64,000 nucleotides of DNA from Prochlorococcus sp. AG-363-O06 (GTDB lineage Bacteria > Cyanobacteriota > Cyanobacteriia > PCC-6307 > Cyanobiaceae), in contig QCFY01000003.1 of assembly GCA_003280085.1 (NCBI GenBank), positions 1 through 64,000 on the forward strand. The letters are read 5' to 3'. The notes under the pieces are model-generated. The model did not search any database, was not told the DNA's origin, and saw nothing but the letters and a program-made list of their open reading frames with translations. Made by a program: the position numbers and the translations under genes. This document shows positions 1 to 64,000 of the stretch, piece after piece (position 1 is the stretch's first letter; every line of letters starts with the position of its first letter).

Positions 1-173
1 AGCTTTCGAAATCCAATAAAACTAAGACTGTTTCAGAAAAGAAGAGAGATGAAAGAACTGAGCTATTAAAAATTTCTATTTACCTAGATACAGGAAAAAT
101 TATTGCCATTGCCTCGGTTGGTGTTCTTGCAGCGGCATTTTTGGTTACCACGGCTGCTTTCCTTGTCAGATGA
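1..173 (+). CDS. 3' end of a hypothetical protein with a C-terminal membrane helix
   Basis: An open frame enters from the left edge and ends at TGA 171-173. The visible 56 codons give a charged, Lys/Glu-rich stretch followed by one hydrophobic helix (IIAIASVGVLAAAFLVTTAAF) that ends two residues before the stop. That is the layout of a tail-anchored or single-pass protein with its C-terminus at the membrane. No in-frame ATG lies inside the window, so the start is probably upstream. I do not recognise the family. Confidence 0.5.
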   Translation, partial: LSKSNKTKTVSEKKRDERTELLKISIYLDTGKIIAIASVGVLAAAFLVTTAAFLVR

Positions 174-236
174 CTTAGAAGCAACCCTTATGAGTTAGCT
201 TTTTTGGAAAACGACTTGTTGCTATCCAAATAGAAC

Positions 237-863
237 TTGATTTTGAGGTGCTTCAATAGTCTCATTTACAAACGAGTCCAATCAGTGCCAAACGAGAAAA
301 TTAAAGAGATTGTTGATTTTGCAACGTCTGAATCGCCTTATCGTTCTGCCAACAAAGGGTGGATTACAGATCAGGTTTATTTGAACTTGGGAGCTTCTCG
401 AGATGAATCTGTAAAAGGGCTGGACCGCATAGTGCAAGTATCTATTAATTCAAAACCAATTATTCAATTACTGCTACTTGTTTTTCTAGTCGCTTTTATT
501 AGTGTAGTTTTAGCATTTGCGCCCATTTCTTTATCTCGTGGTGGCTTACACTCGTTGGCAGGTCTACTTAATCCAACTTCCAAAATAGATTCACCAGTTC
601 AAAAGGTAGTAAGCATTAAAGCCGAGGAGGTTAGCCTTAAAGAAATATCGGATTTAAACGAATTTAATGACAAAGGAATCATTAAGCCAATTCAAAATAC
701 AAGTATTAGATCACTGCCAAAGGAAAATTTAACTCCTCAAGAAATTAATGTAGGAAAGGTTAGAAGTGAGGCGCCACAAGTTTATGAGCAGAAACTTGTC
801 AGGCCTAAACCTAGTAAAAGGAATGTTCTTACAGCAACTGATTTGTTTCAACCTAAAAGGTGA
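237..863 (+). CDS. hypothetical single-pass membrane protein
   Basis: 208 codons. The N-terminal 75 residues are soluble and charged. A hydrophobic segment at about residues 78-100 follows (LLLLVFLVAFISVVLAFAPI). The remaining C-terminal half is polar and Lys/Pro/Ser rich, with no obvious fold. The start given is ATT-like in context and weak: no good ribosome binding site is visible, so the true start may lie downstream (for example Met at about residue 18 is absent, leaving few choices). Codon use resembles its neighbours. I do not recognise a family; the N-terminal segment could be a cytoplasmic domain and the tail a periplasmic linker. Confidence 0.45.
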   Translation: MILRCFNSLIYKRVQSVPNEKIKEIVDFATSESPYRSANKGWITDQVYLNLGASRDESVKGLDRIVQVSINSKPIIQLLLLVFLVAFISVVLAFAPISLSRGGLHSLAGLLNPTSKIDSPVQKVVSIKAEEVSLKEISDLNEFNDKGIIKPIQNTSIRSLPKENLTPQEINVGKVRSEAPQVYEQKLVRPKPSKRNVLTATDLFQPKR

Positions 864-1067
864 TACTCTTTGATAGCTGAATGAATTCTGCAAGTTAATG
901 AAAGGAATTTCTTTAGGTAAAGTAGAATGATTCTGGCGGTAAATTCTGGCTGATAAATTCTTTTGCTTACTATCTAGTTAAAGAAAGGTTTTTTAGACAG
1001 AAAAAATGGCATAAAGTTAGGTAGGCTTCCATGGCTTTTAAGCCTAAACTAAATTAACTTCAAAAAA

Positions 1068-1418
1068 ATGATAGATAGTAAGGCTATTGCTTGGCTTGGT
1101 GGCTGCTTGATTGTTTTATTTTCTGCCTCTTTTGTTAGAGTACTTCAATTGAGAATACAAGGTTGGAACCGGCAGAAAATATCGCCACTCCCATTGGAGG
1201 GATTCTTATCAATCTCAACCTATTTGGGTATGCTTTCGGGCTTGACAATTATGTTTACCGGCATCTTGGAAATCTTAAGCTTCTCCCCAATTAACTCATT
1301 AATTGCATCCTGGATCCTTGCCCTGACAACAGGCCTTCCAATGTGGGGTGTTGTAAAAGGACTACTGTCTGAGGTGGAGGCTGATAATATCAAAGAGATA
1401 ATACCTGGAAACTTCTAA
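1068..1418 (+). CDS. small hypothetical membrane protein, three predicted helices
   Basis: 116 residues starting at ATG 1068. Hydrophobic stretches lie at about residues 8-27, 50-72 and 76-98, joined by short polar loops, with an acidic C-terminal tail. This suggests a small integral membrane protein. An inverted repeat (TAGGCTT/AAGCCTA, about 1021-1046) sits just upstream without a U-tract. There is no recognised domain, and the neighbours give no functional clue. Confidence 0.6.
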   Translation: MIDSKAIAWLGGCLIVLFSASFVRVLQLRIQGWNRQKISPLPLEGFLSISTYLGMLSGLTIMFTGILEILSFSPINSLIASWILALTTGLPMWGVVKGLLSEVEADNIKEIIPGNF

Positions 1419-1710
1419 TTTAAATTACTTGTCTAACTTTGATTTTTCTAAAGTGATTTAGCTTTATTGAATTATAAAATTAAAAAAAAGTCTAAGTTGC
1501 ATTGATATGCATCACTTGCAGCTCTTTTCTTTTAACTTGGTCCTGAGTTTTAACTGCCAGGATGGCGTGGGAATTGATTCTCAGTGATTTTTTGATTAAA
1601 TTGCTAGGGATATGTGATTCCCTTTAGTGAAAGAAATGCATCTTGGCATTTAATCTTTAGACTCATATTTCTGTTGAAACTGTCTCCTTATTCCTATAAG
1701 GATTGAGTAA

Positions 1711-2343
1711 CTATATAAGGCTAAGTTGTAAGTTTGGGTGATTTTTAATTTGTTCTACTAACCAACCTTTTGGATTCCATCCAACCAAAAATTCTTGGAG
1801 GGCATTTAATTCCGATTGGTCTTTGAAACTTGCAATCCACTCTTCTTCTAGTCCATTTGGAATAACAACGGGCATTCGATTATGAAATGGTTGGATTAAT
1901 TTATTTGATTGAGTAGTGAGAATACAGCAACTTTCAATTTCACTGCCATCAGCTCCTGTCCAGTTATTCCATATTCCTCCCAGCCAGAAAGGTTGAGAAT
2001 CTTCTTGCCTGATTCGGTGACCTTTTTCTAAAAAGCCAGTTGCAGGCAGAAGACATCTTTGGTGCCTCCAGCTTCCACGAAAAAGCTTCTTTTCATCAAC
2101 AGTTTCAGCTCTTGCGTTAAATGGGCGTGGACCATCCAAAGGGTTTTTGCTCCATTGAGGGATGAATCCCCATAGCATGATAGAAGTAGTTGTATTGCCT
2201 TGGTTTTTAAGAGCAAGTACAGGATCAGATGGCCTTATCAGGGGCTGTTTTTTATAATGCTCTTTAAACCTTTGTGGCAGAAATTTCTTAAGAGGTGAGG
2301 GCAGTTGATCGAAGTTAGCTTTAAGCTCATATCTGCCACACAT
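1711..2343 (-). CDS. SRAP-domain (SOS response-associated peptidase, HMCES/YedK-like) protein
   Basis: 210 residues, the usual length of the SRAP family. Family members crosslink covalently to abasic sites in single-stranded DNA through the alpha-amino and thiol of Cys2, shielding the lesion during replication, and can later self-release. Visible landmarks are the required MCGRY start, with Cys2 exposed after Met removal; the RPFNARAE segment (about 73-80); the catalytic Glu in PATGFLEKG (E106); and the late His in FHNRMP (H154). All key residues are present, so the protein is probably active. The start is fixed by the invariant MCGR. It stands alone with no SOS-type neighbour. Confidence 0.9.
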   Translation of the reverse strand: MCGRYELKANFDQLPSPLKKFLPQRFKEHYKKQPLIRPSDPVLALKNQGNTTTSIMLWGFIPQWSKNPLDGPRPFNARAETVDEKKLFRGSWRHQRCLLPATGFLEKGHRIRQEDSQPFWLGGIWNNWTGADGSEIESCCILTTQSNKLIQPFHNRMPVVIPNGLEEEWIASFKDQSELNALQEFLVGWNPKGWLVEQIKNHPNLQLSLI

Positions 2344-2485
2344 TTAATATCAAGACCTCAAATCAACTTTAATATATATATGTACCTAGTAGGTATTACT
2401 TATTTCCCTTTACATTGCGTAATTTACTTTTTAAGACTTAAGAAATTGATGCTAAGTAGGGAGTCTGCTTTGGGAGGAATAGCTT

Positions 2486-2644
2486 ATGGAAAGCACAAAA
2501 GAAGCTCTAGGCCAGATTGAAAATCCAGATCATTTTGATTCTTATTATGAATGTATTACTTCTTGTTATGGCTTAGAAGGTGAAAATGTTGAATGTGTTA
2601 CAAGGTGCTTTTGGGTTCACATTGGAGGTGACTTAGAGAAATAA
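2486..2644 (+). CDS. 52-residue protein with twin CX3C motif
   Basis: ATG 2486 follows a strong ribosome binding site (GGGAGGAAT) by 7 bases, and the frame closes at TAA 2642-2644. The product has exactly four cysteines, arranged as C-ITS-C, nine residues, C-VTR-C, in a short acidic, aromatic sequence without a signal peptide. Twin CX3C pairs on two short helices form a disulfide-locked or metal-binding hairpin in other small proteins; that role here is inference. Similar small twin-Cys proteins occur in marine picocyanobacteria, as far as I recall, without assigned function. Confidence 0.65.
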   Translation: MESTKEALGQIENPDHFDSYYECITSCYGLEGENVECVTRCFWVHIGGDLEK

Positions 2645-2913
2645 TCAGAATTAATTATATGCTAATAATTCTTACCCTATATATATAGAAATAGACTTTA
2701 GGAGATTTTTAGATGCTTTTATTATCAGTGCTATATGTAATTTAGTTGGTTTCACCTACTTTTTATTGGCGCCTTGGTCGTTTTCTGCTGGAGGGCTTGA
2801 CGCTGAAAGTCGTTTCGAGTAGTATATATGTACTAATGGGCCGCCTCTGTTATGCCTCGTGGTTGTTATTTATTTGGTAAGGGGCTTGAAATGAGTATCT
2901 TTGCAAATTAATC

Positions 2914-3162
2914 ATGCATAGAAGTGGTTGGCTGCAGGATCCAAAAACGAAAAACACAAAGCGTTTTCATAGAGACGAAAAAAGCTGGAGCCTTTATCCA
3001 AAGGTTTTCATTGACTCTGGAAGACCTCTCTCCAATGAGCACGCCCTCTTGAAGAGCAGGATCTATGTGGACATGTCTGACGCGAAGAAGCAATGGGTCA
3101 ACCTTCAAAGAGCAGGCTGGGAAAAGGTTCCTCCTCAATGGGGAGAGAATGTTGATGTATAG
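2914..3162 (+). CDS. DUF1651 family protein
   Basis: 82 residues. The pattern SGWLQDP near the N-terminus, a central RF/SW core, ALLKSR at about 48-53, then DAKKQW..L.RAGWEK matches the DUF1651 family of short proteins largely confined to marine Synechococcus and Prochlorococcus, usually multicopy in variable regions. No function is known. It is convergent with the 46-residue membrane protein on the other strand (3187-3327), leaving only 24 bases between them. Confidence 0.75.
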   Translation: MHRSGWLQDPKTKNTKRFHRDEKSWSLYPKVFIDSGRPLSNEHALLKSRIYVDMSDAKKQWVNLQRAGWEKVPPQWGENVDV

Positions 3163-3186
3163 ATAGGGTTGTTTTATAAGAAGTCT

Positions 3187-3327
3187 CTATTTAAAAGAAA
3201 GAAATAACTTTTCAAATAATGCTGGGAACGAGCCAATAATTATAAGTAATATGCCTATGAAAACAGCAACAATTGCCGAATCTGCTAATAAATCTTTCCA
3301 ATTGTAGCCTTCATCTTTTGTAGTCAT
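3187..3327 (-). CDS. 46-residue single-pass membrane protein
   Basis: Frame from ATG 3327 to TAG 3187 on the minus strand. An N-terminal charged patch (MTTKDEGYNWKDLLAD) precedes one long hydrophobic helix (about residues 17-35) and a short Lys-containing tail. The amphipathic start, single helix and natural length fit the many conserved mini membrane proteins of picocyanobacteria. No function can be assigned. Confidence 0.6.
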   Translation of the reverse strand: MTTKDEGYNWKDLLADSAIVAVFIGILLIIIGSFPALFEKLFLSFK

Positions 3328-3783
3328 TGCATGGTTGGATGAAATTCTTCTAATTTGTAAATGGACCTTTCTCGACCAATTTTAATTGATCGATCTATTC
3401 ATTCTAGGGTTGATCTTAATTGCAATTCCAATGCCTATATAAATGTTGAGGCTTTATGAAGAGGCGATAGACAAAAAACGTGTAAGAAAAAAATGGATTA
3501 ATCAAGTTAATGCCAATCAAATAGTTCATCTGGCGCGAATGCTTTAATCAATCGACTCTTCTCTAGGCTCTAATTAAGGCAGGTAGAAAGGCTTAAAACT
3601 AAAGGAATAGAGTTGTTTTAATTAATAAAAGTTAATGCTCTTTTTAATTAGAACTAATATTCTTCATGATTGCTAATTACTTAAGATCTATTTAATTGAA
3701 ATAAAGATTTTATATTTCATATTGAGCTTCCCACCCTTTACGCTTAAACATATTAAATCAATGAAATAATGATAAGATTTAAG
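3328..3783. other. AT-rich intergenic stretch with one doubtful micro-ORF
   Basis: Between the mini membrane protein and the next minus-strand gene I see no RNA gene, clear terminator or conserved repeat. One frame, ATG 3443 to TAA 3547 (34 residues, very basic, MLRLYEEAIDKKRVRKKW start), has protein-like composition but no ribosome binding site and is not called as a gene. Confidence 0.5.
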
Positions 3784-4137
3784 TTAAACTCCGCCAATTA
3801 TTTCATTCAGTTTCAAAACTTCCAGAAAGAGAATTGCACTGAGTGAAGTCATTACAACTATAACTGCACCACCAGTTTTAATTAGTTTTTGATTGGTGTT
3901 AACTTGACATGCTTGGATGGAAGAAGCGGTTGCACCAAAGGGTAAAAATGTAATTCCCACAATTATTCCTCCTAGAATGGCTATGAATGTCTGCGTAACC
4001 ACAACATCGTTGCTTAAGCCATAAAAGGGAAGGCCTGATTTCAGAACCCCATCTGAGAATTGCTGAATAGATTCTGCTAGTTGCTGAAAAGTTCCATCTT
4101 GCTGAAGCTCTACAATTGTTTTGAATTCACCTGCCAT
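3784..4137 (-). CDS. hypothetical membrane protein, two predicted helices
   Basis: 117 residues from ATG 4137; the frame could open two codons earlier at a TTG, but the ATG is preferred. Residues 1-45 are soluble and Gln-rich. Two hydrophobic segments follow (about 50-70 and 88-108), with a short Gln/Asn/Lys loop between them. It is probably a small inner-membrane or thylakoid protein. I do not recognise the family. Confidence 0.55.
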   Translation of the reverse strand: MAGEFKTIVELQQDGTFQQLAESIQQFSDGVLKSGLPFYGLSNDVVVTQTFIAILGGIIVGITFLPFGATASSIQACQVNTNQKLIKTGGAVIVVMTSLSAILFLEVLKLNEIIGGV

Positions 4138-4482
4138 TGCCAAACCTGAAATTTAATTGAGCATAATTTGATATATAGAAGTTGCTATCAAAATTAATCA
4201 CTGGTCAAATAAATCAATATTTAGATAAGTCTTTATGCCTATTTTGAATCGAAGGCATAGGTTGCTCAGACATGGATTTTATTGAACTGACTCCAGCTTC
4301 AGAGATGAGTCATTGGAAAATAAACTGATATTAGATTGTGATCGGTGCTGTAACGAAGCGTGCTTCTGTTGCAAAAATCAAGTCAGGGCTTTGATTTTGA
4401 CGTGGGTTTCCGATTCTAAAAAAAATAACTGGCAGAACTTCTGGTATGTGGTTACTTTGGTATCAAATAATACCTTTTAGTA
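4138..4482. other. intergenic region, nothing assigned
   Basis: This region lies between divergent genes, so it should hold promoters for both. A run of A residues lies near 4418-4425. I find no convincing ORF, RNA fold or repeat. Confidence 0.5.
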
Positions 4483-4995
4483 TTGGCTGGTTCGGACCTG
4501 ACTATAAGAGTTGATTCAGAGGCTTTTAGGGCGCTAAAAGCTGAGGCAATTACATTAGACTTGTCTATAGATGAGCTTGCAAGCAAGATTATTTCCAGCT
4601 ATTTATCTAGTTCCATTGCTGGAATATCCCTTGAAGAGCAAATAAATATTGATGGAGATTCCCAGCTTAAAGGTTTGATTGGGAAAAACTTTACTGATGA
4701 AGGTGCAAGGGCATATTCTCAAGCTGCAAGGTATGAGTTTCAGAAACATTCAGCCAAAAAGGGTATTGACTCTCAATCTGCTTTGGCCCAATTATCAGAA
4801 ATAGCCCTTAAATATCATGGAGATATTCAATTGATAAATAAAATCTTGTTAGGCAGGCATGTTCTTACTGGGCAAGAGATGGTAGATATTATTGAGTTGA
4901 ATGGTTATTGTCCATTACAGAAAACACTTCAGGACTGGAGTCGAGATTCTCTTTCCGCTCTTTGCAAGGTTTTTGTTGAAGCGATAGAAATTTAA
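4483..4995 (+). CDS. hypothetical protein with ribbon-helix-helix-like N-terminus
   Basis: 170 residues starting with TTG 4483; no ATG precedes the conserved-looking start. Residues 4-40 (DLTIRVDSEAFRALKAEA, then a second helix beginning LSIDELA) have the strand, helix, turn, helix pattern of ribbon-helix-helix DNA-binding proteins. The rest is helical and carries two Cys near the C-terminus. An RHH start suggests a DNA-binding regulator or antitoxin-like protein, but no toxin-like partner adjoins it. The assignment is by pattern only. Confidence 0.55.
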   Translation: MAGSDLTIRVDSEAFRALKAEAITLDLSIDELASKIISSYLSSSIAGISLEEQINIDGDSQLKGLIGKNFTDEGARAYSQAARYEFQKHSAKKGIDSQSALAQLSEIALKYHGDIQLINKILLGRHVLTGQEMVDIIELNGYCPLQKTLQDWSRDSLSALCKVFVEAIEI

Positions 4996-5131
4996 TTGTT
5001 TAATCATATGATTATAGGAAGATTTGTTATTATGAATTACTAAATACTTTTCAGTTTGACTTTTTGAGCACTGTAAAAATTATTTTTATTATAGATTCCG
5101 GCCAGGCCTCTATTTGGTCAATTAGAAGATC

Positions 5132-5545
5132 ATGAACTTTCCAAATGCCACAAAGGTAAGGCCCCTGACCCCTTTAAAGGAATTTGACCAAGCATTTATT
5201 GACGCGGATTTACTTAAGAGTGAAAAGGAATTAATTGAATACATTCGATACATTGGTGCCTTTACTCAGATCAGCTTGATTCAAGCGCTTAGGCTTAGGC
5301 CAAAGCCACCTGTACTCTCATTGCTATGTGAGATATGTAGAAAGATTGGGAGCCGGATGCCAGAGCATCTTGAAGCGGTCAGGGGCTGGTCTGAAGAAGT
5401 TAGTGAACATGGCTTTCATTGGGATGGAGATCTTATTTGTAGTTCTGCCTTTAATATTGATGGCTTGCGATTAACTCCTGAGGCGGGAACAGTTCAATAT
5501 CATACTTTTGTTGTACATAAAGAGTTATTTACTGGACTTGAATAG
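5132..5545 (+). CDS. hypothetical protein
   Basis: 137 residues from ATG 5132. It is soluble, with a helical N-terminal two-thirds and two Cys in a LLCEICRK segment (about 66-73), then a Gly/His/Trp patch (HGFHWDGD, about 92-99). There is no signal peptide or membrane helix. The Cys/His content could hint at metal binding, but no known motif is complete. It is not recognised; codon use resembles the neighbours, so it is probably a genuine gene. Confidence 0.6.
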   Translation: MNFPNATKVRPLTPLKEFDQAFIDADLLKSEKELIEYIRYIGAFTQISLIQALRLRPKPPVLSLLCEICRKIGSRMPEHLEAVRGWSEEVSEHGFHWDGDLICSSAFNIDGLRLTPEAGTVQYHTFVVHKELFTGLE

Positions 5546-5732
5546 GCTCAATTTTGCAATAATTGAATGCATAAAGTGGTTTTATTTTGCTTCATCCTTT
5601 AGGCTGTCTCTATAATTTTAAAATTATTTTTGGATGCAAAAGTAGAACATTAAATGTTCTTAACAGCTTTACTAAATTACTATTGCCTATCTTGAAATAC
5701 TTCAAATGATTAGGGATATGGCTGCTGGAACC

Positions 5733-6029
5733 TCAATTAACTAACCCCATCCATGAAGATATAAAAGCTGGTAGTGGAAGCTTTGAAGTGATGGAGGCTA
5801 ATAAATTCATGTCGAATTCATGTACTGCAGGGAAAGTCCTATCCAGGATATAAATTCCAAGATATGGAATGTTCATGGCGATTTGCCAACGCCATTTATA
5901 AGTCAATACTCCCCATGTTTTTTTGGCGTATTTCTTTTGCTGATTACTAAGGCTTTCCCATTTGCTTTCAGCAATCTGTTTAATGCGTCCCCTTAAGGTA
6001 ATTTCTGATACGCCACCTTGAGATTGCAT
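5733..6029 (-). CDS. hypothetical protein with basic N-terminal half
   Basis: 98 residues from ATG 6029. The first 50 residues are strongly basic and helical (RGRIKQIAES, QQKKYAKKTWG). A more hydrophobic C-terminal half includes a possible re-entrant or amphipathic segment but no clean transmembrane helix. The reading frame and composition look real. No family is recognised. Confidence 0.55.
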   Translation of the reverse strand: MQSQGGVSEITLRGRIKQIAESKWESLSNQQKKYAKKTWGVLTYKWRWQIAMNIPYLGIYILDRTFPAVHEFDMNLLASITSKLPLPAFISSWMGLVN

Positions 6030-6188
6030 TGCTATACCAAAATAAGAATCATTTATAACCTATAGGGGTTTTTACTTACAAGCCTCCTAGGTCCAGTTAG
6101 GCTTTTGCCATGAGAATTTGGGCTATGTTTCAAAATGGCCAGGAGTACTAGAAATAGCTAGAAAGTAAAAACGAATAGCAAGAATTTA

Positions 6189-6377
6189 GTGATTGGAGAT
6201 CCATATACAGTTTTTGTTCTTATTGGGCTCGTTTTCTTGGGCTTGCAGCTTTATGTACTGCTTTCAATCCTCAAGAACAATAGAGGTGAAAGATTTTTCT
6301 TTAATCGAACGCAGATGTATGCGATTCAGCTTCGTATAGAAAAACTCTTTGGTCAGATACATACGCGGAAGGATTAA
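6189..6377 (+). CDS. small single-pass membrane protein
   Basis: 62 residues starting at GTG 6189. A hydrophobic helix at about residues 8-27 (VFVLIGLVFLGLQLYVLLSI) is followed by a basic cytoplasmic-type tail. The positive-inside rule puts the C-terminus in the cytoplasm. It ends 4 bases inside the convergent DCC-type gene. Function unknown. Confidence 0.5.
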   Translation: MIGDPYTVFVLIGLVFLGLQLYVLLSILKNNRGERFFFNRTQMYAIQLRIEKLFGQIHTRKD

Positions 6378-6775
6378 AGGTCAATTTGCTCACGCTGCCT
6401 GCAAAGTTGCTCCAATGATGGTCGACGGGTGAAAGGAAGGCGCCAACGTGCCCAAAAGGTATAAAGCCCATCAAATAAAGCTCCTAATAAAGGCCATGTT
6501 GTTGGCGCATAGATCCAGCCCAGCCCAACTAATCGATATGCTTCTCGAAAGACCTGAATATCTTTTAGGACTTTGCCAGAAGAATTGATCCCATGGATTC
6601 TCCCCATCGCTTCTCGATAACTAATTTTGCAAAATAGTTCTGGGTTGTAGTCAGGAGAGTCAATATTTATAAATGCAATCCTGTTTGAGCTATCTCTAGA
6701 TCGAAGAAAAGAGACTTCTCTTTTGCAAAGAGGGCAACCGCCATCAAAAAGTAAAGTTAGATCTTGTTTAGTCAC
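6374..6775 (-). CDS. DCC family (DUF393) thiol-disulfide oxidoreductase-like protein
   Basis: 133 residues. The N-terminal strand followed by DGGCPLCKRE (residues 11-20) is the signature of the DUF393/DCC family. These are thioredoxin-fold-like proteins with a CXXC pair (C14, C17) thought to act in thiol-disulfide exchange; substrates are not known. The mid-protein segment carrying GLGW and the Arg/Trp-rich C-terminus are also typical. It is predicted cytoplasmic, since no signal peptide is visible. The start codon is the natural ATG just ahead of the first strand. Confidence 0.85.
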   Translation of the reverse strand: MTKQDLTLLFDGGCPLCKREVSFLRSRDSSNRIAFINIDSPDYNPELFCKISYREAMGRIHGINSSGKVLKDIQVFREAYRLVGLGWIYAPTTWPLLGALFDGLYTFWARWRLPFTRRPSLEQLCRQREQIDL

Positions 6776-6997
6776 AATGTAGTTACTTAAAAGAGCTTTT
6801 GAGATTGAAGCTTTTCATTCAAATTTTATCTAAATTATTGCTGGATGCTTAGGACGAATACTATGAATCAATTTAATCTCTAGATAATGTGACATAAGCT
6901 CAACACTATAAATATAATCATATCAATTATCACCAGGAAATTGTAAAGAATCATCCAAGTATCTTTTCGTTAATCTTGGTGTTAGAAGCAGACATTA

Positions 6998-7028
6998 AAA
7001 AAGCCTCTTACGTTGGAAGAGGCTTTTT
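6998..7028. terminator. strong bidirectional rho-independent terminator
   Basis: A perfect 12-bp stem, AAAAAGCCTCTT paired with AAGAGGCTTTTT, closes a 7-base loop. It ends in a T-run on the plus strand and reads equally well on the minus strand. The genes on both sides start away from it (DCC gene leftward, permease remnant rightward), so it does not terminate a known CDS. This suggests an unannotated transcript. Confidence 0.75.
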
Positions 7029-7099
7029 GTGTATGCCGTATGACCCCCATCACCCGGCCTTGATCTGAGAATAGTCACTGTCAAGCGATTTGTCATGGG

Positions 7100-7240
7100 T
7101 AGAAACACACTATTTATAGTATTGCTTATATATCCGATAAGAAAAAACACTACTTGTGGGGGTTGATTTTGAGCTCAATCTCTCTTAGAAAACAAGTTCC
7201 CCATCACCTAGGCCCTGCGTGGTACGCAAGGGTCTTTTTT
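7100..7240 (+). ncRNA. candidate small RNA ending in a strong terminator
   Basis: A 550-base interval without a gene holds a classic terminator at its right end and, upstream of it, an AT-rich promoter-like patch (TATTTATAGTAT near 7110-7121) and a 10-bp palindrome TTGAGCTCAA (about 7168-7177). The motif CCCCATCACC at 7199-7208 repeats one at 7045-7054, each followed within 3 bases by GGCC. The RNA's ends, and its existence, are inferred. It does not match the landmarks of tmRNA, RNase P RNA, SRP RNA or Yfr1. Confidence 0.35.
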
Positions 7241-7241
7241 T
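7209..7241 (+). terminator. rho-independent terminator
   Basis: The stem GCCCTGCGT / ACGCAAGGGT has one bulged A and a short loop, followed by a run of seven T. It is oriented to end a plus-strand transcript, for which no protein-coding gene is visible upstream. Confidence 0.7.
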
Positions 7242-7330
7242 GTCCAAAATTTGGTCAAGCCTATTTGCTAAAAATGCATTGCCTAGAAGGGGTCAGCTTA
7301 TTAAGCAATAATTGGATTTGACTCAAGTTC

Positions 7331-7837
7331 ATGACACCTGGCTTGGGGGTTTTATTGATTCCTCTTCTGGAAATAAGAGTCGACCTTGAGTCTATTTTAT
7401 TTGGGGACCTTCTTGCGGTGGATTCGTCTGATCTAATCAGAACATTACTTGCAGGAACTGCATTACTTTTACTATTAAGAACCTCATATCAGAAATTAGT
7501 TTATTTAGGCTTGGATCCTGAAGGAGCAGCTTCCAGTGGGCTTAATGTCCCTTCATTACGGTTGGCACTTGGTTTTGTAACTGCTCTAGTTATTGTGAGT
7601 GCGATGGCTGCTGTCGGGGTGATTTTGGTTATAAGTTTACTTTCAGCGCCAGCCCTTTTGGGTTTGCATCAAGCGCCTAATTTATATTCAGCAATGCTAA
7701 GGGCGGCAGCATTAGGGATTCTTTTTTCTTTTGTAGGATTTCTACTTGCTATTTCTTTTAACCTTTCTCCAGGCCCTTTGATAGGCGTAATCTGCCTACT
7801 TTCTTTGTCTTGCTTAAGACAAAGATTAAAATATTAG
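7331..7837 (+). pseudogene. truncated metal ABC transporter permease (ABC-3/ZnuB-MntB family), C-terminal part
   Basis: 168 codons match the C-terminal 60 percent of ABC-3 family permeases (normally about 270 residues), which import zinc or manganese. The LESILFGDLLAV segment, the FDPE-like LDPEGAASSGL cytoplasmic element and the final helices with AAVGVILVISLLSAPALLG are clear. The first three or so helices are missing: an in-frame TGA lies at 7319-7321, just before the ATG, and no homologous sequence is evident upstream. No ATPase or binding-protein gene is nearby. It is most likely a decaying remnant, although the retained frame leaves open a shortened functional protein. Confidence 0.6.
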
Positions 7838-7857
7838 TTTTTTTGATTTGATTTAAA

Positions 7858-8043
7858 TCAAATTTCATTTTCTATCATTTTCCTTCCTTCATGAATTTCA
7901 TCTAGCTCTTGATATATCTTTTTTAGCTGAGTTTGGATATGCCCAACATTCTCAAGTTTGTTAAGAGCACTAATGGCAGCCAAAAGACTATCCTTGGCGG
8001 TAATCAATCCACTACATTGTTTACTCCCTGGTTCATAAGGCAT
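7858..8043 (-). CDS. small hypothetical protein, helical
   Basis: 61 residues from ATG 8043. The C-terminal 40 residues (SLLAAISALNKLENVG... onward) form a heptad-like amphipathic helix, perhaps a short coiled coil. There is one Cys and no membrane helix. It is convergent with the permease remnant and divergent from the oxygenase gene. Function unknown. Confidence 0.45.
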   Translation of the reverse strand: MPYEPGSKQCSGLITAKDSLLAAISALNKLENVGHIQTQLKKIYQELDEIHEGRKMIENEI

Positions 8044-8122
8044 GGCTTAGCAATCAATTTCCTCTATTTTTAGCCCTTATGAGTCTAAGAAGCTATTAAT
8101 TACTTCTATAAATATAATAATA

Positions 8123-8788
8123 GTGGTTGATTTTGACACGGAAACCAACTTGGACCTGATTGCCCGGTATCGGAACGCTGGCTTCGAGGCTGTAGCTGAT
8201 GGGGTCATGGACTTCTTTGATAGACGAACTGATTTGCATAGCAAGGGCCGCTCATTTGAAAGTGATGGCTTATTAGATCCTGAAGGCCCTGCCAAGGTCT
8301 CAACTGACATAAGTCTTGTTTCGATAGACCATTCCGACCCTGAAGCCTTTGCGCTATCAGAAGTGATAATTCGAGGCGTAAAATCAGCGCTTGATAAATA
8401 TATTCAAGAACGAAAGCTATTTTTAGCTTGTTGCCCAGAGAAGGCTCTTTTTGTAAACCCTATTTTTAATATTCAACGCTATGCTCCTGGCGAAGGCTTT
8501 AAAAGCTGGCATTGTGATTGGACTATAAGTAATGATGCGACAGAGCCTATAAATAGAGTTTTGGCTTGGATACTTTATTGTAATGATATTGACTCAGCAG
8601 GGACAGAATTCCTTTGGCAGGAGCTTCATGAGCCTGCTGAAAGAGGGAAAATAATCATTTTCCCAGCAGGCCTATCTCATATACATCGTGGTCGAGTAAA
8701 TCTAAAACAATCTAAAACTATTGCAACAGGTTGGATTAATGCAGGGAATTTAGATTCTTATATATCCCGATTAGCATCTAATAAATAA
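8123..8788 (+). CDS. 2-oxoglutarate/Fe(II)-dependent oxygenase (prolyl 4-hydroxylase superfamily)
   Basis: 221 residues from GTG 8123. The double-stranded beta-helix core carries the iron ligands HCD (H130, D132) and a distal His in FPAGLSHIHRGR (H188), with the following Arg placed to hold 2-oxoglutarate. The preceding YAPGEGFKSWH segment is typical of P4H-like enzymes. These enzymes couple 2-oxoglutarate decarboxylation to substrate hydroxylation. The substrate is unknown; small-molecule or protein hydroxylation are both possible. All catalytic residues are present. No operon partner is visible. Confidence 0.8.
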   Translation: MVDFDTETNLDLIARYRNAGFEAVADGVMDFFDRRTDLHSKGRSFESDGLLDPEGPAKVSTDISLVSIDHSDPEAFALSEVIIRGVKSALDKYIQERKLFLACCPEKALFVNPIFNIQRYAPGEGFKSWHCDWTISNDATEPINRVLAWILYCNDIDSAGTEFLWQELHEPAERGKIIIFPAGLSHIHRGRVNLKQSKTIATGWINAGNLDSYISRLASNK

Positions 8789-8911
8789 TCAAGAATTAGA
8801 CTTGATTGCTTATTAGATTATTTTGAGTAGTACTTATACCGCCTTTTGCTTCGAAAGACTTTAGCAGTTAAGATAAATTCTTTTTAAGAATCGATTTTAG
8901 ATTATTTATTA

Positions 8912-9529
8912 ATGGATTATAGACTTTTTTTTTCAGCAACTAAACGTAATCGTAATCCAATCAGGGAAATCCTTACTAAGAATCTCCCAGAGAAAGGTAC
9001 TGTCCTTGAGATAGCGAGTGGATCTGGTGAACATGCTGTATTTTTTCAAAAGTGTTTCCCTGGAAATGTTTGGCAATCAAGCGATCCAGACCATAGCCAT
9101 AGAAGGAGTATTCACTCCTGGATTAATTATGAAGGCCTTTTAGAAAAGATGCCTTTACCTATAGATTTAGATGTTGAGAAAGATCCCTGGCCTTTGCCAA
9201 TTAGCATATTGGATAATTTATGTGCCATTGTTTGTATTAATATGCTTCATGTTGCGCCTTGGAGTGCAACACAGTCATTATTTAATGGTGCATTAAATAC
9301 CCTTAAGGGGAATTCACCTTTAATTATTTATGGCCCTTTTAAGAATAATGGTCAGCACATAAGTCAAAGTAACGAGGTTTTTGACAAGTCTTTAAAGGAA
9401 ATTAATTCAAGCTGGGGACTTAAAAATTTACAGGATGTCAATCAGCTTGCAGAGGAATTTCATATTGGGATAAATAAAATCATTGAAATGCCTGCTAATA
9501 ACCTTGTTTTAATTTATACTAAACTCTAG
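8912..9529 (+). CDS. DUF938 SAM-dependent methyltransferase
   Basis: 205 residues. The family-specific opening (FFSATKRNRNPIREIL) leads into the SAM-binding glycine loop VLEIASGSGEHAVFF (about 31-45). The later segments CINMLHVAPW and LIIYGPFKNNG are characteristic of DUF938 class I methyltransferases. The substrate is not established for the family. It starts at ATG 8912 and is followed after 36 bases by an SDR gene in the same direction, so the two may be cotranscribed. Confidence 0.85.
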   Translation: MDYRLFFSATKRNRNPIREILTKNLPEKGTVLEIASGSGEHAVFFQKCFPGNVWQSSDPDHSHRRSIHSWINYEGLLEKMPLPIDLDVEKDPWPLPISILDNLCAIVCINMLHVAPWSATQSLFNGALNTLKGNSPLIIYGPFKNNGQHISQSNEVFDKSLKEINSSWGLKNLQDVNQLAEEFHIGINKIIEMPANNLVLIYTKL

Positions 9530-9565
9530 AGAGATGCCATTTCTTTTAATTATTCAGTTGCTTTG

Positions 9566-10492
9566 ATGATGAATATGGCTTGGACTATTAATAATATCCC
9601 TAGTCAAAAAGATAGAGTTGCATTTGTTACTGGTGCTAATAGTGGTCTTGGTTTTCAGACCTGTAAGGCTCTACTTTCTAAAGGCTGCACTGTAGTAATG
9701 GGTTGTCGTTCCCTTGAAAAAGCCAAGGAGGCTTCAAAAAGGATTTTGCTTGACATTGAGACACCAGGCGACATAGAAGCTTTAGAAATAGACCTTGCTG
9801 ACCTCAATAAGGTCGCATGCGCTACAGATCAACTTGCTAAAAGATTTGGAGCTTTAGATTTATTGATAAACAATGCTGGGTTAATGGCGCCTCCAAAAAC
9901 TTTAAGTAGTCAAGGGTATGAAATTCAATTTGCTGTCAATCACCTTGCTCACATGGCATTAACAATTCAACTTTTGCCACTACTTTCTAAAGGTAAAGGC
10001 TCACGAGTTGTAACTGTAACTTCTGGAGCGCAATATATGGGAAACATAAATTGGAATGATTTACATGGGAATACTAAATATGATCGGTGGAAATCTTATT
10101 CTCAAAGTAAACTTGCCAATGTTATGTTTGCTTTAGAGCTTGAGGATCGATTACGCAAAAGCAATAGTAAAGTTAAGTCTTTAGCTGCACATCCAGGTCT
10201 AGCGAAAACAAACCTGCAAGCTACTTCAGTGAATTCTAGTAATGCTTGGCAAGAGGAAATAGCTTATAAATTGATGACGCCTATGTTTCAAAGTGCACTT
10301 ATGGGGGCGTTACCTCAATTGTTTGCAGCAACTGATTTAAAAGTCAAAGGCGGTCAACATTATGGGCCTAGATTTAATTTTAGAGGTAGCCCTAGACTTT
10401 GTAGGGTTGCTTCGGCCGCTCTTGACCCTCTTGGTAGGGAAAGACTTTGGGCTGTATCAGAAAAAATGATTTCTCAATCAATTATTGACTAA
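9566..10492 (+). CDS. short-chain dehydrogenase/reductase, protochlorophyllide reductase/retinol dehydrogenase-like
   Basis: 308 residues from the first ATG (9566); ATGs at 9569 and 9575 are also possible. The Rossmann motif TGANSGLG (22-29), NNAG (102-105), Ser in VTSG (about 153) and the YSQSK catalytic pair (Y178, K182) are all intact. The sequence resembles the branch of SDRs related to light-dependent protochlorophyllide reductase and retinol dehydrogenases, and such homologues are sometimes annotated as POR-like. The substrate is uncertain, and I do not claim it is the chlorophyll-pathway enzyme. Confidence 0.85.
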   Translation: MMNMAWTINNIPSQKDRVAFVTGANSGLGFQTCKALLSKGCTVVMGCRSLEKAKEASKRILLDIETPGDIEALEIDLADLNKVACATDQLAKRFGALDLLINNAGLMAPPKTLSSQGYEIQFAVNHLAHMALTIQLLPLLSKGKGSRVVTVTSGAQYMGNINWNDLHGNTKYDRWKSYSQSKLANVMFALELEDRLRKSNSKVKSLAAHPGLAKTNLQATSVNSSNAWQEEIAYKLMTPMFQSALMGALPQLFAATDLKVKGGQHYGPRFNFRGSPRLCRVASAALDPLGRERLWAVSEKMISQSIID

Positions 10493-10566
10493 AAAATTAG
10501 TAAGAAATCTAGTTTTTAGACTTGGTTTTAAAAAGCTGTATCCTAAGTAGAAATTTAACTTTGTTG

Positions 10567-10707
10567 ATGGATTTCTTCTCTAAGCACAAACAGTTTATAG
10601 CCTGGTACCAAAAAAAACTTAAGTTAACAGACTATGGACTCCTTTGGCTAGTCTTTTTCAAGGGTGTATTGGTTGCAATTTTGCTTGATAAGCTTTTATT
10701 CTCTTGA
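10567..10707 (+). CDS. 46-residue single-pass membrane protein
   Basis: The start is set at ATG 10567, which yields a compact product: a basic N-terminal amphipathic segment (FFSKHKQFIAWYQKKLKL) then one hydrophobic helix (YGLLWLVFFKGVLVAILL) and a short tail. Short proteins with this W-F-K-G helix pattern are common in picocyanobacteria. Function unknown. It lies downstream of the SDR gene on the same strand. Confidence 0.6.
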   Translation: MDFFSKHKQFIAWYQKKLKLTDYGLLWLVFFKGVLVAILLDKLLFS

Positions 10708-10978
10708 GACTATACCTCTCTATTCTATTAAGGCTAGCGGTTTAAATCTAGACTTAAGCCAGGGTAGTTATTGTTACTAATCTATTTCCTATAAACTATT
10801 TCTTCCTGTTTGATTTTACACTCTTCCCTGAAGTAAAAAAGTAAGATTACTGATTCAATCACTTTCAAAAGTAAAGAAAAGAACTCTTTCAAAGAAAAAA
10901 TTAGTCTCATTAGACTTCTTTGCTTGGTTTATAAATTGAGTCAATAAGGCTTATTAGAAATACCTTTAATTCATATCG

Positions 10979-11071
10979 ATGGATGTGGATCTAGAGAATT
11001 ACTTGATCCAGTCTTTTTGCTTATTGACTACGCCTCCTGAGCCGTTGCAATGGTTTAGTTGGGATTTCTAA
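10979..11071 (+). CDS. 30-residue putative leader or mini-protein upstream of a 52-residue gene
   Basis: ATG 10979 to TAA 11069-11071. The product is acidic at the start, then hydrophobic and aromatic (LIQSFCLLTTPPEPLQWFSW). Its stop overlaps the next start as TAATG, the hallmark of translational coupling. There is no strong ribosome binding site. It may be a genuine mini-protein or a coupled leader. Confidence 0.35.
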   Translation: MDVDLENYLIQSFCLLTTPPEPLQWFSWDF

Positions 11072-11229
11072 TGAAAAATCTAGAAAACACCTTTTTAAAA
11101 GGGGTCAAAGGACGGTATGAAATGAAAATAGTTGAGCGAGAATGGGGCATTGAGAGGGTCTTTAAGTCTTTTGATGGAGTGGAGCATTCATTCCCTGAAT
11201 CACTACTTTTTAGCAGTGATGTTGATTAG
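11071..11229 (+). CDS. 52-residue hypothetical protein coupled to the preceding ORF
   Basis: ATG 11071 shares its A with the stop of the 30-residue ORF. The product is soluble, mixed charge, with a strand-rich middle (RYEMKIVEREWGIERVFKSF) and an acidic end. It has a plausible small-protein composition but no recognised family. Read with the upstream ORF it forms a two-gene mini operon. Confidence 0.45.
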   Translation: MKNLENTFLKGVKGRYEMKIVEREWGIERVFKSFDGVEHSFPESLLFSSDVD

Positions 11230-11335
11230 GAGTGGTAAATCGGTTACTGTGAATAGTTTCTAAGCTTGTTTTGTTGATTATGCAATAGGTAGGTTTTTCT
11301 AATAGAATAAATCTAATTGCCTTTAAAAATTTATT

Positions 11336-11527
11336 TTGCTAGACACGTTCTTGCGTCTAACTTGGTATAATCCAATCTTTATGATTGTAGCGATTGGAGC
11401 AATATGGTTTCTACCTGGCATTATTGTTAGACGAGTAATTGAATATCGCTATAAGGTTTCTAAGGCCAAGATTCAGGCTCATAATATTTCAAGGCTTTAT
11501 CCTAAAACTAATAAGGAAATAGAATGA
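11336..11527 (+). CDS. small single-pass membrane protein
   Basis: 63 residues from TTG 11336; an ATG at about residue 16 would cut into the helix, so the TTG is preferred. A hydrophobic helix (IFMIVAIGAIWFLPGIIV) is followed by a basic tail containing RRVIEYRYKVSKAKIQ. The N-terminus is probably outside and the tail cytoplasmic. Function unknown. Confidence 0.5.
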   Translation: MLDTFLRLTWYNPIFMIVAIGAIWFLPGIIVRRVIEYRYKVSKAKIQAHNISRLYPKTNKEIE

Positions 11528-11570
11528 ATCTAAGCATTCCTACATGTTAATAATTGTTTGGTTCAAATTA

Positions 11571-11903
11571 TTAACATGAATCGCGAAGTTCTCTCCACTT
11601 ATTTAGTCCAGCCTCAAGGTCTGGAATGCTTTCTTCATTGCCTTTAGTTTTAATTGCTTTAATTAATGATTCTGTTGCCTTAATACCATATTCGCCAGCT
11701 TGTTGTTGTGTTGCACACCCAGTGAGTTCGTCACCTGCTTTGAATTCTTTTAAGGCATCTTCTAGGTATTGACTTGCTAATTCACGGTTTTGCTCCCAGC
11801 TCTGCATATAACTATCAAAGTCTTCTAAATTGTTGGCTAATAGTTCATACCTTGGAGTAAATAAAAGAATTAATATTAGAAATGATCTAATTAAATTAAT
11901 CAT
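11571..11903 (-). CDS. hypothetical exported protein
   Basis: 110 residues with an N-terminal signal sequence (MINLIRSFLILILLFTPRYELLAN, cleavage likely near ANN). The mature part is acidic and helical with two Cys (in GCATQQ and at the very C-terminus), which could form a disulfide in the periplasm or lumen. The start codon overlaps the stop of the upstream DUF2237 gene by 4 bases (ATGA), so the two are cotranscribed and translationally coupled. Unknown function. Confidence 0.6.
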   Translation of the reverse strand: MINLIRSFLILILLFTPRYELLANNLEDFDSYMQSWEQNRELASQYLEDALKEFKAGDELTGCATQQQAGEYGIKATESLIKAIKTKGNEESIPDLEAGLNKWRELRDSC

Positions 11904-12301
11904 TTTTTAGCCTCTTTGTAAGCATATTTTATGAGGATTTCTAGTCCTATTATGCCCAGCGCTCCGACTTCAGTAGAGTGAAGCTTGACTAGTGGAGCCA
12001 TGCCGTCTTCATAAGCTTGTTTCCATCGAGGTGCACATAGGCACCAATGATCTCCAACTTTTAATCCTGGGAAGTTGAATTCAGGAATGGGAGTTGTGAG
12101 GTCATTCCCTTGAGCTCGGCTGTAAGTCAGGAATGACTCTGTCATTACACAGCAGACTGTATGTTGCCCCAAGTCGGATGAATCAGTTTTGCAAAAACCA
12201 TCTCTATACCAACCTGTTATTGGCTCGCAACTACAGATTTTTATTGGCTCTCCAAGGACATTTAATGTTTTTTCGTCCTGATTGGCTTTTGGGATCTCCA
12301 T
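11900..12301 (-). CDS. DUF2237 family protein
   Basis: 133 residues. NVLGEPIKICS near residue 14, the conserved TGWYRDGFC, QHTVCCVMTESFL, then PEFNFPGLKVGDHWCLCAPRWKQAYEDG together define DUF2237, a small bacterial family of unknown function rich in conserved Cys, Trp and Gly. The conserved Cys residues suggest metal or redox chemistry, but this is inference. It is full length and the first gene of a two-gene unit with the exported protein downstream. Confidence 0.9.
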   Translation of the reverse strand: MEIPKANQDEKTLNVLGEPIKICSCEPITGWYRDGFCKTDSSDLGQHTVCCVMTESFLTYSRAQGNDLTTPIPEFNFPGLKVGDHWCLCAPRWKQAYEDGMAPLVKLHSTEVGALGIIGLEILIKYAYKEAKK

Positions 12302-12638
12302 AATTTTTTGGTTATTTTTTGCAAAATAGCAATGTTGTTAGCCACTTTGAGGTTGGTTTGAAATTAAATCAGGGAATCTAAAATAGTTAGTTAAGAAATA
12401 ATAGTTTTGATAAAGAATGATATTTTATAGTTGCGAGCATTCCTCTGGATAATTGCTAATTGTATTATAGAAAATCTTTAGTCGTTTTCACACTAAGAAG
12501 ATAAATCTTCTGGTCATAGCTTTAATTCATTTAGTGCAGCTACTTTTAGTTTTCAATAAACCTACCTGCCAAGTGCTCTGTCTTTAATTAAATTCAACTT
12601 TTTAATGCTTTTAGATATCTACTGCATTGAGTTTTAAA
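12302..12638. other. intergenic region, nothing assigned
   Basis: It separates pstS (minus) from the DUF2237 gene (minus), so it should contain the pstS transcript end and the DUF2237 promoter. The sequence is AT-rich, with no clear hairpin followed by a T-run and no ORF above 30 codons that looks protein-like. Confidence 0.5.
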
Positions 12639-13661
12639 TTATTTCCGAATTCTTTGTACTGCAGCAAGTGACTTGCTAAGAATGCCGTCTTTTAGAGGAA
12701 TAAAGCCAAGTCTTGAAGCTTTATCTTGATACTCCTCACTAAGAATTGTGGTTAGTGTTTCCTGGATAGATTTAGTTTTTGAGCCATTACCAGTTTCATA
12801 TGCAAGAATCCATGTGAGAGTTGCAATTGGATATGCACCTTTTCTACTTGGGTTGGGGTTCTTGCCAGCAAGATTGCTATCTAATTGAATCTCGTTAAGG
12901 GCTATAGCACCTGACTTGGTGGAAGGCTTTATAAATTCCCCAGAAAGGTTTTGTAAAGCAGCAGCCTTTATTGCACCTTTAATATATGACTGGTTGACAT
13001 AACCAATTGCACCAGGAGTATTTCTAATAATCGCTGCCACACCAGCATTGCCTTTGCCACCTGTTCCAGCAGGCCATTTAACGGATTTACCTCTACCCAA
13101 AGTCCATTCATTTGAAAAAGCTTGCATAGAGTTAGTGAAAGCCTTGGTTGTCCCAGAGCCATCAGACCTATGCACCCAGGTGAGCTTTTCTGGAGAGCAG
13201 CCAAGCTCACTCCAGTTTGTGAGTTTGCCCATTGCGACCCTTACTGCTTGCTTTTGAGTCAAGTTGAGATCACAGTCGGTTTTGTTGTATCCGAAGGCTA
13301 TGGTGCCTCCAACCATAGGGATTTGAACCAATCCACGAGTGACTTTGAGAATGTCCTTGGGATGCATGGGATCATCCGAGGCAGCAAAATCGACAGTTTG
13401 GTCGATAAAGGCTTTACGACCAGATCCTGATCCAATTGCTTGGTAGTTGACCTTGGGACCATTGGCCTTGGCTAAATCAGAGAACCAACGGGTGTAAATC
13501 TTGGCTGGAAACGTAGCACCTGCACCATTAATTCGAACATTGGACTTTGAACCAGAAGAGCCGCATGCTGCTAATCCAGCCCCAAGAGCAAGAACTGAAG
13601 AAAAAAGGAACGCCTTCTTGGTAGAGGTCTTTAGAAGCCGAAAATGAATCGCCATATGCAT
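12639..13661 (-). CDS. pstS: phosphate ABC transporter substrate-binding lipoprotein PstS
   Basis: 340 residues. A basic, hydrophobic signal peptide ends in a lipobox LAACG (Cys33), so the protein is anchored as a lipoprotein in the periplasm. The mature domain shows the phosphate-binding protein hallmarks: INGAGATFPAKIY, the GSGSGRKAF loop, the AASDDPM segment and HRSDGSGTT, which supply Ser/Thr/Asp/Arg contacts to phosphate. It captures phosphate for the PstCAB importer, whose genes are not in this window. The start could be the ATG two codons in (13655). The upstream region has only one CTTAAC-type half site, so a Pho box is not demonstrated. Confidence 0.95.
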   Translation of the reverse strand: MHMAIHFRLLKTSTKKAFLFSSVLALGAGLAACGSSGSKSNVRINGAGATFPAKIYTRWFSDLAKANGPKVNYQAIGSGSGRKAFIDQTVDFAASDDPMHPKDILKVTRGLVQIPMVGGTIAFGYNKTDCDLNLTQKQAVRVAMGKLTNWSELGCSPEKLTWVHRSDGSGTTKAFTNSMQAFSNEWTLGRGKSVKWPAGTGGKGNAGVAAIIRNTPGAIGYVNQSYIKGAIKAAALQNLSGEFIKPSTKSGAIALNEIQLDSNLAGKNPNPSRKGAYPIATLTWILAYETGNGSKTKSIQETLTTILSEEYQDKASRLGFIPLKDGILSKSLAAVQRIRK

Positions 13662-13818
13662 TAATCAATTTCTGATTGATGAAATGAAATTTTCTTGATG
13701 CGAGAGTGATCGCATTTGATTGTTAAGCCTTGGCTAGGAGTTGGTAAAGACGTAATGATTCTGTCTAAGAATCGTTGTAATTGTGCAAACTCTTTAAATT
13801 GGTTTATTTCTTGAAGCC

Positions 13819-14007
13819 ATGAACAGTACTGACAAATGGCTTATTAGAGGAATCCCTGTTGCGCTGGGCATAGGATTTGCTTGGCTAGGAAAGTCCCTAT
13901 TGCTTAACGAAGCAAGATTGCTTCACAGGCGCCTTGAACTTGAAGCTGCATTGCATGCAGAAAACGAAAAGGTACGAAAAAAGTTGCTACTTGGAATTAA
14001 GTTTTAA
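13819..14007 (+). CDS. 62-residue membrane protein
   Basis: ATG 13819, divergent from pstS. The N-terminal polar stretch MNSTDKW leads into one hydrophobic helix (IPVALGIGFAWLGKSLLL), then an amphipathic Arg/Glu/Leu helix. The stop TAA abuts the ATG of the next mini gene with no spacer, so the two are very likely coupled. Function unknown. Confidence 0.6.
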   Translation: MNSTDKWLIRGIPVALGIGFAWLGKSLLLNEARLLHRRLELEAALHAENEKVRKKLLLGIKF

Positions 14008-14157
14008 ATGTATTTAAGTCTTTTCTTGGCTCTAGATTCGAATCTGAAGCTTGTTATTGAGCTAGCTTTTATTCTTGGACCATTGGCAATTGGAGGATTA
14101 ATCTTTTTTCTTAGACGGCTTGAGAAAATAGATCCAGATAGAATTAGATGGCGTTAA
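14008..14157 (+). CDS. 49-residue membrane protein abutting the previous gene
   Basis: ATG 14008 follows directly after the stop of the 62-residue gene. The product is one long hydrophobic helix (about residues 12-35, ELAFILGPLAIGGLIFFL) with a basic C-terminal tail RRLEKIDPDRIRWR. The helix and tail resemble short subunits of membrane complexes, but no known photosystem or cytochrome subunit is recognised. Confidence 0.55.
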   Translation: MYLSLFLALDSNLKLVIELAFILGPLAIGGLIFFLRRLEKIDPDRIRWR

Positions 14158-14239
14158 TATTTACAACCTGAAAAAGCAAACTTAAACTAATAATATCAAC
14201 TAAGTTATAAATACACTTAATCTTTATAGACAGAGGGAA

Positions 14240-14428
14240 CTATTTGATTTGATTTAGCAGCAACTCTTTATTTCTTGTAGAAGCCATAAGGGCCTTTCCT
14301 TTTTGGACTTCCGCCAAGCAAGACCAAGTAAGGCCTGTATTGTACGTTTGTCTTGCGGGATTTTGCAGAAAAGAGCTTTTTGGCTTCTTTTTTTCATTTT
14401 CCTTGTCAAGTGATTTGGCTGGCTGCAA
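14240..14428 (-). CDS. 62-residue basic hypothetical protein
   Basis: ATG 14428 to TAG 14240. A Lys-rich N-terminal part precedes a segment FLQNPARQTYNTGLTWSCLA and a helical LAEVQKGKALM. It is downstream of the 47-residue gene on the same strand (22 bases between). The ribosome binding site is poor. Composition and pairing support a real gene, but function is unknown. Confidence 0.45.
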   Translation of the reverse strand: MQPAKSLDKENEKKKPKSSFLQNPARQTYNTGLTWSCLAEVQKGKALMASTRNKELLLNQIK

Positions 14429-14449
14429 AGCTAGGAGGTTGAAATCAAC

Positions 14450-14593
14450 TTATGCCCTAGCACCCTTTTTGAATGCAACGGCTGCTTCTTTAAGAAGCTC
14501 TTTGGCTCCCAAAAGTGCTAACAGAACCAGGGTTCCTCCTATCAATGCTGGCATGATTTGCTCTGCTACAGTTAGGGCTTCTTGAAAGTCCAT
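14450..14593 (-). CDS. 47-residue membrane mini-protein
   Basis: ATG 14593 has an excellent ribosome binding site (TAGGAGGT, 7 bases upstream). The product has an acidic amphipathic start (MDFQEALTVAEQ), a hydrophobic helix (MPALIGGTLVLLALLGA) and a basic helical end (KELLKEAAVAFKKG). One helix with an amphipathic tail is typical of small regulatory or scaffold membrane peptides. Function unknown. Confidence 0.65.
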   Translation of the reverse strand: MDFQEALTVAEQIMPALIGGTLVLLALLGAKELLKEAAVAFKKGARA

Positions 14594-14844
14594 TTTCGAC
14601 CTCCTACTTTTGATTTGGTTTGAGGGCTTATAAGGGGTTGAATCCTTAATCCTTAAGCTTTAATTTATATCTAGGCATTATCTTGAGAATTGTCTATAAG
14701 AAAAACCACTTAACTGTTGGTACCGGTTAAAGGTGAGTTCTAAATATTCGTTTCTTGATGATTTGACTTCTGGAATTTGTGACGGATTTTAGGAACTCAT
14801 AGCAATTGCTATTCCTGGAACCTGATAGTGCATGGGATATGAGC

Positions 14845-15171
14845 TCATTGATTTTTTTCAGATGCCTCTTTTGCTTGTAGAGCCATATTTAGGTGGGCTT
14901 GCAAAGCCCCTAAAGCCATTAAGGATTTAGGATTTTTGTTTAAAAGTTTAGAAGAGCTAATTTTTTTTAGAGTCCGAAGTAGGTCTTCACTTAGGCAGGC
15001 CCAGTTATGAAGTAGATCTTTCAAATCTTCTTCTTCATTACTCTGTTCTAGAAGATGGCTGGTGTCATGATTAGCCTCCTTCTTCGCAGCAGAGAGCAAC
15101 ACATTCAATTGCTTATAGCTTATGGAGGATGGTAGAGAATTGAACTCTTTCAATGCTTTGTTTTTTTGCAC
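14845..15171 (-). CDS. hypothetical helical protein
   Basis: 108 residues from ATG 15171; all helical by composition, Leu/Lys/Glu/Ser rich, with one Cys and one Trp near the centre. It has no signal or membrane segment. It sits 84 bases downstream of murD on the same strand and may share its transcript. No family recognised. Confidence 0.55.
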   Translation of the reverse strand: MQKNKALKEFNSLPSSISYKQLNVLLSAAKKEANHDTSHLLEQSNEEEDLKDLLHNWACLSEDLLRTLKKISSSKLLNKNPKSLMALGALQAHLNMALQAKEASEKNQ

Positions 15172-15255
15172 AAACTAATTATCTATAAAATTAACAATTT
15201 TGCTAGTTAGCAAAAGGAGGGATGACCGACCTAAAAGCATAGGCTGGAAATTGGT

Positions 15256-16644
15256 TTATTTTTTTTCCAGAATTACTTTAAGTAGAGTCTTGAAATGATC
15301 TCCACGTTCTTCAAAGCTTTTATATTGGTCAAAGCTTGCACATGCTGGGGACAAGAGAAGGCTTTTAGCATTACTCTTTAGAGACATTTTTACTGCCTCG
15401 ATACATGCTTGATTGAGGTCTTTGTAACATCCAATCTCGCCTCTAAATCCTGAGCTTTGAATGATTTCCTTTAGCTTATAAGCACTTTTTCCAAAGAGGA
15501 TTACTCCACAGGCTTTTTGCTTGATTGTTTCAAGCCATTGATTTGGATCACCTGCTTTGATTTGCCCACCAGCTAAAAGGACAGTTGGAGGAAGTACTGC
15601 ATTTAGGCCCATTAAAGATGATGAGTAATTAGTCGCTTTGCTGTCATTAAAGATAGTCATGCCTTGCAAAGTCCCGACTCTCTCAAGTCTATGAGGGACT
15701 CCTTTAAATGTTTTTATGCTTTCTTCAATTTGATTTACATTTAATCCAGCTTCTCGAGCTGCTGCAATGACTAGAAGTAAGTTTTGAAGATTATGCTTGC
15801 CATTTAGTTTTAATGTACTTGAGTGAAAGATTGGCTCACCTCTTTCTAAGATCATTCCAGTGTTGTTAATCCAGTAATCTGCAGAAATTTTTTCATTATT
15901 AGGACCTTCTGTGCTTACCCAAATCCCATTCTTTAAAGAAGGCTTCTGTTGAACTATCTCTTCGTCATCTGCATTTAGAATTTGAATTTGCGATTTTTCT
16001 AAAAGGCTTCTTTTGATTTGGCGATATTTTTCCATAGTGCCATGTCTTTCTAGGTGATCAGGAGTGAGGTTGGTCCAGATACCTATTCTTGGCCTTATTT
16101 GTTCTGCAGCTTCAATTTGATAGCTGCTAAGTTCAACAATTAACCAGTCTAATTTTCGCTGACTTTGATTTGTTAATTTTAGTGCAAGTTCTGTTCCTGA
16201 ATAACCCATATTTCCAGCCATTGGAGCAATTAAACCATTTCCTTCTAACACATGCTGAAGCATGTATGTGACTGTAGTTTTCCCATTTGTACCAGTGATT
16301 CCGATCCATGGAGTTCCTTTCAACCTTTCCCATGCCAACGCCATCTCGCCTTCAATTTTAATCCCTTTATTTCTTAAATAGTTCAGGGTCGGATGATTCC
16401 AAGGCACGCCTGGGCTTAAAACAACGCTTTTAATTTGTTCAACAAAAGGTGAGAGGTTATCTAGATTGAGATCTTTCCCAAGCTTTACGTGGATTCCTTT
16501 GGACTCAAGGTTATTAGAAATTTCTAAGAATTCATTTCCTTCTTTCTCTTCTAACACTATGACTGGATGTCCTTCGGCATTGAGAAGTTTGGCTGCACCT
16601 ATTCCAGAGCGGCCTAGGCCTACGACCAGTATCCTCGCTTTCAA
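15256..16644 (-). CDS. murD: UDP-N-acetylmuramoyl-L-alanine--D-glutamate ligase MurD
   Basis: 462 residues, normal for MurD. It adds D-glutamate to UDP-MurNAc-L-Ala in the cytoplasmic stage of peptidoglycan synthesis. The N-terminal UDP-binding Rossmann fold begins VVGLGRSGIGAA (7-18). The ATP loop GITGTNGKTT is at 115-124. The central TNLTPDHLERHG and the C-terminal NDSKATN and SPACASFDQYKSFEERG motifs complete the Mur ligase signature. tRNA-Val lies immediately upstream on the same strand, so the two may be cotranscribed. Confidence 0.96.
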   Translation of the reverse strand: MKARILVVGLGRSGIGAAKLLNAEGHPVIVLEEKEGNEFLEISNNLESKGIHVKLGKDLNLDNLSPFVEQIKSVVLSPGVPWNHPTLNYLRNKGIKIEGEMALAWERLKGTPWIGITGTNGKTTVTYMLQHVLEGNGLIAPMAGNMGYSGTELALKLTNQSQRKLDWLIVELSSYQIEAAEQIRPRIGIWTNLTPDHLERHGTMEKYRQIKRSLLEKSQIQILNADDEEIVQQKPSLKNGIWVSTEGPNNEKISADYWINNTGMILERGEPIFHSSTLKLNGKHNLQNLLLVIAAAREAGLNVNQIEESIKTFKGVPHRLERVGTLQGMTIFNDSKATNYSSSLMGLNAVLPPTVLLAGGQIKAGDPNQWLETIKQKACGVILFGKSAYKLKEIIQSSGFRGEIGCYKDLNQACIEAVKMSLKSNAKSLLLSPACASFDQYKSFEERGDHFKTLLKVILEKK

Positions 16645-16668
16645 TGATTCTTTTCCTTCAAAAGAGAA

Positions 16669-16740
16669 TGGGCGATACTGGAATCGAACCAGTGACTCCT
16701 ACCGTGTCAAGGTAGTGCTCTACCTCTGAGCTAATCGCCC
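16669..16740 (-). tRNA. tRNA-Val (anticodon GAC)
   Basis: The reverse complement folds as a cloverleaf: acceptor GGGCGAT/ATCGCCC, D arm with TAGCTCAGAGGTAGAGC, anticodon stem CTACC/GGTAG around loop TTGACAC, and T arm GGTTCGATTCC. Anticodon GAC reads GUC and GUU valine codons. The discriminator base is A and CCA is not encoded. It lies 24 bases upstream of murD. Confidence 0.96.
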
Positions 16741-16810
16741 TTTACGCTACAAAACAAGTGGTTTTTATATAGCGCTAACAAAAAAGCTAGCAGCTTGGCT
16801 ATCAAATTTG

Positions 16811-17602
16811 CTATTTACGTAGTAATTCGACCTTCCACCGATTGCGCTTGGTGATATCAAAACTAAGAATTTCAACCATGCCTCTTTCTTCAAGTTGAAT
16901 ACGGTCTCCAACCTTTAACTCAAGACTTACTTGTTTTACGTGCTCCCAGTTCAGTCTTAACTGTCCTGCTTTGATCTTGTTGACAATTTTTGCTCGAGAC
17001 AAACCAAAACCAGCAGAGGCAATAGCATCTAGACGTTTAGATGCTTCAACAGAGGAATACCTTTTCATTAACCTTTCTGCGGGTAGTTGCAGTTGATTTA
17101 ATTCAACTGCTTCAAAATGAATTTCCACATCTCTAACAAAACCTATTTTTTGATCTAACCTTTTGGCTGTTTCAAGACTACAAATTGCTTGAGCACCTCT
17201 GTCATTGCGAATCCAGATATCTCCCAACCCATCTGAAGCTATACCAATAACTTCTATTGCCTTTCGAAAATCATGTTGACTTGCTTTGTCAAAAAGAAAG
17301 TTCCCTTCAATTCTCAATCCTTTAATGGGCAATTGATCGTCATCTGAGTTAGAGCAATGGTTTTCAGAATGAATGCATTGCATCCTTTGACGCTCTGCCC
17401 CTGGATACCCTCCATTAGAGAGCCAAGTGATTCCAATTAATGGAGACATCAACGTTAGAACTTCTTCTCTTAGAGGAGCCGATACAAAAGGGCTCCAGGT
17501 TGATTGCCAAGTTTTGATTGCATGTTCAGCTTGTCTGAGAAAAGGTTCTAATTCTTTAGGATTTTTGCAATCTTTAAGTATTTGCTTGATTGGAAAGCTC
17601 AT
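16811..17602 (-). CDS. S4-domain RNA-binding protein (photosystem II S4-domain protein)
   Basis: 263 residues. An N-terminal YlmH-like region contains YPGAERQRM (about 63-71). The C-terminal S4 domain (about 180-250) shows RLDAIASAGFGLSRAKIVNKIKAGQLRLNW. This architecture is the cyanobacterial and chloroplast photosystem II S4-domain protein, related to bacterial YlmH, a probable RNA- or ribosome-associated factor. A direct part in photosystem II is suggested only by its naming. Its start overlaps the stop of the upstream gene by 4 bases (ATGA). Confidence 0.85.
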   Translation of the reverse strand: MSFPIKQILKDCKNPKELEPFLRQAEHAIKTWQSTWSPFVSAPLREEVLTLMSPLIGITWLSNGGYPGAERQRMQCIHSENHCSNSDDDQLPIKGLRIEGNFLFDKASQHDFRKAIEVIGIASDGLGDIWIRNDRGAQAICSLETAKRLDQKIGFVRDVEIHFEAVELNQLQLPAERLMKRYSSVEASKRLDAIASAGFGLSRAKIVNKIKAGQLRLNWEHVKQVSLELKVGDRIQLEERGMVEILSFDITKRNRWKVELLRK

Positions 17603-18162
17603 AAATCACTAAGACGCATTATCTCAATAGGATTAACTTCCTTAAGAATTTGCCAGGGTAATTCAATCCCTACAGGAGTTTCTATAAGCATTAGCCATTT
17701 ACCTTCTTGATGGAGCTTAAATAAGCTTCGTAGGTCGTCTTCGTTGTCATTATCAACTGTCCCTGCAGCGAATTGGCTTCCCAGCCATCCAGAACCCATT
17801 CCTAATAAACCGCTTAAAACGGGTTCTATCCAATTTGGCATACCTAAATTGGAAAATGTTTGTAAGCCTGTCATCTGAGAGAAAGTCAGACCAGCTAATA
17901 ATCCAAAGGGCATTAGCCAATTGGCCATCATCTTCTGGCGCGATTGACGAGCCAGTTTTGGATTCAGCAACTTTACAGATTCAAATTCAATAGGCTGGAA
18001 AAGGGGCGTTGAGTCTTTGTTTTCTTGTTCATGATCTTCAGGAGCTGTCCCAGAAGGCTTGATTAGTTTGCAGCTATTAATAGGAGTTCCATTTTTTGTT
18101 AGATCTTCTTTTAGTTGATTGGCCTTGCTTCTTTCAGCAAGAACTACCATGCAGATAGGCAC
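17599..18162 (-). CDS. hypothetical membrane-associated protein upstream of the S4 gene
   Basis: 187 residues. A polar N-terminal third precedes hydrophobic, Gly-rich segments at about 85-103 and 110-135 (LMPFGLLAGLTFSQM, LSGLLGMGSGWLGSQFAAG). The C-terminal portion is acidic then strand-like (WLMLIETPVGIELPWQIL). It overlaps the S4-domain gene by 4 bases, so the two proteins are made together. Its domain is not recognised; cyanobacterial conservation is likely but not shown here. Confidence 0.7.
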   Translation of the reverse strand: MPICMVVLAERSKANQLKEDLTKNGTPINSCKLIKPSGTAPEDHEQENKDSTPLFQPIEFESVKLLNPKLARQSRQKMMANWLMPFGLLAGLTFSQMTGLQTFSNLGMPNWIEPVLSGLLGMGSGWLGSQFAAGTVDNDNEDDLRSLFKLHQEGKWLMLIETPVGIELPWQILKEVNPIEIMRLSDL

Positions 18163-18261
18163 AATTAATTCCTCAATTGTTTGAATTCTGACCCTTGGCC
18201 TGTTTGATTCTGTACATAACCGTTTAGCTCATTACAGTTCCTTCGTAAGTCAATTCCTTTC

Positions 18262-19848
18262 ATGACGAAAGTTCTGGTTTCCGATCCTATTGATCAGGCA
18301 GGGATAGAAATCCTGTCCCAGGTTGCCCAGGTGGACCAACGGTTAGGACTCGACTCAAATGCTCTTAAGAGCATTATTGGGGATTATGATGCTCTTATGA
18401 TCCGTTCTGGCACTCAGGTGTCAGCAGAGGTTATTCGGCTGGCTGAGAAATTGAGAATAATTGGTAGAGCAGGAGTAGGAGTTGACAATGTTGATGTTCC
18501 TGCGGCGACAAAGAAGGGCGTTTTAGTAGTCAACTCTCCGGGTGGAAATACTATTGCTGCTGCAGAACATGCATTGGCATTGCTGTTGTCACTTTCTCGT
18601 CATATTGCACAAGCTCATTCAAGTACTCTTTCGGGTAAATGGGATAGAAAGAAATATGTTGGTAATGAGCTTTACAAGAAGGTTTTAGGAGTAGTTGGGT
18701 TGGGCAAGATTGGATCGCATGTAGCAAAGGTTGCGAATGCAATGGGAATGGATGTTATTGCATATGATCCATTTATCTCTGTTGATCGTGCACAGCATAT
18801 GCAGGTTCGACTTATGGGAATTAAAGATTTATTTAAAGAATCTGATTACATAACCCTGCATTTACCAAGGACTCCTGATACTGAAAACTTGGTAGATAAA
18901 TCTTTGTTGGCATCAATGAAACCTACTGCCAGATTGGTTAATTGTGCCAGGGGTGGCATTGTTGATGAAGCTGCTTTAGCAGAAGCAGTTCAATCTGGTG
19001 TTATTGCTGGGGCAGCCTTAGATGTTTATTCAATGGAACCTTTAGCAAAGGAGTCTCCTTTAAGATCTGTCAAAGAAAATTTAATTTTGACTCCTCATTT
19101 AGGGGCATCAACAGAAGAAGCGCAAGAGAATGTGGCAATTGATGTTGCTGAGCAAATTCGTGATGTTCTTTTGGGTTTACCTGCACGAAGTGCTGTAAAT
19201 ATTCCTGGTTTAAGTGCAGAGATAATGGATAGGCTGAAGCCACATCTGCAATTAGCAGAGACACTTGGTTTGTTAGCTAGTCAACTTTGTGGTGGTCAGA
19301 TTCAAGAATTAGAAGTTCGTCTGCAAGGTGAATTTGCCAAGCATCCATCTCAACCATTAGTTATTGCAACCTTGAAAGGTTTTCTTGCTAATGCATTAGG
19401 TGAAAAGATTAATTATGTCAATGCTTCATTAGAGGCAAAGGGACGAGGTATTCATGTTTTAGAAGTCAAAGATGAGGCGAGCAGGGACTTTGCTGGGGGC
19501 TCTTTGCATGTTGCTGTTCGTGGAAGTGAAGGCGGGCATGGAGTGACAGGGGCTGTATTTGCTGATGGCGATATTCGTATAACAAGCATTGATGAATTCC
19601 CCGTCAATGTTTCTCCAAGTAAACATATGCTTTTTACTCGTCATAGAGATATGCCGGGGATTATCGGAAAGCTTGGCTCTTTGTTGGGACAACATAATGT
19701 CAACATTGCTTCCATGCAGGTTGGGCGTCGAATAGTTAGAGGAGATGCCGTAATGGTTTTGAGTATTGATGACCCTATTCCGCCAGACCTATTAGCATCT
19801 ATTCACTCTATAAATGGAATACAAGAAGCTCATCCAGTCACGTTATAA
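18262..19848 (+). CDS. serA: D-3-phosphoglycerate dehydrogenase SerA (long form)
   Basis: 528 residues, the long class with an intervening domain and a C-terminal ACT domain. It oxidises 3-phosphoglycerate to 3-phosphohydroxypyruvate with NAD, the first step of serine synthesis. The NAD motif GLGKIGSHVAKVANAMGMDV, the active-site Arg segment NCARGGIVDEAAL, a Glu region, and His in LTPHLGASTEEAQ are present. The ACT domain (about 455-528, HRDMPGIIGKLGSLLGQH) may bind serine as feedback regulator. ATG 18262 is the natural start. Confidence 0.96.
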   Translation: MTKVLVSDPIDQAGIEILSQVAQVDQRLGLDSNALKSIIGDYDALMIRSGTQVSAEVIRLAEKLRIIGRAGVGVDNVDVPAATKKGVLVVNSPGGNTIAAAEHALALLLSLSRHIAQAHSSTLSGKWDRKKYVGNELYKKVLGVVGLGKIGSHVAKVANAMGMDVIAYDPFISVDRAQHMQVRLMGIKDLFKESDYITLHLPRTPDTENLVDKSLLASMKPTARLVNCARGGIVDEAALAEAVQSGVIAGAALDVYSMEPLAKESPLRSVKENLILTPHLGASTEEAQENVAIDVAEQIRDVLLGLPARSAVNIPGLSAEIMDRLKPHLQLAETLGLLASQLCGGQIQELEVRLQGEFAKHPSQPLVIATLKGFLANALGEKINYVNASLEAKGRGIHVLEVKDEASRDFAGGSLHVAVRGSEGGHGVTGAVFADGDIRITSIDEFPVNVSPSKHMLFTRHRDMPGIIGKLGSLLGQHNVNIASMQVGRRIVRGDAVMVLSIDDPIPPDLLASIHSINGIQEAHPVTL

Positions 19849-19885
19849 ATTTTTTTAGACAGCTTACTTAGTCATCTCTTCTTTT

Positions 19886-20782
19886 ATGGAATTTCAATGG
19901 TGGAGACTTGATCTTGATGTGATAACTGACCTTGAAGAAAGTTTAATTTGGAAACTCGATGAATTAGGAATCAGAAATTTTTCTTTTAAATATTCTCCAG
20001 ATAATGCTGCTCAAAGAAAGTTGCAAGTTTGGCTTCCAGTAAATCAATTCTCTGAAAAAGATAAAGACCAATTAATTGACTCTTTGATTCCTTTGGGAAA
20101 AGTTTTTGGATTTGAAAATTTCAGCCCTTCTTGGATCAAGGTTGAGGATGAAGATTGGAATTTGTCTTGGAAAAAACAATGGCGACCTGACCCTATCGGC
20201 AAAAATCTTCTTGTTTTACCTGCTTGGTTGGAAGTTCCTAAGCAATTTTCTGATAGGCATGTTTTGAAGCTGGATCCAGGATGTGCTTTTGGTACAGGGC
20301 AACATCTCACTACTAGGTTGTGTTTAGAAGCAATCGAGCGGAATTCATTGTCAGGCTTAAGGGTGGTTGACTTGGGCTGTGGTAGTGGAATTTTGAGCAT
20401 TGCAGCCCTTCTCCTTGGAGCAAATAAGGTTTTTGCCGTTGATACGGATTCATTGGCCGTCAGTGCAACTATTTGCAATTCAAAACTTAATAATCTGGGA
20501 AAAGAGAGAATTTCGGTTCATCTAGGCTCCTTGGATATCCTAAAGTTAGAATTAGCAGGTGATCCTGTTGATTTAATAATGTGCAATATCCTGGCGCCAG
20601 TAATTGAAACCTTTGCTCCTAATTTACATACAATAACAAAGCCAAAAGCCAAGTTGATACTTAGTGGTTTGCTTGTCAGTCAAAGACCTAGCTTGATAGG
20701 AGTTTTTGAGAACTTTGGCTGGCAAATAGTATCTTTTACTGAAAGAGATAAGTGGGCCTTGGTTGAACTTTTTAGGGCATAG
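19886..20782 (+). CDS. prmA: ribosomal protein L11 methyltransferase PrmA
   Basis: 298 residues. An N-terminal substrate-recognition domain precedes a class I methyltransferase domain with DPGCAFGTGQHLTTRLC (SAM and substrate loop) and VVDLGCGSGILSIAA, then MCNILAPVI. These are the PrmA signatures; the enzyme trimethylates lysines and the N-terminus of L11. It follows serA by 37 bases on the same strand and may be cotranscribed. Confidence 0.94.
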   Translation: MEFQWWRLDLDVITDLEESLIWKLDELGIRNFSFKYSPDNAAQRKLQVWLPVNQFSEKDKDQLIDSLIPLGKVFGFENFSPSWIKVEDEDWNLSWKKQWRPDPIGKNLLVLPAWLEVPKQFSDRHVLKLDPGCAFGTGQHLTTRLCLEAIERNSLSGLRVVDLGCGSGILSIAALLLGANKVFAVDTDSLAVSATICNSKLNNLGKERISVHLGSLDILKLELAGDPVDLIMCNILAPVIETFAPNLHTITKPKAKLILSGLLVSQRPSLIGVFENFGWQIVSFTERDKWALVELFRA

Positions 20783-20953
20783 CAATGCACTAGCAATTGA
20801 TAAGCTGGCCTTATCGTTTTTTAATGCATTGATTGGCTTGGATTTTCTTCTTGCAAGATCTTGCTTTAAATGCCCCTTGCCGATGTAAAAAGGATCGTCT
20901 GAGAGGTGATATTTTTTACCTCTGTTCTTCTAAGCCCCTTAATTCATCAACCC

Positions 20954-21253
20954 ATGGCTTCTTACAAAGTAACCCTTGTAAATCAAAGCGAGGGTTTGAA
21001 CAAGACCATCGAAGTCCCTGATGATCAATACATTCTTGATGCTGCTGAAGAGCAGGGTATTGATTTGCCCTACTCATGTAGAGCGGGTGCTTGTTCAACC
21101 TGTGCAGGAAAAATCACTTCAGGATCTGTTGATCAATCTGACCAGAGCTTTTTGGATGACGATCAGCTTGAAGCTGGCTTCGTCTTAACTTGTGTTGCTT
21201 ACCCGACTTCTGATTGCACCATTACCACTCACGCAGAAGAAGAGCTTTATTAA
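20954..21253 (+). CDS. petF: plant-type [2Fe-2S] ferredoxin PetF
   Basis: 99 residues from ATG 20954, the start that gives the standard [11 protein letters not shown]-terminus. Cluster ligands are Cys42, Cys47, Cys50 ([13 protein letters not shown]) and Cys80 (VLTCVAYP), in perfect plant-type spacing. It accepts electrons from photosystem I and passes them to FNR, nitrite reductase, thioredoxin reductase and others. A strong terminator follows 45 bases after the stop. Confidence 0.97.
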
Positions 21254-21297
21254 ATTAGTTCAACTTCTTTTAATTAGTTGCGATCTATCATTTTTTC

Positions 21298-21325
21298 GGC
21301 CACCCTCGGGGTGGCTTTTTTTTTT
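21298..21325 (+). terminator. petF rho-independent terminator
   Basis: GC-rich stem GGCCACCC / GGGTGGC with a 3-4 base loop and a run of at least ten T. It is one of the strongest terminators in the window, consistent with an abundant monocistronic petF mRNA. Confidence 0.85.
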
Positions 21326-21395
21326 GGGATTCCCCCCTTTAATAGATTTGTCTTTGAATTCTTCGGCACTTATTAAAAAAGATCTAGATACTCTG

Positions 21396-21746
21396 ATGGA
21401 GCATGGGAGTATTCATGCAAGTGTTGGTGGTCAATATAGTTTTCGAGTTATTGGACCGTGTTGCAGGCTTTTTGATCGTGAGGAGTTGCCCTGGCCTTGC
21501 TCAAGACTTGCTTGGAAGAGTAAGGAGCCAAGTTGGAGAAGGATTGGCAGACGTTTTGTCCCTGATATTGCGTCTAAAAGATGTCCGTCTTATTCAGTCC
21601 AGCTTCTTCAGCCTGGTTCAAAACCTTCTACAACGGTCCTTACATTGTTTTCTAATCGCTTTACCCCTTTGATGCAGGAGTGGTGGTATAGCAGAAAGGC
21701 TCGCACAAAGGATGAGTCCAACATGCTTCCAGGTGTTTCGGCCTAA
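21396..21746 (+). CDS. hypothetical protein, basic and Trp/Arg rich
   Basis: Start set at ATG 21396 (116 residues); an upstream in-frame TTG near 21348 would add about 16 residues that also look coding (SLNSSALIKKDLDTL). The product has many Arg, Pro, Trp and three Cys (VIGPCCRLF, WPCSRL) and no membrane segment. The overlapping frame at 21403-21672 is less protein-like and taken as a shadow. Codon bias is higher in GC than the neighbours, which may mean constraint on composition. Family not recognised. Confidence 0.55.
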   Translation: MEHGSIHASVGGQYSFRVIGPCCRLFDREELPWPCSRLAWKSKEPSWRRIGRRFVPDIASKRCPSYSVQLLQPGSKPSTTVLTLFSNRFTPLMQEWWYSRKARTKDESNMLPGVSA

Positions 21747-21785
21747 AGGTAAAAGTTTTGTCTTTTGTGCCGAGACGATTTTTAT

Positions 21786-21821
21786 AGCAGTTTCAGCTTT
21801 TTCTCTGAAATTGCTTTTTAG
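21786..21821 (+). terminator. probable terminator after the Arg/Trp-rich gene
   Basis: AGCAGTTTCAG and CTGAAATTGCT pair across a T-rich 8-base loop, with one mismatch, followed by a T-run. It lies 40 bases downstream of the gene's stop codon. Confidence 0.5.
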
Positions 21822-21973
21822 CTATTTTCCCTTGTGACTGCTTGAAATTTTAAGCTTTACAGATCCTTGTTTTGTAGTGCCACCTTACGCAACATCAATT
21901 AAATGACCACCAATAATCCATATTGCAACGATTTGCTGAGATACTTTATTTGGCAAGACAATCAATTTTAAGG

Positions 21974-22168
21974 ATGAACTTTGACTATCACGCCGTTGCC
22001 GCGCTTTTGCATACAGCAATTCCTCTAGCTGCTGGTGCTGCTGGAGTCGCTTATTACCTTTTACGCTCTAAAGGTGTTGGTTTTGCTGGCTCACACTTAC
22101 TCGTAGGCCTTCCTATGTTTTTAATTGGCGGAGCAGCTGCAGCTTTTTATTACATCACTGCTCCATAG
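21974..22168 (+). CDS. small membrane protein with two helices
   Basis: 64 residues from ATG 21974, which follows an AAGG-type ribosome binding site, in place of the longer frame from 21923. Two hydrophobic helices (about 8-27 IPLAAGAAGVAYYLL and 40-60 LLVGLPMFLIGGAAAAFYY) are joined by a short basic loop. The size and layout recall small photosynthetic subunits, but I cannot match it to PsaK or any named one. It ends 44 bases before a strong terminator. Confidence 0.65.
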   Translation: MNFDYHAVAALLHTAIPLAAGAAGVAYYLLRSKGVGFAGSHLLVGLPMFLIGGAAAAFYYITAP

Positions 22169-22212
22169 TTAGAAAATTATCAGGACTTATTAATTACTTC
22201 CTGCTCATACAT

Positions 22213-22251
22213 AAGAAAGGCCTTTATTCATTATGAATAAAGGCCTTTCTT
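22213..22251. terminator. bidirectional rho-independent terminator
   Basis: A perfect 18-bp inverted repeat, AAGAAAGGCCTTTATTCA around loop TTA, with flanking T-rich ends. It sits between two convergent genes and can end both transcripts. Confidence 0.85.
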
Positions 22252-22338
22252 CTTGTGATTTGAAAGGAACTTCAAATAGATAAATTCCTTAAATCAATCT
22301 TTTTCAATCCAAAACCATGGGCTTTAGGAAAAGAGCTT

Positions 22339-22893
22339 TTAAGACCCTGGATTGAATTCGTTTGAGGAAAGCGAGGCAGGTACATACTGCTCAGCATTGA
22401 GAGAGTCACATTTGAGGCTTTCAAATGTTTTTCCGCTTGCTCTTTCGCATAGGACTTTTTGTTGAGATAGATCCAGTACTGCATCACTGAAATCTGCCCC
22501 ATCTATGTTGGCCCCATTGAAAAAGCTTTTCATAAGGTCTGCTCCACTCAGGTTGGCCCCTGAGAGGTCAGCATTGTCAAAGCGTGTTGCGTAAGCAATG
22601 ACATTTTGCAGATTAGCGCCACTGAGATTGGCATTTTCCAAATTTGCAACACTGAAAAATGATCCACTCAAGTCAGCATCACCTAAATCTTTTCCAGAAA
22701 GGTCATATTTGACGTATTCCTGGTTTCGCAGGTTCTGACCATGGAGGTTCGTGTCGACACCATCCACAGAAGATGGGTCGCTGGGATAAAGCGCTCCTGC
22801 TGAAATTGGATTGATACTTAAGGCCAGTATTAATGGCATTAAGACGATTAGTCTTTTCAAGGACCGTTGCAAGGAAGAAATAAGAGAGGCCAT
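22339..22893 (-). CDS. exported pentapeptide-repeat protein
   Basis: 184 residues. An N-terminal hydrophobic signal sequence ends near ISAGA (about residue 32). A pentapeptide-repeat array A(D/N)LSG.. follows (about 67-140: ADLSG, ANLSG, ADLSGANLSGADLMKSF), which folds into a right-handed quadrilateral beta-helix. The C-terminal 40 residues lack the repeat and contain two Cys. Similar lumenal pentapeptide proteins occur in cyanobacteria; the binding partner is unknown. Likely targeted to the thylakoid lumen or periplasm. Confidence 0.8.
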   Translation of the reverse strand: MASLISSLQRSLKRLIVLMPLILALSINPISAGALYPSDPSSVDGVDTNLHGQNLRNQEYVKYDLSGKDLGDADLSGSFFSVANLENANLSGANLQNVIAYATRFDNADLSGANLSGADLMKSFFNGANIDGADFSDAVLDLSQQKVLCERASGKTFESLKCDSLNAEQYVPASLSSNEFNPGS

Positions 22894-22968
22894 TTAGAAC
22901 GCCAGCAAGTGACGGAAGCACCACATATACATATTGTTTCACGGGGTGGGATGACCTCTCCCAAGGGA

Positions 22969-23940
22969 TCACGAACTGTTGCAGCCTTTATTTACTTCTA
23001 ATTTTAAAAAGTCCTTTGCTAAGAGGGTGTTTGGGAAAATTGCCCTTGCTTCAGATAAAAGATCATTTTGGGTTAAAAGGTTCCCAGGTGCGTATCTGGG
23101 GCTCAAATGAGTCAGAACTAATTGGCCAACTTTGGCTTCTGCGGCAGTTTGTGCGGCCATTGTGCTGGTTGAATGCTGCCTTTGATAGGCCAATTCAGCA
23201 TCACAATGTGAATAAGTGGCCTCGTGAATCAGAAGATCAGCACCACGAGACAAATTGACTGCAGATTCAGAAAAAACAGTATCTGTGCAGTAAACAATGC
23301 TTTTCCCTGGCTGTGGAGGGCCACAGAAGTCTTTCCCGTCAAAGCTTCGCCCGTCTTCAGTACAAACTTTTTCACCTCTTTTTAAGGCTGCATATATTGG
23401 ACCAGGTTCGATATCAAGGGCTTTTGCTTTTTCAAGATCGAATTTTCCAGGTTTTGGTTTCTGGTCGATTCGATAGGCATAAGCTGGGACTCTGTGAGTC
23501 AATGGAGCGCAGCTTACAAGTAGATCTTTATCTTCAAAAAGGATTTGATTGTGCTTTGAGGCGTCTTTAACTCTGTTTATGCCTATTGCATAACTAATTC
23601 TGCTTGAGCTGCTTTGTAAGACTCCATTCAGATAGTTCTCAAGTTGATCCGGACCATATAGATCTATTCCCGAACTATTTCCAGCCAGGCCAATACTTGC
23701 AAGCAGGCCTGGCAACCCAAATATATGGTCACCGTGCATGTGACTAATAAATATTCGTCGAAGTTGCGAAAGGCGAAGATCGCTCCGTAAAAATTGGTGT
23801 TGAGTTCCTTCTCCACAGTCAAACAACCAAAGTTCTGAGCGTTGAGGTAGTCGCAATGCAACTGCTGAAACATTGCGGGAGCGTGTTGGTACCCCTGAAC
23901 TTGTTCCTAGAAAAGTTACTTGCAAGGATTTTGTTTTCAA
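22969..23940 (-). CDS. rnz: ribonuclease Z (tRNA 3'-processing endonuclease)
   Basis: 323 residues, a normal size for the short-form RNase Z. It cleaves the 3' trailer of tRNA precursors so that CCA can be added, which matters here because the window's tRNAs lack an encoded CCA. The metallo-beta-lactamase motif HMHGDH supplies His67, His69, Asp71 and His72, with later ligands in CAPLTHR, YCTDT and HEATY, and the family exosite region follows. [12 protein letters not shown] at 12-23 is the RNase Z N-terminal signature. Confidence 0.95.
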
Positions 23941-23996
23941 ATCATTATGACTTTATTTAAGAGTTTCCCCAATGTTTTGCCAGCAGTCTTTCAGGC

Positions 23997-25394
23997 TTGC
24001 TTGGGTTTGCTCAACTCCTATTCACTTTTTTCATATTGAAATTGCGGAATTTAATTCCTATTAGCACTTTGGTCCTGAGCTTGATCATCCCGATTGTGGA
24101 AGTTCAAGCAAGCCCAAAAAGGATCATGAGAGTTCACTTGTTAGAAGCTAATCAGCTGCGTTTTCGAGCAGATGGAAGAATTCCGTTACTTGTTCGGGGT
24201 ATTAGTTCAAGTAGAAAGAAACTTTTAGGACTGAAGATTCGTAAATTTAGGGGCCGCTTAGAAATTTATGTAGATGGTAGTGAAGGTGTATGGAGAAATA
24301 TTCCTGGAAAGAATAAATTAAGTATTAGAAGTAATGATCCTCGTGGAATTTGGCTTGGTAAAAGGCGTTATCGAGGAGAATTGACAGTTACTACAAGACC
24401 AGGAGGATTGCAGGTTGTTAATAATCTAGAACTTGAAAAGTATTTAGCAAGTGTTGTGGGGAGCGAGATGCCTAAATCATGGCCATTTGCGGCTCTTCAG
24501 GCTCAGGCTATTGCAGCACGAACATATGCATTAAAAAGGCTTGATAACGCAAATTTTTTCTATGACATTAGATCAGACGAAAAGAGTCAGGTATATTTAG
24601 GAATTGAATCTGAGACTAGAAGTACAAGAAGAGCTGTAAAATCTACCCGCTCTTTAGTCTTATTGCATAAAGGTAATTTGATTAATGCTGTTTTTCATAG
24701 CAGTTCAGGAGGGCGAACAGAAGCTAGTGGGGATGTTTGGAAGTATCAGCACCCTTATTTAGTAAGTGTTCCTGATTTTGATCACAATAACCCTTCATTT
24801 TTATGGATTAGATCATATGAAAAAAAATCACTGAATGCTATTTTCCCCGAAACAAATGGACTTAATAGTATTCAAGTGATTAATAAAAGTGATACTGGTA
24901 GAGTTAAAGCCGTTAGGGTTTTTGGTCCTAATGGTGATATAAAACTTACAGGTGATCAAATACGACAACGCTTAGGACTAAAAAGTACGCTTGTACGATT
25001 TGACCTGCGTCCTTCAGATTCGTCTGAGATGGCTAAATTTGATAATTCATTACTTTTAGACCCATTTATTGCCAGTAAATTTTTGGGTTTTAATTCAGTC
25101 TCATTGAATAGAGAACAAAACAAAAAAAACATTCGAAATATTTTTGAAATGCCTCTACTCTCTGCTCCTCCTCCAATTCCTTTGCAGGAGACCTTTAAGG
25201 ATGTGTTGTCTTCAGCTCCTCTTCCTTTGCCGAGAATCCCAAACAGTTTTGTTTTAATCGCCAATGGTCTTGGAGCTGGACATGGAGTGGGCATGAGTCA
25301 ATGGGGTGCTCATGGGATGGCTAAAAGTGGCGCAAATTACCGTCAAATACTTCGGCATTACTACAAAGGGGTACTTATCAAGCCGTATTATTGA
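23997..25394 (+). CDS. SpoIID/LytB-domain exported protein
   Basis: 465 residues, starting at TTG 23997; an in-frame TAA at 23958 limits other choices. A signal-type hydrophobic stretch (about 18-38) is followed by a SpoIID domain (about 130-290: YLASVVGSEMPKSWPFAALQAQAIAARTYA, then SSGGRTEASGDVW and PYLVSVPD). The C-terminal GAGHGVGMSQWGAHGMA completes the signature. SpoIID is a lytic transglycosylase acting on denuded peptidoglycan in spore formers; cyanobacterial members probably modify the wall too, which is inference. The neighbour nagB handles amino-sugar phosphates. Confidence 0.85.
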   Translation: MLGFAQLLFTFFILKLRNLIPISTLVLSLIIPIVEVQASPKRIMRVHLLEANQLRFRADGRIPLLVRGISSSRKKLLGLKIRKFRGRLEIYVDGSEGVWRNIPGKNKLSIRSNDPRGIWLGKRRYRGELTVTTRPGGLQVVNNLELEKYLASVVGSEMPKSWPFAALQAQAIAARTYALKRLDNANFFYDIRSDEKSQVYLGIESETRSTRRAVKSTRSLVLLHKGNLINAVFHSSSGGRTEASGDVWKYQHPYLVSVPDFDHNNPSFLWIRSYEKKSLNAIFPETNGLNSIQVINKSDTGRVKAVRVFGPNGDIKLTGDQIRQRLGLKSTLVRFDLRPSDSSEMAKFDNSLLLDPFIASKFLGFNSVSLNREQNKKNIRNIFEMPLLSAPPPIPLQETFKDVLSSAPLPLPRIPNSFVLIANGLGAGHGVGMSQWGAHGMAKSGANYRQILRHYYKGVLIKPYY

Positions 25395-25492
25395 TTAATT
25401 AAAGCTTTCTAAACTCTAGTTTTTGATACTAATTTTTTTGAAAATCGTAGATATACTCGAGGAAGTTAAATGATTAATTTCTATTTTTCTTC

Positions 25493-26263
25493 TTGGAATT
25501 CCCTTCTCAACTAATGTTTTTTGAGGATTCTGCTGAGTTGACTGAATCTTTGGTTGATGTTCTTGAACAAGGCTTTCGTAATCAATTTTTAGACACATTT
25601 ACTACCCCTATTGGGCTTGCAACTGGCAATACCATGATTCCTATTTACAAATCACTTGTCTCTCGTTTGGAGGCTTGGCCATTTTCAGACAAAGAACAAT
25701 TATCGCAAAGTTGGTGTAGCTTTAATCTTGATGAATATGTTGGTTTGGATAAAAAAAATATAGCTAGTTTTCGTAGCTATATGTCTAAATATGTAGCCAA
25801 ACCATTGCATTTGAATGAGGAGGCAATTCGTCTTCCTGATGGTAATGCACAAGATCCTGTAAAAGAGGCGAATTCATACTCAAAAGAATTATCTAGTCTT
25901 GGAGGCATAGGAATCCAGTTGCTTGGTTTAGGAGAAAATGGCCATATTGGATTCAATGAACCACCTTGTGGTCCTGAACAAGTTTGCAGAGTCGTCACTC
26001 TTTCTGAGACAACTCGTAGACAAAACTCCACTTCGTTTCAAGGTGACCAAAATAAAGTACCTACTCATGCGATAACACTTGGCTTGAGTGAAATTTTGCA
26101 GGCCAGGGAAATCCATTTAGTGGTTACAGGTGCTTCTAAATCGAAAATTCTTCAAGAGTTGCTGTCTCGACCAGCCTCCAATTCTTTGCCTGCCAGTTGG
26201 TTAAGACTTCATAGTAATGTTTACTTGTGGACTGATAAGAAAGCATTTAAGGATTCAATGTAG
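25493..26263 (+). CDS. nagB: glucosamine-6-phosphate deaminase-like protein NagB
   Basis: 256 residues from TTG 25493; an ATG at 25514 would cut the first strand short compared with the family. The active-site signature GLGENGHIGFNEPP (about 142-155), NLDEY (81-85), the phosphate-binding GLATGNTM and the Arg-containing VTLSETTRRQNS are present. The enzyme converts glucosamine-6-phosphate to fructose-6-phosphate and ammonia. The related 6-phosphogluconolactonase family shares the fold, but the active-site sequence fits NagB. Length matches the family. Confidence 0.85.
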   Translation: MEFPSQLMFFEDSAELTESLVDVLEQGFRNQFLDTFTTPIGLATGNTMIPIYKSLVSRLEAWPFSDKEQLSQSWCSFNLDEYVGLDKKNIASFRSYMSKYVAKPLHLNEEAIRLPDGNAQDPVKEANSYSKELSSLGGIGIQLLGLGENGHIGFNEPPCGPEQVCRVVTLSETTRRQNSTSFQGDQNKVPTHAITLGLSEILQAREIHLVVTGASKSKILQELLSRPASNSLPASWLRLHSNVYLWTDKKAFKDSM

Positions 26264-26277
26264 ATAGATGGGCTCTT

Positions 26278-26302
26278 AGATGTCTATTGTTAATAGACGT
26301 TC
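26278..26302. terminator. possible shared terminator between nagB and truB
   Basis: GTCTATT and AATAGAC form a 7-bp stem with a 3-base loop, followed by a T-poor run, so it is weak. It lies in the 39 bases between convergent genes. Confidence 0.3.
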
Positions 26303-27250
26303 TTAATTTGCGTTAAAAACAACTTTTGGCTGCAATACCAGTTTGTTTTTATGTATTGCAATTCCTGCAACCTCCTCATCTAAATCAATTACGAGGACTT
26401 CTGGTGAGACATTATCCCCGTTCATTATTTTTGGATTTGGAGCGCACTCAATTTGTTTTTCACAGATTGCTATCTCACTACCAGTACGCCACAATTTGAG
26501 CTCGTTGAGATTCTTTAAGCGCAAGCGGGGTAAATGACTTAAAGCACTTATTGGCTTTAATACATTTTTATAAAGGTTTATCGCATCACTTGGACTGTTT
26601 GGCAGGGGATGCGCATCTTTTTCGTTGAAACCAAGCGCTTCTGTTCTTCTTAATCTGGCAAGACAACCACCACAATTAAGTTTATTACCAAGATCTCTAG
26701 CCAAGGCTCTTATATAAGTTCCTGAGGAGCATCTGATGTCTATTTCAAGTTGGCCTTGAGCTTGGCTCCATTGCAGAATTTTTAACTCATGAATAGTAAT
26801 TGTCTTAAATGGAAGGTTCATTACTTCTCCACGCCTTGCTCTTTGATAGGCCCTTTCTCCTTTGAAATGAACACTTGAGATTTGAGGAGGTTTTTGCTGA
26901 ATTTCACCTATGAATTGATTTAGGATCTTTTGTAGAGAAGTAGTATTTAACTCTGGCCAGGAATGACTTGAAAGAGTGTTTCCAGATAAATCATCAGTAG
27001 TTGTATTCTTGCCAAGTTGAATTACACCTCGATAAGTTTTTTCGCCAGGTAGAAATCTCAAGAGCCTTGTTGCTTGACCGAGAGCTAATGGCAGAACACC
27101 TGTTACATCAGGATCTAAGGTCCCTCCATGGCCAATCCTCTTTAGCCCTAAAATTTTCCTTAGTTTGTATACGCAGTCATGGGAAGTGATCCCTCTTGGC
27201 TTGTCTATGATTACAAACCCAAATATATTTTTCTCCTCTGAATTTTGCAT
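26303..27250 (-). CDS. truB: tRNA pseudouridine-55 synthase TruB
   Basis: 315 residues from ATG 27250; a longer frame reaches 27325 but adds 25 residues absent from TruB and overlaps the divergent gene's start. It makes pseudouridine-55 in the T loop of tRNAs. GFVIIDKPRGITSHDCV, the catalytic Asp in GHGGTLDPDVTGVLPLALG, and later CSSGTYIRALARDLG are all classic. The C-terminal region is a PUA-like extension of modest length. Confidence 0.94.
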   Translation of the reverse strand: MQNSEEKNIFGFVIIDKPRGITSHDCVYKLRKILGLKRIGHGGTLDPDVTGVLPLALGQATRLLRFLPGEKTYRGVIQLGKNTTTDDLSGNTLSSHSWPELNTTSLQKILNQFIGEIQQKPPQISSVHFKGERAYQRARRGEVMNLPFKTITIHELKILQWSQAQGQLEIDIRCSSGTYIRALARDLGNKLNCGGCLARLRRTEALGFNEKDAHPLPNSPSDAINLYKNVLKPISALSHLPRLRLKNLNELKLWRTGSEIAICEKQIECAPNPKIMNGDNVSPEVLVIDLDEEVAGIAIHKNKLVLQPKVVFNAN

Positions 27251-27323
27251 TAGGTTGTCAATGTTGTATTCACTTCTGAATTGAATCGAAAGAGATCCAC
27301 TGATCTTGGCATAGTCTTTAACC

Positions 27324-28088
27324 ATGCATGAATTTTTAAAAGGTCAAGATGTTTGTCTTGAACAGTTTTTACACACAGGCTTTGATTTGAAACAGCATTT
27401 GGCTGAATTTCTCGACAAAACTTTCGATGAAATTGATAGCCTACTGCCTAAAGGTTCAGAGCACTTGTCAACTCTGCACCCGGCTCCGCTGAAACCTGAT
27501 GAGGCGTCTTCTTTCTATGAAGATAAGGTTGGAGCAGCTCATCTTGTAGAGCTAGCGGCTTGGCATTTAGATAGTTCTGACTACATTGCTGACACTATTC
27601 GCCTTCAGCAAACTTTTGCTCGTGGCCAGGTTTTAGATTTTGGAGGAGGTATTGGTACACATGCTATCGCTGCTGCTTCTTTGCCAGAAGTAGAGCACGT
27701 TTGGTTTGTCGATCTTAATCCTATTAATAGAAGTTTCGTTCAGTTTCGTGCTGAGATTTTAAATCTTGGGGATTCCATATCTGTACATCGAGATCTAATT
27801 AGTACCGGTGATGTCTCTTTTGAGACTCTTGTTTGTCTTGATGTTTTAGAACATATTCCAGATCCATCGTCCCAGCTACTTGCATTCCTTAATAGATTAT
27901 CTCCTGAATCAATAGCATTATTTAATTGGTATTTTTTTAAGGGTTTCAACAATGAGTATCCTTTTCACTTTGATGACTCAACAATGATTGAAAAATTCTT
28001 TATGACTTTGCAGAACAATTTTATTGAAGTATTTCACCCATTTCTTATAACAACAAGAGCTTATAAACCCAAGCCTATTAGTAATTAA
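27324..28088 (+). CDS. class I SAM-dependent methyltransferase
   Basis: 254 residues from ATG 27324. An N-terminal helical region (about 1-95) precedes the SAM-binding loop VLDFGGGIGTHAIAAA (about 108-123), acidic VWFVDLN and post-II CLDVLEHIPDP (about 172-182). It belongs to the general Methyltransf_11/23-like class; the substrate is unknown. The gene is divergent from truB and convergent with rpmA. Confidence 0.75.
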   Translation: MHEFLKGQDVCLEQFLHTGFDLKQHLAEFLDKTFDEIDSLLPKGSEHLSTLHPAPLKPDEASSFYEDKVGAAHLVELAAWHLDSSDYIADTIRLQQTFARGQVLDFGGGIGTHAIAAASLPEVEHVWFVDLNPINRSFVQFRAEILNLGDSISVHRDLISTGDVSFETLVCLDVLEHIPDPSSQLLAFLNRLSPESIALFNWYFFKGFNNEYPFHFDDSTMIEKFFMTLQNNFIEVFHPFLITTRAYKPKPISN

Positions 28089-28111
28089 AGGAGAATATAA
28101 AACAAATATTT

Positions 28112-28378
28112 TCAAACCATTGAGGCAACATTAATACGCTTGCGATTGCGAAGCCCTCTGCGAATGCTTTCAAATTTGACAACCCCGTCAACTAAAGCAA
28201 AGAGAGTATCGTCTTTACCTTTGCCTACGTTTGCACCTGGAAGAACTGAGGTGCCTCTTTGTCTAATTAATATAGAACCAGCTGTAACGGTTTCTCCTCC
28301 ATAAGCTTTGACCCCGAGTCTCTTGGAATTGGAATCTCTGCCGTTACGAGTTGAGCCTGTGCCTTTTTTATGTGCCAT
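28112..28378 (-). CDS. rpmA: 50S ribosomal protein L27
   Basis: 88 residues. The [24 protein letters not shown] start is diagnostic of L27, whose N-terminus reaches the peptidyl-transferase centre. It has the usual length and lies 44 bases downstream of rplU, forming the conserved rplU-rpmA unit. Confidence 0.98.
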
Positions 28379-28422
28379 TGGGATTGTTTAGAAAGGAAAG
28401 GTGAAAAGGTGTTGAGTTTAAT

Positions 28423-28947
28423 TTAGCTGGGTTGTTTCGTTGCAGGGGGCTTGGTTTCAGCAGATTTGGGTTTTGTAGGTTTTGTTCCTGAGGTTTGAGT
28501 TGAAGAACTTTTAGTGGAAGAAACTTTGTCTGCAGCGATTTTTGTTGATGCGGCTTTAGAGGAGGTGCTGCTCTTTGAAGGAGTGGATTTAGTGCCTATT
28601 GAAATGGATTGAACCATTACTCTTGTGAGCTCCTGCCGGTGTCCATTTTTCCGACGTGTTTTCTTCTTTGGCCGCATCTTGTAGATAATGACTTTTGGCC
28701 CCCTGCGGTGGGCCATGACTTTGAGCTCAACACTTGCATCCTTTATATAAGGCCGACCAAGAGTTGTCTTTCCAGCGTCTTTAACCAGAAGAACATTCTT
28801 TAGGGTTATTGTTTCATCAACCTTCGCATCAATACGATCTAAGTCGTAGTAACGATTTGGCTGTAACCAAAATTGTTGCCCTGAGGCCTCAACTATGGCA
28901 AATACGCCAGGATCATCAGGGTTTGAAACTACGGATGATTTAGCCAT
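28423..28947 (-). CDS. rplU: 50S ribosomal protein L21 with long Ser/Thr/Lys-rich C-terminal extension
   Basis: 174 residues from ATG 28947, chosen over an ATG five codons upstream because MAKSSVV is a more usual start. The core L21 fold (about 15-118) includes VEASGQQFWLQPNRYYDLDRI and RRGPKVIIYKMRPKKKTRRKNGHRQ, which binds 23S rRNA and L20. L21 is typically about 103 residues; here a low-complexity tail of about 55 residues of Ser, Thr, Lys, Pro and Ala follows. The tail is probably disordered and basic, perhaps contacting rRNA. Confidence 0.95.
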   Translation of the reverse strand: MAKSSVVSNPDDPGVFAIVEASGQQFWLQPNRYYDLDRIDAKVDETITLKNVLLVKDAGKTTLGRPYIKDASVELKVMAHRRGPKVIIYKMRPKKKTRRKNGHRQELTRVMVQSISIGTKSTPSKSSTSSKAASTKIAADKVSSTKSSSTQTSGTKPTKPKSAETKPPATKQPS

Positions 28948-28962
28948 GATGTTGGATGACAC

Positions 28963-29229
28963 GTGCAGGCTGGCTGTGCCTAATTAGTCAAAGGACTTTG
29001 AAGGAACAACCCATTAGGCCTGAAACGTAATCGAAAGACAAACAGCTATTTTCAGTCTTTACGCCCCCATTAGTCAAGATTTAATCCATAATCATTATTG
29101 TTTGCTATTTGCTTACTTCAGAATCTCCTTGATCTAATGGATTTCTGCTTAAAGGAAAGCTTCTCTCAAAGAAAGAAGCTTGCTTAACCGATTAGATCTC
29201 AATTAGAAATTTTCCTTGAGTATTTGTCC
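28963..29229. other. rplU-kaiB intergenic region, kaiA absent
   Basis: About 260 bases separate divergent rplU and kaiB. In Synechococcus kaiA occupies this position. Here there is no KaiA-length frame; a short open stretch ending at 29187 has no recognisable KaiA sequence. An inverted repeat AAGCTTCT/AGAAGCTT (about 29157-29181) could form a hairpin in the kaiB leader or a promoter operator. Confidence 0.55.
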
Positions 29230-29589
29230 ATGAGCCCACGCAAGACCTACATTCTCAAACTTTACGTCGCAGGCAATACTCCAAATTCAATGAGGGCTCT
29301 TAAGACTTTGAGAGATATTTTGGAAACTGAATTCCGTGGGGTATATGCCTTGAAAGTGATTGATGTTTTAAAGAATCCTCAATTGGCAGAGGAGGATAAG
29401 ATTCTTGCTACCCCAACTTTGGCTAAGATACTCCCACCTCCTGTTAGGCGAATTATTGGAGATTTGTCAGATAGAGAAAGAGTTTTGATTGGTCTTGATT
29501 TGCTTTATGACGAATTAGCAGAAAGCGAAACCAGTTCTTCAGTCATCAGAACGTATGGAGATGAGGACATAAATGAGGAACATTCTTAA
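29230..29589 (+). CDS. kaiB: circadian clock protein KaiB
   Basis: 119 residues from ATG 29230 (a TTG two codons earlier is less likely). The thioredoxin-like KaiB fold is evident from [47 protein letters not shown] and [20 protein letters not shown]. KaiB binds phosphorylated KaiC during its dephosphorylation phase and normally sequesters KaiA. With kaiA missing, KaiBC probably forms an hourglass-like timer, as described for Prochlorococcus. kaiC follows after 51 bases. Confidence 0.97.
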
Positions 29590-29640
29590 GCCCAGTAGTT
29601 GTTCGATCTCGTTATTTGATTTTTTCTCTAGTTTTTATAA

Positions 29641-31194
29641 ATGCATTCCAAAACTATGAAGCCTTCAAGCAATAGTGCAACTAACCAGACTCAAGTGCAG
29701 AAGCTTCCGACAGGGATTGAAGGTTTTGATGATGTTTGTCATGGAGGGCTGCCAATTGGAAGAAGTACTCTGATTAGTGGTAGTTCTGGTACAGGAAAGA
29801 CAGTCTTTTCTCTTCAGTATTTACATCATGGGATTTGTCATTTTGATGAGCCCGGAATTTTTGTGACCTTTGAGGAGTCACCTGTAGACATCATTAGTAA
29901 TGCTGCTAGTTTTGGCTGGAAACTTCAGGACTTAATTGATCAAGATAAGCTTTTTATTTTAGATGCATCTCCTGACCCGGATGGTCAAGATGTTGCCGGT
30001 AGTTTTGATTTATCTGGACTAATTGAAAGAATTAGTTATGCAATTAGAAAGTATAAAGCTAAGCGAGTTGCTATTGACTCTATAACAGCAGTTTTTCAAC
30101 AGTATGACGCTATCTATGTTGTACGCAGGGAGATATTTAGATTAATAGCCAGATTGAAAGAAATAGGAGTCACTACTGTTATGACTACTGAGCGTATTGA
30201 TGAGTATGGCCCTATTGCACGTTATGGAGTTGAGGAATTCGTATCAGATAATGTGGTCATTATGAGGAATGTCCTTGAGGCTGAAAGAAGACGAAGAACA
30301 GTAGAGATTTTAAAATTAAGAGGAACAACACATATGAAAGGAGAATTTCCTTTCACAATGGGTTCACATGGTATTAGCGTTTTCCCCCTTGGGGCAATGA
30401 GGCTTACTCAAAGGTCATCGAACGTTCGGATTAGCTCAGGTGTTATTGATTTAGACGAAATGTGTGGTGGAGGTTTTTTCCAAGACTCAATAATTCTTGC
30501 CACTGGTGCAACGGGTACTGGTAAGACTATGCTCGTTTCTAAATTTATTGAAGATGCTTATAGGCATAACGAGAAAGCGATACTTTTTGCTTATGAGGAA
30601 TCACGTGCGCAGCTCTTAAGGAATGCAACTAGTTGGGGCATTGATTTTGAAAGGATGGAAAGTGATGGTCTATTAAAGATTATTTGTGCTTACCCAGAAT
30701 CAACCGGCTTGGAAGACCATTTGCAGATCATTAAAACTGAAATTACTCAGTTCAAGCCTTCACGCTTGGCAATTGATTCCTTATCGGCACTTGCTCGCGG
30801 GGTAACACTTAATGCATTTAGACAGTTTGTTATTGGGGTTACTGGTTATGCAAAGCAGGAAGAGATAGCAGGTTTCTTTACTAATACTGCCGAAGAGTTT
30901 ATGGGTAGTCATTCTATAACAGATTCTCATATTTCAACTATTACCGACACGATACTCCTTTTACAATATGTAGAGATTAGAGGTGAAATGGCGCGCGCTT
31001 TAAATGTATTTAAGATGCGAGGATCATGGCATGATAAGAGAATAAGAGAGTTTATCATTACTGATAAAGGACCTGAAATAAAGGATTCCTTTTCTAACTT
31101 TGAACAGATTTTCAGTGGTGCTCCTCACCGTATTGCAGAGGGAAGAACAGAAATGCCTGGAATGTTCAAAGGAGTTGACACTTCGAAATCCTAA
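29641..31194 (+). CDS. kaiC: circadian clock protein KaiC
   Basis: 517 residues from ATG 29641; ATG 29656 is an alternative. Two RecA-like ATPase halves are present: CI with Walker A GSSGTGKT (47-54) and FEESP, and CII with ATGATGTGKT (about 286-295) and YEES. The autophosphorylation sites are conserved at Ser432 and Thr433 (ITDSHIST, equal to S431/T432 of Synechococcus). The C-terminal tail after SFSNFEQIFSGAP differs strongly from the Synechococcus A-loop region that KaiA binds, in line with loss of KaiA. It acts with KaiB as a timer and controls global transcription through histidine kinases. Confidence 0.98.
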   Translation: MHSKTMKPSSNSATNQTQVQKLPTGIEGFDDVCHGGLPIGRSTLISGSSGTGKTVFSLQYLHHGICHFDEPGIFVTFEESPVDIISNAASFGWKLQDLIDQDKLFILDASPDPDGQDVAGSFDLSGLIERISYAIRKYKAKRVAIDSITAVFQQYDAIYVVRREIFRLIARLKEIGVTTVMTTERIDEYGPIARYGVEEFVSDNVVIMRNVLEAERRRRTVEILKLRGTTHMKGEFPFTMGSHGISVFPLGAMRLTQRSSNVRISSGVIDLDEMCGGGFFQDSIILATGATGTGKTMLVSKFIEDAYRHNEKAILFAYEESRAQLLRNATSWGIDFERMESDGLLKIICAYPESTGLEDHLQIIKTEITQFKPSRLAIDSLSALARGVTLNAFRQFVIGVTGYAKQEEIAGFFTNTAEEFMGSHSITDSHISTITDTILLLQYVEIRGEMARALNVFKMRGSWHDKRIREFIITDKGPEIKDSFSNFEQIFSGAPHRIAEGRTEMPGMFKGVDTSKS

Positions 31195-31221
31195 TAAACT
31201 ATTAATGAAGATTATCCTTAT

Positions 31222-33273
31222 TTAGATTAATCTTTCATTTTGAATCTGACGCTCAGAAATAAATCTCAACTCTTCTATATTTGAGTGCTCCAGCGGTAGT
31301 TCAAACCAGAAAGTAGTACCAATATTTAGCTCGCTAGCCATTCCAACTTCTCCACCATGTCTCTCAATAATTCCTCGAACAATTGATAGACCAAGACCAG
31401 TGCCGGCTTCAGTGTGAACTGAGTTTTCAACCCTGTAAAATCTATCAAAAATTCTTTTCTGGTCATCAAACTTTATGCCACAACCAGTATCAGCAACTTC
31501 TACACGAATTTTCGGTAATGGAGAAATAAATTCGCAGTAGGGAGCATCATTTGCACTTTCAATAGGAGATGCTTTGCAACTGTCTGGCCATGTATATGCA
31601 GATAGCTTTAACCGACCTCCTGGACGGTTGAATTTAAGACTATTGCCAACCAAATTGTCTAGAACTTGTAAAATCAAGTCCCAACTTCCAAGCACTGAAG
31701 GTAGACTTTCATCCATGTCTAATTCCAGCAATACCTCTCTATCTTCTGCATTTAATCTATAATTACGTAGTGTTTGTTCCATTGCATTTCGTAAGTCGAT
31801 AGGTTCAAAATCTATTTCTTTCCCTGATTCTAGTTTTGAAAGATCTAGTACATCATTGACAAGTCTGGTTAACCTATCTGTTTCATTATTGGCCACTTCA
31901 AGAAACTCACTTTTCTCCTCTTCTGATAGTTGGTCTCTTAGATCATGTAATGTTTCAACATAACTTTTTATATTAAATAGTGGCGTTCTAAGTTCATGAG
32001 AAACATTACTTATGAAGCGGCTTTGAGCTGCATTCAGCTCCACTTCCCTTGTTAGATCTTGAATTGTAACTGCTACTCCTTTTAATGTTTCGCCAGTCGA
32101 ATCCCTTACAGATTGTAAGACTATTCTTAGAGTCCTTGGGGGTTCATCAATGCTGCATCGAAGATCATTGACTTCGCTAGCATTTGATAGAATTGATCCG
32201 ATTGGTGTATGCAATTCATTCGCCAGTAATTCAGGCAATTCATTCAATAATTCTTGGCCTTCTAGATTCCTTCCTTCCCACCTAAATAATCTTTTTGCAG
32301 TAGGATTGGCTAGAACAATTTTTCCTTTTTGGTCTAGTAATATTGCACCATCTGCCATTGTTGCAATAAGTGATTCTTGTTTTACCTGCGCCGCGGTTAG
32401 CTCCTCTATGTTTGCTGCATCGTAGTCTTCTAATTGAGAAGCCATTGCGTTGAAACCATTTAAAAGTTCTCCTAGCTCGCCGTTCATGGGGAGAGATATT
32501 CGTGATTCGAACTTTCCAGCTGCAATTTCTCTAACCCCTCTTAGTAATTCTTTGATTGGGCGTGTAATTGTTAACGCATTAAAAACAGCGCCTAGGATTA
32601 CTAAGACCCAGATTGAAATAAAAACTGCGACACTAACTTCTCTTGTTAAAGCTGCACTAGCTAAAGCTTTTTCATTCGGATATACGCCTAAAGCAAGTAC
32701 TCCAAGGTATTTACCTTTCCATACCATTGGCACAAAGACATCAGTTATTTGTCCTTCGGGTGTTATATGTTGCCTTACAAGTGCATTTTGAGGATTTTTT
32801 TTAAGTTCTGCTGGTATTTCAAGACGTCTGTTGAGTACTAATTCACTATCTATACTTTTAGGATTGGCACTAATTGGTATCCCTAGAGATATAAATCCTT
32901 CGGGATTTGTAAAAAAGATGTATCGAATACTTCTACTAGATCTCCAAAACTTTTCCGAAACGGTTGCTATTTCTTTATCCTTTCCATTTGCTACTAATTC
33001 TGTTACATTTCCAGATAGTAGTAAGCCAAGGTCTCTAGCATATCTTGTGTCATTCATGCCGGCATCTCTTTGTATTCCGTTCAAGACAAAAAATGTAATG
33101 CCTGTCATCATCAAACTAACAACTAGTGTCGCAATTGCGAGAAGTTTTGTTTGAAGGCTAAATTTTGCCCACCAACTATTTATTTTTCCAAAGAAATTTT
33201 TATCATTAGGGTCTTCATTCTTTGAGGGCTCTGAGGCCCATTCGTTAATACCTGTTGTGTTTGTATTGCTCAT
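31222..33273 (-). CDS. nblS: NblS/Hik33-type sensor histidine kinase
   Basis: 683 residues. Two membrane helices (about 43-65 and 214-236) flank a periplasmic sensor region, followed by HAMP (about 236-290), PAS (about 300-400), HisKA with the phosphoacceptor H426 in SHELRTPLFNIKSYVETL, and an HATPase_c with NLVGNSLKFNRPGG, DTGCGI, GTGLGLSIV. This is the layout of NblS (Hik33, Ycf26), the universal cyanobacterial light- and nutrient-stress kinase that phosphorylates the RpaB regulator. Its start overlaps the purD stop (TGATG), so purD-nblS are cotranscribed, as in related picocyanobacteria. Confidence 0.9.
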   Translation of the reverse strand: MSNTNTTGINEWASEPSKNEDPNDKNFFGKINSWWAKFSLQTKLLAIATLVVSLMMTGITFFVLNGIQRDAGMNDTRYARDLGLLLSGNVTELVANGKDKEIATVSEKFWRSSRSIRYIFFTNPEGFISLGIPISANPKSIDSELVLNRRLEIPAELKKNPQNALVRQHITPEGQITDVFVPMVWKGKYLGVLALGVYPNEKALASAALTREVSVAVFISIWVLVILGAVFNALTITRPIKELLRGVREIAAGKFESRISLPMNGELGELLNGFNAMASQLEDYDAANIEELTAAQVKQESLIATMADGAILLDQKGKIVLANPTAKRLFRWEGRNLEGQELLNELPELLANELHTPIGSILSNASEVNDLRCSIDEPPRTLRIVLQSVRDSTGETLKGVAVTIQDLTREVELNAAQSRFISNVSHELRTPLFNIKSYVETLHDLRDQLSEEEKSEFLEVANNETDRLTRLVNDVLDLSKLESGKEIDFEPIDLRNAMEQTLRNYRLNAEDREVLLELDMDESLPSVLGSWDLILQVLDNLVGNSLKFNRPGGRLKLSAYTWPDSCKASPIESANDAPYCEFISPLPKIRVEVADTGCGIKFDDQKRIFDRFYRVENSVHTEAGTGLGLSIVRGIIERHGGEVGMASELNIGTTFWFELPLEHSNIEELRFISERQIQNERLI

Positions 33274-34610
33274 CAGTTAGATGAATCTTGCTTTGAGAAT
33301 TTACGTACTTGATACCCAATGTCACGTCGATAAGTTATTCCTTCGAAATGAATTTTTGATAGGCCTTTATAAGCATTTTTAAAGGCTTCATCAAAGTTTT
33401 TCCCTTGTGCAGTAATTGAAAGGACTCTTCCTCCAGAAGTCAGTAGTTCCCCATTTGTATTTTTTTGGGCGCCTGCATAAAAAATTTGCATGTTTTCTTC
33501 AAATGATGTTTCTGTCGTTATGGGATCATTTTGCCTTGGAGATTCTGGGTATCCTGAAGCTGCTGCCACTACGCATGCAGAACAAATATTCTTAGTTGAT
33601 AGAGAAGGTGCTTTCTCAAGAGCTCCAAGTGCACAAGCATACAAAACCTCCGCGAACTCTTCTCCAATTAATGGCATAAGAGTCTGGCATTCAGGATCTC
33701 CAAATCTACAATTATACTCAATTACTTTTGGGCCTGAAGATGTAAGCATTAAGCCTACATATATAACTCCTCTATAGTCTACTCCCTTCCGGTTTAAGGC
33801 TTTCAAGGTAGGTTTGATTATTGCAGCCTCAATTTCCTTTAGTTTGTTTGTATCTATTAGTGCTGCTGGTGCATATGCGCCCATTCCTCCAGTATTAGGA
33901 CCTTTGTCGCCTTCTTTTAGTCGTTTATGGTCTTGAGCGGATGGCAATAATATGAAGTTTTTGCCGTCGCTGAGGGCAAAAATAGAAACTTCTGGTCCTT
34001 GGATTTTCTCTTCGAGGATTATTTTTGATCCTGCAGATCCATATTTGCCTTGAAATAGGTCTTTTATTGCACGTTTCGTTTCTTCAATGCTTTCTGAGAC
34101 GGTAACTCCTTTACCTGCTGCTAATCCATCTGCTTTTACTACTAATGGGCGCTGTAATTTATTCAAGATAGATATAGCTTCTTCTTCAGTATTTGCATGC
34201 CAATGGTTTGCAGTTGGTATGCCTGCTTCTGACATTAGATTTTTTGCCCATTCTTTACTTGCTTCCAGTTGCGCACCATTTGCATTTGGCCCAAACACTG
34301 GTAATTCTGCCGCTCTGAGCTTGTCAGCTAATCCCTCTGCTAAAGGTGCTTCGGGGCCAATTACGACTAAATCAATTTGATTTTTTTTACAAGCTTCTAT
34401 CAATTTTTCTGGATTAGTGGCTTCAATCTCTAGTTGAAGGCAACCTAAACCTATTTCTGTGCCGCCATTCCCAGGAGCCACGAAGACTTTTTCTATGTTC
34501 CTAGATCTAGTTAGTGCCCAACCAAGTGCATTCTCACGCCCGCCATTCCCAACTACAAGAATTCTTTTGAGTTGAGGGAAGCCTTTTAAATCTTGCAGTA
34601 AGGGTTGCAT
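33273..34610 (-). CDS. purD: phosphoribosylamine--glycine ligase PurD
   Basis: 445 residues. It makes glycinamide ribonucleotide in de novo purine synthesis. ILVVGNGGRENALGWAL at the start, GPEAPLAEGLADKL, the ATP-grasp segment VVKADGLAAGKGV and IEYNCRFGDPECQ are signatures. The stop codon overlaps the nblS start by one base. Divergent purC lies 229 bases away, so purine genes face each other across a shared promoter region. Confidence 0.97.
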   Translation of the reverse strand: MQPLLQDLKGFPQLKRILVVGNGGRENALGWALTRSRNIEKVFVAPGNGGTEIGLGCLQLEIEATNPEKLIEACKKNQIDLVVIGPEAPLAEGLADKLRAAELPVFGPNANGAQLEASKEWAKNLMSEAGIPTANHWHANTEEEAISILNKLQRPLVVKADGLAAGKGVTVSESIEETKRAIKDLFQGKYGSAGSKIILEEKIQGPEVSIFALSDGKNFILLPSAQDHKRLKEGDKGPNTGGMGAYAPAALIDTNKLKEIEAAIIKPTLKALNRKGVDYRGVIYVGLMLTSSGPKVIEYNCRFGDPECQTLMPLIGEEFAEVLYACALGALEKAPSLSTKNICSACVVAAASGYPESPRQNDPITTETSFEENMQIFYAGAQKNTNGELLTSGGRVLSITAQGKNFDEAFKNAYKGLSKIHFEGITYRRDIGYQVRKFSKQDSSN

Positions 34611-34838
34611 TAGACAATCTTTGAGGTGGGATTTTTGACCTTTGAATTTTTGGGATTAATGCAGATAGCGCGGAAAAAACTGATGAAAGGGCTATATAAG
34701 GGTGCATTACTTCTTATTTATAACTATTTTGTTTGTGATTTGCGCATGATTTGTTGGTAGCTTCTTTATCTTGTCTTGAGTCTTCTTGATTCAAGGCTTG
34801 CGCTTGCCAAGTTATTGCATTCATTTTGCGAGGGTTTT

Positions 34839-35591
34839 ATGGCACAAAATCATGGTCCGCTTGTTTACGAAGGCAAAGCCAAGCGGATTTATGGGATGAA
34901 TGAGCCAGGAGAAGTCATGGTTGAATTCAAAAATGATGCAACTGCTTTTAATGCAAAAAAGAAGTCAGAGATTGATGGCAAAGGTAGATTGAATTGCCTG
35001 CTTTCAGCCTATTTTTTCGAGTTACTTGAATCAGAAGGGATTCAAACTCATTACAGAGGCCTTATTTCCGATAATTGGATGGTTGCTCAACATGTTGAAG
35101 TTATCCCGATTGAGGTGGTTTTGCGAAATATTGCCACGGGCTCTTTATGTAGAGAGACACCAGTAAAGCAAGGTACCAAGCTAAAACCGCCATTACTTGA
35201 CCTTTACTTCAAAGACGATGCATTAGGAGATCCTTTGCTTACAGAATCCCGTTTGGAATTATTAGATCTAATGTCTTCGGATCGAAGGGCTGAGCTTGAA
35301 AAACTTGCACGTAGAGTAAATGATGTATTGAGTCATTTTATGCAAAAGTTAGATCTATTATTAGTGGACTTAAAGTTAGAGTTGGGTACCAATCAGGAAG
35401 GTCAGCTTTTAGTTGCTGATGAAATCAGCCCAGATACTTGCAGGATTTGGGACCTACGTATTGATGACCCTAGGGATCGAATCCTCGACAAGGACCGATT
35501 TCGCCAAGACCTTGGTGGTGTAGCTGAGTCCTACGAGGAGGTTCTTAAGCGTGTGCAAGAGGTCTCCTCCAGACCACGCCACTACAACTAA
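34839..35591 (+). CDS. purC: phosphoribosylaminoimidazole-succinocarboxamide synthase PurC
   Basis: 250 residues from ATG 34839, giving the conserved YEGKAKRIY start; an upstream extension of the frame is not conserved and is rejected. It ligates CAIR with aspartate to give [26 protein letters not shown] and [12 protein letters not shown] are family motifs. The SD-like GAGGG lies 5 bases before the ATG. Confidence 0.97.
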
Positions 35592-35635
35592 GGTCGCAAA
35601 CGTTCAAGGGCTCTCCTAGCAATTCTCCATCATCC

Positions 35636-37906
35636 ATGGCCAGATTTTTATACAACGGATCTTCGGATGTTTTTCGCAGAGGTGCATATGGACTTGCTCT
35701 GGTTCTTCCAGTCTTAGTTGGTACTCCAGAAGGCGAATCCAATAAAAAAGAATTGCTAAATGACCGGAATGGTTCCTTATATAGGGAGTACAGAGTTTCG
35801 GAGGATGATTCTTTAAATATTGAGAGACAAATTTCAGGTCCACTTATTGCTGATGATTTTAGTGGAGAAAGGCTAGTAGGAAATCAGCAGCAGAATAAAG
35901 CAGAAGCAAGGGTTTTAATATCTGAAGTAATTATTCAAGGTATTGATAATCATCCCGAAAAAAATCGGTTGGAATTTGCTGCATATGATGCAATGAGTAT
36001 ACGCCCTGGCAGTAGAGTTACTAAACAGCAATTAAAGCTAGACCTTGATGCAATTTATTCAACAGGTTGGTTCGCCGGAGTTCGAGTAGAGCCAATTAAA
36101 GGACCTTTAGGTGTTCGCCTTTTAGTCGATGTCGAGCCCAACCCGGTATTGACTAAAATTGAAATTGAACAAAGGGGAATTCAACTACCTAGTAAGATTG
36201 TTGATGAAGTCTTTCGGCAGGACGTAGGAAAGACACTTAATCTAAATGCACTTCAATTGAGATTAAAAAGACTTAAGAAATGGTATTCAAGAAAGGGATA
36301 TTCACTTGCAAGAATAACTGGACCTAAAAGAGTTACTAAGGATGGATTAATTACATTAAATGTTGTCGAAGGGACTGTTGAAGGTATAGAAGTTCAGTTC
36401 CTTAGTAAAGAAGGTGACACTGTTGATGAAAAAGGTAAAGTAATTAAAGGTAAGACAAAAAAATGGGTAATTGAAAGAGAAATCTCTATAAAGCCTGGAG
36501 ATCCTTTTAATAGGAATCAGTTAGAAGGTGATATCAAGCGACTCTATGGGACATCACTTTTTAGCGATGTGAAAGTAACTTTAAAACCTGTACCCGGACA
36601 ACTTGGGAGTGTCAAAATAGTTTTAGGAATTACAGAACAAACAACAGGTTCACTTTCTGGCGGAATTGGTTATAGCCAGAGTCAAGGAGTGTTTGGGCAA
36701 ATTGGTCTTCAAGATACAAACCTTGTTGGTAGATCTTGGAGCTCTACTCTCAACTTGACTTATGGTCAATATGGTGGTCTCGCTAACTTAACTTTTGCTG
36801 ATCCATGGATTAAAGGTGATAGACATAGGACTTCTTTTCGGACTTCTATTTTCTTGAGTAGAGAAGTCCCTCAAGTTTTTCGTAGTAAAACTACAGGAAC
36901 TATTAGAGGTGCACATGATTATTACGAAGGGGGGTCAACTCTTGCTTATGATATTAACTCTTCATTGCATAATAAAGGTAAGTTTAACTCTGTCTCAGAA
37001 GCAAAGAGTGCGGACCCTTCTAGCAGTTGGTTTGACTATTCAGGGAATTCAGTAGCTCTTCAAAGAACAGGAATGAGCTTTGTTGTTTCAAGGCCATTAA
37101 ATAATGGGAATCCATACAAAAGGGTTCCGTGGAGTGTTCTTCTTGGAATGAATGTTCAGAATGTTAGGCCTATTGACTATGCAGGTAGAAGTCAGCCTTA
37201 TGGAATTGCTACTAATAAACTTAAAGACGGTTCTCCTTTAGATAAAGACATTATTTGTATATCATTTAATTGTGCTGAGGAAAACTCCTTAGTTGGATTT
37301 AGAGCAGCTGCTACGTATAACCAATTAAATGAGCCTAGAAATCCAACTTCGGGCAATTTTTTGAGCATTGGAACTGAACAATTTGTCTCTATTGGGGAGA
37401 ATTCTCCTATGTTTAATAGGGCTAGAGTTAGTTACACTCACTTTATTCCTGTTAACTGGTTGAAGCTTTCAAAAGGTTGTAGGCCGAAAGATGGTGAAAA
37501 GGAGAATTGTCCTCAGGCAATTGGTATGCAATTAAAAGCAGGAACAATTGTTGGTGAGCTTCCTCCATATGAAGCTTTTTGTTTAGGAGGGTCTAATTCA
37601 GTTAGAGGTTGGAGTTCTTGTGATCTAGCAGTTGGGCGTAGTTTTGGAGAAGCTTCTGTTGAATATAGATTTCCAATTTGGAATATTGTTTCGGGGGCTC
37701 TTTTCTTTGATGCTGGAACGGACTTTAGTTCTCAATCCAACGTTCCAGGAAAGCCCGGCAAACTTTTGGAGAAGCCAGGGACAGGCTTTTCTGTAGGTTC
37801 GGGCTTGATTGTTAATACACCTGTTGGGCCATTAAGGCTTGAAGCTGCTAGCCAAGATTTTCAGGGGGAATGGCGTTTCAATCTTGGAGTCGGCTGGAAG
37901 TTCTAG
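35636..37906 (+). CDS. Omp85/BamA-type outer-membrane assembly protein (Toc75-related)
   Basis: 756 residues. A short N-terminal hydrophobic stretch (about 16-30) may act as a signal sequence. POTRA repeats occupy roughly 90-345 (ISEVIIQGID, VLTKIEIEQRG, EGIEVQFLS and later TSLFSDVKVTLK). A 16-strand beta-barrel follows, containing the GLANLTFADPWIKG segment and GSNSVRGWSSCDLAVGRS, the VRGW/Y-type lid-lock motif, and ends in the typical C-terminal aromatic (WKF). It inserts beta-barrel proteins into the outer membrane and is the relative of chloroplast Toc75. Its stop overlaps lpxC (TAGTG), so it heads the envelope operon. Confidence 0.93.
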   Translation: MARFLYNGSSDVFRRGAYGLALVLPVLVGTPEGESNKKELLNDRNGSLYREYRVSEDDSLNIERQISGPLIADDFSGERLVGNQQQNKAEARVLISEVIIQGIDNHPEKNRLEFAAYDAMSIRPGSRVTKQQLKLDLDAIYSTGWFAGVRVEPIKGPLGVRLLVDVEPNPVLTKIEIEQRGIQLPSKIVDEVFRQDVGKTLNLNALQLRLKRLKKWYSRKGYSLARITGPKRVTKDGLITLNVVEGTVEGIEVQFLSKEGDTVDEKGKVIKGKTKKWVIEREISIKPGDPFNRNQLEGDIKRLYGTSLFSDVKVTLKPVPGQLGSVKIVLGITEQTTGSLSGGIGYSQSQGVFGQIGLQDTNLVGRSWSSTLNLTYGQYGGLANLTFADPWIKGDRHRTSFRTSIFLSREVPQVFRSKTTGTIRGAHDYYEGGSTLAYDINSSLHNKGKFNSVSEAKSADPSSSWFDYSGNSVALQRTGMSFVVSRPLNNGNPYKRVPWSVLLGMNVQNVRPIDYAGRSQPYGIATNKLKDGSPLDKDIICISFNCAEENSLVGFRAAATYNQLNEPRNPTSGNFLSIGTEQFVSIGENSPMFNRARVSYTHFIPVNWLKLSKGCRPKDGEKENCPQAIGMQLKAGTIVGELPPYEAFCLGGSNSVRGWSSCDLAVGRSFGEASVEYRFPIWNIVSGALFFDAGTDFSSQSNVPGKPGKLLEKPGTGFSVGSGLIVNTPVGPLRLEAASQDFQGEWRFNLGVGWKF

Positions 37907-38763
37907 TGGCTAATTTGCCAACTAATTATGAAACTTCCTGGACGCTTGCAAGTTCTGTAAGAAGAAAAGGGGTTTGTTTGCATAGTGGAGAAAATGTTGA
38001 AGTCAATTTGCATCCATACGAAAAGGAAGGCTTTCACGTCTCTTGGAGTAATAGTAAGGAAGGGCCTCATGCTCTTAAAGTTGAGCAAGTGCGTCATAGT
38101 CAGCTCTGTACAGCCTTGCAAATTGGGCCTAATCGGCTTTCTACAGTTGAACATTTGCTGGCTGCATTGGCGGGTCATGGCATAACCCATGTCCATATTG
38201 AGGTATCAGGTAATGAAATCCCTTTATTAGATGGATCTGCTCTTTGTTGGGTAGAGGCGATTCAAGAGGCGGGCATCAAACATGCTTCGACCCCACGCAG
38301 GGCTTCATCTGTAATTGAAAAGCCTTTGATATTGCATCAAGGAGATAGTGTTATTACGGCTATCCCTGCTGATAAATTCAATTTAATTGGCGTAATCGAT
38401 TTCCCCTACCCAGTAATTGGTCAACAGATGTTTAATATTCAGTTAACTCCAGAGCTTTTTATTAAGGAGATTGCGCCAGCAAGGACATTTGGATTTGCAG
38501 ATCAGGTTGAGGAACTAATGTCTTTAGGTTTGATTAAAGGAGGTGGGCTTAAGAATGCATTGGTTTGTGATTGGAACAGATGGTTAAACCCTCCTTTGAG
38601 ATTTGATAATGAGCCAGTGCGCCATAAATTACTGGATTTGATAGGTGACTTGGCACTTGTAGGTTTCCCTAAAGCGCAAGTGCTTGTATATAAGGGTTCC
38701 CATCGTCTTCACAATGACTTTGCTTTGGCTCTTCTCAAAGCTTGCTCTAAACCAGGTAACTGA
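37906..38763 (+). CDS. lpxC: UDP-3-O-acyl-N-acetylglucosamine deacetylase LpxC
   Basis: 285 residues from GTG 37906, which overlaps the Omp85 stop as TAGTG; a longer frame from 37870 adds residues inside the previous gene. LpxC catalyses the committed step of lipid A synthesis. The zinc site uses His in TVEHLLAALAGHGI and the HKLLDLIGDLAL segment, and catalytic Glu lies just before the first. Length is normal for cyanobacterial LpxC. Confidence 0.95.
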   Translation: MANLPTNYETSWTLASSVRRKGVCLHSGENVEVNLHPYEKEGFHVSWSNSKEGPHALKVEQVRHSQLCTALQIGPNRLSTVEHLLAALAGHGITHVHIEVSGNEIPLLDGSALCWVEAIQEAGIKHASTPRRASSVIEKPLILHQGDSVITAIPADKFNLIGVIDFPYPVIGQQMFNIQLTPELFIKEIAPARTFGFADQVEELMSLGLIKGGGLKNALVCDWNRWLNPPLRFDNEPVRHKLLDLIGDLALVGFPKAQVLVYKGSHRLHNDFALALLKACSKPGN

Positions 38764-38766
38764 ATC

Positions 38767-39225
38767 TTGAAAGAATCAACAACGACTGCTTCTGTTGTTC
38801 TCACAAGTGAGCAAATCATGGGGCTGTTGCCTCATCGCTATCCGTTTGCTCTTGTTGACAGAGTTATTGCACATGAGCCAGGGGTTCGTGCAGTTGCTCT
38901 TAAGAACATCACTCTCAATGAACCACAGTTTCAGGGGCATTTCCCTGGCAGGCCATTGATGCCAGGAGTTCTAATAGTAGAAGCCATGGCTCAAGTAGGT
39001 GGCTTAATAGTTACCCAAATGCCTGACTTGCCAGAAGGACTTTTTGTTTTTGCAGGTATAGATGGTGTTCGTTTTCGAAGGCCTGTTGTCCCAGGGGATC
39101 AACTTCAAATAAGTTGTGAGCTTGTAAGTCTCAAAAGGCAACGTTTTGGAAAGGTTAAAGGAGAAGCAACTGTTGAAGGACAGTTGGTTTGTTCTGGTGA
39201 TTTGATGTTTTCTTTGGTGGATTGA
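38767..39225 (+). CDS. fabZ: 3-hydroxyacyl-ACP dehydratase FabZ
   Basis: 152 residues starting at TTG 38767, four bases after the lpxC stop. The hot-dog fold carries [13 protein letters not shown], catalytic His58 in [22 protein letters not shown] and Glu72. It dehydrates 3-hydroxyacyl-ACP in fatty acid elongation, competing with LpxA for the same 3-hydroxyacyl-ACP pool, which explains its placement between lpxC and lpxA. Confidence 0.95.
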
Positions 39226-39230
39226 GCAAT

Positions 39231-40082
39231 ATGAATGAGCCAGGGCCCCCTTCAGTGATTGCCGAGGAAACATCAATTCAGATTCATCCCTCTGCTGTGG
39301 TTGATCCACGTGCAGAACTTGATTATGGAGTTGTTGTTGGTCCTGGGGCTGTTATTGGACCAGAAGTTCAAATAGGAGCAAAGTCATGGATAGGCCCCCA
39401 TGTCGTATTAGATGGCAGAGTCATTATGGGAAAGAATAACCGTGTTTTCCCAGGCGCTTGTTTAGGTATGGAGCCTCAAGACCTTAAGTATCGTGGAGCT
39501 GCAACTGAAGTAGTTATTGGCGATAACAATACTATTCGAGAATGTGTAACTATTAATCGCGCCACCTATGAAGGAGAACAAACAAAGATAGGCGATTTAA
39601 ATCTTTTAATGGCTTATTGCCACTTAGGACACAACTGTGAACTTGGTAACGGCATTGTTATGTCGAATGGGATTCAGGTAGCTGGCCATGTTGTCATCGA
39701 AGACCGGGCTGTTATAGGTGGTTGTTTAGGGATTCATCAATTTGTTCATGTTGGGACACTTGCAATGGTAGGTGGAATGACTCGTGTAGATAGGGATGTG
39801 CCTCCATATTGTTTAGTAGAAGGCCATCCTGGAAGACTTAGAGGATTGAATAAAGTAGGTCTAAGGCGAAATGGTTTTGATAAGAATATTGATGGGCAAT
39901 TTCAACAATTACAAGAGATTTGGTCTTTACTATTTCGTTCTGAACATGTTGTAGCTAAGAGTCTCGAATTGGCTAAAAAAGAGACCTTGATGCCGGCTGC
40001 TAATAATCTTTGCAATTTTGTTCAAGCTTCTATTCAAAAGGGGCGTAGAGGACTTATGCCAGTGAATTCTGGATCTGGGTAA
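39231..40082 (+). CDS. lpxA: UDP-N-acetylglucosamine acyltransferase LpxA
   Basis: 283 residues from ATG 39231; a TTG at 39222 overlaps fabZ and is less likely. A left-handed beta-helix of hexapeptide repeats (IHPSAVVDPRAELDYGVVVGPGAVIG and so on) runs to about residue 190, with the catalytic His in YCHLGHNCELGNG, and ends in a helical C-terminal domain. It starts lipid A synthesis by acylating UDP-GlcNAc. Confidence 0.95.
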   Translation: MNEPGPPSVIAEETSIQIHPSAVVDPRAELDYGVVVGPGAVIGPEVQIGAKSWIGPHVVLDGRVIMGKNNRVFPGACLGMEPQDLKYRGAATEVVIGDNNTIRECVTINRATYEGEQTKIGDLNLLMAYCHLGHNCELGNGIVMSNGIQVAGHVVIEDRAVIGGCLGIHQFVHVGTLAMVGGMTRVDRDVPPYCLVEGHPGRLRGLNKVGLRRNGFDKNIDGQFQQLQEIWSLLFRSEHVVAKSLELAKKETLMPAANNLCNFVQASIQKGRRGLMPVNSGSG

Positions 40083-40085
40083 TTG

Positions 40086-41264
40086 ATGTTGCGTTTACTT
40101 ATCAGTACAGGTGAGGTGTCAGGTGACTTGCAAGGCAGTTTATTAGTTAAAGCTTTGTATAAGGAGGCTGCTAAAAGATGTTTACCTCTAGAAGTAGTTG
40201 CATTGGGTGGACCACGCATGGAAGCAGCTGGTGCTCAATTGATTGCAAATACATCTCTTATTGGATCTATTGGGCTTTGGGAAGCATTACCACTGATATG
40301 GCCAACATTAAGAGTGCAGGCAAAGCTGGAGACTTTTTTAGAAGAGAGGCCTCCTAATGCAGTTGTCTTGATTGATTACATGGGACCAAATATACGCTTG
40401 GGAAATAAATTAAGGCGTGCCAACCCTCAGATACCTATTGTTTATTACATCGCACCTCAAGAATGGGCATGGCGCTTAGGAGATGAAGGAACTACTGACT
40501 TAATTGGCTTTTCAGACCGAATTCTTGCGATTTTTAGTTCCGAAGCTGAGTTTTACTCTAAACAAGGAGGTGATGTCATTTGGGTTGGACACCCAATGAT
40601 TGACACTTTGGAAAAACCGCTTGATCGCGAGGAGGCAAAAAAACATCTTGGTATATTGCCAACCCAAAAAATGCTTCTATTGCTACCTGCATCTAGACGT
40701 CAAGAGCTTCGGTATTTAATGCCTACTCTTGCAAAAGCTGCAGCTCTGCTTCAACAACATGATTCAAGCTTATTGGTGCTTGTTCCTGCAGGGTTAACAG
40801 GCTTTGAAAAACCTTTAAAAAAAGCTCTTGACTTGGCTGGAGTCAAAGGAAAGGTTATCTCTGCTCAAGATGTCGACTCATTGAAACCTTTTTTATTTGC
40901 TGCTGCTGATATTGCCATTGGAAAATCAGGCACTATCAATATGGAGTTGGCTTTGCATTGTGTTCCTCAGATAGTTGGCTATAGGGTGAGTCGGGTGACA
41001 GCTTTCTTGGCTAAAAAGATTTTGAGATTCCAGGTTGATCATATTTCCCCAGTAAATCTTTTGTTAAAAGAAAGATTGGTTCCTGAATTAGTGCAAGATG
41101 AGCTCACTCCTGAAGCAATAGTGGAATTAGCAATACCACTTTTAGAAGATGTAAACATAAGATTAAAAATGATTGATGGTTATAAAAGGTTGATTGGTAG
41201 CCTTGGTAAACCTGGGGTAACGCAGAGAGCTGCTAAAGAAATACTAGACTTGGTTTTATTATGA
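40086..41264 (+). CDS. lpxB: lipid-A-disaccharide synthase LpxB
   Basis: 392 residues from ATG 40086, three bases after lpx[43 protein letters not shown] and [24 protein letters not shown] are the LpxB (GT19) signatures. It joins UDP-diacylglucosamine with lipid X to the lipid A disaccharide. The stop overlaps the msrA start (ATGA). Confidence 0.95.
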
Positions 41265-41896
41265 GATTCATTCCAAGAAACATGTCGGGGATTTTTGCAA
41301 GCATAATTGCAGTTTTTCTTTTCATTACTAGTTTCCCAGGTGTTGGATATGCTTATAACAAACAGGCAGTTTTTGCAGGTGGCTGTTTTTGGTGTCTTGA
41401 GCATGATTTAGAGGCTTTAGAAGGTGTAACCTCTGTAGAAAGTGGTTATTCAGGCGGCAGATTAAATAATCCAAATTATCAAAATCATACAGGGCATCAG
41501 GAGTCTGTAATAGTTAATTATGACCCAGAAAAAATTACTTATAGAAAGTTGCTTAGATATTATTTGCGTAATATTGACCCCTTTGATGGAGAAGGCCAAT
41601 TTTGTGATCGCGGTGACTCTTATAAACCAGTAATCTTTATTGGTAACGGGGATCAGAAAGAATTTGCCACAGAGAGTATCCAATTGGCAGCCAAAGAGCT
41701 AGGCCAACCTATTGAAAGATTGAAAATTGAAGTTTTACCTTTAACAAAGTTTTGGCTTGCAGAGGATTACCACCAAGATTTCGCGGAGAGGAACGCACTA
41801 AAATACAATTTTTATCGATATAGCTGTGGTCGAGATGCTCGATTGAAGGAGGTTTGGGGCTCTAAGGCGACAAAAGGCAGTGACTGGGGCGAATAG
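41261..41896 (+). CDS. msrA: exported peptide methionine-(S)-sulfoxide reductase MsrA
   Basis: 211 residues. The N-terminal 31 residues form a hydrophobic signal sequence ([21 protein letters not shown]) followed by the enzyme domain. The active-site AGGCFWCLE places catalytic Cys42 and the neighbouring Glu47; later GYSGG and YHQDFAERN motifs are intact. MsrA reduces S-methionine sulfoxide. The signal peptide puts it outside the cytoplasm, where it could repair envelope proteins. It overlaps lpxB by 4 bases at the end of the envelope operon. Confidence 0.92.
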
Positions 41897-42034
41897 ATTA
41901 AGGAAATATAAGCAAAATCTTAAGAAGTGATGGCTTCTGTTTTGCTCGAGCCCTTTTGTTGATGCGGGTTTTCACCCATCGCTTTTCCTAGGCTTATTGA
42001 TTACCATCAGTCTGATGTTTAGGGAAGGAGATGT

Positions 42035-42247
42035 ATGTATCTGCTGACTGTCAAGGATGGACTGCTGACGCGCTATGTAGGACCTTATGCAACACCAAAG
42101 CAAGCTTCTGATGATTTAGGAAGAGTTCTTGATTCATGTTCTGACAGGGCTAGATGGCAAATTCATGCGCTTGAAGCCCCTTCAGAAGTTTCTTTTGCCG
42201 ATAGAATTCATGCAAGAGAGAACTCTTTTACTGCAGCAGCATCTTGA
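42035..42247 (+). CDS. small conserved cyanobacterial hypothetical protein
   Basis: 70 residues from ATG 42035, with GGAG just upstream. The sequence MYLLTVKDGLLTRYVGPYATPKQASDDLGRVL then an Arg/Trp segment has a mixed strand-helix pattern. It is soluble, with one Cys. It looks like a conserved small protein of picocyanobacteria but has no known role. It is convergent with pepA. Confidence 0.7.
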   Translation: MYLLTVKDGLLTRYVGPYATPKQASDDLGRVLDSCSDRARWQIHALEAPSEVSFADRIHARENSFTAAAS

Positions 42248-42278
42248 GCTTCTTTTAGGGATTCGAGAGTAGTACTGG

Positions 42279-43757
42279 TCATAAACTTTCGTTGTAAATC
42301 CAATTCACTAGGGTTCTCACCCCAAAGCCAGTAGCGCCAGCAGGGTCAATACCTTTTTCTTTTTCAGTCCATACTGGACCAGCAATATCAATATGGGCCC
42401 AAGGAATTGAGCTGTCTACAAATTCTTGCAAGAAAAGAGCTGCAGTGATTGAGCCCCCAGCCCTCGGACCAGTATTCTTGATATCAGCCAATAATGATTT
42501 CAAACCTTCTTTATAGGCTGCATGCATAGGCATCCTCCATATGCCTTCGCCAGAAGCTTTGGCGGCAGTCTCTAGATTTTTTGCAAGATCATCATTTTCT
42601 GTCCATAAGCCTGCTATCTCGTCACCAAGGGCTATCACGCATGCCCCTGTAAGTGTTGCTAAATCAATTATTGCGTCAGGTTTGAGCTCAGATGCGTAAG
42701 TTAAAGCATCGGCAAGAGTTAGACGGCCTTCCGCATCTGTGTTGTTAATTTCTATGGTTTTTCCGTTGGATGCTTTGACGATGTCTCCAGGATGAACTGC
42801 AGAACCATTCACCATGTTTTCGCAAGCTGCAATTACAAAGTGAACTTCGACATCATTTGGATGTAGTTCAGCAATGGCTCTTGCGGCTCCAATGACAGCA
42901 GCACTTCCACCCATATCAAATTTCATTAACTCAATTTGTGCGGCTCCAACTTTTAGGTTGTATCCACCAGAATCAAAGGTTAGGCCTTTGCCTACTAAGG
43001 CAAGCTTTTTTTTTGATTTACCCTTAGGTCTATAGGTTAGGTGAATAAATTTTGGCGATAGGTCTGAACCCTGAGAGACAGCCAAATAGGCACCCATGCC
43101 TTTTTCTTCACAATCTTTTTTTTCTAGAATCTTTACTTCTAGACCATGCTCTTGTGAAAGCTGAATTGCAGTATTTGCGAGAACTTGTGGAGTAAGGCTA
43201 TTGGGTGGTGCTCCGACAAGTTCTCTTGCGAGTTCAACTCCTGCACAAATTGGCTCTACTCGCTCAGAAATCTGAAGCAATGAATTTGGTGTCCCTAATA
43301 ATTCAAGCTTTGATGGGATCAGTCTTTTATCTGGCTTGGTTCGAAAGCGAAGATCTTTAAAGAGTGCGAGTCGACACGCTTCCCCGACCGCTTGTGCAGT
43401 TACTTCAAGGCCAAAGTGATCCCAAGGCATCATTATCCCTAAGCTTCCTTCAAAGCCAATGCTTTCCCGAGCTGCTATAGCAGAAGCTTTTCTGAGGTCC
43501 GCTAATTGGAGATTTTCCGATTCTCCTAAGCCAATCAGTATGAGTTTGTCGGGTTTCCCGGTAAGTATTTGGCAAGAAAATATTTGATCTTCTTTCGCAC
43601 TGAAGCTCTGATTTTTAAGATAATCAATTATTTTGTAATTCAAGGACTCTTCTAAGTTCTGCAGTTGTTGATTAAGGCTGTCTTGCAGAAGACCTATCGC
43701 TAGAACGTTTCCATCCCAGTCCTTTTTTAGGCCTGTAGGATTGAGAGAAATTTGCAT
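42279..43757 (-). CDS. pepA: leucyl aminopeptidase PepA (M17)
   Basis: 492 residues. The C-terminal catalytic domain has the signature NTDAEGRL (about 335-342), the Lys/Asp site in LVGKGLTFDSGGYNLK and a MKFDMGGSAAV segment, which together bind two metal ions. An N-terminal domain of about 160 residues precedes it, as usual. It removes N-terminal residues from peptides in the cytoplasm. Some PepA proteins also bind DNA; nothing here indicates that role. Confidence 0.95.
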   Translation of the reverse strand: MQISLNPTGLKKDWDGNVLAIGLLQDSLNQQLQNLEESLNYKIIDYLKNQSFSAKEDQIFSCQILTGKPDKLILIGLGESENLQLADLRKASAIAARESIGFEGSLGIMMPWDHFGLEVTAQAVGEACRLALFKDLRFRTKPDKRLIPSKLELLGTPNSLLQISERVEPICAGVELARELVGAPPNSLTPQVLANTAIQLSQEHGLEVKILEKKDCEEKGMGAYLAVSQGSDLSPKFIHLTYRPKGKSKKKLALVGKGLTFDSGGYNLKVGAAQIELMKFDMGGSAAVIGAARAIAELHPNDVEVHFVIAACENMVNGSAVHPGDIVKASNGKTIEINNTDAEGRLTLADALTYASELKPDAIIDLATLTGACVIALGDEIAGLWTENDDLAKNLETAAKASGEGIWRMPMHAAYKEGLKSLLADIKNTGPRAGGSITAALFLQEFVDSSIPWAHIDIAGPVWTEKEKGIDPAGATGFGVRTLVNWIYNESL

Positions 43758-43797
43758 TTTTGTTTAAGTGCTTCATAGATGTTAGCTAAGCTCCTAT

Positions 43798-44403
43798 TTA
43801 GATTTCAGCTGTAAATGGGGTGGCCCATCTGGACCAATTCTCTTTATTGAATGGAGGAAGCCATCTTTTAATTAAAAGCTGCTCAAGCTTTCTTCTCGCT
43901 TTAGTGTTTCTAGGTACATCTGTCCAAAATCTAATACTTAGCTGGCAATTCATCCCGCAGCTGTTTAGAGCTTCTGAATATGCAGACAGGTATGACTTGC
44001 AATCATGCTCGCCTTTCCAACGGCGCTCAGCTGCAATTGTTTCACCAACATAAAGAAGGAGATGATTGGATGATTTTTTTGGGCGATCCATGACCAAATA
44101 GATAGCAGGACCATCATGAGAAAAGGTTGGCCAGCGCCAAAAACTTAGGGGTAATGGAGTTAACTTGAGAGGATTCATTCTCTCAAGATCGGCGTTCCCC
44201 TCAAGGTTGAAAAGAGAAGCTTGCTTGCAGTCAATTTCTTTACTGTCATTGAAAAGCTTTGCTTGATGCCTACAGATTTTTGCCTGCCATTTTTCTATAA
44301 CAACAGTAGTCAGGGAGAGGTTTCGATTTTTAATACTATTGGAATTAATTGACGTGTCATTGATAAATAGTTCCCCTTGTGTACCATCTGGATCTGGGTT
44401 CAT
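43798..44403 (-). CDS. GIY-YIG-type nuclease domain protein
   Basis: 201 residues. The N-terminal 100 are low in recognisable motifs with Cys pairs (AKICRHQAKLF, EIDCKQASLF). From about 100 the fold appears: AIYLVMDRPK (GIY-like), LLLYVGETIAAERRW (YVG plus the catalytic-type Arg), then Glu in RKLEQLLIKRW near the C-terminus. It probably cuts DNA or RNA, but the exact GIY-YIG motif is relaxed (AIY, YVG), so activity is unproven. It lies 4 bases downstream of the HhH gene and is surely cotranscribed with it. Confidence 0.65.
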   Translation of the reverse strand: MNPDPDGTQGELFINDTSINSNSIKNRNLSLTTVVIEKWQAKICRHQAKLFNDSKEIDCKQASLFNLEGNADLERMNPLKLTPLPLSFWRWPTFSHDGPAIYLVMDRPKKSSNHLLLYVGETIAAERRWKGEHDCKSYLSAYSEALNSCGMNCQLSIRFWTDVPRNTKARRKLEQLLIKRWLPPFNKENWSRWATPFTAEI

Positions 44404-44407
44404 TCGT

Positions 44408-45031
44408 CTACGAACTTGGAGGCAGGAGTGGTCCCACTGACTTTTGTCCGAAACGAACGACTCCTATTAAATTTTCAATTACTACAGGGGGGAGAATTAA
44501 TCGTTCTTGTAAATCAGCAAGATTTTTAAATGGTCGCTTTTGTCTTTCCTTCATAAGGTTGTTCAGCCTCTTGTGGGACCAATTAAGTTTTCTTTTCAGA
44601 GTATTTATATCTGTGTAATTAATATCAATTAAAGGACTCCTTTCTAAAGGAGGAGAATCCCCGTACCACCTAAAAATAAGGCAGGGTGTCCATTGCTTTG
44701 CAAGGTTTCTGGGTAGTTCAAGAAGCTGGAAAAGATCTTCGCAATTGCTTAATTGGACGCCACCTTGTTGAAGCCTTAATAGAAGTTCAACCATGTCATC
44801 AGTGCACCCAGGAAGTTGTCTCCAGTCCGAAGCTGTTGCACGGTTAACGTCTACTTTCGTTGAGATATCTAGCTTATTTTTACTTGCCTTCTGTTTGAGA
44901 GCATTTAGTTGATGGTCAATCTCACTTGATTTGCCTTGGGTGTGATCGATATATCTTTTTTGTAATGGCAATTGACCTGTAGCCCGGAGCAATTGGCGGG
45001 CAATAGGGTCAAGCCAGTGGCGTTGGGCCAT
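44408..45031 (-). CDS. helix-hairpin-helix (ComEA-like) protein
   Basis: 207 residues. Two HhH-type segments are visible: VDVNRATASDWRQLPGCTDDMVELLLRL (about 62-90) and IDINYTDINTLKRKL plus ADLQERLILPP (about 137-182). These resemble ComEA/PF12836-type non-specific DNA-binding modules. The N-terminal 60 residues are basic and helical. No signal peptide is evident, so it would act in the cytoplasm, unlike canonical ComEA. The next gene encodes a nuclease-like protein, suggesting joint DNA handling. Confidence 0.6.
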   Translation of the reverse strand: MAQRHWLDPIARQLLRATGQLPLQKRYIDHTQGKSSEIDHQLNALKQKASKNKLDISTKVDVNRATASDWRQLPGCTDDMVELLLRLQQGGVQLSNCEDLFQLLELPRNLAKQWTPCLIFRWYGDSPPLERSPLIDINYTDINTLKRKLNWSHKRLNNLMKERQKRPFKNLADLQERLILPPVVIENLIGVVRFGQKSVGPLLPPSS

Positions 45032-45373
45032 GGCTAAAAAGAAACCGTATTATTTTGAATGTTCACCAAAGGTGCCATACTCCGACCAATTTTGAGTGAC
45101 AATAACTGGGTGGTAGCTTTTAGCTTCATAAAAGGAATTTCAAAAAAAGATCTAGGAAATTTGTAGGTTTCCTTTTATAAGCCATTTTCAAATTTGGGCA
45201 ATTGGAGAGGGATGATTTCCCTACTTTCATTTCGGTCTAATTTTTACCAAAATATATAGATATTTCAATGAGGACCCTGGGAAAGTCTCATGAACGTAGT
45301 GAGCTTCGACTTGGTCTTAAGATGAGCCAATCTATTTGCTCAAAACCCTTTTTAATAATTTGGAGTTTGGTTA
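45032..45373. other. intergenic region, candidate promoters only
   Basis: It lies between divergent genes. A weak hairpin AGGAAA/TTTCCT with a T-run occurs near 45154-45176, and a 39-codon frame (ATG about 45269) overlaps the next gene's start without a ribosome binding site. Nothing else is supported. Confidence 0.4.
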
Positions 45374-45700
45374 GTGGCCTTTTTTGAATCCGAGATTGTT
45401 CAGGAGGAAGCCAAAAGACTTTTCTCTGATTATCAAAAGCTCATGCAGCTTGGCTCTGATTATGGAAAGTTTGATCGAGAAGGAAAGAAAATGTTTATAA
45501 ATACAATGGAAGAACTTATGCAACGTTACAAAGTATTCATGAAGAGATTTGAGCTTTCTGAAGATTTTCAAGCCAAGATGACTATTGAACAATTGCGCAC
45601 TCAACTTGGTCAGTTTGGTATTACGCCTGAGCAAATGTTTGAGCAGATGAACACGACATTAGAAAGAATGAAGGCTCAACTTGATCAGTCAGATCAATGA
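45374..45700 (+). CDS. DUF1825 family protein
   Basis: 108 residues from GTG 45374. The sequence MAFFESEIVQEEAKRLFSDYQKLMQLGSDYGKFD, then helices to the end, matches DUF1825, a cyanobacterial family of unknown function. All-helical and acidic-basic alternating, likely forming a small bundle. tyrS starts 46 bases downstream on the same strand. Confidence 0.85.
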   Translation: MAFFESEIVQEEAKRLFSDYQKLMQLGSDYGKFDREGKKMFINTMEELMQRYKVFMKRFELSEDFQAKMTIEQLRTQLGQFGITPEQMFEQMNTTLERMKAQLDQSDQ

Positions 45701-45746
45701 TTGAAAGATTTACAATTATTAGTTTTCCATAAAAGAGTTTTTGTTT

Positions 45747-46994
45747 ATGCAAGATAAATTGTCCTCTCTACCTAATTGGTTAGATCGTGGGATCGCAGAT
45801 ATTTTCCCTTCAGGTCAAACTAGTGAGACGCAACAGAGCCTTGATGGTTTATTGCAAAAAGCTAGCAAAATAAATAAGCCTTTGAGAATTAAGCTTGGGA
45901 TTGATCCAACTGGTTGTGATATCCATTTAGGACACAGCATCTTATTTCGTAAATTGAGGGCTTTTCAGGATGCTGGCCATATAGGCGTTTTAATTATTGG
46001 TGACTTTACCGCTCGCATTGGTGACCCTACGGGTAAAAGCAAGACAAGAGTTCAGTTGTCTGCTGATCAAGTAGAGAAAAATGCAACGACATACCTTGAG
46101 CAGTTGGGTTTTGGTCAACCACCAGAAGATTCTTTACTTGATTTTAAAACTCCAGGTCGGTTAGAGGTTCTTCGTAATAGTGACTGGTTGTCGGAACTTG
46201 ATTTAGAGAAGGTTATTGAACTTTTAGGGATATCTACTGTCGGTCAAATGCTTGCAAAAGAAGATTTTGGGAATCGTTATAACTCTGGCACTCCTATTTC
46301 TCTTCATGAGTTTCTCTATCCATTGCTTCAGGGCTATGACTCTGTCGCTGTAAAGGCCGATATCGAATTGGGAGGCACTGATCAAAAATTTAATGTTGCG
46401 ATGGGAAGAGATCTGCAGCGTCATTTCCATCAGACGCCTCAATTCGGTTTGTTGCTACCTATTTTGGTTGGCTTGGATGGTGTGCAGAAAATGAGTAAGA
46501 GTTTAGGGAACTCCGTTGGCATCAATGAAGATCCTCTTTCTATGTACTCCAAGTTGGAGAAGGTACCAGATGGTCTTGTTAGAGATTATTTGATTCTTTT
46601 AACCGACCTTTCAACTGAAGGTTTACCTGACGACCCCAGAGAATTGCAGAAGCTTATGGCATTAGAAGTGACCGCTAGCAGGCATGGCCGTAAAGCTGCT
46701 ATAGCAGCACAATCTAATGCGGGAAAGTTTATTGAGGGAGTCAAAAACTTAGAAGCCGAGGTGAAAGAGTCTTCAATTTCGCACCTAGAATTTCCAACGA
46801 AGGCTTTTTACTTGTTGAATGCTATAGGTTTAACTTCTAGTAGCAGTGAAGCAAGGAGAAAGATTCAAGGTGGAGCTGTACGCCTTGATGGGAAGAAAGT
46901 TTCTGATCCAAATTTGGAGTTTGCTGAAAAGCAAATGCTTGTAGGGAAGATACTTCAAATAGGAAAGAAAGTTTTTCGAAGGCTTGTACTTTGA
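45747..46994 (+). CDS. tyrS: tyrosyl-tRNA synthetase
   Basis: 415 residues from ATG 45747 (a TTG two codons earlier is not used). The class I motifs are HLGH (60-63) and KMSKS, with the tyrosine-binding GCDIHLGHS and [13 protein letters not shown], followed by a C-terminal S4 RNA-binding domain (about 350-412). It charges tRNA-Tyr. pyrF follows after 13 bases on the same strand. Confidence 0.97.
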
Positions 46995-47007
46995 GGCTAG
47001 AGAGTTA

Positions 47008-47736
47008 ATGCTTGAAACCACTCCTTCAAATGAAAAATTAATTCTTGCGTTAGATGGCCTTGAGATTCACGAGGTTTTTGCTCTTGTTGAGAAACTGCCA
47101 GAGCTTCGATGGGTCAAAGTTGGTTTGGAATTGTTCTTAATTGCGGGCCCAGGAATTGTTTCTGATCTTCGTCAACGTGGGTTGAGAGTTTTTCTAGATA
47201 TGAAATTTCATGATATTCCTGTCACTATGAAAAGTGCTTGTTTTCATGCAGCAAGAACTGGTGCAGAGTTGATAACAGTTCATGCGGTGGCAGGAAAGAA
47301 TTCTCTTCTTGAAGCACAGTCTGCTGTAATTGATGGAGCATCCAAAGAAGGTTTTCTACCGCCAACTTTATTGGCGGTAACTGTTCTTACTAGTTGGTCT
47401 CAAAAGAACTTCTCTGAGGAATTAGAAATAAATCAGCCTATAGCTACAAGAGTGGAGAAGCTTTCTGCTTTGGCCTATCAAGTAGGCATAGGAGGATGTG
47501 TTTGCTCACCGTTAGAGGTAAGTCGCTTGAGGAATCTATATCCAGAGCCTTTTCAGTTGGTCACGCCTGGTATAAGGATAATGAATGATGATTTCAATGA
47601 TCAGAAAAGGGTTATGACACCTTCTGGGGCAATAGCTTCGGGAGCTTCCAAAATAGTGGTTGGGCGTCCAATTACCCAAGCCGAGGAGCCTCGGAAAATG
47701 TTTGATATTTATTGCGAGGATTTAGCCAGATTTTAG
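47008..47736 (+). CDS. pyrF: orotidine 5'-phosphate decarboxylase PyrF
   Basis: 242 residues from ATG 47008. LILALDGLEIHEV, the catalytic Lys/Asp segment FLDMKFHDIPVT, and TPGIRI with VVGRPI are the OMP decarboxylase motifs (type I). It makes UMP in pyrimidine synthesis. Its last codons overlap the convergent plsY gene by 4 bases. Confidence 0.96.
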   Translation: MLETTPSNEKLILALDGLEIHEVFALVEKLPELRWVKVGLELFLIAGPGIVSDLRQRGLRVFLDMKFHDIPVTMKSACFHAARTGAELITVHAVAGKNSLLEAQSAVIDGASKEGFLPPTLLAVTVLTSWSQKNFSEELEINQPIATRVEKLSALAYQVGIGGCVCSPLEVSRLRNLYPEPFQLVTPGIRIMNDDFNDQKRVMTPSGAIASGASKIVVGRPITQAEEPRKMFDIYCEDLARF

Positions 47737-48335
47737 TTAACTGAACTGACTCTTGGTTCGGTTCCATCTTTGAGTCTCTGTAGGTTCCCTCTATGCCTCC
47801 ATAAGACAATGGCCATTGTCACAATGCTGAACAAGAAATATGCGTATCTAAAGTCACCACCTTTAAAGCTTATAGTCATGAATATTGGGAGGCTAATAGC
47901 AGCAGTAATACTGGCTAAAGATACGATTTTGCTAAAACTAAAAACTGTTAGGAAAATGCCAAGACAAGTTACTCCTACTGGCCAAGAAATGCCTAGGAGT
48001 ATTCCCAAGCCAGTTGCAACAGCTTTCCCACCTTTCCATCCAAGCCAAATTGGCCATATGTGTCCAATGATCGCCAAGAGGCCTGTTAATACTTGCCATT
48101 TGTCTTCCAGATTGAAAGCCTTTGCTATTAGAACTGCACTTACTCCTTTGAATACATCACATGAGAACACTAAGAGAGCAGGCCATTTACCTACTTCTCT
48201 AAAAACATTAGTTGCTCCAGTAGACCCAGAGCCCTTGTCTCGCAAGTCAATATTCGCAAAATATCTTCCCGCAAGGTAACCACTTGGGAAACTTCCAAGC
48301 AAGTAGCTGATAATTAGACTGAGTGTAATTAGCAT
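47733..48335 (-). CDS. plsY: acyl-phosphate glycerol-3-phosphate acyltransferase PlsY
   Basis: 200 residues with five to six membrane helices. The family motifs are SGYLAGRY, GSGSTGATNVFR, GWKGGKAVATGLG and the C-terminal RHRGNLQRL. PlsY transfers acyl from acyl phosphate to glycerol-3-phosphate, the first step of phospholipid and glycolipid assembly in most bacteria. DUF3086 lies 15 bases upstream on the same strand. Confidence 0.95.
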   Translation of the reverse strand: MLITLSLIISYLLGSFPSGYLAGRYFANIDLRDKGSGSTGATNVFREVGKWPALLVFSCDVFKGVSAVLIAKAFNLEDKWQVLTGLLAIIGHIWPIWLGWKGGKAVATGLGILLGISWPVGVTCLGIFLTVFSFSKIVSLASITAAISLPIFMTISFKGGDFRYAYFLFSIVTMAIVLWRHRGNLQRLKDGTEPRVSSVN

Positions 48336-48350
48336 CTTGAATCGGAGGTG

Positions 48351-49385
48351 TTAGAAGAATTCTTCTTCTTCAGAATAAATTTCGTTTGGACTAGCAGCAA
48401 AAGCAAGCCAGATTGGAAATTGTAAAACAGGTATTTCAACAGATTGCTCGAAGGCATCAATAAGAATTAATGGAACCTCGCCTCTTTCTTCGAGTCGGTC
48501 AGCTCGTTCTATTAATCCATCCGCACGTTCGAAGAGGACTATTCCGCTATTAGGGCCAAAGTCTTCTCTCCCCAGTCCCAATGCGTCTTGAAGACCTCTT
48601 CTCCATTCGCCAAGACGTTCTGGCTGACCAGCTAACACCAATGTCTGAAAACGATCTCCAAAGAGTTCTCCCAGAATGGAAATTAAAGCTGCTGAAACTA
48701 GTACATTTTTTGGTCTACTTCCCCGACTGGGCTGCGCCCCTCTCCCACCCATTCCAAAGAACCAGTCTTCAAGAAGTTCAATATCTTTTTCATCTAAACT
48801 TCTTCTTAGCTTCCAGGGTTCTGCATAAAAGTCTGGTTGTCCTGCAAATTGCTCTAGGCATTCTCTAATTAATTCTTCGTCAGGTTTGAATGTGTCTGCA
48901 ACAGCTGGCGCAGGCTCAAGGCTTTCTAGAACTTGAGGGTCTTTATTCTTTTCATCTAAAGGAGAAGGCTTGAGAACTACTGGTGGAATAACAAGGTCTA
49001 GCTTTTCAGCAGAATTTGCAAGTTCTTGTAGCGCGCCAGTTAAATATTCTTGAAATCCTTTTACTCGCCTTGCTATTGAATCTGATTGACCAGTAAAGGA
49101 TGTTCTTATTTCGGTTTCGATTTTTTCTTTCTTTTTTTCTAGCTCCTGGATCTCTTGCTTTAAAAGATCTCGCTTTTTTTGTAGTTCTTTTAAGGCTGTT
49201 TCTAAAATTTGAGCTAAAGATGAGTCTGCTTTTGATTGTGTAGGTACATTTACCTCATCGGGCAAATCGTTTGCCTTGTTTGAAGTTTGGTTTAAAGAAG
49301 TTTCCTCGTGCTTCTTAGTTGGAAGCTCTTGAGCAGATGGATTGCTTGGAGACTCTTCTTGATTTGGGAAACTTTCTTTAGGCAT
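48351..49385 (-). CDS. DUF3086 family protein
   Basis: 344 residues. The first 60 residues are polar and disordered, followed by a coiled coil (about 60-105, Lys/Glu rich). The C-terminal half (about 170-344) is a conserved globular region with WFFGMGGRGAQPSRGSRP and VLVSAALISILGELFGDRFQTLVLAG. This matches cyanobacterial DUF3086, function unknown. It is between the DUF3119 and plsY genes, all on one strand, so a role in membrane assembly is a guess. Confidence 0.8.
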   Translation of the reverse strand: MPKESFPNQEESPSNPSAQELPTKKHEETSLNQTSNKANDLPDEVNVPTQSKADSSLAQILETALKELQKKRDLLKQEIQELEKKKEKIETEIRTSFTGQSDSIARRVKGFQEYLTGALQELANSAEKLDLVIPPVVLKPSPLDEKNKDPQVLESLEPAPAVADTFKPDEELIRECLEQFAGQPDFYAEPWKLRRSLDEKDIELLEDWFFGMGGRGAQPSRGSRPKNVLVSAALISILGELFGDRFQTLVLAGQPERLGEWRRGLQDALGLGREDFGPNSGIVLFERADGLIERADRLEERGEVPLILIDAFEQSVEIPVLQFPIWLAFAASPNEIYSEEEEFF

Positions 49386-49410
49386 TAAATAAAAAAATTG
49401 GTTTATGAGG

Positions 49411-49848
49411 TTAGTTTTTTGTTTTAGAAGCTAGATCTTCTTTTTTGCCAACCTCAAGATTCCCAACCCGCTTCTGTAATTCCAATTTAAGGATGTCAGG
49501 GTTGAACAGAATTGGTAAGAGATGAGGGCTCGCCTTCTCACGAAAATATAGAAGACCTGGCATTTTGTGGAACAATAGCCTCCATGCGAGCCAATTTTCG
49601 AATGGAAATTGACGTAATTCTCGACCTAATTGCAAAACAATAAGAGCCTTTGAAGTTATTTTGATTTTGAGAGTAAGTGATTGTAATAGTAAAAAAAAAC
49701 CAAAAGTGGCTAATGAAATAGATGGCCAGTTAGTTAAAGGGAGAGGAATTGAAGTAATGCCTACAAGACTTAAAAGCAATGGCAATTTGTAGGACGGTGG
49801 AATGATGACTCCCTCGTCTGAGTTTGGTTTTGTTGTTTTTTCTGCCAT
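49411..49848 (-). CDS. DUF3119 family membrane protein
   Basis: 145 residues from ATG 49848, which overlaps the permease stop as TAATG; a longer frame to 49977 lies inside the permease and is rejected. Two closely spaced hydrophobic segments (about 24-42 and 48-66) precede a basic, strand-rich C-terminal domain (LKIKITSKALIVLQLGRELRQFPFENW). That resembles the PH-like part of DUF3119 proteins in cyanobacteria and plastids. Function is unknown; the coupling to an MlaE-type permease suggests a partner. Confidence 0.75.
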   Translation of the reverse strand: MAEKTTKPNSDEGVIIPPSYKLPLLLSLVGITSIPLPLTNWPSISLATFGFFLLLQSLTLKIKITSKALIVLQLGRELRQFPFENWLAWRLLFHKMPGLLYFREKASPHLLPILFNPDILKLELQKRVGNLEVGKKEDLASKTKN

Positions 49849-50597
49849 TACCCGAATAGTAATTTGGTTAATAGAACGTCTACTAGCGAGACAGTTATAA
49901 GAGACATCACTACTGCGCCAGTAGTGCTTGTACCAACCTCCTTGGGTCCTCCTCTGGTGGTGAGCCCCCAACCGCAAGCAAGTATTGAAATTATCAGTCC
50001 AAATACCACTGCTTTGATCAGCATGAATGGTATATCACTAACAATTAACCATTCGCGAACTGAATCCCAGAAAATATCTGGTGGGATTTGATATAAGGCA
50101 GTACTACTGATTTGCCCACTCCAAATTGCTACAACAAAGAAAAGTAAGCATTGGATAGGCGCCATTATTGTCATGGCTAATATCCTTGGAACAACCAGAT
50201 ATTCGATTGGATCAGTCTGGAGCATTGTTATTGCATCTATTTGTTCTGTAACTTTCATGGTTCCAAGCTGCGCTGCGTAGGCAGTAGCTACTTTCCCCGT
50301 CAGTAAGGTTGCTGTAAGGAGGGGAGCGATTTCTCTCGCCATGCCAATCGCTAATAGTCCTCCAACCTGGGAGCCCACCCCTTGTCTACTTAGCTCAGCA
50401 GCAACTTGGATGTTAAATACAGTTCCAGCTGCAATTCCTGTTATTAGAACAATAATGAAGCTTCCTGGTCCAGCTTCCATTAGCTGTTCAGAAAGATCAA
50501 TTTTATTTATATGCCCCCTTGCAGCAGAGCTAACAGCCTGGCCTCCAATCAAGAGGCTGCTCCCAAATCTGCGAAGCCATTTAGGTGTTTTAAACAT
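49848..50597 (-). CDS. MlaE-type ABC transporter permease (TGD1-like)
   Basis: 249 residues with five to six helices. GGQAVSSAARGHINKIDLSEQLMEAGPGSF and the EQIDAITMLQTDPIEYLVVPRILAMTIM motif define the MlaE/YrbE permease family. Members take part in lipid movement between membranes; the plant relative TGD1 moves lipids into plastids. ATPase (MlaF) and MCE (MlaD) partners are not adjacent. It overlaps the upstream transporter gene by 8 bases and the downstream DUF3119 by one. Confidence 0.9.
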   Translation of the reverse strand: MFKTPKWLRRFGSSLLIGGQAVSSAARGHINKIDLSEQLMEAGPGSFIIVLITGIAAGTVFNIQVAAELSRQGVGSQVGGLLAIGMAREIAPLLTATLLTGKVATAYAAQLGTMKVTEQIDAITMLQTDPIEYLVVPRILAMTIMAPIQCLLFFVVAIWSGQISSTALYQIPPDIFWDSVREWLIVSDIPFMLIKAVVFGLIISILACGWGLTTRGGPKEVGTSTTGAVVMSLITVSLVDVLLTKLLFG

Positions 50598-51981
50598 GGA
50601 TTGAAGGCATTAAATGATTCTTTTTGTCGGGCCAACGCTTAATAATAAATATTCCAATTGTTATGAGCATTGCCGGTATTAGCCCCATGCATATTCTTAT
50701 GGTTATAAGGGCCGTCGTTGGTTGTCTTAAACATTCAATGGCCTCACATTCCAATCTTGATTGATACCCTGCAAAAGAAAGCAATAGTCCTAATAGCTGA
50801 ACACTCAATCCAATTCCTAACTTTTGAATCAATACCATCCATGCTGTATAAATTCCTGCAGGTTTTTCTGGGTCAGCATCAATAGCATCTGGTAATAGAG
50901 ACCAAGGAATGAGATAAGCAGTTGATGCCCCAAATCCAACAAACATTATCGTTCCAATTAGTAGAAATAGCTTTAAGCTTTCGCTGCTATATAAAGAATC
51001 TAATGTGAAACCACTATGTAGAGGTGGTAGAACCATAGCTATTAGACAGGCAGCAATCCAAAGCCCTCCTCCCAAGTAAAGGGCTTTTAATCTTCCAAAA
51101 CGATTTGAATATAAACTCCACACCTGGAGGCCCAAAAGAGCACTTATTTGAAAAGGAATAGGAATCCATTTAGAGAGTTCCTTTGGTACTTGTATGACTT
51201 GCTCTAGATAAATCAACGATACAGTTTGCATTAATTGAAGACCGCACCATAGGAGCAGATACAGGGCTATTACTTGTAAGAACCTTTTGTTTTGAACAAT
51301 ACGCTTGATTTGCAATCGGAATGGTTCAGTTTGCCCGACTGGCTTCCTTGCTTTTTTTGCGAATGGTGCAAGACCCCAACAAGAAATTAAAGTTGCAATT
51401 GTTGCAATTGTTCCAGTCGCCTTCCCCATTGATTCGAAACCATTTGCTCCTCCTGACAGCATTTTGGCGGCAATTATTAATCCACTTAGACCAGCAACGA
51501 TTGATCCTGTGAATCTTGCAGCGTTTAACCGTGTACGAACATTGGTCTCTTCAGTCAGTTCTGTAGATAGCGCTGCATAAGGAAGATTGACACTTGTGTA
51601 GGCAGTCATTAGGAGAAGCGCCATAAATATGTAGTAAGTGGTTTTTTGAGCAATATCTCCTGGGGGTACCCACCACATCGCTGAAAGACTTATCCCTAAT
51701 GGAAAAGATGCTCCAATCATCCAAGGCAACCTTGGCCCCCATCGTGACTGGGTATGGTCACTCAACCAGCCAATTAGAGGGTCATTTATTGCATCCCAGA
51801 CTTTAATAATCATTAGAAGAGAGCCTGCAATGAAGGCTGGCAGGCCTGCTGTACCTGTAAAGAAAGGAAACAAGTAAAAGCCTAATTGCGTCGCAGCAAG
51901 GCCTGTTCCAGCATCTCCAAGGCTATAAAAAAACATTAGCCTGCGCCTGGAGTTACCTTTTAAAGGCTTATTTGACATCAA
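50590..51981 (-). CDS. major facilitator transporter, GPH (glycoside-pentoside-hexuronide) family
   Basis: 463 residues with about 12 helices. YSLGDAGTGLAATQLGFYLFPFFT, then KVWDAINDPLIGWLSDHTQSRWGPRLPWM is the GPH/MelB signature (the D..NDP and R.G.R/P elements). GPH symporters carry sugars, but cyanobacterial members are also found in other roles, so the substrate is open. It overlaps the permease gene by 8 bases, and a tRNA-Gly lies upstream on the opposite strand. Confidence 0.88.
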   Translation of the reverse strand: MMSNKPLKGNSRRRLMFFYSLGDAGTGLAATQLGFYLFPFFTGTAGLPAFIAGSLLMIIKVWDAINDPLIGWLSDHTQSRWGPRLPWMIGASFPLGISLSAMWWVPPGDIAQKTTYYIFMALLLMTAYTSVNLPYAALSTELTEETNVRTRLNAARFTGSIVAGLSGLIIAAKMLSGGANGFESMGKATGTIATIATLISCWGLAPFAKKARKPVGQTEPFRLQIKRIVQNKRFLQVIALYLLLWCGLQLMQTVSLIYLEQVIQVPKELSKWIPIPFQISALLGLQVWSLYSNRFGRLKALYLGGGLWIAACLIAMVLPPLHSGFTLDSLYSSESLKLFLLIGTIMFVGFGASTAYLIPWSLLPDAIDADPEKPAGIYTAWMVLIQKLGIGLSVQLLGLLLSFAGYQSRLECEAIECLRQPTTALITIRICMGLIPAMLITIGIFIIKRWPDKKNHLMPSIHV

Positions 51982-52066
51982 ATTGTTTAGAGGGGTAGGC
52001 GCAGGCCATAATGCAAGAGTGCTAGCAAACTTTTCAGTTGTTCTTGGCTGATCCCCATTTACTAGT

Positions 52067-52137
<71 letters not shown>

Positions 52138-52151
52138 TTGATCCATTCCTT

Positions 52152-54269
52152 TCAACCATTGATTTGCTTGGAATAGTCTGTTGAGAGCAGTAGCACTGTG
52201 CTTCTATCCATAAGGGTCAAGCTATCTGAAGTTAATGAGATGGGTTGATTGGCAAGATCATGTTGTTCTACAGAGGCAGTGTTAATAATTAATTTCCAAG
52301 GACTCTTGTACGGTTTTGGCAGGTCAAATGTCATGGCTTTGCTATAGGCATTAAATCCAACCCACATAACCGCTCCTAGGGAACTTTTGTTTAGGCTATA
52401 GCTAATAGTGTGAGACCAACTACTCCAATCAGGCTGACTCTTTTTTACTCCATGCCATTCAATTTTGAATTTATCGGAATGGTTTTCTCTTGAACTGTCT
52501 ATTTCTTTGTATGGAATACTTGGGCTAAAGAGTTCAGGTAGTTTACGACGGATTCTTATAAGCTTTTTTACGAAATAATGAAGATTGACGTCACAAATTT
52601 CTTCATCCCAAATCATCCATCCAAGTTGACTGTTTTGGCACCAGGTGTTGTTGTTTCCACCTTGGCTTCTTCCAAACTCGTCTCCCATTAGTAGCATTGG
52701 AATGCCTGGAGAAATAAAAAGTGTTGTAAGAAGATTTCTTTTTTGTCTATTCCTTAAGTCTTGAATAGATTTTTCTGAGCTAGGTCCTTCTATTCCATGA
52801 TTCCAGTTATTATTATGATTATCGCCATCATTATTTTTTTCCCCATTTGCCAGGTTGAACTTATTATTGAAGCTAACCAAATCATTTAAGGTATATCCAT
52901 CATGAGAGGTAATGAAGTTGATTGATAGTTGAGGAGATTTTTCGTCATTTTTATATAACTCTGGACTCCCCTTTAGACGATCTTTTATAGGCCATGTAGT
53001 ATCTTTGTCTCCTTTCCAAAATCTTCTAAGGTCGTCTCTAAAATGACCATTCCAAGTGCTAATTTGTTTGGCAGGGAAATTATCTAGACGATATAGTCCG
53101 CCGCAATCCCAAGGTTCACTTATCAGCTTTAAACCACTTAAAATAGGGTCCGATTCAATTTCTTCAAATAAAGGGGGGTTGTCAAGAGGTTTTAGTTGCT
53201 CCCCTCGGCTTAGGGCAATTCCCAAGTCAAATCTAAATCCATCAATCCCAAGCTCATTAGCCCAGCATTTCATTGATTCTAAAATTAGTTTTCTAACCAA
53301 TGGCCTATTGGCTGCAATGGTGTTTCCGCAGCCACTTACATCTAGATAATTTCCTTTTTTATCTTTTTGGTAATACAAGTTGTCATCAAAACCTCTCCAG
53401 CTAATTACCGGACCTTTCTGTGCCCCTTCGGTTGTGTGGTTATAGACAATATCTAAAATGACCTCAAGGCCATTGTCATGGCAATTAGCCACCAAGTTTC
53501 GAAACTGATCTCTAGCTTTTAAAGGATCTGTTCCATATACATAACCTTTATGCGGGGTAAACCAATTGAGTGGGCTATAGCCCCATTGATTCTCCATACC
53601 GTTGGGAGCATCATATGGATCAAATAGAGAAACAGGAAGGAGTTCAATTGTAGTTATGCCAAGATCTTTTAGATAGGGTAATTTTTCTATTAACCCTTCA
53701 AATGTCCCCCTCTTCTCACTATTAACACCTGAATCCCTATTCTGAGTAAATGACCCTATATGTAGTTCATAGATGATAGTTTTATGCCATGGGTGCTTAG
53801 GTCTTGGGTGGGAAATGAAATCAAATTCGTTGCGTTCGCAGACAATACCCTTTAAGCAATTTCCAATGTTACTGGAAAAGCCTATAGAGAGCTCCCTTTG
53901 ATAGACATCCCATCCTGATATAGCTCTTGCGCATGGATCTAATAATATTTTTTTTGGAGAGATATTATTATCACCACTTTCATCATTAATTAATACACGA
54001 TAGGCATAAAGAGTTCCTTCTCCAATCCCTTCTATTTCTATATGCCAGTAATCACCTGAACGGTTGTTCTCCCGCAGTTCAATAGTTTGATATGCAGATG
54101 TTGAGTTTGAAGCTCTGAAAAGTAGAAGTTCTATCCTTTTTGCGTTAGGAGCCGCTATAGAGAAATTGACACCTCTAGATGTAATGCTGCTGCCTAATGG
54201 CCATGGATTACCAGGATGGAAGTTGGAATATCGTTGTATGCCCAATGAAGCAGAAAGCATTGAGGACAA
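52152..54269 (-). CDS. glgX: glycogen debranching enzyme GlgX (isoamylase-type)
   Basis: 705 residues. An N-terminal CBM48-like domain (about 15-110: PLGSSITSRGVNFSIAAPNAKRIELLLF) precedes a GH13 catalytic domain. Catalytic motifs are IVYNHT, GFRFDLGIAL (nucleophile Asp), LISEPWDCGG (acid/base Glu) and FITSHDGYTL (Asp). The enzyme hydrolyses alpha-1,6 branches of glycogen during night-time degradation. The N-terminus could start at the ATG three codons in. Confidence 0.93.
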   Translation of the reverse strand: MSSMLSASLGIQRYSNFHPGNPWPLGSSITSRGVNFSIAAPNAKRIELLLFRASNSTSAYQTIELRENNRSGDYWHIEIEGIGEGTLYAYRVLINDESGDNNISPKKILLDPCARAISGWDVYQRELSIGFSSNIGNCLKGIVCERNEFDFISHPRPKHPWHKTIIYELHIGSFTQNRDSGVNSEKRGTFEGLIEKLPYLKDLGITTIELLPVSLFDPYDAPNGMENQWGYSPLNWFTPHKGYVYGTDPLKARDQFRNLVANCHDNGLEVILDIVYNHTTEGAQKGPVISWRGFDDNLYYQKDKKGNYLDVSGCGNTIAANRPLVRKLILESMKCWANELGIDGFRFDLGIALSRGEQLKPLDNPPLFEEIESDPILSGLKLISEPWDCGGLYRLDNFPAKQISTWNGHFRDDLRRFWKGDKDTTWPIKDRLKGSPELYKNDEKSPQLSINFITSHDGYTLNDLVSFNNKFNLANGEKNNDGDNHNNNWNHGIEGPSSEKSIQDLRNRQKRNLLTTLFISPGIPMLLMGDEFGRSQGGNNNTWCQNSQLGWMIWDEEICDVNLHYFVKKLIRIRRKLPELFSPSIPYKEIDSSRENHSDKFKIEWHGVKKSQPDWSSWSHTISYSLNKSSLGAVMWVGFNAYSKAMTFDLPKPYKSPWKLIINTASVEQHDLANQPISLTSDSLTLMDRSTVLLLSTDYSKQING

Positions 54270-54526
54270 AATAATCGCTTGGTGAGTTTTTACAATGTCA
54301 TGCGAATTCCCTGATAAACCCTACTCAAAGGCTTCCCTGGGCAGGTTAGAGGGCGCATATGGGTTTTCTCCCCAAATAAAGAATGTCATGGACTCACTAG
54401 TTGGTGGGTGGGATGTTTACCTGAGCCTCTTTTGCTGGATTGCCCTTCAATTAATAAATCAACTTTGGAAGCTTTCCTGAGTTTGTCCGAAGGGAAAAAT
54501 ATAACAATTTAGATGCCCATAGGAAT

Positions 54527-54901
54527 GTGCTTCAGCTTCAAGAGGCTTTGGGGTGGTCAATGATCGTCCAAGAGATCGAATCTTATCTCTTGCAAGGCTT
54601 GAAGGTGGTAGAAAGCTTTGATGAAGAATGTGAACTGGTCTCAGGCATTCGTCTTTTATGGACGCATAGATCGATTTCAGGCAGATGTTTGGCTTACGTT
54701 CCAAGGCCCTTGAATGTTCTGTTCTGCGGACGTTTGCTGATTCCTGAATTTTTTAACCGATTAATTGCAAATGTTGATCAAAGGGCTTTTCATTCAATTC
54801 AATTAAGCAGAAATCTGGATGGATTGGAAGATGCCTATCTCTCAGATGCCTTGCAGACATTGACATCTGGGAGATGCTTTAAGCCTTTGGGAGATGTGTA
54901 A
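54527..54901 (+). CDS. hypothetical protein, start uncertain
   Basis: 124 codons from GTG 54527. The same frame is open back to 54458 and that stretch (PEFVRREKYNNLDAHRN) also looks coding, but no ATG, GTG or TTG is present there, so the true start or an upstream frameshift is unclear. The product is soluble, helical and contains four Cys spread over the length. The preceding ORF at 54295-54480 (61 codons, another frame) could be its lost 5' part. No family recognised. Confidence 0.45.
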   Translation: MLQLQEALGWSMIVQEIESYLLQGLKVVESFDEECELVSGIRLLWTHRSISGRCLAYVPRPLNVLFCGRLLIPEFFNRLIANVDQRAFHSIQLSRNLDGLEDAYLSDALQTLTSGRCFKPLGDV

Positions 54902-55101
54902 ACTTCTGATTGGGATGCTTGTCAGAAGACTTGAATTCCTCTCAAATGCGAGTTTTTGATTGTATAAAGCATTGCGCCACGGTGTCTTTCGCTTGCTTGT
55001 TCGGGCTTAGCTCCATACCATTAGCGGGCTTAGAGATTTTGGTGGCTTTTCCTTTTTCGGGAATTGCCACGTAAGACTCTCCGCTACATCACCCATTTCC
55101 A

Positions 55102-55377
55102 ATGAACAAAGCAGACCTGGTAAATCTAGTTGCAGCCCGAACAGAGCTGACCAAGACAGATGTCTCTCTAGTAGTGGATGCTGCTATAGACACTATTATT
55201 GATTCTGTAGTGGAGGGCAAAAAGGTCTCCATTCTCGGCTTCGGATCTTTTGAGCCTCGCGATCGATCTGCTCGCCAGGGTTTAAACCCAAAAACTGGTG
55301 AGAAAATCAAGATTCCAGCAAAGAGAGTCCCAGCTTTCACAGCAGGCAAGATGTTTAAAGATCGAGTTCAAGGCTGA
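55102..55377 (+). CDS. hup: DNA-binding protein HU
   Basis: 91 residues. NKADLVNLVAARTELTKTDVSLVVDAAI, then VSILGFGSFEPRDRSARQGLNPKTGEKIKIPAKRVPAFTAGKMFKD is the HU/IHF signature, with the beta-arm RQGLNPKTG that wraps DNA. It packages the chromosome. A terminator follows within 10 bases. Confidence 0.97.
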   Translation: MNKADLVNLVAARTELTKTDVSLVVDAAIDTIIDSVVEGKKVSILGFGSFEPRDRSARQGLNPKTGEKIKIPAKRVPAFTAGKMFKDRVQG

Positions 55378-55383
55378 TCTTTT

Positions 55384-55415
55384 AAAAAGCATCAAATGCA
55401 AAAAGGATGCTTTTT
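55384..55415 (+). terminator. hup rho-independent terminator
   Basis: AAAAAGCATC pairs with GATGCTTTTT across a 10-base loop, ending in a T-run. Adjacent to the hup stop. Confidence 0.8.
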
Positions 55416-55521
55416 CTCACCAAGAGCCTGAAACCCCTCAGGCTCTAAAACTTTTATGTCTTAATGCTTGGACTATCCAGATCACTTGCGTTTGTGCTTT
55501 GAGCAAGGTAATAGTTTAAGA

Positions 55522-56376
55522 ATGCAAGGCTATAGAGGAAGGTATGCTCCTTCCCCAACTGGTGATTTGCATTTAGGTAATCTGAGAACAGCTTTAATTT
55601 CCTGGCTGAGGGCGCGTATATGCCAGGGAACCTGGATTTTAAGAATTGATGACCTTGATACACCTAGAAATCGTTTGGGTGCAACTGAAAAAGTCCAAGC
55701 TGATTTACTTTGGCTAGGTCTTTTATGGGATGGCGAAGTTGTTTTTCAAAGCAAACGTAAGGGGCTTTATTATTCAGTACTTTCTGCTTTAAAAAGCAAA
55801 GGCAAAGTTTATGCTTGTAGATGCACTCGAAGTTATTTATTAGAAAATTCTGAAAACACGACTTCCTCAGCGGTCTATCCAGGCAAATGTAGAGACTTGA
55901 AACTTCTTTGGGGCTTAGAACAGGGAAGATTGCCTGGTTGGCGTTTGAGAGTCAGTAAAGAGTTCTCTAAAAAGTCAGGAGATGTTTTGCTGAGAAGGTC
56001 AGATGGATTTGTTGCATATCACTTTGCAAATGTTGTTGATGATTTAACTTTGGGCATTACAGAAGTCGTTAGAGGAGTCGATTTATTGGCAGCACTACAA
56101 TCTCAATTGGCTATTTTCAAATCTTTAAACCAGAGCCCTGCAAAATATCTACATGCACCTCTTTTGGTTGATAGTAAAGGAAAAAAATTATCTAAAAGAG
56201 AAAGAAGTTATGGGTTGGATTGCCTTCGACTCCGGGGAATGGATTCGCCGGCAGCAGTAATTGGTTATTTGGCATCCACGCTTGAACTCGTTCCATATGG
56301 TTCAGTTGTTTCTGCACAAGAGTTGTTGAGTGAGTTAAAAAGGAAGAGTGATAAATTTGATAGTCTTTTGAAGTAG
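55522..56376 (+). CDS. gluQ: glutamyl-Q tRNA(Asp) synthetase
   Basis: 284 residues from ATG 55522; the longer frame from 55468 adds no conserved sequence. It is a GluRS paralogue without the anticodon-binding domain, which attaches glutamate to queuosine in tRNA-Asp. Motifs: YAPSPTGDLHLGN (HIGH-like), zinc-site Cys in YACRCTRSYL and YPGKCRDL, and the KMSKS-like KLSKRE. Its position after hup is common. Confidence 0.93.
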   Translation: MQGYRGRYAPSPTGDLHLGNLRTALISWLRARICQGTWILRIDDLDTPRNRLGATEKVQADLLWLGLLWDGEVVFQSKRKGLYYSVLSALKSKGKVYACRCTRSYLLENSENTTSSAVYPGKCRDLKLLWGLEQGRLPGWRLRVSKEFSKKSGDVLLRRSDGFVAYHFANVVDDLTLGITEVVRGVDLLAALQSQLAIFKSLNQSPAKYLHAPLLVDSKGKKLSKRERSYGLDCLRLRGMDSPAAVIGYLASTLELVPYGSVVSAQELLSELKRKSDKFDSLLK

Positions 56377-56570
56377 TTCCCATTTTGGTTAAATAAAAGT
56401 TCAAACTTATACTTAAATGTAATTTATAAAAAATAGCTTATAATAAAATATAACCATATTACTTATAAAGCTAAGCATTTAAAAATCAACTTATGGGATT
56501 TTTTTTAGGATTATCAAAATGACTCCTCATAATCTACTTACCTCTTTCATCTAAATTTAAGGCTGAAATA

Positions 56571-56900
56571 ATGGTCAGACTCGTAAGAATTGTGTCTATT
56601 TTATCTTTTGTTTTTGTTAATTCGCAAGAACTTAAGGCTAGTTCCTTGGAAAATGTTAGGACATTGAGCTTGGAATGTATAAATAGAATTGATACCTCGA
56701 AATGTAACCAGGCCCTTACTAAGATGGAGTCTCTCCAAAGACTTGCTGCTAGAAGAAAGGAATACTTTTGCCAAACTTATGTTCTAGGCCTAGAGGCTGA
56801 CCTGTTGAACTATAAAAGTCAAGAATCTAATCAAAATTCTTTTCTTTTAATGTTAGGAAAGGTTGAGCAAGCATGTAAGGATCTAGATAATATTCAATAG
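56571..56900 (+). CDS. hypothetical exported protein
   Basis: 109 residues. A signal sequence (VRLVRIVSILSFVFVNSQELKAS) ends near residue 24. The mature part is helical with four Cys: LECINRIDTSKC, then YFCQTY and VEQACKD. Four Cys in pairs suggest disulfides after export. No family recognised. The upstream 190 bases are very AT-rich. Confidence 0.6.
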   Translation: MVRLVRIVSILSFVFVNSQELKASSLENVRTLSLECINRIDTSKCNQALTKMESLQRLAARRKEYFCQTYVLGLEADLLNYKSQESNQNSFLLMLGKVEQACKDLDNIQ

Positions 56901-57058
56901 TTGAATTGCCCTTCAACCTTTTTCAATCCGTGCCCTCAAGCTTCAACTAAAGTTTCTAAAGTGAATCGATTTTAGTGATTAGGTTTGTTACTTTTGATCT
57001 AAAAGCCTAAGGATGTTGTAACTTTATAATGCTTTTAGCTCATAGTAGGTTGTTTTCA

Positions 57059-57367
57059 ATGGAAGAGTCAAAACAATCTTCAGGGAAGGGAATGCTTGAG
57101 AGTCTGGATTCAAATAATAAGGGAAAGGCTAAACCTCCTTTGAAAGGCAATAAAAAAGGAAAGTCAAAGTTTGACTCTAATGCAGGGGGGGAAGACGTTT
57201 TGTTGAAATTGCCTGGGGGATTCACATATAAGATGCCGGGCAAGCGTCAAAGAGTTGTCATTGGATCAATTGTGTTAGGTCTTAACTTTCTTCTTGTTGT
57301 AGCAGTTGTCCTTTATTTTTATAGTCCTGCTTTCCAAGACTTCATTTATACTGTTGGTAGAAGTTGA
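57059..57367 (+). CDS. hypothetical protein with C-terminal membrane helix
   Basis: 102 residues from ATG 57059; an upstream in-frame ATG at 57029 gives an unusual start. A basic, disordered, Lys/Ser/Gly-rich N-terminal half leads to KLPGGFTYKMPGKRQRVVIGSIV, then one hydrophobic helix (about 71-92) and a short tail. It looks like a cytoplasmic-facing basic domain with a membrane anchor, conserved in appearance with picocyanobacteria. Function unknown. Confidence 0.6.
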   Translation: MEESKQSSGKGMLESLDSNNKGKAKPPLKGNKKGKSKFDSNAGGEDVLLKLPGGFTYKMPGKRQRVVIGSIVLGLNFLLVVAVVLYFYSPAFQDFIYTVGRS

Positions 57368-57735
57368 GAATCTTTTGCTGGTAAATAGTAAAGGGTAAGA
57401 GAAGATACCATTAACCTTGTTTGTATCCTTGTGATCAAAATAAATCTATACTAATAATAATTAAACAATGACTTCAAGCCACGTCTAGTCTATGTACCAT
57501 TCCATTTAACAAAGACCATAATAGTTGATCTAAATATCTTTGCTATTTTATTTACAGAGGAATTCTTCAGGCCTTAGAGACTTCTTTAGAATTTATATAT
57601 AATAATGACTTTTGAAGATAGATAATGTTCACTTTTATAGAACGTACGCAAATTAGCCTGGGTAAAGTTAGCCTTAAGGGCTAATCTTTGGGAGTGAATC
57701 TCATCAAAAAGTAAATCACTTTTTTCTATACTTTT
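57368..57735. other. AT-rich intergenic region
   Basis: Lies between convergent genes. An inverted repeat ATTAGCC/GGGCTAAT (about 57653-57687) with an inner AGCCTTAAGGGCT palindrome is the only structured element and has no proper T-run. No gene is visible. Confidence 0.5.
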
Positions 57736-58479
57736 TTATCTCTCAAGAATTTCTATTGAGGACTCTATGTTTTCTTGAGAGGGATTCTTTGAATTTTCAG
57801 ATAAGAATAAAGACACCCCTCCTATTACTAGAACAGCCAACGCACCCAATTGCCACACGGTTAAACCTTTAAAGAAGTCTGTGAACGAATTTCCTTTACT
57901 TAGAGAATCTACAGGCTGTTTTTGCTCAGCCAATTCAGCTTCGAATTCGAGACGATTGGCTTCTGCTTTTAAACGTTCTTCAAACTCATTGTTTGAATTA
58001 ACATTTTCTTGTGAGTTTCTGCTTTGAGCTTTGGCTTCAGCTTCTAGCCTTTCAGCTTCTGCTTTGAGTTTAGTTTCAGCCTCTAGCCTTTCAGCTTCTG
58101 CTTTGAGTTTAGCTTCAGCCTCTAGCCTTTCAGCTTCTGCTTTGAGTTTGGCTTCAGCTTCTAGCCTTTCAGCTTCTGCTTTAACCAAAGCATCTACTTC
58201 AGCCTGAGCTTTCACTCTGGCCGCTGAATCTTTTTCTTCTTGACCCTTTAATATTGCTTGTGATTTCAGTCGATCGGTGCCAGCTTCAAGTTTGGCTTCA
58301 ACCTCAATACCTTTTGAGTAATCGCCTGCACTTTGTTGCTCATTAGCTTGACTCCTGTTCCTGGATCGGCTTTTAGAGACGTTATTGAAGACTAAGAATA
58401 TGGCAATAAGAACTGGGATATGAGCTAAACCACCTGCAAGGACTTCCGCTTCAGAGTAGGCCATCCCAAAAATAATCAA
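57736..58479 (-). CDS. membrane-anchored coiled-coil protein with 13-residue repeats
   Basis: 247 residues. A hydrophobic N-terminal helix (about 10-30, GGLAHIPVLIAIFLVF) is followed by a long Ala/Glu/Lys/Leu/Arg-rich segment (about 60-185) with four near-identical units of the type AKLKAEAERLEAE, and a second hydrophobic helix near 207-225 (LGALAVLVIGGVSLFL). The repeats encode an uninterrupted charged alpha-helix or coiled coil. Both ends would be membrane bound with the rod between. Function unknown; it could be a spacer or scaffold. Confidence 0.65.
   Translation of the reverse strand: MIIFGMAYSEAEVLAGGLAHIPVLIAIFLVFNNVSKSRSRNRSQANEQQSAGDYSKGIEVEAKLEAGTDRLKSQAILKGQEEKDSAARVKAQAEVDALVKAEAERLEAEAKLKAEAERLEAEAKLKAEAERLEAETKLKAEAERLEAEAKAQSRNSQENVNSNNEFEERLKAEANRLEFEAELAEQKQPVDSLSKGNSFTDFFKGLTVWQLGALAVLVIGGVSLFLSENSKNPSQENIESSIEILER
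58034..58189. repeat. tandem repeat, four units of 39 bp
   Basis: Four consecutive 39-bp units begin at 58034, 58073, 58112 and 58151, with only a few differences. They lie inside the coiled-coil gene and keep its frame (13 codons per unit), so copy number can change by replication slippage without frameshift. Confidence 0.85.
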
Positions 58480-59018
58480 TTGTCTCTAAAGTTAAGCGTA
58501 TTTGTAATTAGTAAGCCATAGCTATAAAACTGGAATTTACATGGATTTAATTTTGAGTAGAAAAACATCAGGAAAAATCAAGTTATTCATGGATTAACTG
58601 TACTTTTTGAAGGGAAGAGGTGTCGTGATTTCTGGCTTTAAACATTATCAGTCCAGTCTATTTAGCCCCTATCTAAGAAAAGGTAGTTAAGTTAAGGTGG
58701 AAATGGCTTTTTATTATCTACATTTTGCCAAGATTAGTTGAGCCTAACCATAGGACGTGATTTGCTTGAACTTTTAAGCAATAACTTTAACGGTATTTTC
58801 TTCTCGTAAAGGTTATTTCCCTGGATTGCTTTGAATAATTTGATCACGAGTTCCTTGTTGATAATCTGATTTTAGTGGCTAAAAAGAGCTTGGACCTCAG
58901 ACAAATCTCAGGCCCTTTAGTACAGTATTTATTCTAGTTAATTATATTTTAATCATTATTCGATCTGACTGTTTATTACAGTTAGAGGATTTGCTAGTGA
59001 CCTTTATTGGTTGAATAG
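58480..59018. other. 540-bp gene-free region
   Basis: Between two minus-strand genes. I see no ORF with protein-like composition, no tRNA and no perfect hairpin terminator. The composition is AT-rich throughout. It may hold a promoter for the coiled-coil gene and the end of the aldolase transcript, or a decayed gene. Confidence 0.5.
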
Positions 59019-59717
59019 TTATGTATTGGGGCCAATTTTTGAATTGCAATAGTTAATCTCCTTAAATTTTTTTAGAACTATTTTCATTTCACTCTCATTG
59101 ATATGATTGGGCTCGCCTAGTTGGCATGCTGATATATATATATGCGCAAGAGTTTCAACCTCTATCGCTATTTCTAGAGCTTTGTCTAAGTCTTCTGCTA
59201 TCGCTACTTGTCCATGTTGGGCCAATAAGCATGCGTAGCGATTTTCTAGTGCTGATAAGGCTTTTCCTGATAGTTCTTTGCTCCCGAATGTCTCATATGG
59301 AGCGCATTTTATATCACTACCTCCTGCAATGGCTGTCATATAGTGGAAGCTAGGTATGCCTTTCCCGTGGCAAGCAATTGCTGTTGCATGTATGGAGTGA
59401 CAATGCAAAATGGCATTAATTTCGGGTCTAGTTTTTAGAATATCTGCATGCAGCTTCCATTCAGAAGAAGGCTTGTTTCCTTCCTCTTTCTTATAGGTAA
59501 TATTCTTATAAAGATTTTCTCCATTTAGGTCTATTGCTATTAGGTCGTCTGATTTCATCTCTTCATAAGGGATTGAGCTGGGCGTAATTAACATTCCACC
59601 AGTTATTCTTATTGATAAGTTCCCTGACTTCCCTTGATTGATACCTTTGGCTTGCATTTTTTGTGCAATTAAAATAAGCTTTTTTCTTGCAAAAGAACTG
59701 TCTTTTTGGTTATACAT
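59019..59717 (-). CDS. class II aldolase/adducin family protein
   Basis: 232 residues. The zinc-site His pair in AILHCHSIHATA (H105, H107) and H168 in LLAQHGQ, with a Glu in PSSEWKLH (E86), define the class II aldolase fold, as in fuculose-1-phosphate aldolase or MtnB. GNLSIR at 32-37 is the phosphate-binding start. It may act in methionine salvage or sugar-phosphate cleavage; no neighbouring pathway gene settles this. Confidence 0.8.
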   Translation of the reverse strand: MYNQKDSSFARKKLILIAQKMQAKGINQGKSGNLSIRITGGMLITPSSIPYEEMKSDDLIAIDLNGENLYKNITYKKEEGNKPSSEWKLHADILKTRPEINAILHCHSIHATAIACHGKGIPSFHYMTAIAGGSDIKCAPYETFGSKELSGKALSALENRYACLLAQHGQVAIAEDLDKALEIAIEVETLAHIYISACQLGEPNHINESEMKIVLKKFKEINYCNSKIGPNT

Positions 59718-59814
59718 TTTATATTCTTTATGTATTGCTTGGAATTGATTGAGAGATTGATTAAAATAATATAGGCTTCATTTTATCTAATTCAACTTCT
59801 ATACCTTTTGGTAC

Positions 59815-59856
59815 AAAAAAGCGCTCAACCTAGATAATAAGGCTGAACGCTTTTTG
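59815..59856. terminator. bidirectional terminator
   Basis: AAAAAGCG pairs with CGCTTTTT and the arms continue with a mismatch-interrupted second stem (CTCAACCT / AGGCTGAA). It lies between the aldolase and a small membrane gene, both on the minus strand, and would end the latter. Confidence 0.7.
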
Positions 59857-59878
59857 TTGTATCAGATTGAAGCTTTAA

Positions 59879-60244
59879 TTATTTCAACCCTAATGGGAAA
59901 AATATTAAATCCGGGCCGGCTAACATTACTGATACGCCAATTATTAATACAAGTATCTGAACTCCGGCAAATTGTTTCCAGCGATAGCTGAATAGCGTTG
60001 AGTCAGAATTTAAACCCCAACCTTCTTTGGGCTCATTCTGAGGAAGGCCATAATAAATAAATTGGAAGATTTGGAAAATAGCTATCAAGCCGAAGATGGC
60101 GGGTAATAGCGAGAATCCAGACGAAGGCTTAATTAAACCAAGATCTGATGGGTGTGGCTGTTGGGCTGGTAGAGCCGCTGCAAAATCAATGACTGAGGAG
60201 AAATCAATCGAAGTCAAATCAATGATGTGGGTTAAATCAATCAT
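59879..60244 (-). CDS. hypothetical membrane protein with two helices
   Basis: 121 residues. The N-terminal 45 residues are soluble. Two hydrophobic helices follow (about 46-66 LLPAIFGLIAIFQIFQFIYYG and 92-112 GVQILVLIIGVSVMLAG), joined by a charged loop. A role in a photosynthetic complex is possible from its look, but no homology is recognised. A terminator follows. Confidence 0.6.
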   Translation of the reverse strand: MIDLTHIIDLTSIDFSSVIDFAAALPAQQPHPSDLGLIKPSSGFSLLPAIFGLIAIFQIFQFIYYGLPQNEPKEGWGLNSDSTLFSYRWKQFAGVQILVLIIGVSVMLAGPDLIFFPLGLK

Positions 60245-60590
60245 TAATTAAGAGGTAAATCGTGCTATTAATAGCTGAGTGTTCAATGCACAAGACGGCC
60301 TTGGCTTATATCGTTACAAATTTGGTTGTTTAGAAATAGCACTTTTCAGGTTTCCAAGAGTATTTGCTTAAGTCAGGTTTACTGCTCTTTGCAAGTATCA
60401 ACTAAGAATTAAGTTGAAAATCAGTCAAGAAAGAGAGTCGAAAGGGGTTTGCATTCAGCATTGCCTAGATTTGCCTTTAACCACTTTTGTAACTGGAAGG
60501 ACGATTCTTTTGGTTTGGGCGATTCGAGACTTTGCCTCAAAATTTGCCTTTTTCCTAGTCCAATGGCATTTGTTGATTAAGTTTTCAAAA
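60245..60590. other. intergenic region
   Basis: Between tRNA-Arg (minus) and the small membrane gene (minus). No supported gene. A 71-codon frame on the plus strand overlaps the tRNA antisense and is a shadow. Confidence 0.5.
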
Positions 60591-60664
60591 CGCTCCCTGC
60601 AGGATTCGAACCTGCGACAAGCTGCTTAGAAGGCAGCTGCTCTATCCAGCTGAGCTAAGGGAGC
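60591..60664 (-). tRNA. tRNA-Arg (anticodon TCT)
   Basis: The reverse complement folds as a cloverleaf: acceptor GCTCCCT/AGGGAGC, anticodon stem CTGCC/GGCAG-type pairing around TTCTAAG, and T arm GCAGGTTCGAATCCTGC. Anticodon TCT reads AGA and AGG. The discriminator is G. CCA is not encoded. Confidence 0.95.
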
Positions 60665-60730
60665 ATGATCGCTGTTGAGAGTAATTGATGACTTGCCACC
60701 CTATGGTGAGATGCTTTCAAATTGCATCCG

Positions 60731-61555
60731 ATGGCGGCAGGCCGGCTAAGCAAAAGTCAGAAGAAAGAGATTTTGGATGGTTACCGTGCAGGTCAATCAA
60801 CCACGACCCTTGCTCAGACTTTTAGTTGTAGCCCAAACACAATCAATAGGACAGTCAAAGCTTTGCTGTCTATCGATGAATATAACGCTCTTAAAGCAGC
60901 TAGAGCTAAAGGTGATTTTTGCACTAAAAAGGCTGAATTAACTGGAGCAGAAGCAATTACTTCTGGGCAATCAAATTACGAGGAAAGGACTTCGGAATCC
61001 GAATCATTCTCACAGCCGGTTCCAATCAATTTGGATGAAGCCTCCCGATTGATCCCTGAAGAAGTGCTGAAGTTAGGAGAGGCTAGATCTCTAGCTCTTG
61101 AAGATGCTGAGGATTTTGGTGCTGATGAAGAGGTTAATGACCTTGAATCTTTAGAAAATGATTTGAAGGATCAATCATTTTCTGGAATCTTTCAAGAAGT
61201 TGTACCTCTCACGGCAGAGTTTCCAGTTGATCAACCCTTAAAGGTTGAATGTGACCAACTTTCCTCGGATCTATTACCTTCTACGGTTTATATGTTGGTA
61301 GATAAATCAGTTGAGCTGGATAGTCGCCCCTTAAAGGAATTTCCTGAATTGGGCTTTATTCCAGAGGAAGATCAGCAGCGCCAAGTAATTTGTTTATTTG
61401 CAAATCAGCGCTCGGCGAAAAGACAATGTGGAAGAGGCCAAAGAGTAATTAAGATCCCTGACACTTCAATATTTGAATTGTCTTTGCCTTTTTTATTGGC
61501 TAGGGGCATTACACGGCTACTTTTGGATGGCTTATTGATTGCTTTAGATCAGTAA
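60731..61555 (+). CDS. helix-turn-helix DNA-binding protein with acidic middle
   Basis: 274 residues from ATG 60731 (the frame opens at TTG 60722). Residues 5-46 (RLSKSQKKEILDGYRAG, TLAQTFSCSPNTINRTV) form a Hin/resolvase-like or homeodomain-like HTH. The middle (about 85-200) is strongly acidic and probably disordered. The C-terminal part contains a basic patch (RSAKRQCGRGQR) and a hydrophobic end. No catalytic domain is seen, so it looks like a transcription factor rather than a transposase. Such proteins occur in marine picocyanobacteria. Confidence 0.7.
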   Translation: MAAGRLSKSQKKEILDGYRAGQSTTTLAQTFSCSPNTINRTVKALLSIDEYNALKAARAKGDFCTKKAELTGAEAITSGQSNYEERTSESESFSQPVPINLDEASRLIPEEVLKLGEARSLALEDAEDFGADEEVNDLESLENDLKDQSFSGIFQEVVPLTAEFPVDQPLKVECDQLSSDLLPSTVYMLVDKSVELDSRPLKEFPELGFIPEEDQQRQVICLFANQRSAKRQCGRGQRVIKIPDTSIFELSLPFLLARGITRLLLDGLLIALDQ

Positions 61556-61573
61556 ACTTAATTTGCTAATGAA

Positions 61574-61810
61574 TTAATTTTTATAGGGACTTTCACTGGA
61601 CATTAGGGCTGCAGATGTACAGCCCCCGCTAAAAACTCCTACAACTATTGAAACTCCAATTATAAAGCCATTTGGTAGAGGCGCTGTTTTACCTAGAATA
61701 AGCTTTAGGGAATGGCGCTCATTAAGATTTTGTGATCCTAAGCAAAGTACTACTAGAAGTAGAAAGCTGGCTAAAAAACTTGAAGTGAGTAGCTTGAATC
61801 TTTGAATCAT
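61574..61810 (-). CDS. LapA-like (DUF1049) small membrane protein
   Basis: 78 residues with two hydrophobic helices. The first (about 11-25) and second (about 48-66, GFIIGVSIVVGVFSGG) flank a short loop NLNERHSLKLILGKTAPLP. This fits the LapA/DUF1049 domain (NL...V.L.F.G....P). Function in cyanobacteria is unknown. Confidence 0.6.
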   Translation of the reverse strand: MIQRFKLLTSSFLASFLLLVVLCLGSQNLNERHSLKLILGKTAPLPNGFIIGVSIVVGVFSGGCTSAALMSSESPYKN

Positions 61811-61849
61811 CTCGTTAGTTTAAGTTAAGATTTGGCCAGATTTCGTCTG

Positions 61850-62755
61850 TTAATCTACTTGTTTTTTGGGATTAATTTTTTGATGTAGAAGTGAATATAA
61901 GAATTTTCTTGATAGGCCTGTTTTGTTTGCAGTTTGACGCGCCACTTCACTGGCGCTAACTCCAGCGTTTATTAGAGACTCCATATCAGTTAACAGTTTG
62001 ACCTCGTCAAATTTGCTCGATGTCTCCTTATGAGAACCTCCTAATACCAATGTAAATTCACCTAATGGCTTATTCTCTAAGAAATATTGGAGTGCTATTT
62101 CTATTGTCGGCCCAATTTGTTGTTCATTCAATTTGGTTAGCTCGCGCGCAACTTGTAAAGGCCTGTCGGGACCACAATGTTGAAAAAGCTCCTTAAGTAA
62201 TTTCAATAATCTGTGAGGTGCCTCATAGATTACTGTTGTTCTTGTTTCATTGGAAATTGCTTCTAGTCTTGTTTTGCGATCACTAGCTTTTAAGGGGAGA
62301 AATCCTTCAAAACAAAATCTGTTACAAGGGAGTCCACTACTAACCAGCGCAGTCATTGCAGCACTTGGACCCGGGATGCAAATGACTTCAAGTTTTTCTT
62401 TTTGGGCTGCTGATATAAGTTCTTCTCCTGGGTCACTTATGCCTGGAAGACCTGCATCACTAATTAAAGCGATACTTTCACCGTTCTTAAGTAAAGATAG
62501 AAGCTTTGGAATACGGTTCATGGTGTTTGAACGGTGGAAGCTAATAAGTGATGCTTTTGTTCCCAAGCCTTTTAAAAGCCTTCCACTATGTCTTGTGTCT
62601 TCACAAGCAATTGCTGAAACTTTTGTAAGTACTCCTATCGCCCTTGAAGAGAGGTCTCCAAGATTTCCAATTGGAGTTCCCACTACATAGAGCACGCTTG
62701 GAGCAGGCTCAAGCCTTTTCTTTTTCTTTAATGTTTGTTTATTGCCTAGATCCAT
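61850..62755 (-). CDS. rsmI: 16S rRNA (cytidine-1402-2'-O)-methyltransferase RsmI
   Basis: 301 residues. VVGTPIGNLGDLSSRA at about 23-38 and the tetrapyrrole-methylase-type SAM pocket with ISDAGLPGISDPG and CIPGPSAA are the RsmI signatures. It methylates the 2'-O of C1402 in 16S rRNA. The ATG at 62755 overlaps the divergent cysQ ATG within the same CATG, a tight head-to-head arrangement. Confidence 0.95.
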   Translation of the reverse strand: MDLGNKQTLKKKKRLEPAPSVLYVVGTPIGNLGDLSSRAIGVLTKVSAIACEDTRHSGRLLKGLGTKASLISFHRSNTMNRIPKLLSLLKNGESIALISDAGLPGISDPGEELISAAQKEKLEVICIPGPSAAMTALVSSGLPCNRFCFEGFLPLKASDRKTRLEAISNETRTTVIYEAPHRLLKLLKELFQHCGPDRPLQVARELTKLNEQQIGPTIEIALQYFLENKPLGEFTLVLGGSHKETSSKFDEVKLLTDMESLINAGVSASEVARQTANKTGLSRKFLYSLLHQKINPKKQVD

Positions 62756-63671
62756 GACTCAAAATACGGTGAGATTGCCCGAAAATGTTGATTTAGAGTT
62801 TCTTTTAGAACGTCTTAGAGAACTTAGTTGGGGTGCTGCTGACATATTGATGTCTTATGCCAGGGGTTTGCAACCTCCTTATGGATTTTCAAAGGCTCTT
62901 GAAATTCAAGATGGTGGAGATGGCCCTGTCTCTGCGGCTGATCTTGCAGTAAACCAATGGCTTTTGGATGGATTACGGCTTAATTTCCCAAAGACTGACT
63001 GGGAATTATTGAGCGAGGAGACCTCAAAAGATCAGTTAAGTAATGGTGCTCCTTTGGAATCAGAATGGCTTTGGATATTAGATCCATTAGATGGCACTAA
63101 GGATTTTCTGCAGGGCTCAGGCCAATATGCTGTTCATTTGGCATTAATAAGACGGCAATCAGCTGTTTTAGGTGTGGTTTTGATTCCTGAGAAAGATGAG
63201 CTTTGGTTTGGAGTGGAGGGGAAAGGCGCGTGGTGTGAAGATAGAAATAAGAAAAGGGCTAATGTAATGTTTAGTGAAAGGAATCAAATAGATGATTTGA
63301 TTCTTGTTGCAAGTAGGAATCATCGTGATAATAGGCTTGAAGAATTAATCAAGCGTCTTGAATTTGGTTGTACTAGTTCAGTAGGGAGCGTAGGTTGCAA
63401 GGTTGCTTCGATTTTGCGAGGTGAATCCGACGTATATATTTCTCTTTCTGGTAAGTCTGCACCTAAAGATTGGGATATGGCAGCTCCAGAAGCTCTATTG
63501 TGTGCAGCTGGAGGAAGCTTTACTCATGCAGATGGTGCGCCACTTTTATATAACACAGGAAACTCTCTTCAGAATGGTTGCTTGATAGCGAGTAATGGCA
63601 ATATTCACAAAGATATTTGTAAAAAGGCAATGCGTGAAATTGCCTTAATTGATCCTAAGTTTGTTGTTTAA
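62754..63671 (+). CDS. cysQ: 3'(2'),5'-bisphosphate nucleotidase CysQ-like (inositol monophosphatase family)
   Basis: 305 residues from ATG 62754. The metal site uses Glu in LLSEETSK (88-89) and the motif LDPLDGTKDF (D110, D113), and the C-terminal WDMAAPEALLCAAGG completes the family signature. It removes phosphate from PAP, a byproduct of sulfate assimilation, and may act on inositol phosphates. It is divergent from rsmI and convergent with pnp. Confidence 0.9.
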   Translation: MTQNTVRLPENVDLEFLLERLRELSWGAADILMSYARGLQPPYGFSKALEIQDGGDGPVSAADLAVNQWLLDGLRLNFPKTDWELLSEETSKDQLSNGAPLESEWLWILDPLDGTKDFLQGSGQYAVHLALIRRQSAVLGVVLIPEKDELWFGVEGKGAWCEDRNKKRANVMFSERNQIDDLILVASRNHRDNRLEELIKRLEFGCTSSVGSVGCKVASILRGESDVYISLSGKSAPKDWDMAAPEALLCAAGGSFTHADGAPLLYNTGNSLQNGCLIASNGNIHKDICKKAMREIALIDPKFVV

Positions 63672-63676
63672 ACGGT

Positions 63677-64000
63677 TTAGTTAAGTGGTGCTACAGGAGT
63701 AGGGGGAGGTTCAGAGTGGAAATCATCTCCACCCTGAGGTACACCTCGTAATGTGAGATTAATTCGGCCACGATTATCTATTTCTCTTACACGTACAGTG
63801 ACTTCATCTCCTACTTTTACTACATCTTCCACTTTGTCTACTCGAGCTTCTGAAAGTTGAGAAATATGGATCATTCCTTCTTTCCCTGGAAGGATCTCTA
63901 CGAATGCACCAATAGGAATGATTCTTGTGATTGAGCCAGTAAAGACCTCGCCTTCGTTTACTTTTCTTGTTAGGCCTTCAATGATTCTTTGTGCTTCTTC
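63677..64000 (-). CDS. pnp: polyribonucleotide nucleotidyltransferase PNPase, C-terminal part
   Basis: The frame is open to the right edge; the 5' part is outside the window. The visible 107 codons end in an S1 domain: [36 protein letters not shown], then [13 protein letters not shown], followed by a short Pro-rich tail. This is the RNA-binding end of PNPase, which degrades mRNA 3' to 5'. The KH domain precedes it ([10 protein letters not shown]-like [12 protein letters not shown]). Confidence 0.85.

Follow-up and report, generated by a model that had tools for sequence, protein, structure and literature searches.

What is encoded by a gene-free interval of Prochlorococcus that carries two strong hairpins and two copies of one decamer? 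We analysed this question in a window of 64,000 nt (the whole stretch of DNA under study), located on contig C3 of the 1.42-Mb draft genome of strain AG-363-O06; additional copies of the locus were present on contigs C4 and C25. The interval is flanked by a DCC1-like gene (6374-6775, minus strand) and an ABC-3 permease fragment (7331-7837, plus strand). A preliminary description had regarded it as a gene-free small-RNA locus with its own terminators, and folding results agreed with this: the left hairpin region (6920-7035) folded strongly (z = -4.4), and the right hairpin gave z = -3.1. The decamer CCCCATCACC occurs just twice in the window, at 7045-7054 and at 7199-7208 (chance expectation, 0.04 per 64 kb). 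The GGCC that had been noticed behind each copy was also found, one base 3' of the left decamer (7056-7059) and two bases 3' of the right decamer (7211-7214). In a DNA search, block 7036-7241 was matched in 62 of 400 genomes of the same family; the long matches had 70-88% identity, and there was mostly more than one copy per genome. The same arrangement in dozens of relatives indicated that the locus is well beyond chance. The ABC-3 metal-transporter permease ORF next to it lacks about 95 N-terminal profile positions, starts shortly past the terminator of the plus-strand RNA A described below and is probably a truncated gene.

No tRNA and no Rfam family at its gathering score was found at the locus; Yfr2 was among the families searched, as were tmRNA, 6S, SRP, RNase P RNA and Yfr1, none of which the preliminary description had recognized here. 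With a permissive threshold, matches to attenuators and sRNAs appeared at chance level only, driven by the left hairpin. Annotated phages contained no close copy of the locus, and 16-mer pattern scans of genome and viral contig collections returned mostly unrelated high-GC matches.

Gene structure of the locus

The locus probably encodes two short RNAs, A and B, arranged head-to-head and transcribed away from each other (Table 1); this grading is a joint one for the whole model, in which A represses rpoD4 and B is a decoy. The covariance model R1, built for A, had a single convincing match in the window, at 7134-7240 (E = 9e-26), and that for B, R2, likewise had one, at 6997-7064 on the minus strand (E = 7e-12). 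Two weak matches, one to B at 55384-55449 (minus strand, E = 0.04) and one to A at 35566-35675 (plus strand, E = 0.12), are probably due to chance.

Table 1. Predicted features of the sRNA locus, in window coordinates.
Feature	Position	Strand	Basis or remark
RNA B (predicted, ~65 nt): AAGGCCGGGUGAUGGGGGUCAUACGGC... and terminator	~7061-6997	-	Model R2; fold z = -4.8
B intrinsic terminator (left hairpin of the locus)	7000-7028	-	Fold; minus-strand T-runs in Synechococcus-type loci
B 5' hairpin, GGGG loop	7034-7059	-	Contains the left decamer read backwards; complementary to the A seed; rpoD4-hairpin mimic
B promoter: -35 ATGACA (7096-7091), 17 nt, -10 TATTCT (7073-7068)	7068-7096	-	Consensus scan; same offsets in 36 copies
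CACTATTTATAGT palindrome between both promoters, possible regulator site	7108-7120		Alignment conservation
CACTACTTGTGGGGG, conserved motif immediately 5' of the A -35	7148-7162	+	Copy alignment; G-run length variable
A promoter: -35 TTGATT (7163-7168), 17 nt, -10 TAGAAA (7186-7191)	7163-7191	+	Anchored profile, 92 copies
RNA A (predicted, 43 nt): UCCCCAUCACCUAGGCCC and terminator hairpin	~7198-7240	+	Model R1; fold z = -3.1; 52-copy alignment
A seed CCCCATCACC	7199-7208	+	Unpaired in consensus fold; predicted partner, rpoD4 start site
A intrinsic terminator	7211-7240	+	Stem covariation; sequence wholly different in Synechococcus-type copies

The right end of the locus is a recurring unit consisting of CACTAnnTATGGGG, TTGATTT, 17 variable nucleotides, TAGAAA, about 7 nt, CCCCATCACC(C)(A)GGCCC and a GC hairpin followed by a T-run. 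In 92 copies, the distance between TTG and TAGAAA was constant and the letters in between were variable, as expected of a promoter. The start of the predicted transcript lies at CCCC or immediately in front of it; this RNA has the unpaired seed CCCCAUCACC as its 5' end and agrees with an earlier expectation of an RNA that ends at 7240. The seed CCCCATCACC was near-invariant in the 92 copies and invariant in the 52-copy alignment A1; the copies were gathered by a pattern that demanded CCCATCA and left the seed flanks free, yet the flanks were conserved also. In the 52-copy alignment, the terminator stem alone pairs, with compensatory changes: four pairs changed on both sides (0-2 of 500 for shuffles). 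In Synechococcus-type genomes, the seed was identical and the terminator sequence was replaced entirely. A promoter, a terminator and covariation were thus seen in the sequence for A, which is predicted to be an independent short transcript. The G-run in front of the A -35 (7158-7162; columns 44-55 of alignment A1) comprised between about 3 and 11 G, depending on the copy, and its slippage could tune expression.

We also considered a single longer ncRNA of about 150-200 nt that starts near 7090 and runs through to 7240, with the seed near its 3' end; it could correspond to Yfr103. Close relatives conserve all of 7036-7241, and Yfr103, like A, is present in several copies in marine picocyanobacteria and has an upstream palindrome that is conserved (PMC5069720). 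However, distant copies retained just the TTG-17-TAGAAA unit, the seed and the terminator, the G-run was variable in length, and 7030-7242 folded as one RNA was no stabler than its shuffles (z = -0.7). The Yfr103 paralogs are 290-328 nt long in Synechococcus and high-light strains are unlisted for them (PMC5069720), whereas A was present in the high-light genomes examined. We consider the longer RNA decidedly improbable and retain A as a short RNA of its own.

The left half of the locus reads on the minus strand as a promoter, followed by AAGGCCGGGTGATGGGGGTCATACGGC and then by the left hairpin and its T-run. Read on that strand, the left decamer gives GGTGATGGGG, its reverse complement, and the predicted 5' start of B, GGCCGGGUGAUGGGG, is the complement of the A seed. 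Conservation of B begins abruptly at GGCYGGGTGATGGGG (GGCYGGG). The 5' hairpin of B showed covariation beyond that of shuffles (0 of 500), and its deviations from pairing, when read on the minus strand, were G-U in 42 cases versus A-C in 5. This minus-strand-specific excess indicated a constraint on a minus-strand RNA and not on a DNA palindrome. The B sample had been chosen in part for a downstream T-run. In Synechococcus-type loci, the minus strand, but not the plus strand, has a T-run at the left hairpin. This hairpin is best read as a terminator on the minus strand, and a plus-strand RNA that ends at 7028, as suggested previously, was not supported. Of the tandem family that had been envisaged, short RNAs with their own terminators were supported and two same-sense copies were not: in reverse complement, the left decamer belongs to the 5' end of a second, divergent RNA.

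In another reading, A alone is an RNA, and a transcription factor that controls A would use the left palindrome CCGnnTGATCCCCATCAnnCGG as its DNA operator. The element is palindromic and lies at a nearly fixed distance upstream of A, and a conserved palindrome upstream of the Yfr103 start has been interpreted as a factor site (PMC5069720). Against an operator stand the strand-specific G-U pairs and B's own minus-strand promoter and terminator, which Synechococcus-type loci also have, and it leaves the likeness to the rpoD4 hairpin (see below) unexplained; furthermore, some loci carry B without A. The excess of G-U, the terminators on the minus strand and the loci with B alone led us to drop the operator, which we rate as quite unlikely, in favour of B as an RNA.

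Copies in related genomes and co-occurrence

Conservation of the hairpins and the decamer beyond this strain, on which the preliminary description had made its reading depend, was evident from covariance-model searches of 400 relatives (Prochlorococcus and marine Synechococcus), which we take to include MIT9313, SS120, MED4, MIT9515 and Synechococcus WH7803. R1 found A in 225 of the 400 genomes (E <= 0.001), in 180 of these at E <= 1e-5, with a maximum of nine copies per genome, and R2 found B in 210. Where A and B lay within 400 bp of each other, they were divergent in 43 of 43 cases, 37 of which were 145-150 bp apart; for 48 additional A copies, no B was detected nearby. In the genome taken as MED4, the A matches (348867-348965, 772358-772463 and 936731-936834) coincided with none of Yfr8-Yfr21 (PMC2518516, Table 1 of that paper). 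In this genome, the A seeds begin at 348,934 (plus strand), 772,399 (minus strand) and 936,799 (plus strand); the predicted 5' ends are near 348,933 (plus strand) for A and at about 348,838 (minus strand) for B, and the rpoD4 start codon is at 1,632,707.

Several individual loci are described here for their arrangement. One complete genome has seven locus copies in about 50 kb (G051:C1:89,000-141,000), suggesting spread inside a variable region. Locus L189 contains two A copies in opposite orientation about 450 bp apart (1097-1215, plus; 1553-1671, minus), the first without the upstream motifs. L168 (4733-5350, minus strand) and the window (8912-9529) have similar methyltransferase-like genes close to the sRNA locus, a possible shared position.

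Strong matches to A and B co-occurred: both were present in 169 of the 400 genomes and neither in 179. For A and the rpoD4 target site (14-mer CAGGGTGATGGGGA, see below), both were present in 166 and neither in 144; the two lists share ancestry, so that Fisher values overstate independence and significance is inflated. The 14-mer was present in 39 genomes in which neither A nor B was detected; in some of these, relatives may have escaped the Prochlorococcus-trained models. Most genomes that lacked the 14-mer but had A or B were incomplete assemblies. The copies might instead be a functionless dispersed repeat whose match to rpoD4 is coincidental, as their number (up to nine per genome), their clustering in places and some degenerate members could suggest. 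This is extremely improbable in our assessment: the seed was near-invariant across genera although the terminators change, there is covariation at the RNA level, and A, B and the target co-occur.

The rpoD4 start site as predicted target

In the strain's own genome, GGTGATGGGG, the complement of the seed, was found at the start site of a sigma-factor gene, and it spans the start codon of rpoD4 in 11 of 11 genomes tested. At the level of sequence, this result bears out the suggestion that the decamer could be a C-rich seed for GGTGATGGGG-type targets. The gene, rpoD4 (PMM1697 in MED4), encodes a group-2 sigma factor; both qPCR primers published for PMM1697 (PMC2921402) lie inside the copy from the genome taken as MED4. 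PMM1697 was also among the candidate targets tested for Yfr1 (PMC3142192). In this one mRNA, the ribosome-binding site and the start codon are complementary to the A seed. The other decamer sites listed for complete genomes were mostly inside coding sequence or were degenerate or B-only copies, and no second recurrent gene start was found among them.

The start block of rpoD4, about 34 nt long, is almost frozen, including its synonymous sites. In 50 distinct rpoD4 sequences, collected by the core motif, identity of the block around GGAGGCCAGGGTGATGGGGATCCCTCTGGAATCT was 93% at -20 to +18 versus 57-60% in the flanks, and within codons 1-5 the third positions were 98-100% identical. In a separate protein-based set, independent of the motif, the block was present in all rpoD4 orthologues except those of two outlying genomes (G009 and G022). 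The 14-mer was found in 242 of the 400 genomes, and its reversed control in none. Since the block reaches beyond the stretch that would pair with A and folds into a hairpin of its own, some of its conservation may be independent of A. Neither the seed nor the target varies, and hence there is no seed-target covariation.

The A consensus would pair with rpoD4 at 18 of 19 positions, over the Shine-Dalgarno edge and the start codon. Net energies were -18 to -25 kcal/mol for A:rpoD4, -12 to -18 kcal/mol for A:B and about 0 for B:rpoD4; shuffled A sequences attained values near -21 to -23 kcal/mol, so that pairing energy by itself proves nothing and is weak evidence. The seed of A is conserved and accessible and matches a conserved target site by complementarity, as expected of a base-pairing sRNA. 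The B hairpin resembles the rpoD4 start-site hairpin and shares its GGGG loop and left arm, and the predicted B transcript carries a site complementary to the A seed, as a decoy would. As a separate observation, GAGTGATGGGGATCAC with a terminator occurs at L016 601, L017 1206 (minus strand), L022 1361, L164 9657 (minus strand) and L226 430 (minus strand); four of these five lie just past a short charged-protein gene. The element could be a 3'UTR-borne A decoy.

Proposed circuit and its relation to known RNAs

On the sequence evidence, we favour a model in which A represses translation of rpoD4 and B is a decoy for A, and we think it fairly probable. A would expose its unpaired 5' seed, CCCCAUCACC(C)(A)GGCC, and pair with GGCCAGGGUGAUGGGGAUC, which extends in the rpoD4 mRNA from the Shine-Dalgarno edge as far as codon 3; this pairing would block ribosome entry and repress translation. 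B, with the rpoD4 start-site sequence and a GGGG-loop hairpin, would bind A and titrate it, relieving repression. As A and B have separate promoters, the A:B ratio would set the output of rpoD4. Sequence comparison shows the conserved gene structure, a constraint on both RNAs at the RNA level, the strand of B, the complementarity, the frozen target block and the co-occurrence; transcription, repression by A and titration by B are inferred from these. Alternatively, A might activate rpoD4 by opening the start-site hairpin, or B might be the main effector with A as its antidote. The rpoD4 start site itself lies within a hairpin that could be inhibitory, but pairing of A with the Shine-Dalgarno edge and the start codon would occlude the ribosome, and we regard these alternatives to repression by A as unlikely.

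Yfr1/Yfr10 and Yfr2 resemble A and B in being short, abundant cyanobacterial sRNAs with complementary motifs, some copies of which are encoded close together, and Yfr2 stops Yfr1/Yfr10 from binding targets in the same organism (PMC6778093). They differ from A and B in their motif, in having no fixed divergent pair and in having hundreds of targets versus one conserved target. In Vibrio, the Qrr sRNAs are likewise redundant, with several copies that share one seed, and are opposed by an RNA sponge, QrrX (PMC9732341). Among RNAs of the same organisms, Yfr1/Yfr10 with Yfr2 is the nearest functional parallel, and Qrr/QrrX is another parallel. To our knowledge, Qrr and QrrX are unrelated to A and B in sequence, do not form a head-to-head pair, and the sponge has no copy of the target's start-site hairpin. 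In E. coli, sRNAs act on the folded translation start region of rpoS, the mRNA of a group-2 sigma factor; they are unrelated to A and B and mostly activating. Complementary sRNA pairs as such are known (Yfr1/Yfr2, Qrr/QrrX), and the A/B pair appears to be new, although A or B may well have been seen earlier as unnamed transcripts. The predicted ends of A and B are precise enough for comparison with existing transcriptome data.

Because the rpoD4 transcript builds up towards the end of the light period (PMC2663038, PMC2921402), a daily role for the proposed circuit is plausible. Prochlorococcus MED4 has just five sigma factors and few other regulators (PMC2663038). Conservation of the set of A, B and rpoD4 extends throughout the most abundant photosynthetic cells of the ocean, and the two RNAs have no entry in Rfam. 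We consider it evenly poised whether marine picocyanobacteria share a three-RNA circuit that consists of a multicopy repressor sRNA, a divergent decoy that copies the ribosome-binding hairpin of the target and one essentially dedicated target, a daily-cycle group-2 sigma factor. If the model is true, a conserved RNA switch with a built-in decoy, acting on a sigma factor, would give the most abundant phototrophs a central control at the post-transcriptional level.
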